Positions 1 to 40,794 of a DNA stretch of 40,794 bases are shown one piece after another. Origin of the DNA: Nitratiruptor sp. (GTDB lineage Bacteria; Campylobacterota; Campylobacteria; Campylobacterales; Nitratiruptoraceae); the NCBI GenBank assembly GCA_015494595.1, contig WGAX01000209.1, positions 1 to 40,794 of the forward strand, read 5' to 3'. The first letter of the stretch is position 1. The number at the start of each line of letters is the position of its first letter. A model generated the notes under the pieces. That model saw only the letters and a list, made by a program, of their open reading frames with translations, searched no databases and had not been told where the DNA came from. The translations under genes and the position numbers were made by a program.

Positions 1-468
1 GCTACAAAATTTTATAGAAATGCCCTGCTTACATTCCACAATCAAACAACACTACAAAAACTGCTTGATGCTTATATCCAAATGGGACTTTTTGAAGAGG
101 CAAAAACGCTCCTGCAAACCCAAGATGCAACCAAAGAGATTATTGAGGAGTATCAACAAAAGATAGAAAATACCGATAAATTGATTAAAGAGTTAGAAAA
201 GGTAATAGAAGAGGGAAAAGCATCAGAGATTTTACCTGCCTCCAACGATATTATCTCTTTTTATGAAGGAGCACCTATTTACAATATTTTTGGCATAATA
301 TTTTTTATGCAACAAAACCTAGAAAATAGCTATAAATTTTTTTACAAAGCTGCCACAATGAATCCCATAGATCAAGATATTCTCTATAATATTGCAGAGG
401 TTGCCAAAAAAATAGATAAAGAAGAAGAGGTTAAAGAGCTTTATGATAGACTTATCAAAGAAGGATAA
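1..468 (+). CDS. TPR-repeat protein, C-terminal part (5' end outside window)
   Basis: Frame 1 is open from base 1 (ATKFYRNALLTFHNQTTLQKLLDAYIQMGLFEEAK...) into the listed ORF 82-468; TPR-like helices (NIFGIIFFMQQNLENSYKFFYKAATMNPIDQDILYNIAEVAKK). Confidence 0.7.
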   Translation, partial: ATKFYRNALLTFHNQTTLQKLLDAYIQMGLFEEAKTLLQTQDATKEIIEEYQQKIENTDKLIKELEKVIEEGKASEILPASNDIISFYEGAPIYNIFGIIFFMQQNLENSYKFFYKAATMNPIDQDILYNIAEVAKKIDKEEEVKELYDRLIKEG

Positions 469-471
469 AAA

Positions 472-1524
472 GTGCAAGAGAATCTTAGCAGTTTTGATAC
501 GCTTAAATTAGCCACCCAATATTGGCAAGGGGATCAGACAACAACAGTGCTTATTGTAATCCTCTTTATTTTGGCAATTATCCTCTTTTTTATTATGGGG
601 ACTTGGCTACAAAAAAAGATGAGAGAGAGAAATCTCAAACACTATTTTGATACATATGCCAAGGAGCAGGAGCTCACAGACAAAGAGAAAGAGATTCTTT
701 GGGAATATGCTAAAAAGATGGAGCGCGATCCCATTTTGGTATTAGAATTTAAAGCACCTTTTGAAAAGGTGGTCGATCTCTACATACAATCAAATCCTGA
801 TGCAGATGAAAATTTAGTGCGCGATATGAGAAAAAAACTTGACTTTGAGATCGTAAGCCCTTATATCCCTCTTATTACCACCAAAGATATAGAGATTTTT
901 CAAAATGGTAGAATGGTCTTTAGCAATAATCAGACTGTCAATGTAGCTTTATATGATAAAGATGAGCGCTATATGTATTGGCTTGTCATTGACGGTACAC
1001 TTCCTTCATCCATTCAGCCCGGAGAGCAGGCTAAAGTTATATTTCTTCGTCAAGAAGATGGTATATATAGCTTTGAGCTCCCAATTGCCGATATTATGAA
1101 AGAGGGAAACAAAACTATTATAAAATTTCCTCATACATTTGAGCTCAACAGAACCCAAAGACGAGAAACTCCCCGGGTAAAAATAGATCTTCCTCTCAAC
1201 TTTGCTTATACTAAAAATGGCAAAAAGTCTATTTTTGAAGGAAGATTTATAGATATAAGCTCAGGCGGAGCACGATTTTGTACGACAGAGCTCAACGATA
1301 TACTCAGAAAAATTCGCTTTGGTGACACGATAGAGCTTATATTTAATCTTGATGATTACCCCTTTAATATCAACTCAAAAGTGTTGGAAATAGATAAAAA
1401 ACCAAAAGCTCTCTGCTTGCGCACAATTTTTGAGGAGCTTGATGAGCATACCAAAGAGAGCATTATAGAGTTTGTACAAAAAGAGCAGATCAAAGCAGCG
1501 AAATTAAAAAAAGAGCACGAATGA
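472..1524 (+). CDS. Membrane-anchored PilZ-domain (c-di-GMP receptor) protein
   Basis: GTG start after AAGGA; N-terminal TM segment; C-terminal PilZ signatures RRETPR (RxxxR) and DISSGG (DxSxxG). Confidence 0.85.
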   Translation: MQENLSSFDTLKLATQYWQGDQTTTVLIVILFILAIILFFIMGTWLQKKMRERNLKHYFDTYAKEQELTDKEKEILWEYAKKMERDPILVLEFKAPFEKVVDLYIQSNPDADENLVRDMRKKLDFEIVSPYIPLITTKDIEIFQNGRMVFSNNQTVNVALYDKDERYMYWLVIDGTLPSSIQPGEQAKVIFLRQEDGIYSFELPIADIMKEGNKTIIKFPHTFELNRTQRRETPRVKIDLPLNFAYTKNGKKSIFEGRFIDISSGGARFCTTELNDILRKIRFGDTIELIFNLDDYPFNINSKVLEIDKKPKALCLRTIFEELDEHTKESIIEFVQKEQIKAAKLKKEHE

Positions 1525-1940
1525 AAAAACACAGTTTCATGTTTTTCATTAAACAGAAAAAAAGAGAGATGGAGCAACTCCTTACTACAATTCATTCTCT
1601 TAATCAAGAGATAGAAGATATTCAAGGGCGTATCGAGCAACAAAAAAGCAAACTAGAAGAGCTCCAGCAAATTTCACCTACCACAATTTTTTGCCTCCAA
1701 AATAGAGAAGGGCTTCAACAAGAGATCACAAAGAGTATTAAAGCTTTACAAAGCCAAGCAGCACACTTGAAAAATCAGTTAGAGAAAACAAAACGAATAG
1801 TCCACCAACTCCATAGCGAAAAATCTGCTTTAGAAAAGATGCTCAAGAAACAAGAAGCCTGGCAGCGATATAAACAAATCCAACAGGAGAATGAAATAGC
1901 CAATGAGAGTTTTATTAGGGAACATTATATTAATAAGTAG
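1521..1940 (+). CDS. fliJ: FliJ-like flagellar export chaperone (coiled coil)
   Basis: All-helical coiled coil of FliJ size; C-terminus SEKSALEKMLKKQEAWQRYKQIQQENEIANESFI resembles FliJ; 4-nt overlap with PilZ gene. Confidence 0.6.
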   Translation: MKKHSFMFFIKQKKREMEQLLTTIHSLNQEIEDIQGRIEQQKSKLEELQQISPTTIFCLQNREGLQQEITKSIKALQSQAAHLKNQLEKTKRIVHQLHSEKSALEKMLKKQEAWQRYKQIQQENEIANESFIREHYINK

Positions 1941-2352
1941 CTTTGCGCTTACACTCTGGGGGAGTACAGAGCAAAAAGAGATAGAAAAAGAGCTTAAAAA
2001 GCTTACAAAACTTAAAGAGCTTGTAGAAAAGAGGATTGCACAAAACCAAAAACTCTTAACAGCTATTCAGCAGGAAAAGGCTACACTACAAAAACTCAAA
2101 CAAGCACTAAAGAAACAGATCAAAGAGATCCAAAATGAGCGTTTCAAAAAACTTGCAAAAGATTTTGAGAGTATGGATCCAGAGTATGCGGGAGAGAAAC
2201 TCTCCAATATCGATCCCAAAATTGCAGCATATATTTTGTATAATATGAAATCAAAAAAAGCAGGTGAAGCACTCAATTTTGTTACACCCCAAAGAGTGGG
2301 TATAATTACAAAAATACTTACACAACTAAGAGAAGAAAATGATCAAAAATAG
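1903..2352 (+). CDS. Secreted coiled-coil protein with MgtE_N/MotE-like C-terminus
   Basis: Signal peptide MRVLLGNIILISSFALTLWGS; C-terminal MDPEYAGEKLSNIDPKIAAYILYNMKSKKAGEALNFVTPQRVGIITKIL typical of MotE/MgtE_N. Confidence 0.7.
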   Translation: MRVLLGNIILISSFALTLWGSTEQKEIEKELKKLTKLKELVEKRIAQNQKLLTAIQQEKATLQKLKQALKKQIKEIQNERFKKLAKDFESMDPEYAGEKLSNIDPKIAAYILYNMKSKKAGEALNFVTPQRVGIITKILTQLREENDQK

Positions 2353-3826
2353 AGTAATCAAAATTGTCTTTTTTATAATCGTCTATCTCACCCTTTCTGC
2401 TATCTTAAGTTACTACTTTTATGTGGATAAAAATGCGCGCATTAAATTATATCTTACACAAAGTATCCAAAAGCTCTCTTCAGAATATAAAGCAACAAAA
2501 AATGCGTATGAGATGCTAGCAAACTTTTTCCATGATGAATTAGCAAAAGATCAGCAATTTTTACAAACACTTCTCAAAGCACGATCAGAGCAAAAAGCTT
2601 TACAGAAACTTTTTCAGCTTCTTCAACCAAAATTTGCCATCTTACAAAAATACTCTATCAACTATTTAACAATTAATGACCCTGTAGGTAATCCTATCAT
2701 TACGCTGCAAAAAAAGATTACCACAAAAACACTCATCAAAAGCAAGAAAAGCATTTTTACAAACAAAAAAGAGAGTGCCAATGAGCTTCTCATAGAGTTT
2801 AGTAAACCCCTCTACTACAACCATACTTTAATAGGAGTCTACAAATCTGCTATCTCCTATAATGTACTGCGCCAAAAGCTCCAAGAGCTTTTTAAAGGCT
2901 ACTATGCTTATATTATTAACGAGAAATTTATTAACAATAAAGTTTTTGGGTATGGCAACTACCTCTTTGTACAAAGCGATCTACATCCACAATTTTACTA
3001 TGAGCAAAATGCACAAATTACAACTGATCCAAGAGAAAAAGAGATTATTCACGCTATCAATCTACGCATAGAGGAGCAAGTGGCAAAAGCTCTTACCCAA
3101 GAGCCCCCTCAAAGCTTTGCCCTCTCTACAAAAGTGGATGGTACATACTATACTATTACATTTCTTCCAATCAAAACGACAAAACCTATCGGCTATCTCA
3201 TCTCTTATAAAAGAGATAACAATTTAGCCCTCTTTTCTACTACCTTTTGGCAAAATACTATTCTTGCAAACTTAGCTCTTCTTCTCATACTTGCTTTTAT
3301 CTATCATATTTTAGAGACTAAAAGCAGGTTTGAGAATATGGCAGTAACTGATAAACTCACAAAACTCTATAATCGCCATAAATTCTATCTTACAGTTCCT
3401 CCAGAGATCAATCGCGCAAAACGAAGCGGGAAACCCTTTTCCATTATTCTTTTTGATATTGATAAATTCAAACAGATTAATGATCGCTATGGACACAATA
3501 CAGGAGATTATATTCTTAAAACAGTTGCCCAACTTGTCCGCAGTAATGTACGCAGCTACGACTCCATTTTTCGATGGGGAGGAGAGGAGTTTCTCATCCT
3601 TGCTCCTGAAACCAATGCTAAACAGGCAATGCAATTAGCAGAAAAGATACGAAAAATTATTGAGAGTCACAGTTTTGATATTTTAGGCCAAGTAACCATT
3701 AGCGTAGGCGTTGCAGAGTTTAATCCTCAAACAGATGCAAATATAGACAGAACTATCAAACGAGCAGATAATGCTCTTTATGTTGCAAAAAAAGAGGGAA
3801 GAAATAGAGTCGCTTTAGCCTCCTAA
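2339..3826 (+). CDS. Membrane diguanylate cyclase with periplasmic sensor region
   Basis: Two TM segments flanking a Cache-like region; GGDEF domain with GGEEF active site and RSYD I-site (RxxD) five residues upstream. Confidence 0.9.
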   Translation: MIKNRVIKIVFFIIVYLTLSAILSYYFYVDKNARIKLYLTQSIQKLSSEYKATKNAYEMLANFFHDELAKDQQFLQTLLKARSEQKALQKLFQLLQPKFAILQKYSINYLTINDPVGNPIITLQKKITTKTLIKSKKSIFTNKKESANELLIEFSKPLYYNHTLIGVYKSAISYNVLRQKLQELFKGYYAYIINEKFINNKVFGYGNYLFVQSDLHPQFYYEQNAQITTDPREKEIIHAINLRIEEQVAKALTQEPPQSFALSTKVDGTYYTITFLPIKTTKPIGYLISYKRDNNLALFSTTFWQNTILANLALLLILAFIYHILETKSRFENMAVTDKLTKLYNRHKFYLTVPPEINRAKRSGKPFSIILFDIDKFKQINDRYGHNTGDYILKTVAQLVRSNVRSYDSIFRWGGEEFLILAPETNAKQAMQLAEKIRKIIESHSFDILGQVTISVGVAEFNPQTDANIDRTIKRADNALYVAKKEGRNRVALAS

Positions 3827-4870
3827 CCCTCTTTTTTGATAGACTTTGGCAAAGATTTTTGCCACCACTTCATAAAGAGTTTGAGGTATATAATCGCCTA
3901 TTTCACAAGATTGATAGAGTGCACGAGCAAGAGGAGGATTGTGCTCTATAGGAATATTATGCTTTCTTGCCTCCTCTTTAATCCGTAAAGCTACTCTATC
4001 TACTCCTTTAGCTACAACTTTTGGTGCTCGCATCTTGACTCTCTCATATTTTAGCGCTACTGCAAAATGCTCAGGGTTGGTAATGACTACATCAGCTTTT
4101 GCAACCTCTGCTATCATCCGAGTTAAACTCATCTCTCGCATCTTTTTTCTAATAGCTGCTTTAATTTGTGGGTTACCTTCATAAAGTTTTTGCTCCTCTT
4201 TGATTTCCTGTTTACTCATTTTAATGCTCTCTTCAAACTCATACCTACGAAAAAAAAAGTCAGCAATGCTCACAGGTACAGATAAAAGTGCAAATCCTAA
4301 GATCATAATCAAAGAGTATTTGATTAAAAGATAGGCATCATCATATATACTTGAGCGAGCAAAACGAAAAACTCCATCAAGCAGATAGCTTACTAAATAG
4401 TAAGAAACAGCAGTAGCCACTGCCAATTTCAATACATTCTTTACCAATTCAAAAAGTACCTTTAATGAAAAGAGCCTCTTAAGCCCCTCTATTGGATTAA
4501 TTTTCTCCAATTTTGGTGCTAAAGGTTTTAGAGTAATAAAAAAGCCAACCTGAGCCACATTTGCAGCTATACCAACAAAGAGCAGCAGAGCAAAAATTGG
4601 CAAAATTAAAAGCGCAACCTCCTTCACAAAGGTATACAAAATAGCATAATCATACTCTGGAATATGCTCTAAAGGCTCCGAAAAGTAGTAAATAAAGATC
4701 GCATAGAGTCTTTTTGCTGCATAGGGAATATAGAAAAGAAAAGCCAAAAATATACTTATCAATGAAGCGCTGACAGCAATATCTACACTTTTTGCTACCT
4801 GCCCCTCTTCTCGTGCTTTTTTACGACGGCGGGGGGTGGCCTTTTCGGTTTTATCTGGCTCTTTTGCCAC
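3815..4870 (-). CDS. flhB: Flagellar export apparatus protein FlhB
   Basis: MAKEPDKTEKATPRRRKKAREEGQVAKS N-terminus; FlhB C-domain with NPEHFAVALKY. Confidence 0.95.
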   Translation of the reverse strand: MAKEPDKTEKATPRRRKKAREEGQVAKSVDIAVSASLISIFLAFLFYIPYAAKRLYAIFIYYFSEPLEHIPEYDYAILYTFVKEVALLILPIFALLLFVGIAANVAQVGFFITLKPLAPKLEKINPIEGLKRLFSLKVLFELVKNVLKLAVATAVSYYLVSYLLDGVFRFARSSIYDDAYLLIKYSLIMILGFALLSVPVSIADFFFRRYEFEESIKMSKQEIKEEQKLYEGNPQIKAAIRKKMREMSLTRMIAEVAKADVVITNPEHFAVALKYERVKMRAPKVVAKGVDRVALRIKEEARKHNIPIEHNPPLARALYQSCEIGDYIPQTLYEVVAKIFAKVYQKRGLGG

Positions 4871-5644
4871 TTACATACCTTTGATAAAAGTTACCAGACT
4901 TTGGGCTAGAGATTGCAGATAATCTAACCCTCCATACACTATCACAGACACCCCAACAGCCAATGCAGCAAAACCTACAAAAATTTGCAAAGGCAGTCCT
5001 ACGATAAAAACATTGATTTGGGGAATAAGTCTATTTACTAAGGCCAAAGAGAGGTTAATTAGATATAAAATCAATGCAAAAGGGAATGCCAACTTAAACG
5101 CTATGATAAATATATCAAAACTGTGCTTAAGAATAAATTTCCAAAAACCCTCCTCAAAGCCGATTCTCCCTAATGGTACATACTCAAAACTCATAAAAAG
5201 TACTGATATAAAATATCCATACGCATCAGAGACAAAAAAGAGCATAAAAAAGAGCATAATAAAAAATTTACTCAATACAGAAACCTGTCCATATGTGGGA
5301 TCAAAACTATTAGCAACAGTCAATCCCATAAAGTAGCTAATAATCTCCGCTGCATAGGAGAAAGCTGCTATAAAAAAATTGACAAGGAGCCCTAAAGCAA
5401 AACCCATAAGAAGCTCAGCTGCTATCAAAAAAAAGAGTTGCAAAAGGGTTAAAGAGATAGGCAAAGAGGTATGTAAAGATACATTTTTAAGAATAAAAAA
5501 GGAGATCGCTATAAGAAGCAAAATTTTAATATTACGAGGAAGAAAAGGGGTATTAAAAAAGGGTAAACTAAAAAAAACGCCGATAACCCTACTCATTACA
5601 AGTACTAAGAGTAAAGCCTCTTGTGGAGTAAAAGGGGCTTTCAT
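4871..5644 (-). CDS. fliR: Flagellar export protein FliR
   Basis: Multi-TM protein of FliR length between fliQ and flhB; FliR-like sequence. Confidence 0.93.
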   Translation of the reverse strand: MKAPFTPQEALLLVLVMSRVIGVFFSLPFFNTPFLPRNIKILLLIAISFFILKNVSLHTSLPISLTLLQLFFLIAAELLMGFALGLLVNFFIAAFSYAAEIISYFMGLTVANSFDPTYGQVSVLSKFFIMLFFMLFFVSDAYGYFISVLFMSFEYVPLGRIGFEEGFWKFILKHSFDIFIIAFKLAFPFALILYLINLSLALVNRLIPQINVFIVGLPLQIFVGFAALAVGVSVIVYGGLDYLQSLAQSLVTFIKGM

Positions 5645-5910
5645 CGTACAATAATGGTAATCGATTGAAAAACAGATTGAAAATAGTCACGCAACTCTAC
5701 AAACATCCAAGAGCCAAAAATAATGAGCGTCACAACAGCAGCTACAATCTTAGGAATAAAGGTGAGTGTCATCTCTTGAATCTGCGTGGCAGCCTGAAAA
5801 ATACTTACTACGATTCCTACTATAAAAGCAGCCAATAAAACAGGACTTCCTACAATCAAAGCAGTTTTTAGCATCTGCTCTACCAATGTAATAGTCTGCT
5901 CTATTGTCAT
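5641..5910 (-). CDS. fliQ: Flagellar export protein FliQ
   Basis: 89 aa, two TM, VGSPVLLAAFIVGIVVSIFQAATQIQEMTLTFIPK. Confidence 0.97.
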   Translation of the reverse strand: MTIEQTITLVEQMLKTALIVGSPVLLAAFIVGIVVSIFQAATQIQEMTLTFIPKIVAAVVTLIIFGSWMFVELRDYFQSVFQSITIIVR

Positions 5911-6617
5911 TTATAACTCTCTATCAACGCTTTTATAAGAAGCTCCCATCCATCGGATAATATAAAAAGAATCAGCTTAAAAGGCAATGAAATCATCATA
6001 GGAGGTATCATCATCATTCCCATCGACATTAAAATACTCGCTACAAGCATATCAATAACTAAAAACGGGAGAAAAATTACAAAAGCCACTTCAAAAGCTA
6101 TCTTAATTTCACTCACTAAAAAGGCTGGAATCAGTGTAGTAAGAGAAATATCTTCCGGAGTTTTTGGATGCTCTTTTGCAATATTTAAAAAAAGCTGTAG
6201 ATCCTTTTTTTGTGTATTATGAAGAAGAAATCTCTTCACAGGCTCTATAGCCCTCTCTATTGCCTCTTTATCATCAATCTTTTTTTGCATATAAGGCTCT
6301 ATTGCTTGCATATGAATCTCTTGATAAAGAGGCTTCATAATAAAAAATGTTAAAAAAAGCGCTAACGCAATAATAACTTGGTTAGGAGGAGATTGGGGAA
6401 TGCCCAAAGCCTGACGAAGTAAAGAGAGAATAATGACAATTCGTGTAAAAGAGGTTACTGTAATTAAAATAGCAGGTGCTATACTTAAAATTGTAATAAG
6501 AAAAAGAATTTTTAAAGATATATCAATATTTTTTAGCTGTGCTACTGTTTCATCAACTATATTGGCTCCAAAAAGTGGCAAAGCTATCAGCGTTAAAAAC
6601 AGTAGTACTCCTTTCAA
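5907..6617 (-). CDS. fliP: Flagellar export protein FliP
   Basis: FTRIVIILSLLRQALGIPQSPPNQVIIALALFLTFF signature. Confidence 0.97.
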   Translation of the reverse strand: MKGVLLFLTLIALPLFGANIVDETVAQLKNIDISLKILFLITILSIAPAILITVTSFTRIVIILSLLRQALGIPQSPPNQVIIALALFLTFFIMKPLYQEIHMQAIEPYMQKKIDDKEAIERAIEPVKRFLLHNTQKKDLQLFLNIAKEHPKTPEDISLTTLIPAFLVSEIKIAFEVAFVIFLPFLVIDMLVASILMSMGMMMIPPMMISLPFKLILFILSDGWELLIKALIESYK

Positions 6618-6880
6618 CTACTTTCTCTCTCCCACTCTTTTAATACCTTTGTTCCTCCTTCATCAAGAGCAAGTAAAAAAACCTTGTCCTTCACCTCCAC
6701 GAGGAGTAAAAATCTATTTTTGCCTATAACCCTACTCTCTACTATATGAATATAGCGCCCCTTTGGTGTCAATTTAGGAGTAAAATTTTGCACATAATAG
6801 TAAAGAGCATACAAAATAGTCAAAATTACAGCAAAGGAGGCAAAAAACTTTACAAGCTCTACACTATCCGGCAAGATCAA
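6614..6880 (-). CDS. fliO: Flagellar protein FliO (short)
   Basis: 88 aa, N-terminal TM, immediately upstream of fliP. Confidence 0.75.
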   Translation of the reverse strand: MILPDSVELVKFFASFAVILTILYALYYYVQNFTPKLTPKGRYIHIVESRVIGKNRFLLLVEVKDKVFLLALDEGGTKVLKEWERESS

Positions 6881-7124
6881 CGACCCTTACACCATATTTC
6901 TCATTAGCAATAACAATCTCTCCTATGGCAAACTTTTTATCATTGAGTTTAATATCAATATACTCATCAATCTTTTTATCTAGCTCAATAATATCTCCCT
7001 CTTTCAATGCCAAAATCTCAACAAGCAGCTTCTCAATGCTCCCAATACTAATAGAGAGTTTCACATGAACATCATCCAAAAAAGACAATTTTGGATTAAC
7101 AGGATTTTTCATCATTCCATCCAT
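6864..7124 (-). CDS. Second FliN-family C-ring protein (SpoA domain, 86 aa)
   Basis: SpoA fold: DVHVKLSISIGSIEKLLVEILALKEGDIIELDKKIDEYIDIKLNDKKFAIGEIVIANEKYGVRVVDL. Confidence 0.85.
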   Translation of the reverse strand: MDGMMKNPVNPKLSFLDDVHVKLSISIGSIEKLLVEILALKEGDIIELDKKIDEYIDIKLNDKKFAIGEIVIANEKYGVRVVDLAG

Positions 7125-7630
7125 TATGCCGTTTGAATCACAAAATCGGTAAAATAGACATTCTTGACGCCACCTATTGGCAAAATTGCATTCACCCGTT
7201 TTAAAATCTCCTCTTTCAACTCCTCTATACCCTCTGCCGTTCTCAAATCATTGGAGGATTTTGTAAATAACAGGGTAGTGATTGCATCTTTGACTTGAGG
7301 CAGACGCTTTTCCAACTCCATCTTAATCTTCTCATCTTGTACATCTAAAACGATGCTAATTTTTAAATAGCGATCTGCATCTTTATCTTGCAAATTAACA
7401 ATAAATGTACCTACATCAAACTGTACCCCAAGATCTTCTACATTTTTAATCTCTTCTACAACCTTTTGTGCTTTTTTCTCTTTCTCCTCTTTCTGTTTAT
7501 CCAGCACCAAAAACTTATAGGCAGCCCCTGCCCCTCCTCCTATAAGCAATAGTAATACTATAAGAATGATTAGAAACTTCTTTTTACCACCTTGCTTTTC
7601 CCCTTGCGTTTCATTTGTCTCTTCAGCCAT
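7124..7630 (-). CDS. fliL: Flagellar basal body-associated protein FliL
   Basis: N-terminal TM and FliL C-domain (DVGTFIVNLQDKDADRYLKISIVLDVQ...). Confidence 0.9.
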   Translation of the reverse strand: MAEETNETQGEKQGGKKKFLIILIVLLLLIGGGAGAAYKFLVLDKQKEEKEKKAQKVVEEIKNVEDLGVQFDVGTFIVNLQDKDADRYLKISIVLDVQDEKIKMELEKRLPQVKDAITTLLFTKSSNDLRTAEGIEELKEEILKRVNAILPIGGVKNVYFTDFVIQTA

Positions 7631-7643
7631 TAGATACCCTTAC

Positions 7644-8870
7644 TTAACGCTTAATATCCATTGTCGCCTGAAGAATTTGATCGCTTGTGGTAATTGTTTT
7701 GGCATTTGCTTGGTAAGCTCTTTGGGCAGTCATAAGATTGATAAACTCCTGTGAAATATCTACATTACTCATCTCAAGCATACCACTTCGTACTTTATTA
7801 ATAACTCCCCCCGGAACAATAATAGGTGTAAATGTATTTTGGTTTGGTAAATAGAGATTATCTCCTTTGCGTACAAGGATCTCCTTATCCTTAAAAGTAG
7901 CAACTGCCAAACGGGCTATATCTTTGACCTGCCCATTTGTATAGCTTCCTTTAATAACGCCATCTTCACTCACGCTTACACTCATCAAATCGCCTTTACC
8001 ATATCCATCCTGCTGAGAGTAGAATATAAAATCGGATGCTACCTGTTTCATCTTTTCATAAGAGACTTTAATAGTTAAATTATTTGCCCCATTTGTAAGA
8101 GTATAGGAGAGATTTTGTGTTGCACTTCCAGTAATATTACCATCACTGTCAAATGTCAAAGAGGTACTCTGATCAGTGGTGCCATCATCTAAAAAAGCGT
8201 GTACATCCCACTGATTTGCTCCGCTTTTGACAAAGTAAAAATATAAAACATGCTCATTCCCCAAACTATCATAAGCCGGCATTGTATTAACATAGTTATA
8301 GGAAGAGGAATCATTCCTATCAAACGGTGTAGAGGGTTGCTGTGCGCTAGAGTTGAGATTTGTTGGCTCTTCAAAAATCACTTTGGAAGTAGTTTTGGGA
8401 GGAAGGGAGCTAGGAATAGAAACATTATCCATAGCTCCTGCCATATTCCCATTATCATCTAGTTTCCAACCTTGTAACTTGTAACCAGACTGTGTAACCA
8501 CATCTCCATTTGCATCAATTCTAAAACTTCCATCTCTGGTGTAGTAAGTAAGCTTTGCACTGGGATTTTTTACCATAAAAAATCCCTCGCCATCTAACGC
8601 AAGATTTAAGGGATCATTGGTATTTTTAAAAGAGCCCTGTCCAAAATCTTTTACAGTAGAGCCAACAAAACTTCCTCCACCAATCTCTTTGTTTTTTGGC
8701 GTTCCGGATGCGGCATAGGTTGTAAGAGAGCTTGATATGAGATCTTGAAAATTGACTCTTTCTTGTTTAAAACCTGTGGTATTAACATTGGCAATATTGT
8801 CTGAAATAACAGAGAGCCACTGTTTATTGGAAGTTAATCCCGTATTACCCGTATAGAATGACTGTATCAT
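7644..8870 (-). CDS. flgE: Flagellar hook protein FlgE
   Basis: MIQSFYTGNTGLTSNKQWLSVISDNIANVNTTGFK; C-terminal MLEMSNVDISQEFINLMTAQRAYQANAKTITTSDQ. Confidence 0.95.
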   Translation of the reverse strand: MIQSFYTGNTGLTSNKQWLSVISDNIANVNTTGFKQERVNFQDLISSSLTTYAASGTPKNKEIGGGSFVGSTVKDFGQGSFKNTNDPLNLALDGEGFFMVKNPSAKLTYYTRDGSFRIDANGDVVTQSGYKLQGWKLDDNGNMAGAMDNVSIPSSLPPKTTSKVIFEEPTNLNSSAQQPSTPFDRNDSSSYNYVNTMPAYDSLGNEHVLYFYFVKSGANQWDVHAFLDDGTTDQSTSLTFDSDGNITGSATQNLSYTLTNGANNLTIKVSYEKMKQVASDFIFYSQQDGYGKGDLMSVSVSEDGVIKGSYTNGQVKDIARLAVATFKDKEILVRKGDNLYLPNQNTFTPIIVPGGVINKVRSGMLEMSNVDISQEFINLMTAQRAYQANAKTITTSDQILQATMDIKR

Positions 8871-9523
8871 TTTTCTCCTCCAATTTCTACTATATCACTT
8901 ATTTTAATGCTGCCCTTTTTAAAAAGCACCAATATATCACTTCCATCTTTTTGTATTCCGCTAACTAAGGCAGTAGCATATATATCACTATCGACCTTTT
9001 CATCACCATTTTTAGCTACAACACTTACCTTATAGTATCCATCTGCTATTTGAGGATCATCAATAACAAATTTATACTTTTTTCTTGCCTCTAGATTATT
9101 AAACTCCTTTTGTGCTACGATATTATCCTGTGCATCATACAGATACACTGTGGCATATTGGGCTCTCTTTTTAAGCTCGAACCCTACACTCCCTTTCCCA
9201 TTTTCTATATATGTCTCATCTCCTTTATAGACTACTTTTTTTCCTATCAAATTGGTAGTATTTAAAAACAGCGTATTATTATCATTGAGAGCTTGTACAG
9301 AGTCTTCAAAATTTTTCATAACCTCTAATTCTCTAAGCTTAACAGTATTATCGATAAATTTTGATATATCTTCTGCTTCAAAAGGGTCTTGATACTGAAA
9401 ATAGGTTAAAAGTACTTTTAAAAATCCTTCCTGATCTATTTGCGAGTTATCGTAATCCTCTTTATAGACTGCAATCTCTTTGCCTGTTACGCTTTTGATC
9501 ATATCGATGGGAGTTGTAGCCAT
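8867..9523 (-). CDS. flgD: Flagellar hook capping protein FlgD
   Basis: LTYFQYQDPFEAEDISKFIDN plus FlgD Ig-like domain; upstream of flgE. Confidence 0.9.
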   Translation of the reverse strand: MATTPIDMIKSVTGKEIAVYKEDYDNSQIDQEGFLKVLLTYFQYQDPFEAEDISKFIDNTVKLRELEVMKNFEDSVQALNDNNTLFLNTTNLIGKKVVYKGDETYIENGKGSVGFELKKRAQYATVYLYDAQDNIVAQKEFNNLEARKKYKFVIDDPQIADGYYKVSVVAKNGDEKVDSDIYATALVSGIQKDGSDILVLFKKGSIKISDIVEIGGEK

Positions 9524-9572
9524 ACTGATCCTTCATCCAAGAGGTAATAAAAAGATTTTATCCCAAAATGAA

Positions 9573-10898
9573 TTAATTAGACTTTAAAAGCTCCCTATTT
9601 TCGCTACTCTTTAAAGATTGCATCAAATTTTTCAGCTCTGCAAAACTCTCTTGCAAACTTTTGCGTACACTAATTGGCTGCTTGAGATAGTCTAAAAGCT
9701 TATCATAACTCTCTATTGCTTTATCTATTGCAGCAGAAGAGCCCTTTTTATAGAGCCCCATATTAATCATATCCTCAGCCTCTTTATAGGTAGCCAAGAG
9801 ATTGATAAACTCTGCTTGATAAGCAAGCATCTCCTCCTCTACCAATTGGGGAGTCAATCTACTGATACTTTTGAGAGGATCAACTGCAGGAAAGATACGC
9901 TTTTGTGCCATCTCTTTGGATAAGACTATATGCCCATCCAAAAATCCTACTGCAGCATCTGCTACAGGATCACCAGAAAGCTCATCACCCTCAATCAGCA
10001 CAGTATAGATTCCGGTAATGCTTCCCTTCTTGCTAAAAGTTCCTGCCTGCTCTATGATTTTTGGCAAAAGAGAAAAGACAGAAGGTGTGTAACCCTTAGA
10101 AGTTGGAGGCTCCCCTGTAGCCAAACCTATCTCCCGTTGCGCCATAGCAAGTCTGGTTAAAGAGTCTACCAAAAAGAGTACATTCTTTTTTCTATTGGAA
10201 AAGTAGTTTGCAATGGCAATAGCTACATAGACTGCACGCACCTTTGCCAAAGGGGTTTGATCCGAGGTTGCAGCTATTACCACAGATTTTTGCAATCCCT
10301 CTTGCGTAAGGTTATCCTCAATGAACTCTTTTACCTCTCTTCCCCGCTCTCCAATAAGGGCTATAACATTCACATCTGCTTCTGTATAACGGGCAATCAT
10401 TCCCAAAAGGGTACTTTTCCCAACACCAGCACTTGCAAATATTCCTATTCTTTGCCCTTTGCCAATAGTCAAAAGTCCATTAATACTACGAATACCCACA
10501 TCTAAAGGCTCACTTATGCGATCACGCAGCAAAGGGTTAAAAGGATCATTTTTTAAATAGTACTTATTAGTATAGTGCACAAACTCTCTATTTAAGGGAT
10601 TGCCAAAGGCATCAAGCACACACCCTAGCAGATCCTTTCCCACCCCTACGCTAGCTCTTTCTAATGCTGCTTTAATAAAACTTCCAACCTTGATTCCTCT
10701 TGTATCATCATATGCCATCAAGAGAGTCTTTCCCTCTTTAAAACCCACTACTTCTGCCTCTACGCCATTTTCTAAATAGCATAAATCACCTATGGAGACA
10801 TTTGGCAAATAGGCCTCTATAATGGGTCCACTTACGCCAACAATACGCCCTTTTATACTAAATTTAGATAAGTTTTTTAGTCTCTCTTTTAATTTCAT
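9573..10898 (-). CDS. fliI: Flagellum-specific ATPase FliI
   Basis: GIFASAGVGKSTLLGMIARY Walker A; LVDSLTRLAMAQREIGLATGEPPTSKGYTPSVF. Confidence 0.97.
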   Translation of the reverse strand: MKLKERLKNLSKFSIKGRIVGVSGPIIEAYLPNVSIGDLCYLENGVEAEVVGFKEGKTLLMAYDDTRGIKVGSFIKAALERASVGVGKDLLGCVLDAFGNPLNREFVHYTNKYYLKNDPFNPLLRDRISEPLDVGIRSINGLLTIGKGQRIGIFASAGVGKSTLLGMIARYTEADVNVIALIGERGREVKEFIEDNLTQEGLQKSVVIAATSDQTPLAKVRAVYVAIAIANYFSNRKKNVLFLVDSLTRLAMAQREIGLATGEPPTSKGYTPSVFSLLPKIIEQAGTFSKKGSITGIYTVLIEGDELSGDPVADAAVGFLDGHIVLSKEMAQKRIFPAVDPLKSISRLTPQLVEEEMLAYQAEFINLLATYKEAEDMINMGLYKKGSSAAIDKAIESYDKLLDYLKQPISVRKSLQESFAELKNLMQSLKSSENRELLKSN

Positions 10899-11550
10899 CT
10901 TTAATCACATCAAGTTTCTCTTTGATTCTATTTTCGATCTTAAAATCAGAAAACTCTATACTAAACTCATTATTGGCTAGCTCTTTGCTTTTTTTAACTT
11001 CTACTCCTTTAAAGAGATCTTTGATCTCCTCATAGAGCTGATCAGAGACCACCACATTCAAAGGCATATAGTTGCTAAAATCGTTCAGAAGATTTTTTAT
11101 GGCATTATAGATTGTCGGAGTATTGTGTTTATCAATGAAAAGAAATTCCAAAACCTCAGCAACATTGTCAAGAAAAATATCTGCAAAACGGTTTAAGAAG
11201 AGTTTATGCTTCTCCTCCAATTTCTCCTCAAGTTCTTGGTATCTCTTTTGCAGTTGCATAATCTCTTGATGTTTTTGCTCTTCAAGCTCCTTCTCTCTCT
11301 TTTTATGCTCCTCTTCGATCTGCCTTTGCAGCTTCTTTGCGGCATCATTAAAACCCTGCTCATAACTTTGCTCAGAGATATTATTGATAAGCTCTTTATA
11401 GTGTTTCTCAAGCTCTTCCATCTTTGCTTGATAAAACTGCTCTATTTGGGCAATTTTATCTTGATCTTGAGGCTCCAGCGAAGTTTTAAGGGAAGCACTC
11501 TCCTTTTTTACCTCCTCAAAGGTTGAAAAATCATCAAGCTCTAACTTCAT
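10864..11550 (-). CDS. fliH: Flagellar assembly protein FliH
   Basis: Glu/Lys-rich coiled coil between fliF and fliI; FliH-like C-terminus. Confidence 0.8.
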   Translation of the reverse strand: MKLELDDFSTFEEVKKESASLKTSLEPQDQDKIAQIEQFYQAKMEELEKHYKELINNISEQSYEQGFNDAAKKLQRQIEEEHKKREKELEEQKHQEIMQLQKRYQELEEKLEEKHKLFLNRFADIFLDNVAEVLEFLFIDKHNTPTIYNAIKNLLNDFSNYMPLNVVVSDQLYEEIKDLFKGVEVKKSKELANNEFSIEFSDFKIENRIKEKLDVIKDEIKRETKKLI

Positions 11551-13151
11551 TTACTCTCTTCTCTCATCCATTTACTTATCATATTTGCCACAATTTCAGG
11601 ATTATCCTCTGCAATCTCTAAAATCTTTTGATATACAGGCTCATTTTCAAAGTTGAAAGCCTCCTCTTCATGCAAAGCTGCAGCAGCCTGGGCCGCCTCA
11701 CCCAAAGGAGATGCTTGCAAAGCTGCTTTTTGCTCTGCCTCAAGCTCACGAAGCTTTGCTCTTTTTTGTCTCATTATCATAAAGGCTATCAAGCCTAAAA
11801 GAGTCAGAGCCATTGCAGCAGCACCACCTATAAGTACATACTTTTGCCCCATCTGCTCTGAAGCATTTGGCGTTATCTGCTCTTGGGAAGTCTCAAAAGG
11901 CACACTAACTACCGTAACAGTATCTCCTCGCTTCTCATCAAAACCAATGGCACTCTTAATAAGTCTCTCAAATGCTGCTAGCTCCTCTTTGCTTCGAGGC
12001 ACATACTCCATCTCTACTGAGCCGTTTTGCTCCTTTTTAATATATTTTCCATCTACCAAAACACCCACACTTATCTTTTTGATCCTAAAAACATTCTGTT
12101 TTGTAACTATAAGAGATTTTGTTACATCATAATTAGTCGTTACATCTTTTTTATTTCTATCTAGTAGAAGATTTTTACTATTTGTATTAATTGTCGCAGG
12201 CACATTAGTAGGGGTACCGGGCGCTCCTGCTTTTTGCTTTTCATATCCTTTAGTTTTCTCTTGAATTTTTCTCTCACTAACTACTGCTACCTTATCTGGA
12301 TCGTAAATTTCATCTCTTTTATGAACCTTTGCAGTCTCTATCTCCACATTGGCACGCACTACCACCTTTTGTGCGCCTAAAGCTCTTGCCAGCATCGATT
12401 GGATGCTCTTTTCAATATCCCTTTTGATCTTTCTTTTAATATCTACTACATCGCCTAGCTCTCTACTCTTCTCCTCTTCAATCCAATCTGAAAGAACTCT
12501 TCCTCTATTATCCACTACTGTTACATTTTGCGGTTTTAGCTTTGCTACTGCGTGGGAAACTAAAAAGATAATAGCTTTTACCTGCTCTTTGCTTAGATCT
12601 TTTCCTGGCCATAAAGAGACGATGACAGAAGCTTTTGCTTCATCCTCTTCTCTTGCAAAGATGGAGTTTTGGGGCAGAGCTATATTTACTTTTGCATCTT
12701 TGATGGCATCTATCTTTTTGATGGTTCTAGCAAGCTCCCCCTCTATAGCTCGCAGGTAGTTGATATTTTCCTGAAAGTGGGTAGCCCCCATTTTAGGCTC
12801 ATTAAAGAGCTCAAAACCAACCTCATTTGAAGAGGGAATCCCTTTAGCAGCAAGTTTGAGTCGAATATCATATATTTTACTCTTTGGTACTAAAATAATA
12901 GAGCCATCCCCTTCCACCTTATATGGAATCTTCTCTTGCTGCAACTCACCTAAAATTTTTCCCGCATCATCAGGACTTAGATTGGTATAGAGTACACCAT
13001 ACTCCTCTTTGCTCAGATCGCGTACCAGTAAAGCAGACAATAAAACAATAATAGCCATTATACTTAACCCCAAAAAAAGGGTTTTAAGAAAGTTGTGATC
13101 TTGAAAGAGTTTACCTGCTCTCTCTTTTATACTGCTAAAATCAATTGCCAA
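11547..13151 (-). CDS. fliF: Flagellar MS-ring protein FliF
   Basis: YGVLYTNLSPDDAGKILGELQQEKIPYKVEGDGSIILVP; two TM; FliF organisation. Confidence 0.97.
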   Translation of the reverse strand: MAIDFSSIKERAGKLFQDHNFLKTLFLGLSIMAIIVLLSALLVRDLSKEEYGVLYTNLSPDDAGKILGELQQEKIPYKVEGDGSIILVPKSKIYDIRLKLAAKGIPSSNEVGFELFNEPKMGATHFQENINYLRAIEGELARTIKKIDAIKDAKVNIALPQNSIFAREEDEAKASVIVSLWPGKDLSKEQVKAIIFLVSHAVAKLKPQNVTVVDNRGRVLSDWIEEEKSRELGDVVDIKRKIKRDIEKSIQSMLARALGAQKVVVRANVEIETAKVHKRDEIYDPDKVAVVSERKIQEKTKGYEKQKAGAPGTPTNVPATINTNSKNLLLDRNKKDVTTNYDVTKSLIVTKQNVFRIKKISVGVLVDGKYIKKEQNGSVEMEYVPRSKEELAAFERLIKSAIGFDEKRGDTVTVVSVPFETSQEQITPNASEQMGQKYVLIGGAAAMALTLLGLIAFMIMRQKRAKLRELEAEQKAALQASPLGEAAQAAAALHEEEAFNFENEPVYQKILEIAEDNPEIVANMISKWMREESK

Positions 13152-13160
13152 TGATGCACC

Positions 13161-13445
13161 TTATACTTGCATTCGCATAATCTCTTGATAGGCTTCAAGA
13201 GCTTTATTTCGTATCTCTGTAGCTAAACGAAGAGAGATATCTGCCTTTTCCACCGTTGCCATCAATGCAACCATATTATCCACTTTTCCTTGCATCAACC
13301 TCTCTTTTGCTTGAGTAGCTGCTTGCAAATCACCATTGACATCTGCAACAAATTTTTCTACTAGATCAAGAAAACCGCTCTCACTACCTCTTTGCGTTTG
13401 TGTCACATCTGACGCTAAAACATTTGTTATACTCTCAATTTGCAT
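13161..13445 (-). CDS. fliE: Flagellar hook-basal body protein FliE
   Basis: 94 aa; VDNMVALMATVEKADISLRLATEIRNKALEAYQEIMRMQV. Confidence 0.95.
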   Translation of the reverse strand: MQIESITNVLASDVTQTQRGSESGFLDLVEKFVADVNGDLQAATQAKERLMQGKVDNMVALMATVEKADISLRLATEIRNKALEAYQEIMRMQV

Positions 13446-13455
13446 TGACTATCCT

Positions 13456-13863
13456 TTATACTTTTATAATCTCCAAGCTTTTGAGTAACATATCTTTTTG
13501 GGTATTAAAAGCGGTAAGATTGGCTTCATATGTACGCATTGCTGAAATCATATCCACCATCTCTCTCATTGGATCAATATTAGGAAGTTTTACATATCCA
13601 TTCTTATCTGCAAGAGGGTTTGTAGGATCATATTTTAATTTGAAAGGAGCAGGATCTGCTACCACCTTTTTTATAGTCACCTTTGAAAGAGTAATATCTT
13701 GCTCTTTATCCAACACCTCTTCAAAAATAGGAATTTTTCTTCTATAAGGCTGCCCTTTATCATCGACAGAGTTCACATTAGCCATATTACTAGCAATAAT
13801 ATCCATACGGTACTTTTGTACAGAAAGTCCTGTTTGTGCAACCTCCAATCCCTTAAATAGCAT
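13456..13863 (-). CDS. flgC: Flagellar proximal rod protein FlgC
   Basis: QKYRMDIIASNMANVNS...; VDMISAMRTYEANLTAFNTQKDMLLKSLEI. Confidence 0.96.
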   Translation of the reverse strand: MLFKGLEVAQTGLSVQKYRMDIIASNMANVNSVDDKGQPYRRKIPIFEEVLDKEQDITLSKVTIKKVVADPAPFKLKYDPTNPLADKNGYVKLPNIDPMREMVDMISAMRTYEANLTAFNTQKDMLLKSLEIIKV

Positions 13864-13865
13864 CT

Positions 13866-14231
13866 CTATCTCCCATTGATGACAATTTTAAATTTTTCAA
13901 ACTCTTTCTTTAGATTCTCTGCCAATGCCTTATACATTATGGCACTCTCTGCAAGTTTTGCCAGCTCCTCTTGAATATCTACACGGTTATCATCATATCC
14001 ACGCACATTACTAAGCTCTATCTCCTCAAACTTTTTATCTTGGTTTGTAGGATCTAGATGTCTGCTACTACTCTTTTTAAGAGGTAAACTCTTTTGCAAC
14101 TCCTGAGCAAAAACAAGATCCTTTGCTCTAAAACCGGGAGTATCTGCATTGGCAATGTTGCCCTCAATCACTTGACTTCTTTTAAGATAAAAAGAGGCCA
14201 TACCACTCAGCTTATCAATTGTCTCCCACAT
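13866..14231 (-). CDS. flgB: Flagellar proximal rod protein FlgB
   Basis: SQVIEGNIANADTPGFRAKDLVF; precedes flgC. Confidence 0.94.
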   Translation of the reverse strand: MWETIDKLSGMASFYLKRSQVIEGNIANADTPGFRAKDLVFAQELQKSLPLKKSSSRHLDPTNQDKKFEEIELSNVRGYDDNRVDIQEELAKLAESAIMYKALAENLKKEFEKFKIVINGR

Positions 14232-16173
14232 TCTCTTCCTTTATCTTCTGCTGCAATAAGCTATCTTCTATTGCAACTTTTGCCAACATATACCAGCTGT
14301 TGTTACACCCTTTTGCTTTAGTAAGCATCTCTCTAGCATAATCGATTTTACCAATTCTAACATAAGAAAGAGATAATATACTATTTAAAAAGCAGTCACG
14401 CTGAATAAAAGTGGCTATTGGACTTAAAAGGTTGATAAGATCCCCATAACGCTCCTTTTCTAGCAGCTTTTGAGCAAATAGCTGAACAAATTTCTTGACT
14501 ACCTCATCTTTCAAGTACGTTTGGGCAATAAATTTCTTTTGCTGAGCTAAAAACTGCGTATCCAATCGATTATGCCTCATTGACAAAACATTAGCAAAAA
14601 TATCTCTATAAAGCTCATTTTTGGGACAAAACTGCACAAGCTTCTTATAAACTTCCTCACAAGAGGCATCTGCCACAAAGCAAACCTTTGCATAAAGCTT
14701 TAAAAAATTGCAAGAAGTAAAAGAGTGCTTTTGTAAGATCTGTAATGCTTGAGTAAATTTTCGATTCTCATAAAGAGCCTCTACATAGCGCATAACACTC
14801 TTTTGGTTGGGATGATCTTTATAAATTTTTGCCAAAAGCTTTAGACGCAATGACTCCTTTTTACATTTATGAAGATAAACAGCAATATTATAAAGAGTAG
14901 CAGGCTCAAAAACTTTATAGAAAAACTCAGGATTTGCTTCATATAAAAGACAGATATAAGCACCATTTTTAGAGTCATTTATATATGTTGTCCATAAACG
15001 GCGAAAATACTCAATCTGCTCAAACTTTAATTTTTTGGGAAAAAGCAATGAGAGCTCCCAACTCAATCGCTTATACAGCTTCTCACTGCCAATTTCAAAA
15101 GTCTCCATACCAAAATTGGCCAGTGCAAAAACTCCTATATAGCTATTTCTATATTTGACAAGGGTTTGGGCAATGAAATGGAGTGGATCTTGCAAAAAAA
15201 GTGCATCTGGCATATATTTTTTGATATAGTGACGAGCATTTTTATCTTTTTTTATAATAAAAAGGAGCTTCAACTTTGCAATCGTAGCAAACTCAGAATC
15301 GGGAAAACTTTTAATAAGACGAACATAGTAGTTTATACTTCCATGATAATCTTTTTCCAAAAATTTTATATCTCCCAAACGCAAAAGACTCCTTTGCACA
15401 ACCTCTTTGTTTTTTATGTAATTTAAAATTCGACGAAAGAGCATCTGCGCAAATTGTAAATCACCATTCCTATAAGCAGTCTCAGCAACAAGATAGTAGT
15501 AAGAGGGATTATCGATTAAAAAACTCTCAAAATCTTTATATGTCTGCTTAAAATAACTTAATGCTTTTGGATACTCTTTTTTAGCAAAATAGTACATCCC
15601 CTGTAAAAATATAAACTCTTTTTGCTGACTTTTACTTAAGTTCTCTATACTCAAAATAAGCATATACTTTGTAGCCAAATCTATACGCTCTAACCACACA
15701 GCCGTACGCAACAATCCCATAATAATAGGAAGTTTTTCCTGCTTTGTGGCTGCTTTTTGCAAAGCCATCTTATACAGAGCAAAAGCACGCTCATAAAAAC
15801 CCAAATGCTCATAAATTTTAGCTTTAAGAGTATAAAATTTATAGTTTTTCTCCCCTCCTCTAGCCAGATAGAGGTTGAGGTAGTTTAGCGCAGACCAAAA
15901 ATATCTCTTTTCACCAACTCTTTTGCCAATATAAAGATAGGTATTGGCCAACATAAAAAGAGCGGGCAAATAGTAAGGAGATTGAGGAAATTTTGCCACA
16001 TAGGCAAGCTCATCTAAAGCTTGATAATAAGAGCCGTAATGAAAATCCCTCACAGCATGCTTAAAAACATAAGCGATCCTCTTTTCATTGGAAAGACTCT
16101 TTGTAGTAGTATTTACCTCTTCGCCATACACAAAAGCAATAAATACAAAAATTACAATACTATACTTTAACAT
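14215..16173 (-). CDS. Secreted TPR-repeat protein within the flagellar operon
   Basis: N-terminal signal MLKYSIVIFVFIAFVYGEE; many helical TPR-like repeats; overlaps flgB by 17 nt and fliK by 14 nt. Confidence 0.8.
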   Translation of the reverse strand: MLKYSIVIFVFIAFVYGEEVNTTTKSLSNEKRIAYVFKHAVRDFHYGSYYQALDELAYVAKFPQSPYYLPALFMLANTYLYIGKRVGEKRYFWSALNYLNLYLARGGEKNYKFYTLKAKIYEHLGFYERAFALYKMALQKAATKQEKLPIIMGLLRTAVWLERIDLATKYMLILSIENLSKSQQKEFIFLQGMYYFAKKEYPKALSYFKQTYKDFESFLIDNPSYYYLVAETAYRNGDLQFAQMLFRRILNYIKNKEVVQRSLLRLGDIKFLEKDYHGSINYYVRLIKSFPDSEFATIAKLKLLFIIKKDKNARHYIKKYMPDALFLQDPLHFIAQTLVKYRNSYIGVFALANFGMETFEIGSEKLYKRLSWELSLLFPKKLKFEQIEYFRRLWTTYINDSKNGAYICLLYEANPEFFYKVFEPATLYNIAVYLHKCKKESLRLKLLAKIYKDHPNQKSVMRYVEALYENRKFTQALQILQKHSFTSCNFLKLYAKVCFVADASCEEVYKKLVQFCPKNELYRDIFANVLSMRHNRLDTQFLAQQKKFIAQTYLKDEVVKKFVQLFAQKLLEKERYGDLINLLSPIATFIQRDCFLNSILSLSYVRIGKIDYAREMLTKAKGCNNSWYMLAKVAIEDSLLQQKIKEENVGDN

Positions 16174-18016
16174 TTATCGAGCTATTCTCTTGAGATGAAG
16201 TTTTTTCACTCTCTTGGGAAGTTATAGTCACTCTTTTTTGCTTATCTTTAAAAACGACTTTATACCTCTCATAGCCACCCTCTTGCATCACATTTGTAAT
16301 AAACTCCTCTATATTCGGATGTAAAGGGAGTGCCATAGAAGAGGTAAAATGCATATAGAGATGGTTGTGATGCCAATTAATATTCACAGTAGTATCTGGC
16401 AGCTTTAGAGTAAGGGTTTGGCGACGGGGAATTTCAAACTGCTCCCCTACATCTATCAAATCACTCTCGTGAGATTGCAAAAAAGTATCACCAGAGCCAC
16501 TCTGTTTAAAGCTATCTTGATTGTTTTGATTATTGGAGAGTGGAGCTGATGAGAGAGCACTATTTTCTTGTAAAAAGGAAAGTATATGCTCTTGGCTCTC
16601 TCTCTCTTGTAATGAAGGTCTTTTCTCTTCCATGGTAAAACCCTTTAGTTTTTTATTCTCTGGTTGCAATTGCATTCTATGAGGAGTATTTGCCTGTACT
16701 CCTAAATGTCTTTTGTGTGCCAGTCTCTCTTGCGGTTGTATAGGATGAAGGGTATTAATCTGCACTCCTAAATGCTTTTTATGTGCCAGCGTTCTTTGCG
16801 GTTGTATTGGATGCTGCATAGGGGCTTCTACCCCTCTTTTGGAGAAAACTTGATCTCCCAAAAATCTTGGCTGCTCCTCTTTTTTCTTGTTATATACCAA
16901 AGGATCTTGCAGCTTCTCTTGCATTTCACTCTTTTTATGCAACTCTTGTTGCATAGAGAAATCTTCTAAAAACTCCCCACTCTTTTTTGTTACGCTTTTT
17001 TTATCCTTTTGCTCTTCAATTTTAGCCTCTCCAGATAGCTGCAACTCCCTAGCTCTTTTATCATCCACAACTTGCTTTGTAAAATTTTTCTGCACACTTT
17101 CATAATGGAAACTTTTTTCTCTTTTTCCAACTTTACTATCTTCAATCCTTATTACCTCTTTATGCTCCTTGCTATGTACACTATATATTCCGTTTATTTG
17201 TGCAGCTAGTATGTAAGGGGGCATATTTTTGCTATCTTCCTGACCCTTATCTACTCTATTTTCAGGAATTTTTAGGGTATTACTTTTTAGATCTCTTTTT
17301 AGAGAGGGCGTTGGATTGCTTAATACTTTAGCAACTCCAGGATCCTTCTTAGAGAGAAAAAAAGTTTTATTCAACGAGAGTTTGGTTAAAGTGGGTATAA
17401 CTTTTTTGCTTTTTAATGGAGTATGTGCCAAAAGAGGGAGCTTTTTTATGAGTGCTTTTGTTGAGATATTTTTTACTTCTTGATGATGAAGCTCTTTAAA
17501 AGAAGTATTGTGCTTTACTGCAACCTCTTGCAAGGAAAACTGCGTAGGAGGCAAATAATTTTTTTTCTTCTTTTTTATTTTTATGGGTGATAAAAGATCT
17601 ATTTTCTGCTTTGCACTATTTTGGAGTGGAAAAATATCCAAAGAAGAGGAGATACTCTTTTGTAGAGGAGCAAACTTTGCTTTTTTTATGCTAGCTTGTA
17701 CAAAATTATAAGAAGAGCTCTTTTGATCTATCTGCCGTAAAGAGGAGAGATGCCTTTTTTCCTCCCCGTTACCATAATAAAGATGCTTGAGGACAAATGG
17801 AAATTGACTCTTTGCATGAAGCAAAAAGTTGGAGTTTGATACATTCGTAGTCTCAAACTTCGGTGTATAAAGAGCCTTTGGACTAAAGCTCTCTTGTAAA
17901 AAATCTTGTAAAAGTGTAGAAAAGAGGCTCTTTTGTGCTGCCTCTTCTTGAAAGGAGGTTGTAGCTACTGGCATCTTGGTATTAAGGTTTTTTAGCAAAA
18001 AATCAAAAAGAATCAT
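16160..18016 (-). CDS. fliK: Flagellar hook-length control protein FliK (divergent, 618 aa)
   Basis: C-terminal Flg_hook-like region (RRQTLTLKLPDTTVNINWHHNHLYMHFTSSMALPLHPNIEEFITNVMQEGG); low-complexity N-terminal; operon position. Confidence 0.7.
   Translation of the reverse strand: MILFDFLLKNLNTKMPVATTSFQEEAAQKSLFSTLLQDFLQESFSPKALYTPKFETTNVSNSNFLLHAKSQFPFVLKHLYYGNGEEKRHLSSLRQIDQKSSSYNFVQASIKKAKFAPLQKSISSSLDIFPLQNSAKQKIDLLSPIKIKKKKKNYLPPTQFSLQEVAVKHNTSFKELHHQEVKNISTKALIKKLPLLAHTPLKSKKVIPTLTKLSLNKTFFLSKKDPGVAKVLSNPTPSLKRDLKSNTLKIPENRVDKGQEDSKNMPPYILAAQINGIYSVHSKEHKEVIRIEDSKVGKREKSFHYESVQKNFTKQVVDDKRARELQLSGEAKIEEQKDKKSVTKKSGEFLEDFSMQQELHKKSEMQEKLQDPLVYNKKKEEQPRFLGDQVFSKRGVEAPMQHPIQPQRTLAHKKHLGVQINTLHPIQPQERLAHKRHLGVQANTPHRMQLQPENKKLKGFTMEEKRPSLQERESQEHILSFLQENSALSSAPLSNNQNNQDSFKQSGSGDTFLQSHESDLIDVGEQFEIPRRQTLTLKLPDTTVNINWHHNHLYMHFTSSMALPLHPNIEEFITNVMQEGGYERYKVVFKDKQKRVTITSQESEKTSSQENSSINVKV
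16682..16813 (-). repeat. Tandem 66-bp (22-aa) repeat inside fliK, two units plus a degenerate third
   Basis: HPIQPQRTLAHKKHLGVQINTL / HPIQPQERLAHKRHLGVQANTP / HRMQLQ; period measured between the two ACTCCTAAATG copies on the + strand. Confidence 0.9.
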
Positions 18017-18687
18017 AACTGCTCCAAATCTTTTAAAATAGTTTTAAGCTTTTTAATAGCTTGCGACTTTATCTGCGATACTCTAGATTGTGATATACCA
18101 AGCGCAGCTGCAATCTCTTTGGGCTCACGCTCCTCAAAAAAAAACATCTGCAAAGTTTTACGCTCTTTTTCACTCAACTGCTCCATCGCTTCAAAAATCT
18201 TATCGCCAATTTGCGCATTAAGCGCCTGCTCCTCTGGACCAATATCATTACTCACCATTATATCAATCAGACGTAAGGAGCTATCCTCTCCCCCCAACGC
18301 CTTCTCCATACTAATCATTATCGCCAAATTTGACAGAGGAATATCTTTGCCCTCTTCCTTCTCTTTTTTTATCTTTTCTCGCATACTACGAGGCATAATA
18401 TGCAAACTTCTTAGATAATCGAGTATTTCTCCTCTTATCTTAATATAGGCATAGGTTGAAAACTGCGCTTTTGACTCATCAAATTTGTCAATTGCCTTTA
18501 TTAAACCGATAATTCCCGTATTTACAAGCTCATCAAACTCAATACCCGCATCGCGAGGAAGCTTAAAAAATATTTTGGAAGCAACCTTTTTTACCAAAGG
18601 TGTATTATCCAAAATCATCTGCTGTTTTTGCTCTTTACTTATCTTCATTGTTAGCTTTTTCCCATAAAATGAAAAAGTTTTTGCCAA
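18013..18687 (-). CDS. fliA: RNA polymerase sigma-28 factor FliA
   Basis: GIEFDELVNTGIIGLIKAIDKFDESKAQFSTYAYIKIRGEILDYLRS; region 4 ALGISQSRVSQIKSQAIKKLK. Confidence 0.95.
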   Translation of the reverse strand: MAKTFSFYGKKLTMKISKEQKQQMILDNTPLVKKVASKIFFKLPRDAGIEFDELVNTGIIGLIKAIDKFDESKAQFSTYAYIKIRGEILDYLRSLHIMPRSMREKIKKEKEEGKDIPLSNLAIMISMEKALGGEDSSLRLIDIMVSNDIGPEEQALNAQIGDKIFEAMEQLSEKERKTLQMFFFEEREPKEIAAALGISQSRVSQIKSQAIKKLKTILKDLEQL

Positions 18688-19496
18688 AACCTCTCTTGAC
18701 TTTTTGGCTCAATTTTTAACTCCTCTTTGCAAATTTGGCGTATACTCTTTGTATAGGCATCTTTTGGATAACTCTTTGCTATAAGCTCCTTTTTCTTGAC
18801 CGCTGTTTTCAAGTTATCGGTATAAGGTAATACTCCTAACAGATCCACATCTATATCTAAAAACTTATTGACAGAGATTTGTAACTTGCTAAATGTCAGT
18901 GTACCCTCCTCCCTATCTCTACACATATTCACAACAATTTTGAAGCTCTCATATCCATACATATTATACATCGATTTTATCAGAGCATAAGCATCCATCA
19001 ATGCTGTGGGTTCTGGTGTAGTTATTATATACGATTTACTAGAAGCCCTCAAAAAAGCTGCCACTTTCTCATCGATCCCTGCTCCTGTATCAATAATAAT
19101 ATAGTCATAATTTTTTGATACTGCATCCAACTGCGCAATAACCGTTTGCATAGGCATATCATCCATCTCATAGAGCTCATCCAAACCAGAAAAGCCCAAA
19201 AGCGCATCAAAAGCATACGCTTTTTGAATAATATTTTCAATCCTCTCACCCATAAAAAGATGTTTCATATTCTTTACAGGATCCAAATCCAAAAAGAGAT
19301 GAATATTTGCCATACCTATATCTGCATCTATCAATAGCACCTTTTTTTTAAACTCTTGCGCTAGGATGTAGGAGAAATTGAGAGCAAAATTGGTCTTTCC
19401 TACCCCCCCTTTTCCACTGGCTATGGTAATAAATTTACTATTATGGATCCCATTTTTTGATACTAGCGCTCGTAATCCACTTGCTTGATCAATCAT
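18651..19496 (-). CDS. flhG: MinD-like ATPase FlhG (flagellar number regulator)
   Basis: ITIASGKGGVGKTNFALNFSYILAQ; IDADIGMANIHLFLDL; next to flhF. Confidence 0.93.
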   Translation of the reverse strand: MIDQASGLRALVSKNGIHNSKFITIASGKGGVGKTNFALNFSYILAQEFKKKVLLIDADIGMANIHLFLDLDPVKNMKHLFMGERIENIIQKAYAFDALLGFSGLDELYEMDDMPMQTVIAQLDAVSKNYDYIIIDTGAGIDEKVAAFLRASSKSYIITTPEPTALMDAYALIKSMYNMYGYESFKIVVNMCRDREEGTLTFSKLQISVNKFLDIDVDLLGVLPYTDNLKTAVKKKELIAKSYPKDAYTKSIRQICKEELKIEPKSQERFWQKLFHFMGKS

Positions 19497-20668
19497 ATAC
19501 TCTCACCTAATATATAGTTGGCAACTCTTTCTGGATTAAGAATGCGTATATCTTCTGGAACTTTTTGTCCTGTACTAATAAATGAAAGAGGAATATTACT
19601 TTTGATAGGAAGATTTAACAAAATTCCGGGCTTATGGGTCTCATCAATTTTTGTAAAAAATATATCATTAATGGGAAAAAAGGTTCTATATCTATTAACA
19701 ATCTCTAACGCTTCCGAATTTTTATAGTTGCAGCTTATGACCAAAGTAATCTCCATAAAGTCACTTCCACTCCCTAAAATCTCCTTCATCTCCCCAAGTC
19801 GCCAGTAATCGTAATGGCTACGTCCCACTGTATCAATAAGCACTACATCTAAGCCGTTAAGATTTTGCAAAGTTTTCTTAAGATTTTTAGAATCTGTAAT
19901 GGCATAAAAAGGGATATTAAGAATATTGGAAAAGGATCGGGCTTGCTGAATAGCGCCTATTTTAAAGGTATCTATACTAATGACAGCAATTTTGAGTTTT
20001 TGATTAATAACCAGCTCTGAAGCAATTTTAAAAAGATTTGTAGTTTTGCCTACTCCTGTGGGACCGACAAAAGCAATCACTTTAAAAGAGCCCTTTTGAA
20101 TCTTTAAAGGTCCTTTAAATCTAATCTTTTTCTCTATTGCATTTACTAATGCCTCTTTAAAAAAGGAGGTATTAAGATCAAATTTATTGGCATCTATATC
20201 AAAACCGCAAGACTCCTTTACAAGTTGCTTGGCAATTTTGGGATCCACATCCTTTTTTAATAGAAGTTTTATTAAATCAAGAGCATCCCCTGTAAATTCT
20301 GTAAACTCCTTAGCGAAATCCAAAGGAGTCTGAATAGAGGTATGAGGAGGAAGCTCTGGTGTATTACCACTCTTTTCAAGAATAGCTTTTTTAAGAGGCT
20401 CGATCTTTTTATCAATCATCTCCTCAATTTTCTCTAAAAAGCGATCAATCTCTTCGCTTTTCTCCTCCTTTGCCAAAATATCTAAAAAACCCTCATCTGG
20501 ATCAGGTACTTGAATAAAGAGTGAATACTTCTTCTTTTTTAAAAATGGAAGAACTCCTGTCTCATTGACCTCATAACTTATAATTTTAACATCCTCACCA
20601 TACTCTTTTTTTGCTTGAATAATAAGCTCATCAAGGTCATTTCCCTCATACTTAATTATTTCCATCAA
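19493..20668 (-). CDS. flhF: SRP-type GTPase FlhF
   Basis: VIAFVGPTGVGKTTNLFKIASEL; VLIDTVGRS; TKIDET. Confidence 0.95.
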   Translation of the reverse strand: MMEIIKYEGNDLDELIIQAKKEYGEDVKIISYEVNETGVLPFLKKKKYSLFIQVPDPDEGFLDILAKEEKSEEIDRFLEKIEEMIDKKIEPLKKAILEKSGNTPELPPHTSIQTPLDFAKEFTEFTGDALDLIKLLLKKDVDPKIAKQLVKESCGFDIDANKFDLNTSFFKEALVNAIEKKIRFKGPLKIQKGSFKVIAFVGPTGVGKTTNLFKIASELVINQKLKIAVISIDTFKIGAIQQARSFSNILNIPFYAITDSKNLKKTLQNLNGLDVVLIDTVGRSHYDYWRLGEMKEILGSGSDFMEITLVISCNYKNSEALEIVNRYRTFFPINDIFFTKIDETHKPGILLNLPIKSNIPLSFISTGQKVPEDIRILNPERVANYILGESI

Positions 20669-22736
20669 ACTCTACCTTGGCAATTATATTCAATTTTGTT
20701 TTGGGCTCAATCTCATTATAAGAGAGTACCGCTACATTGGACAAATAGGGCTCTAGCAATTTATAAACATATCTTCGTACATTTGTGGAGGTTAGCAAGA
20801 CTGGCGTTCTTTGATGCACGATAAATTTTTCTAAATTACTATTAATTTGCACTATAAATTTTTGTAGCTTCACAGGATCTAAAGGAGGAAGATTACCGTT
20901 GTACTCTTTTATCTTCTCATACAGATACTCTTCACTCCTATTTCCCAGCGTCATTGCATACAGCACTCCATCTTTTACATACAAAGAGGTAATAAGCCGA
21001 GAAAGGGACTCCCTGACTAACTCCGTTAAAATATCTGTATCGGTGGTTTTATGCACATTATCTGATAACGACTCAATAATTGTCAATAAATCTTTTATAG
21101 GGATATGCTCTTTGAGAAGATTTTGCAAAACTCTATGCAAAATAGAGTAGCTTACCTGCTCAGGTACCAACTCTTTTACGATAGGATAGCGTTTTGCCAA
21201 AGCCTCTACAAGCTCTTTTGTCTCACTTCTGCCAAGAATCTCATAAGAGTGCGCCTTGATAACTTCAGAAAGATGCGTAATGATAACGGTAGGAATATCC
21301 ACTACCGTGTATCCTAATATCTTAGCCTGCTCCTTTTTACTCTCATCGATCCAGTAAGCTTTGAGACCAAATGTTGGCTCTGTCGTCTCTATACCATCAA
21401 TTTTCCCCTTGCTGCTTCCTGTATCAATTGCTAAAAATTTTCCTGGATAGACCTCTCCTCGCGCCACCTCTACCCCGCGAATCAATATGCGATACTCACC
21501 AGAGCCCAGCTCTAAATTATCTTTGATATGAATAAGAGGGATAATAATACCCAGATCCTTGCTCAACTGTTTTCGCAATGATTTAATACGCTTAATCGTC
21601 TCTCCTCCCTGTCCCTCATCTACTAAAGGGATCAGTCCATAGCCTATCTCAAAGGCGATTGTCTCAGGCTGCACAACAAAATCCTCTTCCTCCTCTTCAC
21701 TCTCTTGAAGGATCTCTTGTGCTTTTTGCTCCGCCTCTTTTGTCTCTTTACGATGCAGCTCTATTTGCATCATATATGCAGTCAACGCCAACAAAGAAGC
21801 TAAAATAGTAAAAGGCACAAAAGGCATCCCGGGTACTAATCCCATTACCAACAGCGCCCCTGCACTCATATAAAGTGCCTTAGGATACCCAGTAAGCTGT
21901 GCAAAGATCTCTTTTCCAAGATTCTCCTCAGAGACTGCTCTTGTAACCATCAAACCGGCAGCCGTGGAGGTGATAAGAGAGGGGATCTGGCTTACTAATC
22001 CATCACCAACCGTTAAAATTGTAAAATTTGCAGTAGCTGTAGCAAGATCCATATGGTGTTGTGCCATTCCTATTGCAATACCCCCTATAATATTGATAAG
22101 TGTAATAATAATTCCTGCTACAGCATCACCACGAATAAATTTGCTCGCTCCATCCATCGCTCCATAAAAATCTGCCTCTTTGGCAATCTCTTCTCTTCTT
22201 CTTCGTGCCTCCTCCTCATCAATCAATCCAGCACTTAAATCGGCATCAATCGCCATCTGCTTTCCAGGCATCGCATCAAGGGTAAACCGTGCTCCTACTT
22301 CACTAATACGCTCTGTTCCTTTGGTAATCACAATAAAATTTATCGTTACAAGTACTACAAAAACAATAATTCCTACAATATAGTTTCCCCCCACCACATA
22401 CTGTCCAAAACTCTCTATTAGCTTTCCTGCAGCATCTGGCCCTTCGTGACCATGTAAAAGGATTCTTCTAGTGGTTGCAACATTCAAAGAGAGTCTAAAA
22501 AGTGTAGCAATCAAAAGAAGGGAGGGAAAAGCAGAAATTTGCAAAGGATTAGTCACATATACAGAAGCCATTAACATTACCATAGAAAGGGTAATAGAGG
22601 TCGTTAAGAGAAGATCCAGCAAAAAAGGGGGTACTGGTAGTACCATTGAGCCAAGTATTGCCAATATTAAAACGACAACAATGGCATCCGAATGCTTATT
22701 AATCTTTGTAAAAACGAGCTCTAACGCCTTACTCAT
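20652..22736 (-). CDS. flhA: Flagellar export protein FlhA
   Basis: FHIPEP-family TM region (PSLLLIATLFRLSLNVATTRRIL, GDAVAGIIITLINIIGG) and cytoplasmic domain. Confidence 0.97.
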   Translation of the reverse strand: MSKALELVFTKINKHSDAIVVVLILAILGSMVLPVPPFLLDLLLTTSITLSMVMLMASVYVTNPLQISAFPSLLLIATLFRLSLNVATTRRILLHGHEGPDAAGKLIESFGQYVVGGNYIVGIIVFVVLVTINFIVITKGTERISEVGARFTLDAMPGKQMAIDADLSAGLIDEEEARRRREEIAKEADFYGAMDGASKFIRGDAVAGIIITLINIIGGIAIGMAQHHMDLATATANFTILTVGDGLVSQIPSLITSTAAGLMVTRAVSEENLGKEIFAQLTGYPKALYMSAGALLVMGLVPGMPFVPFTILASLLALTAYMMQIELHRKETKEAEQKAQEILQESEEEEEDFVVQPETIAFEIGYGLIPLVDEGQGGETIKRIKSLRKQLSKDLGIIIPLIHIKDNLELGSGEYRILIRGVEVARGEVYPGKFLAIDTGSSKGKIDGIETTEPTFGLKAYWIDESKKEQAKILGYTVVDIPTVIITHLSEVIKAHSYEILGRSETKELVEALAKRYPIVKELVPEQVSYSILHRVLQNLLKEHIPIKDLLTIIESLSDNVHKTTDTDILTELVRESLSRLITSLYVKDGVLYAMTLGNRSEEYLYEKIKEYNGNLPPLDPVKLQKFIVQINSNLEKFIVHQRTPVLLTSTNVRRYVYKLLEPYLSNVAVLSYNEIEPKTKLNIIAKVEFDGNN

Positions 22737-23014
22737 CGACTCTGCTTTTCATACTCTTTAACAGCCTTTTGGATATACTCTTTGAGCCCTAGCTGATCAC
22801 TTTGCGTAATCGTTTTTGCTAATTGCATATCTACCAAATCGAGATAGAGCCTTGAGGCAAAAGAGTTACTCATTAAAGGGGCGGTAGGTAAACTTTTGCG
22901 CACCTCTTTTAAAAAAAGATGTACAAACTCCTCCTCCACCGCTTCACTTGCTCTATTTAAAGTTTTAATTTGTGAAAGTTGGGCAAGATCCCAATAGCTC
23001 TGTATCTGCATCAC
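22733..23014 (-). CDS. flgJ: Rod-binding FlgJ N-terminal domain protein (no muramidase domain)
   Basis: 93 aa: EAVEEEFVHLFLKEVRKSLPTAPLMSNSFASRLYLDLVDMQLAKTI; directly downstream of flgI. Confidence 0.8.
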   Translation of the reverse strand: MMQIQSYWDLAQLSQIKTLNRASEAVEEEFVHLFLKEVRKSLPTAPLMSNSFASRLYLDLVDMQLAKTITQSDQLGLKEYIQKAVKEYEKQSR

Positions 23015-23019
23015 TCTTC

Positions 23020-24144
23020 CTACATTATGATTATTTTTGCGTGCAACTTCCCAGCTTTTTTGATCGCTTCAATAATAGCGATCAAATCTCTTGGCGATAC
23101 ACCCAAATCATTAAGAGCTTTTACAAGATCTCTTAAAGAGGGTGAGTTTATGGGAAAAATTCTACCATTTTCCTCTTCTACCGTTGTAGTAACTTTTTGC
23201 GTCTTTACTGTCTTTCCACCGCTAAGAGGATTTGGTTGGGAGACTTGAGGCTTCTTTTGGACAGTCACATAAATATTGCCATGGGAGATATATACAGGGG
23301 TGTCAATTTTTATATCACCACTCATAACAACAGTCCCTGTACGCTCATAAATCACAATCTTAGGCTCATTTACAGTTTTAACAGGAAGATTAAGAATAGA
23401 AGAGATAAATTTCACTTTATCTGGCATTGTGGTAGCAGGGAAAAAAACCTTAATGCTCGATGCATCTTCAGCATAGGCTAGCGTATCTTTAAAATGGTTA
23501 TTGATGGTATCTACTATATTTTTGGCCAGCTCAAAGCTTGGATGTTTGAGGGTAAGTGTGACAAACTTTTGTGCATCAAAACTGTAAGGAAGGTCTCGCT
23601 CTATAATTGCCCCATTGGGGATAATGCCCGTGGTAGTAAAGTTTTTGCTAACTTTGCCTCCCCTATTGGATTCTGTATAGCCTCCTCCTGTGGAGACTGG
23701 ACCTTGAGCAAAAGCATATATCTTTTTATCGGGACCAAAAAGGGGAGTGCGAATTAAAACACCATTGCCTATATCTTTTGCATCCCCCATCGAAGAGACT
23801 GTCACATCTACCACCATCCCACTCTTTGCAAAAGGGGGGAGTTTTGCTGTTACTATAACTGCTGCTGCATTTTTAGTCTTTACATCCTTTGGATTGATAT
23901 GGATCCCCATCTTTTTGAGCATATTAGCAATACTTAAAAGGGTAAATTTCGTTGTGGTACCATCTCCACTCCCCTGCAATCCAACCACAATACCATAACC
24001 TGTAAGGTAGTTCTCTCTAACGCCTAAAACATTAACCTCATCACCAATCTTTACTTCAACCGCTATAAGATCGAGAAAAAATATCGCTAGAAGGAGAAAT
24101 ATACGAAGCAAGAGACTACCCCTCTTTATGCACTCTATTTGCAT
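23020..24144 (-). CDS. flgI: Flagellar P-ring protein FlgI
   Basis: VRENYLTGYGIVVGLQGSGDGTTTKFTLLSIANMLKKMG. Confidence 0.97.
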   Translation of the reverse strand: MQIECIKRGSLLLRIFLLLAIFFLDLIAVEVKIGDEVNVLGVRENYLTGYGIVVGLQGSGDGTTTKFTLLSIANMLKKMGIHINPKDVKTKNAAAVIVTAKLPPFAKSGMVVDVTVSSMGDAKDIGNGVLIRTPLFGPDKKIYAFAQGPVSTGGGYTESNRGGKVSKNFTTTGIIPNGAIIERDLPYSFDAQKFVTLTLKHPSFELAKNIVDTINNHFKDTLAYAEDASSIKVFFPATTMPDKVKFISSILNLPVKTVNEPKIVIYERTGTVVMSGDIKIDTPVYISHGNIYVTVQKKPQVSQPNPLSGGKTVKTQKVTTTVEEENGRIFPINSPSLRDLVKALNDLGVSPRDLIAIIEAIKKAGKLHAKIIIM

Positions 24145-24169
24145 TGAATTCTTTTATATTATATTATAA

Positions 24170-24850
24170 CTAAAAAGGCCAGATTTTCATAATGAAGTTA
24201 GCAAGCCAACCTGGTTTTTGGGTAGTATTTAAAAAGCCCTTTCCATTATACTCTACATACATATCAGAAATTTTGGAAGAGTCTATAGTATTATCTGGAG
24301 TAATATCTTGAGGATGAATAATACCAGAGATTTTGAGATATTGGGTATCGTTATTGATTTTGAGATACTTTGCTCCCACTATAAAAAGATTGCCATTTGG
24401 ATAGACCTTAATCACCCTTGCACTAATTTTTGCCAATAGCCTTGCACTCCTATTGGTCCCCCCTTTGCCCTGAAAAGCATTAGTACTTTGTTGATTAAAT
24501 CCCACAAGTGTCTCCCTTTTTGCTACCTTTTTATCCATAACTGTAGGAGCTGGGACAGCAAGATTGAGTTTATTAGTACGCTGTGCTTTGGTATTTGTAG
24601 AGCCTGTACCTCGTAAATTTTCATTAATAAGAATTGTTACTATATCTCCTACATTATATGCCTTTGCATCGCTAACCAAGTTATCATAACCCGTATACAA
24701 AGAGCCTGGTGCTTGATATTTTGGCTTTGGCATAAGTCTTTGTTTAGGGGTAAATTTTGGTGGAGTTGTGGAGACAAGCTCTTTTTGAGCACATCCGGTT
24801 GCAAATATCAGTATACAAACTGCACAACACCATTTGAGACAACTCTGCAT
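24170..24850 (-). CDS. flgH: Flagellar L-ring lipoprotein FlgH
   Basis: Lipobox FATGC; YNVGDIVTILINENLRGTGSTNTKAQRTN; GNLFIVGAKYLKINND. Confidence 0.95.
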   Translation of the reverse strand: MQSCLKWCCAVCILIFATGCAQKELVSTTPPKFTPKQRLMPKPKYQAPGSLYTGYDNLVSDAKAYNVGDIVTILINENLRGTGSTNTKAQRTNKLNLAVPAPTVMDKKVAKRETLVGFNQQSTNAFQGKGGTNRSARLLAKISARVIKVYPNGNLFIVGAKYLKINNDTQYLKISGIIHPQDITPDNTIDSSKISDMYVEYNGKGFLNTTQKPGWLANFIMKIWPF

Positions 24851-25752
24851 CGAAGTACCTTATTTGAAGATATGTTTTTGACTCGTATTATATCACCTAC
24901 TCTTCCATTTTGCAGAGCCAAACCTAAAAGCTCAATAGTAATAGCACCCCTTTTATAAACAATTTTGACACTCTTTCTTCTTTTTACTTCATAATTTGGC
25001 TCTACCATATAGCGCTTAATTACTTGATTGATCTTAATTGCCCGTTTTGCTACTGCACCAACGACTTGCAAAGGAGTAAGATACTCTTGAGCCGAATTTC
25101 TTAAACGAACTCTCTTTTTTGCAATAGCCTGGGGCTCAATGATCTCTCCCTTTGCAATATCCCTTTTTGCCACGGCTGCATCAATAAAACGCTGTAAAAA
25201 AAGAGTAGCCCTAAGACTCTTTACTCTTTTTTTACCATCAAAAATTGTAACTTTTAGATAGAGATGATAAAAACTCTCAGAGGTTGGCACTATATGCAAG
25301 TGATAACTGCCGCTTTGCAAAGGCATACTCTTAAAAGAGAGAGCAACTTTCTCTATAGCTACATCTTTATATCTTCTCTTCACAAACTGCTCTATAGCCT
25401 TTAAAAGCATTGCTCTAGTAATCTCGCTGGCTCTGCTCTCTATTTTCACCAAAGAGCCAACTATGCTAACCTTTTGTATATCAATTAGATTATTTTTGAG
25501 AATCTTCTCTATCTCTGCCTTGTTAATAACCCCATCACTTCGAGACTCTGCATCAATTGGCAAAGAGGAGAGAAATGCAGCAATATGAGAATTGGAATCT
25601 TCAATCTTGGCAATATCTGACAACAGGAGTTTAGGCTTATTGATAACACTCTCTTGTAAAATAATCCTACTTTGCGCTATCAAAGTGGCAGCTAAAAAAG
25701 CTACAAAGAGTAGCTTAAGACTTAAGGTTTGCAACAGTTCGCAGCATCTCAT
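24808..25752 (-). CDS. flgA: Flagellar P-ring chaperone FlgA
   Basis: C-terminal SAF domain (AAVAKRDIAKGEIIEPQAIAKKRVRLR; GRVGDIIRVKNISSNKVLRCRVVSNGVV); start codon uncertain. Confidence 0.85.
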   Translation of the reverse strand: MRCCELLQTLSLKLLFVAFLAATLIAQSRIILQESVINKPKLLLSDIAKIEDSNSHIAAFLSSLPIDAESRSDGVINKAEIEKILKNNLIDIQKVSIVGSLVKIESRASEITRAMLLKAIEQFVKRRYKDVAIEKVALSFKSMPLQSGSYHLHIVPTSESFYHLYLKVTIFDGKKRVKSLRATLFLQRFIDAAVAKRDIAKGEIIEPQAIAKKRVRLRNSAQEYLTPLQVVGAVAKRAIKINQVIKRYMVEPNYEVKRRKSVKIVYKRGAITIELLGLALQNGRVGDIIRVKNISSNKVLRCRVVSNGVVQFVY

Positions 25753-26515
25753 CTGATGTGGTTACACCTTTGGAGTTCATCTCATAGGCTCTTTGAGCAA
25801 TAATAAGATTTACCATCTCCTCTACAATATTGACATTGGAGCTCTCTAAAAAGCCTTGAGCAAGCTTGCCAAACCCATCTGTATTGGGATCGCCCTCTAT
25901 CGCCTCTGATGAGGCCTCTGTAGCAATAAAAAGATTTTGCCCAATCGCTTTGAGTCCCGCAGGATTAACAAAACGATAAAGCTTTATATCCCCAAGCTCC
26001 TCAACCGTTTGCGTCCCCCCTTCATTTCTCACAGCATTGACCTTTCCATTAGGACTAATAGAGATACTTACCAATGTCTCTGGTGAATTTACCTGAATAT
26101 TTGGCAAAAGCTTATACCCTTCTGTTGTTACAATATAGCCTTCATTATCAATCTGAAAATTCCCAGCCCTTGTGTAGGCCTCTCCTCCTCCTGGCAGCTC
26201 AATTTTAAAAAATCCTCTCCCCTCAATTGCAATATCCAGATCTCTTTGAGTATGCTTAAGACTTCCTTGAGAAAAAATTTTGCTCACATCAGATACCTTC
26301 ACACCCAAACCTATCTGAATACCCGAAGGAACCCTATTCCCATCTGCACTTACAACACCGGGATCTTTAATATTTTGATAAATCAGATCTTCAAAATTTG
26401 CTCTACTCTGCTTAAATCCCACTGTATTGACATTGGCAATATTATTAGAGACCACATCCAAATTTGTCTGCTGCGCTGCCATCCCAGAAGCCGCAGTCCA
26501 TAGTGCTCGAATCAT
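25715..26515 (-). CDS. flgG: Distal rod protein FlgG
   Basis: MIRALWTAASGMAAQQTNLDVVSNNIANVNTVGFKQSRANFEDLIYQ. Confidence 0.97.
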   Translation of the reverse strand: MIRALWTAASGMAAQQTNLDVVSNNIANVNTVGFKQSRANFEDLIYQNIKDPGVVSADGNRVPSGIQIGLGVKVSDVSKIFSQGSLKHTQRDLDIAIEGRGFFKIELPGGGEAYTRAGNFQIDNEGYIVTTEGYKLLPNIQVNSPETLVSISISPNGKVNAVRNEGGTQTVEELGDIKLYRFVNPAGLKAIGQNLFIATEASSEAIEGDPNTDGFGKLAQGFLESSNVNIVEEMVNLIIAQRAYEMNSKGVTTSDEMLRTVANLKS

Positions 26516-26526
26516 CTTCTCTCCTT

Positions 26527-27243
26527 TTAGGCTTTACCTATCTCATTAGTTTTTTGATTGAGTTGATCAAGATTTTTTATAATATTGCTATACATCTCAA
26601 ATCGGCGCTGCGCTATAATAAGCTCGCTCATCTGTAACATCGGATTCACATTGCTACCTTCCAAAAAGCCTTGATGAATTGTAAAAGAAGCCTTTGTCTC
26701 TTTGCCATCTGATTTATAGTAGGTACTGCCTAAAGGAGTAACTTTACTATAATTTTTGATCTGCAATTTTGCTACCTCTTCTCCCTGCTGATATATCACC
26801 CCCTCTTTTGTAACATTTATGGAGTTTTTTGGATCAATCTCTATAGGCTGATTTTGCTCATCCAACACAAAATTGCCTCTACTATCTACTAAAATCCCCT
26901 CTTGATTAAGATGAAAATGGCCATTACGCGTTAGGACTCTCTCTTTGCCTTTTTGTACCACAAAAAAGCCATCTCCCTCAATTGCAAAATCCAAAGGATT
27001 GTGAGTTGCGTGCAAAGCTCCTTGGGTTACATCTACTAAACTCTCCTTAAAGCGGGGAAATACAAAGAGATGGTTGGCATCACCACCATTTTCATCAAGT
27101 CTTTGGCTCATCTCCTTAATAAGGAGCTTTTTAAAGCCATCTGTATTCACATTAGCAATATTTTGCGTGGCACTATCAAGCTGCTCCATCGCTCTTGAGC
27201 CGCCACTTGCCAAGATATAGATCGATTGCATATCTACTGCCAT
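26527..27243 (-). CDS. flgF: Proximal rod protein FlgF
   Basis: FlgF/FlgG family; TQNIANVNTDGFKKLLIKEM; FLEGSNVNPMLQMSELIIAQRRFEMYS. Confidence 0.88.
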   Translation of the reverse strand: MAVDMQSIYILASGGSRAMEQLDSATQNIANVNTDGFKKLLIKEMSQRLDENGGDANHLFVFPRFKESLVDVTQGALHATHNPLDFAIEGDGFFVVQKGKERVLTRNGHFHLNQEGILVDSRGNFVLDEQNQPIEIDPKNSINVTKEGVIYQQGEEVAKLQIKNYSKVTPLGSTYYKSDGKETKASFTIHQGFLEGSNVNPMLQMSELIIAQRRFEMYSNIIKNLDQLNQKTNEIGKA

Positions 27244-27249
27244 AGCCCT

Positions 27250-27645
27250 TTACCTCTCCAAAACTTTTAATCTATCTTCAGGTTTAATTATCTGCGTAAT
27301 CTTAATCCCAAAGCTATTTTTTACAGTATACAACTCCCCTTTGGCTATTACTCTACCATTAACCTTGAGATCAATTGGCTCATTTACATATCGATCCAGC
27401 TCAATCACACTATTGGGATTGAGTTTTAGCACATCCTCTATAGCCATCTGGGTTGAGCCAATCTCTACTGTCACCTCCAAAGGAATATCAAGCAGTAAAG
27501 AGAGTTTTGTATCTTCACTCCCTCTTTTTTGGTGTAAAGTATCTGATTCAGAGAGCAAACTCTGCTTCTCTTCTTCTCTACTCTCTTGCTCAAACTGCTG
27601 CGCCATTATCTCATCTGGACTCAACTCTTTATTCTCTTCGCTCAT
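27250..27645 (-). CDS. fliN: Flagellar C-ring protein FliN
   Basis: SpoA domain LLLDIPLEVTVEIGSTQMAIEDVLKLNPNSVIELDRYVNEPIDLKVNGRVIAKGELYTVKNSFGIKI. Confidence 0.93.
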   Translation of the reverse strand: MSEENKELSPDEIMAQQFEQESREEEKQSLLSESDTLHQKRGSEDTKLSLLLDIPLEVTVEIGSTQMAIEDVLKLNPNSVIELDRYVNEPIDLKVNGRVIAKGELYTVKNSFGIKITQIIKPEDRLKVLER

Positions 27646-28606
27646 TCTCCTCTTCCTTGCTTACCTCCTCTTGTAAAAGAGCAGCATATTTATCTTTAAC
27701 TTTTCCCAACCTGCAGACAAACTTCTCTTTATCGCCGACTCTGAGTTTAACAGGATCCTCTTTGCCTTTATCCAATATCAGCTCTGTCCCTACTTCCCAT
27801 CCAAGAATCTCTCGCAAAGCATACTCTTTTTTGATCAGCTCCAATGTAACCTCCACTTCCGTCTGCAAAAGAAGAGAGTGGAGCTTCTTTTTCCATCTAT
27901 CATCCACCTCTCCTGCAAACTCTGTGTAGATGACATCTTTAATGGGTAAAAACATTCCTTGAGGGTAGCAAAAATATATGGGAGCCTCATACCCGTCAAT
28001 ATCGACAACACACTCTGCAATAATCACCTTCTCGTTACCCGTCGTAATTTTGGCAAGTGCGGGATTGAGCTCAGTACTTCTCTTTTCCACCTCAACGGGA
28101 TGAACATTTTGAAAAGTCTCTTCGAGTGTTTGAAGAGCCAAATCGATAAAATCTTTAATGATATATGTCTCTAACTTTGTAAACTCTCTTCCCTCCACTT
28201 TAAAAGGTTTAGCCGGCCCCCCAAACATCACACTAATAATTGTAAATACGAGTCGAGAATCCACAACCAGCAAGGCAGTATCTTTAAGAGGACGCATTGT
28301 AAAGGTGGTATAGCTTGAAGGCATTGGAATCTTAAACATAAAGGAGTTAAAACGGGTAATATAGATGCTCTCTTTTGATACCATATTAATTTTTGGCATC
28401 ACTTTTCTAATATTATCGCGAAAATTTTTTACCCATCGCTCATAAATAAGATCAAGGCCAGGTAGACCACCCTTTTTGATACTCTCTAATTCACTAAAAT
28501 CAAAAGGCTTGATGTCTGCTTCTTCTTGCGGCTCCTCTACACTTTCACCACCTCCCCCAAGAAGTGCATCAATCTCTTCTTGCGAAAGAAACTCTTGCTC
28601 AGACAT
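27629..28606 (-). CDS. fliM: Flagellar C-ring protein FliM
   Basis: N-terminal FLSQEEIDALLGGG CheY-binding motif; FliM middle and SpoA domains. Confidence 0.97.
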   Translation of the reverse strand: MSEQEFLSQEEIDALLGGGGESVEEPQEEADIKPFDFSELESIKKGGLPGLDLIYERWVKNFRDNIRKVMPKINMVSKESIYITRFNSFMFKIPMPSSYTTFTMRPLKDTALLVVDSRLVFTIISVMFGGPAKPFKVEGREFTKLETYIIKDFIDLALQTLEETFQNVHPVEVEKRSTELNPALAKITTGNEKVIIAECVVDIDGYEAPIYFCYPQGMFLPIKDVIYTEFAGEVDDRWKKKLHSLLLQTEVEVTLELIKKEYALREILGWEVGTELILDKGKEDPVKLRVGDKEKFVCRLGKVKDKYAALLQEEVSKEEENERRE

Positions 28607-28637
28607 CTTTCCCTTTCTGCTTTATTCCCTGCTACCC

Positions 28638-28666
28638 ATTATAGTAGAAAAGTAGCGACTTTGCAA
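28638..28666 (-). promoter_or_regulatory. Candidate sigma-70-type promoter for fliM onward: TTGCAA-N17-TATAAT
   Basis: Minus strand TTGCAA (28666-28661), 17-nt spacer, TATAAT (28643-28638) in the fliG-fliM gap. Confidence 0.5.
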
Positions 28667-28675
28667 CGGCGCACA

Positions 28676-29698
28676 CTATAAATACTCCTCTCCATTGCCA
28701 AACTCTATAACCCCTTTATTAATAAGATTTTTAATCTCATCAATTACCTTTTTCTGTGCCTTTTCCACATCGCTCTTCTTAATAGGTCCTAAAACCTCCA
28801 TATCTTCCAAAAACATCTCAGCAGCCCGTTTTGACATATTGGAGAGAAATTTATTCAAAATATCCTCATCAGCCCCTTTAAGAGCAATCATCAAATCATT
28901 TTTATCCACATTTTTCAAAATTTCAATAATTGCCCTATTATCAAGTTTTAAAATATCTTCAAATTTAAACATCCTCTCTTCAATATTATCGGCTAATACC
29001 TCATCATCTTTACGCACATCTTCAAGAAGCTCTACTTGTAAATCTTTTGGCAAGGCATTGACAATCTCTGCTGCAATATCGATTCCACTTAAGCTCTCCT
29101 CTTTGCCAGCACCAATAGTAAGTAACTCCTCCTCAAGCGTATTTGCTACTATTTTGAGCGTTTGTGAAGAGATCTTCTCAATAGAGGCAATACGCTTAAT
29201 AACCTCCTCTTGAACATTTGTTACGCCTACCCGTTTAGGGATATACTGCAAAATCTCCGCTGCTTTCATAGGCTTTAATTGCGACAAAATAAGTGCAATA
29301 ACTTGAGGATGCTCATCTTTTATAAGGTTAGCCACCATCTTAGCATCAAGCTTCTCAAGCTCTTTAAATATCGCTTTTCCCTCCTCCTCATCAAAAGTTT
29401 GATTGAGCAGTTTCTCCAACATCTCAGGAGGCAGTGCGTTTTTGAGAATCTTTTTAAGATGATCCGGAGCAATTTTTAAAGGCGAGACAGCTTTAAGATA
29501 CTCATAGGCCTCATCAAAAACATGTTGCATAGTCTCTTTAGAAGGGGTATCCAAACTTAAAATGGTCTTGATAAGCTTCTCGATCTCATGCTCTTTCAAC
29601 TTTTTAAAAACATTGACAGTAATACCTTCTGGCAAAGAGGATATAAGGATTGCTGCTTTTTGCGCACCACTTATAGCTTTGGGATCGTCTAGCGCCAA
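28676..29698 (-). CDS. fliG: Flagellar switch protein FliG
   Basis: TTG start with upstream AGGGAG; LIKDEHPQVIALILSQLKPMKAAEIL; FliG C-domain. Confidence 0.97.
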   Translation of the reverse strand: MALDDPKAISGAQKAAILISSLPEGITVNVFKKLKEHEIEKLIKTILSLDTPSKETMQHVFDEAYEYLKAVSPLKIAPDHLKKILKNALPPEMLEKLLNQTFDEEEGKAIFKELEKLDAKMVANLIKDEHPQVIALILSQLKPMKAAEILQYIPKRVGVTNVQEEVIKRIASIEKISSQTLKIVANTLEEELLTIGAGKEESLSGIDIAAEIVNALPKDLQVELLEDVRKDDEVLADNIEERMFKFEDILKLDNRAIIEILKNVDKNDLMIALKGADEDILNKFLSNMSKRAAEMFLEDMEVLGPIKKSDVEKAQKKVIDEIKNLINKGVIEFGNGEEYL

Positions 29699-29743
29699 AC
29701 TCTTCTCCCTTTATACATTTTTTATATTGTAGTACTTTTTGTG

Positions 29744-29770
29744 TAAAAATCCAATGAATTTCTCCGATAA
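29744..29770 (+). promoter_or_regulatory. Candidate sigma-28 (FliA) promoter of the chemotaxis operon
   Basis: TAAAAATC-N11-TCCGATAA versus enterobacterial consensus TAAAGTTT-N11-GCCGATAA; ends 29 nt before the ATG at 29800. Confidence 0.7.
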
Positions 29771-29799
29771 TTGCCAAAAGAAACTCAAAAAGGTAGGCT

Positions 29800-30147
29800 A
29801 TGGCAGAGACTAAATTTAACAACAAACAGATAGCAATTGCAATCAACCATCTCAACTTAGCACAAACAGAGCTTACAGAGTGTAGCGATATGCTCTATAC
29901 AGCACTTCAAACCATAGAGCAAAATGTGGAGAATCCTTCATTACACAATACAGTCATTCAAGCTTTAGCATCACTGCAGATGCAAGACATCATCTCTCAG
30001 CGCATTGACAAACTCAAAGAGTTTTTAAGTATTATCGATCAAAATATCTCTTTACCTATTGATGAGGCGTATCTTAAAAAATTTGCATGGGAAAGAGAAG
30101 TTGATCAAGCCGATGTAGACGCTCTATTTACCCATCAGGAAGGATAA
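29800..30147 (+). CDS. Short CheZ-like CheY-P phosphatase candidate
   Basis: 115 aa helical protein; ASLQMQDIISQRIDKLKEFL contains DxxxQ as in CheZ; first gene of chemotaxis operon. Confidence 0.6.
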   Translation: MAETKFNNKQIAIAINHLNLAQTELTECSDMLYTALQTIEQNVENPSLHNTVIQALASLQMQDIISQRIDKLKEFLSIIDQNISLPIDEAYLKKFAWEREVDQADVDALFTHQEG

Positions 30148-30151
30148 ACTT

Positions 30152-32146
30152 ATGCATATAAATGTCACGGAGGATATGCAAGAGATCTTAGATGAGTTTA
30201 TCCAAGAAGCAGAAGAGATTTTAGAAAATCTGGATCAAGAGCTTATAGAGTTAGAGAATGATCCAACCAATAAAGAGCTGCTCAATCAGATCTTTCGGGG
30301 AATGCACACCCTAAAAGGTGGTGCAGGATTTTTAGGATTAGAGAGCGTTATCAATCTGGCACATGTGATTGAGAGTATCTTTGATAAACTCAGAAATAAC
30401 GAAATGGAGTTGGACTCCAATAAGATGGATATTATTTTAGAGGGTATCGATATTATCAAAAACGCTATTGAAACTCTCAAAAGCAATCAAGAGATTCCAG
30501 ATAATGAGGATATAAGTGACATTTTAGCAAAACTTCAAACTCTTCTTGATGCTAAAGAGCCTTCACAAGAGCAAACCCAAGAAAAGAAGCAAGAAGAGAG
30601 CATACAACCCACGCAAACACATCCGGTAGGAGAGATTCAAAGTGATCTAGAGATAGTCTTTAAAGATGATGTAGATCCGGATATTCAAAAGCTTATCCTC
30701 CAATATCCCGACAAAACAATGGCAGAGATTTTAGATGAGCTTATCTTACTACCTCCTGAAGAGCGGGATATGGATCTCATTATGAAACTCGATGAGATTA
30801 TTGCTCAAGATAAAGATGTAGATGACCTCATTGTAGAAAAACGCCTCAAAGAGAGCAAAAAAATAGAAAATAAAGAGATCGAAAAAAAAGAGACCCCGAG
30901 CCCTCCCTCCTCTAAAGAGGCTGCAAAATCTCCTAAAAAAGCCAAAAAAGAGGAAGGCGAAACAATTCGCATCGATATAGAGAGAGTCTCTACACTTATG
31001 AATCTTGTAGGCGAGCTTGTCTTAGATCGCAACAGAATTGTAAAGCTCACCTCCAAATTTAAAGCCAACAGCGAAGATTTAGAAGCAATTGAAGAGCTCA
31101 ATGAAGCAATTGCGGGTATGAGCAGATCTGTATCAGATCTGCAAGAGGTGGTTATGAAGCTTAGAATGCAGCCAGTAAAGCGTATCTTTAGTAAATTTCC
31201 CCGCATTGTACGAGACTTGGCCAAAAAGGTTGGCAAAAAGATCAACTTAGAGCTGGAAGGTGAAGATACAGAGATAGATAGAAGTATACTCAACCAATTA
31301 GAAGATCCTCTTATTCACTTGGTACGAAATGCCATAGATCACGGCATAGAGCCTCCCCAAGAGCGCAAAGCCAAAGGAAAACCGGAAGTTGGCACCATTA
31401 TTCTTTCTGCTTTGCAAGAAGGAGACAGAATTATTGTCTCTATTGAGGATGATGGAAGAGGAATCGATCCAGAAAAGATTAAGAAAAAAGCGATCGAAAA
31501 GGGTCTTATTCGCCCTGATCAAGCAGAGCAGATGAGCGATAAAGAGGCTTATGAGCTTATCTTTATGCCCGGTTTTTCTACAGTTGAGGAGGTAAGCGAT
31601 TTAAGTGGACGCGGGGTTGGGATGGATGTGGTAGCCAATGTGATTCACTCTCTTCGCGGTGCAATAGAGATTGAAAGCGAGCTTGGTGTGGGTACTAAAA
31701 TTACTATGAAGCTCCCTTTAACGGTTGCCATTATCCGTACCCTTATGGTAGGGGTCAACAATCGCATATTTGCCATTCCTCTCTTTAGCGTAGTGGAGAT
31801 TATTAAATACAGACCCCAAGATATTAAAGATGTAGGTATATACAAATCTTTAATGCTGCGCGATGAGGTCTATCTCTTTTTCCATCTCAATGAGCTTTTT
31901 GATATAGAGAGCCACAATGAGAACAGATTTGTCATTATTATCAATATCGGAGAGAAAAATATTGCCATTGCAGTCGATAATTTATATGGAGAAGAGGAGA
32001 TTGTTATTAAACCTCTTGGAGAGATGCTCAAAGATGTAGAAGGGATAGCGGGTGCTACTATTACGGGTGATGGCAAGGTGGTGCTCATATTGGATATTAA
32101 ATCTCTCATTAATGATAAACGCAACGAACTCATAGGAGCCCTCTAA
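30152..32146 (+). CDS. cheA: Chemotaxis histidine kinase CheA
   Basis: HPt MHTLKGGAGFLG; HATPase LVRNAIDHGIEPPQERKAKGKP; C-terminal CheW-like domain. Confidence 0.97.
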   Translation: MHINVTEDMQEILDEFIQEAEEILENLDQELIELENDPTNKELLNQIFRGMHTLKGGAGFLGLESVINLAHVIESIFDKLRNNEMELDSNKMDIILEGIDIIKNAIETLKSNQEIPDNEDISDILAKLQTLLDAKEPSQEQTQEKKQEESIQPTQTHPVGEIQSDLEIVFKDDVDPDIQKLILQYPDKTMAEILDELILLPPEERDMDLIMKLDEIIAQDKDVDDLIVEKRLKESKKIENKEIEKKETPSPPSSKEAAKSPKKAKKEEGETIRIDIERVSTLMNLVGELVLDRNRIVKLTSKFKANSEDLEAIEELNEAIAGMSRSVSDLQEVVMKLRMQPVKRIFSKFPRIVRDLAKKVGKKINLELEGEDTEIDRSILNQLEDPLIHLVRNAIDHGIEPPQERKAKGKPEVGTIILSALQEGDRIIVSIEDDGRGIDPEKIKKKAIEKGLIRPDQAEQMSDKEAYELIFMPGFSTVEEVSDLSGRGVGMDVVANVIHSLRGAIEIESELGVGTKITMKLPLTVAIIRTLMVGVNNRIFAIPLFSVVEIIKYRPQDIKDVGIYKSLMLRDEVYLFFHLNELFDIESHNENRFVIIINIGEKNIAIAVDNLYGEEEIVIKPLGEMLKDVEGIAGATITGDGKVVLILDIKSLINDKRNELIGAL

Positions 32147-32655
32147 TGAAAGATATAGAAGTTTTGGGACTTAGTGAGCACCTTGATGAAAGCCTCAAAG
32201 AGGAGAAAAGAGTCATAGCATTCTTACTTAATGAGGAGCTTATTGGTATTGATATAAAAAACATTATCAAAATCACTAAGCGCCTCGATATTACTCCCGT
32301 GCCAAAAACTCCTGAGCATATTTTGGGAGTTATGAATCTACGAGGCAACATTGTACCTGTAGTAAACATTAAAAAAATGCTTGGACTACCCAATGCTGAA
32401 GAGGATAATCAAGAGTTTATCCTTATTATTGATTCTGCCATTGGCAATGTCGGTTTAATGATAGATCAAGTCGTTGGAGCTATTACAATAGAAGAGGAAG
32501 AGATTTTGCCAGCTCCTATTAACTCTATTGGAATTGACTCTAAATATATCACAGGTGTTATAGTCACAAATGAGGAGATGGAGAATAAAAACCTGCTCAT
32601 TTTGCTCAATATCGATAAGCTGTTTTACAAAAATGACTCTGAAAATGAGGAATAG
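32146..32655 (+). CDS. cheW: Chemotaxis coupling protein CheW
   Basis: ITPVPKTPEHILGVMNLRGNIVPVVNIKKMLGLP. Confidence 0.95.
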   Translation: MKDIEVLGLSEHLDESLKEEKRVIAFLLNEELIGIDIKNIIKITKRLDITPVPKTPEHILGVMNLRGNIVPVVNIKKMLGLPNAEEDNQEFILIIDSAIGNVGLMIDQVVGAITIEEEEILPAPINSIGIDSKYITGVIVTNEEMENKNLLILLNIDKLFYKNDSENEE

Positions 32656-32658
32656 GCA

Positions 32659-33618
32659 ATGAGAAAAAAAGAGTACCTACCCAAGATCTTAGAAACGGGT
32701 GCCAATGAGTTGGAGGTTATAGACTTTCGTATGTATGAAGAGATGGCAGATGGAAGTATATATGAGTGGGTTTTAGGAGTGAATGTAGCCAAGGTCAAAG
32801 AGGTTATTCAGCGCCCAACCAATATTTTTCGCTCTCCCGGTATGCCTCCGGAGGTAGAGGGATTGGCAAAAATTAGAGAGGATGTTATTCCCATAGTCAA
32901 TCTTGCTAAATGGATGAAGATTCACCCTCCGCAAGATAAAGAGAATAAGTATGTTATTGTAATGGAGTTTTTACGGGAAATCATTGGAATTTTAGTGCAT
33001 GAAGCCAAAAGAATTAGACGCATTAAATGGACAGATATAAAAAAGCCTCCTGCAAGTATCGACGAAAAGCTGGGAGGAAAAGTGGTAGGAGTTATTGAAA
33101 TTGAGGAGGGACAGCTGCTATTACTACTCGATTTTGAGGGCATTTTGGATGAGCTTGGTATGATTAAAGTTTTTAATGTTGATGATAAATATGCTCATAA
33201 AAAGAGTGAGGCTTCCTACAATATCTTAATTTTAGACGACAGCCCCGTAGCTCGTAAAATAATTCGCCAAATATTGGAAAAAGATGGTCACACAGTCTAC
33301 GAAGTAGAAAGCGGTATTAAAGGGTTGCAATTTTTAGAGGAAAAACTTCAAGAGGCTCAAAGAGAAGGAGTAGATATTACAGACAAACTGCAACTTATCA
33401 TTAGCGATATTGAGATGCCTGGAATGGATGGTCTCACCTTTACCAAAAAGGTGAAAGCAGATCCCATTCTTTCAAAAATTCCAATAGTTATTAATACTTC
33501 CCTCTCAGATAAAGCAACCGTAGATAAAACAAGATTTGTCAATGCCGATGCACACCTTGTAAAATTTGATTCAAAAGATCTTATTCATTTAGTTCACGAA
33601 TATGCAATAAAGAAATAG
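32659..33618 (+). CDS. cheV: CheV (CheW-like plus receiver domain)
   Basis: FRSPGMPPEVEGLAKIREDVIPIVNLAKWM followed by ILILDDSPVARKIIRQIL...IISDIEMPGMDG. Confidence 0.95.
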   Translation: MRKKEYLPKILETGANELEVIDFRMYEEMADGSIYEWVLGVNVAKVKEVIQRPTNIFRSPGMPPEVEGLAKIREDVIPIVNLAKWMKIHPPQDKENKYVIVMEFLREIIGILVHEAKRIRRIKWTDIKKPPASIDEKLGGKVVGVIEIEEGQLLLLLDFEGILDELGMIKVFNVDDKYAHKKSEASYNILILDDSPVARKIIRQILEKDGHTVYEVESGIKGLQFLEEKLQEAQREGVDITDKLQLIISDIEMPGMDGLTFTKKVKADPILSKIPIVINTSLSDKATVDKTRFVNADAHLVKFDSKDLIHLVHEYAIKK

Positions 33619-33630
33619 AAGGAGAGTTCG

Positions 33631-34029
33631 ATGGCACTACCTGATAAAAATATGAAAATTTTGGTTGTAGATGATGCACCAATGATTAGAAGAATTTTAA
33701 AAAATCTTCTCAAAGAGATGGGTTTTACCAATATTGAAGAGGCTGAAGACGGTATGGCAGCACTGCAAAAACTGCGCAATGATAAGTTCGATTTTGTCAT
33801 AACCGACTGGAATATGCCAAACCTCACAGGGATTGAGTTGGTTCAAGAGATCAGAAAAGATCCAAATCTCAAACATTTGCCGATAATGATGGTTACAGCA
33901 GAAGCGAAAAAAGAGAATATTATTCTCGCTCTTAAAAGTGGAGTCAATAACTATATTGTCAAACCTTTTACACCTGAGAGTGTAAAAGCCAAAATAGAGG
34001 CTATCTTTTCGGCAAAAACAAAAGCATAG
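33631..34029 (+). CDS. cheY: Chemotaxis response regulator CheY
   Basis: LVVDDAPMIRRILKNLLKEMGF...FVITDWNMPNLTG...GVNNYIVKPFTPE. Confidence 0.93.
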   Translation: MALPDKNMKILVVDDAPMIRRILKNLLKEMGFTNIEEAEDGMAALQKLRNDKFDFVITDWNMPNLTGIELVQEIRKDPNLKHLPIMMVTAEAKKENIILALKSGVNNYIVKPFTPESVKAKIEAIFSAKTKA

Positions 34030-34038
34030 GAGTTCAAT

Positions 34039-35367
34039 ATGAATAAACCAGATCACCATGAAGAGTTTAAGGAGCAGCTAGAGGATTCCCCAGCAGCACT
34101 CATAGGCTGCCAAAAGAAGCTCGATGCTCTTTTGAAAATGGATAAAGAGCGATGGATTCAAAGTGGGGGGAAACTAAGCGAAGCAATTTTTAATGCAGCT
34201 TTGGTAAAAACAGGAGTATATAGATTTAAAAATCGATTTAACAAATTTAATGCCTCTTTCCAAAAAATTACAGATACAAGCAAAGAGAGTCTAAAAACTA
34301 CAGAGACTATTATGCAAAGTATCAAAGAGATTGAGGAGGCACAAAAGGAGACTACTGATCACATTGAGCATGGAGAGATGATTCTTAACAAGACCAATCA
34401 AGATATTCTTGAATCGGTCAAAGCGATGGATAATCTTACAAAAACTACTGAGGAGCTTAAAAGAAAAATCAGTGGTATTGATCATGTACTTAATGTTATT
34501 CTTGAAATTACTGAGCAAACCAATCTCCTTGCTCTCAACGCTGCAATTGAGGCAGCAAGAGCAGGAGAAGTTGGACGAGGGTTTGCAGTGGTTGCAGATG
34601 AGGTAAGAAAACTTGCAGAAAAGACCAGCAAAAGCGCCAGTGAGATTAGGGAAGTAACTATTTCAGTAATGGATGAGATGGACAATACCGCAAAAGTGGT
34701 CACTAATGCAAAAACCATTGTAGAAGATAGTGCTGAGGGGGCTAGTGGCGTTCTTAAAACATTTCATAAAATCAAACAGACCAGCTCTAATGTCACCTCT
34801 TTGATTAAGCGCCAAATCGAGTATACCAATATGCAAAAGGACAATATCCACACCTTTTCTGAAGAGATCCAAAAACTCAACGAAGATCTCAAACAGGCAC
34901 AAGAGCTTGCCTCTATTACAGGAGCGCGTATCATCTCTACCATCGACTATATGAAAGATGGTATTGAAAAATGCTCAGAATTTACAAAAGATGCACCAGT
35001 AACGCTACTGCTTGATGCTATTAAATCGCATTCAGTCTATATTACAAATGTAGCAAAACTCTTGGAAGGGTATGAAAATATCTCCTTAAAAGATTTTACC
35101 TCCTGTGATTTTGGCAGATGGTTCTACTCTGGAGAGGCATTTAAAGCACTGAGAGGATATGGTAATGAGGTTATTGCTCTTCTTGAAGGTACAGAGGAGT
35201 ATCACAAAGCAGTCCACAATATCGCACAAGAGCTTATTCGTCTCAAAAAAGAGCATAGAGAAGATGAAGTTTTCCTTAAATTTCAAGAGCTTGCAGATGC
35301 TGCCAACACATTAGTAAAAGAGCTTATGAAAATTTATGCCATAGTAGCTGCAAAAGAGATGGAGTAG
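34039..35367 (+). CDS. Soluble methyl-accepting chemotaxis protein with C-terminal CZB domain
   Basis: Canonical MCP tip [39 protein letters not shown]-terminal [12 protein letters not shown]...[12 protein letters not shown]; no TM segment. Confidence 0.92.
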
Positions 35368-35377
35368 TGGAGCAAAA

Positions 35378-36826
35378 ATGATGATGTACAAAAATATCTA
35401 CAATAAACGGGGAATTGAGCCTAAAAATGTAGCTTCAGATTTTGCACTTCCGGAGCTTTTTTTCTCTATCACAGACCCCAAAGGAATCATTCTTACTGGC
35501 AATGATGTATTTCAAAGGGTAAGTAAGTTTGAAAGAGATGAGCTTATTGGTAAACCCCATAATATCATCCGCCATCCCGATGTACCCAGAGCTGTATTCA
35601 AAGCTGTATGGAATACTATAAAACAGGGCAAACCCTTTGTAGGATATGTAAAAAATATGGCAAAAGATGGCTCCTACTATTGGGTTTTGGCAGCAATCTA
35701 TCCAGTCATCAACGAAGAGGGAAAAATAGAAAAATATATATCTATTCGCCTTAAGCCATCTTCAAAAATGTTTGAGCTCATCCCCTCTTTTTATAAAAAT
35801 GTCTTAGAAGTAGAGCTCAAAAACGATATGGATACAGCTTTACAGTTTATGCTGGAAAAACTGAAAGAGTTAGGTTTTGATAGCTATGAAGAGTTTGCCA
35901 AACAGGCATTTTTTCAAGAGATCCAAAGCAGAGAGAAACTCCTTGCCAATAAACAGGATATGAGCTGTCAAGTAGATCTCTCTAATGTCATTGCCCAAAA
36001 TACCGATTTTATAGATCTCTTATGCAGCCTTGAGACCATATTTTTTAGACTCAATCGCTACTTCAACGAAATTTTTGGCAAAGTTAATCTCTTTTTAAAT
36101 CTTAATGAAGAGCTTAATAACAAAAGTAAATTCATCTACGAGTTAGCCGAAGATATTCGCCTCCTCTCCCTTAATGCTTCCATTGAGAGCTATAAAATCA
36201 AAAAAGAGGGAGTATCATTTTCAACACTCTCCCATGAGATGCGAAAAAATGCGGAGCTGAGTGAGAGAAAAATCCTTCAACTAAGTAAAATTATCGATAA
36301 CACAAAAAAAGATATTGAAGATATAGGGTTTAATATCCTCACATCCAAACTCGTCATTGAGATGATTACATTCTTCATCAAAGAGATGATTAATAATCTT
36401 TCAGAAAAGAGAATCAAAGATGAGAAGCAAAAAGAGGTCATTAACAGTATTAATGAGCTTTTTTCACTGCTTGTTGTCTACTCTAATAACCTCTCTAAAA
36501 ATGTCGATGCCTCCAAAAGCCAGCTTCGCTCTATGTTTTACAATATCCAAGAGCTCAATGTTCTTATCAACAGGCTCGACTTCATCCATATCAACGGACT
36601 CATTGAATCTGCCCATACCAAAGAGGAGGGAGGAGGATTTACCATAATTTTCTCTCAAATGCTTAAACTCATAGAGGCAGCCAAAAATGAGATTATCAAT
36701 TTAGAGACAAGCATATCTGGAGCAAGTGAAGAAAACCTTACCGTCAACCTCATCACAGAGATCGCTCAACAAAAGATTGTACGACTCCAAAAAGAGTATA
36801 AAGAGGTATTCAGAAGTTATGTGTAG
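35378..36826 (+). CDS. PAS (Aer-like) sensor with degenerate MCP-like helical region
   Basis: PAS: PELFFSITDPKGIILTGNDVFQRVSKFERDELIGKPHNIIRHPDVPRAVFKAVWNTIKQGKPFVGYVKNMAKDGSYYWVLA; MCP-like LLSLNASIESYKIKKEGVSFSTLSHEMRKNAELS. Confidence 0.85.
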   Translation: MMMYKNIYNKRGIEPKNVASDFALPELFFSITDPKGIILTGNDVFQRVSKFERDELIGKPHNIIRHPDVPRAVFKAVWNTIKQGKPFVGYVKNMAKDGSYYWVLAAIYPVINEEGKIEKYISIRLKPSSKMFELIPSFYKNVLEVELKNDMDTALQFMLEKLKELGFDSYEEFAKQAFFQEIQSREKLLANKQDMSCQVDLSNVIAQNTDFIDLLCSLETIFFRLNRYFNEIFGKVNLFLNLNEELNNKSKFIYELAEDIRLLSLNASIESYKIKKEGVSFSTLSHEMRKNAELSERKILQLSKIIDNTKKDIEDIGFNILTSKLVIEMITFFIKEMINNLSEKRIKDEKQKEVINSINELFSLLVVYSNNLSKNVDASKSQLRSMFYNIQELNVLINRLDFIHINGLIESAHTKEEGGGFTIIFSQMLKLIEAAKNEIINLETSISGASEENLTVNLITEIAQQKIVRLQKEYKEVFRSYV

Positions 36827-37626
36827 TCAATAACTCTATCAAGCTTTGCAAAAGCCTTTTGCAAAATGCGCTCATTATATCTTTCACAATCTCGTTTCAG
36901 CGATTTTTTAAAGCTCAATCTCTTAATCTCCTCTTTACTAGCACCCTGAGCAATCGCCTCTTTCAGCTCTCTGTCCACATCGATATTTTGATTGGCCAAT
37001 TCCCATACTGTAACACCAAAAGCTCTAGAGTACTTAATCGCATCGCTATCACTCAATACCAAATAGTTTCTATCCTTTTGATCTATATAGTTAATGACAC
37101 CTTTTGTCTCAAAAAATCCATACTTATCCCCCAAAAAAATATCAAACTGATGCTCTAGATCTCTACTCTCATTCCATCTGTTCAGCACAAAGATAGTTTT
37201 TATGGCAGGATGTGCATTTTTTAATTTCTGATAAATCGTAATTGCACTAACGGCATCAAGCTCTCCATCCATCAAAGGAATAACTACAGCATCAAGCATA
37301 TAAACCATACCACTATCAATAAGCGACTCCAACACATACACTGCAGTCTTATTTGCACCCACATCCATTACAATATGATTTTCCAACAGCAAAATATCAC
37401 GAAGCTCCTCCCGCAAATCCTTGCCTGCAACCTCCACTTTCTCTAGCCATACCAATCTACTCTTTTCAAAAGAGATACTATCCTCATTCTCATCATCAAA
37501 CTCAAAAAAAGATACAGGCTGCTTAAATTTTTGGTAGAGATAGGGGACAACAAGCTGCATACTTACAGTACTTTTACCAACACCACCCTTGGTGTTGATA
37601 ACAGCAATTTTATAAAACTTTTGCAT
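36817..37626 (-). CDS. ParA/MinD-superfamily ATPase
   Basis: Deviant Walker A INTKGGVGKSTVSMQL; IVMDVGANKTAVYVLESL; VIPLMDGELDAVSA. Confidence 0.85.
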   Translation of the reverse strand: MQKFYKIAVINTKGGVGKSTVSMQLVVPYLYQKFKQPVSFFEFDDENEDSISFEKSRLVWLEKVEVAGKDLREELRDILLLENHIVMDVGANKTAVYVLESLIDSGMVYMLDAVVIPLMDGELDAVSAITIYQKLKNAHPAIKTIFVLNRWNESRDLEHQFDIFLGDKYGFFETKGVINYIDQKDRNYLVLSDSDAIKYSRAFGVTVWELANQNIDVDRELKEAIAQGASKEEIKRLSFKKSLKRDCERYNERILQKAFAKLDRVIDYT

Positions 37627-37640
37627 ATATGTCCTCTAGA

Positions 37641-37682
37641 GGCTTTTGGGGCTAATTATACCAAAAGCCCCAGGGGCTTTTG
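37641..37682. terminator. Overlapping inverted repeats between mrp and parA-like gene; possible terminator
   Basis: GGCTTTTGG(37641-37649)...CCAAAAGCC(37661-37669) and CAAAAGCCCC(37662-37671)-A-GGGGCTTTTG(37673-37682); arms share the middle copy. Confidence 0.5.
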
Positions 37683-37683
37683 C

Positions 37684-38844
37684 TCAGTGGGAGCAGCCGC
37701 AACTCCCCCCACTGCTATGGCCGCTATTTGATGCAGTCGAGCATGCACTCACCCCCGGAGGAGTAGTTGGCTGAATCATTTCGTTGCTAGCGCCACCCTC
37801 TTCATTCACTTTCTCAATAAAGTGCCAAAGCTTATTTGCCCCTTGATGGTAGCGTTTTGCAGTTTCACTATCTGGATGGTAGAAGACTACAGGTTTACCC
37901 TCATCTCCCCCTTCTCGAATAGCTGGCTCAATAGGAATTTGTGCCAAAACGGTTGTACCATACTCAAGAGCTACCTCATTGGCTGTACCTTTGCCAAAAA
38001 TATCGCTCTCAGTCTGACAGCTTGGACAGATAAAGCCGCTCATATTCTCTACAATCCCAGCTATTGGAATATGAAGTTTTTTAAACATATCAAGGCTTCT
38101 TCTACTATCATCAAGACTGACCATTTGTGGAGTAGTGACAGTTACGCCAGCAGTTACAGGCACACTTTGGGCTAAAGTTAGCTGTGCATCCCCGGTACCA
38201 GGAGGCATATCGATAAAGAGTACATCCAAATCACTCCATAAAATATCGCGTAAAAACTGCTCTACCGCTTTCATAATCATAGCACCTCGCCAAATAAGTG
38301 ACTGCCCCTCTTCCATCAATACACCCATACTCATCACTTCCACACCATACTTTGTCTCAATAGGTTTCACTTTATTGCCCACAACTTCCGGCTGTACACC
38401 CAAAATCCCCAACATTCTAGGAATATTTGGACCATAAATATCTGCATCTAAAATCCCCACCTTTTTACCCTGCATCGCAGTAGCAATCGCCAAATTTACT
38501 GTAGTAGTCGATTTACCCACGCCGCCTTTACCGCTACTTACCATTACAAAGTTTTTAACTTGTGGGGCAAGGTTCTTACCTCTACTGGAGGTTTCACGAG
38601 GCATCTTTGGCTGATGGATATTGACTATCACCTCTTTTGCACCTTGAAGCTCAAGCTTTTTTGTAATCTCATCTCTTAGCTGCTGGGCAACCTCTGGAGC
38701 ACTTGAAGTAATATCAAGCTCCACAAATACCCTATCACCATCTACTTCAACACCTTTTACAAACCCAAAGGTAACTATATCCTTTGTAAATCCCGGATAT
38801 GCAACACTACTTAAAATCTCTCTTACCTGTGCTTCACTCAGCAT
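37684..38844 (-). CDS. mrp: Mrp/ApbC-family Fe-S cluster carrier ATPase
   Basis: VMVSSGKGGVGKSTTTVNLAIA; DIYGPNIPRMLG; CPSC (FICPSCQTESDIFGKG). Confidence 0.93.
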   Translation of the reverse strand: MLSEAQVREILSSVAYPGFTKDIVTFGFVKGVEVDGDRVFVELDITSSAPEVAQQLRDEITKKLELQGAKEVIVNIHQPKMPRETSSRGKNLAPQVKNFVMVSSGKGGVGKSTTTVNLAIATAMQGKKVGILDADIYGPNIPRMLGILGVQPEVVGNKVKPIETKYGVEVMSMGVLMEEGQSLIWRGAMIMKAVEQFLRDILWSDLDVLFIDMPPGTGDAQLTLAQSVPVTAGVTVTTPQMVSLDDSRRSLDMFKKLHIPIAGIVENMSGFICPSCQTESDIFGKGTANEVALEYGTTVLAQIPIEPAIREGGDEGKPVVFYHPDSETAKRYHQGANKLWHFIEKVNEEGGASNEMIQPTTPPGVSACSTASNSGHSSGGSCGCSH

Positions 38845-38903
38845 AACTCTACTCCTTCTCTTTTAAATTGGAGAAATTTTATCCTATTTAGCTTAGTCGG
38901 CGC

Positions 38904-40283
<1,380 letters not shown>

Positions 40284-40318
40284 TTACTTAAAAAAGATAA
40301 AAAAAAGCTTTTATTATG

Positions 40319-40324
40319 TATAAT
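40319..40324 (+). promoter_or_regulatory. Candidate -10 element (TATAAT) for ispD
   Basis: TATAAT 31 nt upstream of the TTG start in the thiC/ispD divergent gap. Confidence 0.4.
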
Positions 40325-40354
40325 TTTGTAACATTTTAGAAAAAAGGATTAAAT

Positions 40355-40794
40355 TTGTCCGATTTAACACTGGTGTTACTTGGAGCAGGAACCTCTAGCC
40401 GTTTTGGCTTGCCTGTCAAAAAACAGTGGCTATGGATTGAAGATAAACCTCTGTGGCTTTTTGTGGCTCAAAGAGTGGCACAGATGGCCGATTTTAAAGA
40501 TATTATTATTACCGCCCCCAAAGAGGAGAGAGCCTTTTTTCAAAAATATTGCGACTATACCATAGTAGCAGGTGGTAAGAGCCGCCAAGACTCCATCAAC
40601 AATGCTTTGAAATTTGTAGATAGCGAATTTGTACTCATCAGCGATATTGCAAGAGTCTGTATCAAAGAAGAGGTAATTGAGCGTATTCTTGCTTGCAAAG
40701 ATGGTGACTGCGTTGTGCCTTATGTCCCAGCTATCGATACGGTTGTGTATAAAAATGAAACAATCAACAGAAGCGAAGTTAAACTTATTCAAAC
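40355..40794 (+). CDS. ispD: 2-C-methyl-D-erythritol 4-phosphate cytidylyltransferase (IspD or IspDF), 3'-truncated by window
   Basis: TTG start after AAAAAGGA: MSDLTLVLLGAGTSSRFGLPVKKQWLWIEDKPLWLFVAQRVAQM...AGGKSRQDSINNAL...LISDIARVCI; not in the supplied ORF list. Confidence 0.88.
   Translation, partial: MSDLTLVLLGAGTSSRFGLPVKKQWLWIEDKPLWLFVAQRVAQMADFKDIIITAPKEERAFFQKYCDYTIVAGGKSRQDSINNALKFVDSEFVLISDIARVCIKEEVIERILACKDGDCVVPYVPAIDTVVYKNETINRSEVKLIQ

Follow-up and report, generated by a model that had tools for sequence, protein, structure and literature searches.

A putative single-chain chemoreceptor with an Aer-type PAS domain and two different conserved tips closes the che operon of Nitratiruptor

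In a normal chemoreceptor dimer, one subunit points toward the trimer axis and the other toward CheA/CheW (PMC4692393). The identical subunits of a trimer of dimers occupy different places, and as one mutation alters both of them, it is difficult to tell what each one does. To separate the two subunit roles, a single-chain Tsr has been engineered, an approach hampered by subunit swapping; it signals in E. coli, and therefore one chain can take over the function of a dimer (PMC4692393). The same paper mentions soluble single-chain MCP domains that occur naturally in Rhodospirillum centenum and a few others (PMC4692393). A different arrangement is found in Vibrio cholerae DosM, which has two tips per chain, one located at each end of a rod by cryo-tomography (PMC7534058). 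When we searched the literature for receptors that naturally carry two tips or work as a single chain, DosM and the single-chain Tsr paper were the only results. In homologous receptors, the trimer contacts involve E385-R388 locks and F396 stacking (PMC8144572).

The window analysed here is a stretch of 40,794 nucleotides from a Nitratiruptor sp. assembly (GCA_015494595.1, contig WGAX01000209.1) that carries a che operon on the + strand. The operon begins with a 115-aa ORF (29800-30147) whose first position is conserved in the family and to which Pfam gave no family at a meaningful score, followed by cheA (30152-32146), cheW (32146-32655), cheV (32659-33618), cheY (33631-34029) and a soluble MCP with a CZB domain (34039-35367), all five identified with Pfam. 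The last gene, at 35378-36826 (+), is delimited by its ORF, its translation and its orthologs (55-90% identity within the family), and encodes a protein of 482 aa made of an Aer-type PAS domain, a short helical linker and two receptor-tip hairpins in succession, hereafter the double-tip protein. A sequence-only reading of positions 36130-36705, which fall within this gene, had proposed a PAS sensor carrying two tandem MCP-tip motifs, and both of the peptides that it quoted are present in the ORF, at residues 256-295 and 396-439, with their centres 142 residues apart.

Nearly every genome of the genus and the family has a relative of the double-tip protein, whose best named matches are Nitratiruptor MAGs. 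As far as their contigs extend, the fetched Nitratiruptor-type loci keep the gene order of the window and continue with convergent parA, mrp and thiC. The double-tip gene closes the sole cheA operon in every checkable locus of this type, and cheA is single-copy in the 12/12 genus genomes where it was found. A second and large Campylobacterota family, f17, also has relatives, with profile E values from 1e-41 to 1e-58; there the operon reads REC-cheW-MCP-cheA-cheR-homolog-HK-cheD-cheB in 7/7 loci, the most distal genes being cut off in two of them. Linkage to cheA in two independent kinds of che operon is strong, though indirect, support for a role in a chemosensory array. In f17, the gene directly after the double-tip homolog and before cheD-cheB encodes a small histidine-kinase-like protein (HATPase_c; L102:7707-8513, +, with equivalents in L103-L108), with a HisKA-like stretch seemingly devoid of the phospho-acceptor His (SLIASELNNPM).

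Seen through Pfam, the double-tip protein is merely a PAS domain with a sub-threshold MCP fragment: PF00015 scores 33.9 bits on the whole protein and 35.4 bits on its C-terminal part, around a cut-off of 34.6, and 29.8 bits on tip 1 alone, with no match to hairpin 2 alone. NCBIfam and PHROGs returned nothing for the C-terminal part, and a plasmid search gave a single weak MCP match at 24% identity. A profile built from the C-terminal part does find solved MCP structures in the tip-1 region, the best being 2ch7 (E 9e-10). Since Pfam scored only hairpin 1 when run on the halves, we built family profiles of hairpin 1 (residues 205-340) and hairpin 2 (348-482) and compared them with one made from nine canonical receptors, using shuffled, heptad-preserving and reversed controls. 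Hairpin 1 matched with a score of 86.6 (E 2e-14, probability 98.3) and hairpin 2 with 45.8 (E 3e-7, probability 93.1), both in the register of the tip. The best scores among 100 column shuffles that kept the heptad phase were 19.2 and 22.8 for hairpins 1 and 2, respectively, and profile reversal gave 15.6 and 20.2; even as a single sequence, hairpin 2 scored 15.3 bits, against at most 11.4 among 500 heptad-preserving shuffles. As all these control scores are lower, both similarities exceed chance, and at the sequence level the comparison shows that hairpins 1 and 2 are each homologous to MCP tips. An MCP-like score for one half alone, which the sequence-only reading had named as counting against it, is what Pfam by itself gives, but the profile comparison finds homology in both halves. 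Tip 1 (residues 256-295, 36143-36262, +) is placed by the partial PF00015 match, the profile comparison and the residue table described below, and tip 2 (residues 396-439, 36563-36694, +) by the profile comparison, its controls and the same table. Duplication of one hairpin within the family was considered and rejected: the two hairpins match each other weakly (E 0.001) and each is closer to MCPs. We accordingly prefer two MCP tips, or a DosM-like ancestor, as the source of the pair.

The PAS domain (residues 20-126, 35435-35755, +, with 28-126 as a narrower delimitation) is supported by Pfam, by the Aer structures, by invariant columns and by the residues of the Aer pocket. PF08447 (PAS_3) scores 54.6 bits, the closest solved structures by phmmer are those of E. 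coli Aer (31cj/8dik), and in a Foldseek search with the full-length model, which is dominated by PAS matches, the top match is 8dik with a TM of 0.92; the PAS sensor of the sequence-only reading is thereby borne out. In Aer the FAD pocket includes R57, W70, N85 and R115 (PMC9668731). Their counterparts R65, W78, N93 and R124 are invariant in 21 family members, and together with the sequence and fold match to 8dik this makes FAD binding likely. A redox or energy-sensing input, as had been suggested, is likewise probable. No HAMP domain was hit in the Pfam search of the double-tip protein, and its AlphaFold2 model contains only PAS, linker and bundle, the linker being three short predicted helices (residues 130-148, 151-164 and 170-189; 35765-35944, +). 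Elsewhere in the same genome, a CetB-like PAS-only protein (L002:1462-1998, +) is 56% identical to the PAS of the double-tip protein over 99 residues.

The full-length AlphaFold2 model (pLDDT 85.3, pTM 0.81, 17 sequences) predicts that one chain forms a four-helix fold. After the PAS domain and the three short helices, the chain runs through four long helices, all of 65-68 residues and interrupted by tip 1, a mid loop and tip 2: the descending helix N1 of hairpin 1 (residues 206-273, 35993-36196), its ascending helix C1 (278-342, 36209-36403), the loop between the hairpins (343-347, 36404-36418), and the descending and ascending helices of hairpin 2, N2 (348-413, 36419-36616) and C2 (415-479, 36620-36814), all on the + strand. 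As a monomer prediction based on 17 sequences, the model may over-pack its helices, and a run on the C-terminal part only (pTM 0.70) gave residues 206-343 as a single unbroken helix, so that the turn predicted at tip 1 should be read with caution. Foldseek with the C-terminal bundle model returned weak matches alone, none at E <= 0.001, among them generic four-helix bundles, the artificial Maquette-3 (target-normalised TM up to 0.56) and weak MCP models. Independently of any model, C1, N2 and the loop are also delimited by length comparison in 27 homologs, in which tip 1 and the loop are separated by 61-63 residues and the loop and tip 2 by 64-68. The loop itself, of 5-14 residues and not varying by sevens, is the sole length-variable segment between the tips, which lie 133-142 residues apart. 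Fixed and equal arms joined by a length-variable loop lead us to a fold-back reading, in which both tips would lie at the same end and a single chain would form by itself the four-helix bundle that a receptor dimer normally provides. In E. coli receptors the methylation sites are some 80 residues or more away from the tip; the modelled arms of 65-68 residues appear too short for such sites, and the double-tip protein is therefore probably without methylation sites and without a methylation adaptation of its own.

Taken together, these data suggest a natural soluble single-chain chemoreceptor, in which an Aer-type PAS domain, a fold-back bundle and two tips would join CheA/CheW arrays, a proposal that we regard as about evenly balanced between right and wrong. 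The PAS domain would sense the redox state of the cell through FAD, and a redox change at the PAS-FAD could alter the linker and, through it, the four-helix bundle. With two tip hairpins held side by side by a short loop, a single polypeptide would replace the receptor homodimer, and its tips may enter the CheA/CheW array together with the neighbouring soluble CZB receptor. As the tips differ and are separately conserved, they probably take two non-equivalent places of the receptor dimer, at the trimer axis and at the CheA/CheW side. The input would be non-adapting and would bias CheA according to redox state. More tentatively, and with rather less confidence than we grant the single-chain receptor itself, the two subunit roles of a dimer could be fixed in the two hairpins, each having evolved for its own place, to give an unmethylated redox receptor with a defined orientation in the array.

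The residues of the tips, tabulated for 38 sequences in Tsr numbering, bear on what such a chain could do. Tip 1 retains the equivalents of N381, the basic residue 388, G393, F396 and R/K404, has E/D at 402 almost always and keeps the E385 equivalent except in f17, without the G390/E391/G395 pattern. Tip 2 always retains E385 and F396, and in part of the sequences N381, and is invariant at G407, E410, F421, I424, F425, Q427 and L431; it lacks the equivalents of R388, E402 and R404, the last two being replaced by Q427 and L429, and has invariant novelties in G at position 382, F at 400 and Q at 402. Neither tip carries the full canonical set of N381, E385, R388, E391, F396, E402 and R404, so that the changed key positions noticed earlier are real. 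Their attribution to decay, however, does not stand. In the Nitratiruptor group, no other part of the C-terminal half is as conserved as the tips, where dN is the lowest of the gene: it is 0.02-0.10 for tip 1 and 0.00-0.14 for tip 2, compared with 0.05-0.39 for the arms, dS being high or saturated, which at the codon level establishes purifying selection on the protein. Because the tips evolve slowest in the C-terminal half and keep signatures of their own across two phyla, we reject decay: judged from the alignments, they are two different, separately maintained surfaces, altered but strictly conserved.

The same residues leave room for an array modulator or decoy, which would enter receptor trimers with altered tips unable to activate CheA, and would dilute or lock its neighbours depending on redox state. 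Canonical determinants are indeed missing, above all in tip 2, while the trimer contacts E385 and F396 are kept, and a canonical soluble receptor that could serve as a partner is encoded next door. However, one tip would suffice for such a function, and two distinct signatures maintained over two phyla would not be expected from it; we consider this explanation rather doubtful.

A smaller version of DosM is the other main alternative. A homodimer would then form a rod with one tip at either end and connect two CheA/CheW layers, about 20 nm apart, within a cytoplasmic array; the V. cholerae protein is a rod of this kind (PMC7534058). Some genomes of the genus also encode DosM. The score of hairpin 2 is highest with DosM tip 2 (46.7), nearly as high with canonical MCPs (45.8) and lower with DosM tip 1 (30.0); both second tips have G at the Tsr A382 position. 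In a tip tree hairpin 2 groups with DosM tip 2 with a support of 88%, a grouping that is merely suggestive since the tree is built on 100 columns and has long branches. A common ancestry with DosM is thus possible from the sequences. Tip spacing and segment lengths speak against a rod. The tips of the retrieved Nitratiruptor DosM proteins are 299 residues apart, versus 133-142 here, the indels in the mid loop break the heptad register, and equal hairpin arms are required by the fold-back and not by a rod. We therefore judge the rod unlikely. DosM itself is sporadic, with 6/200 genomes of the phylum at E 1e-40; two complete Nitratiruptor-type genomes, G001 and G012, have two different DosM-type proteins each (L139-L146).

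The bundle could also be receptor-like with an output outside the CheA array, for instance on a partner protein or on the adjacent ParA. Three copies in a Hydrogenothermaceae MAG (Aquificota; L100:1190-2569, L101:5911-7326 and L061:7425-8783) are not adjoining che genes, and four Nitratiruptor-type genomes (L036, L037, L038, L039) have a second stand-alone paralog, about 30-32% identical, away from che genes. Against this, the double-tip gene lies inside a cheA operon at every checkable Nitratiruptor-type and f17 locus, and an output of this kind seems quite improbable to us. A few other genomes also hold relatives (L064), and tip 1 of the second Nitratiruptor-type paralog is nearer to canonical MCPs. 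The flagellar che set of Nitratiruptor has been assigned to F14, and this F14 chemosensory and flagellar set is reported to have been received from Aquificota (PMC9321776). The ParA-like ATPase (36817-37626, -) is convergent with the che operon and conserved beside it in Nitratiruptor-type loci. PpfA and ParC position cytoplasmic arrays elsewhere, and by analogy this ATPase might do the same. Finally, a vestigial or decaying chemoreceptor, to which tips off the consensus and a Pfam score under the family cut-off could point, is very unlikely and can practically be set aside, because the gene is fixed in two different chemosensory operons, its tips show a dN of 0.00-0.14 with saturated dS, and its ORF and gene order are kept intact in all family genomes.

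The single-chain receptor would, if true, be useful beyond this operon: a natural chain with two different conserved tips could reveal the residues needed at each place of the dimer, and the subunit roles would be testable by mutating the tips singly. With relatives in Nitratiruptor-type genomes, in f17 and in Aquificota, the double-tip protein is apparently an overlooked and widespread component of Campylobacterota chemosensory operons.

In comparison with known systems, the double-tip protein shares with Aer, its best PDB match, an N-terminal FAD-type PAS of the Aer group, but Aer has one canonical tip, a HAMP domain and a membrane anchor and dimerises, whereas here there are two tips and no Pfam HAMP. 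CetB, of the CetA-CetB energy taxis system, has the same type of PAS and nothing but the PAS. The neighbouring CZB receptor is in the same operon and has a homologous tip, yet that tip is its only one and is canonical (PF00015, 129 bits), and the protein has a zinc-binding CZB domain at its C-terminus. As in the natural single-chain MCP domains of R. centenum and a few others, and in the engineered single-chain Tsr/Tar, two kinase-control hairpins on one polypeptide would replace the homodimer. The two tips of the engineered proteins are identical and canonical, while those of the double-tip protein are both divergent and mutually different, on shorter arms and with an Aer PAS as input. DosM (V. 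cholerae VC1403, also in Nitratiruptor) is likewise soluble, with two asymmetric tip hairpins per chain and the G at the Tsr A382 position of the second tip. It has about 630 aa with near-canonical tips about 300 residues apart at opposite rod ends, as opposed to 142 residues between much more altered tips accompanied by an Aer-type PAS, and belongs to an F9 set with cheW3/cheBR, whereas the double-tip gene is in a cheA-W-V-Y operon or in other types of cheA operon. DosM and the engineered single-chain Tsr are the known relatives, and the double-tip protein departs from them in combining in one chain an Aer PAS with two divergent, different and conserved tips.
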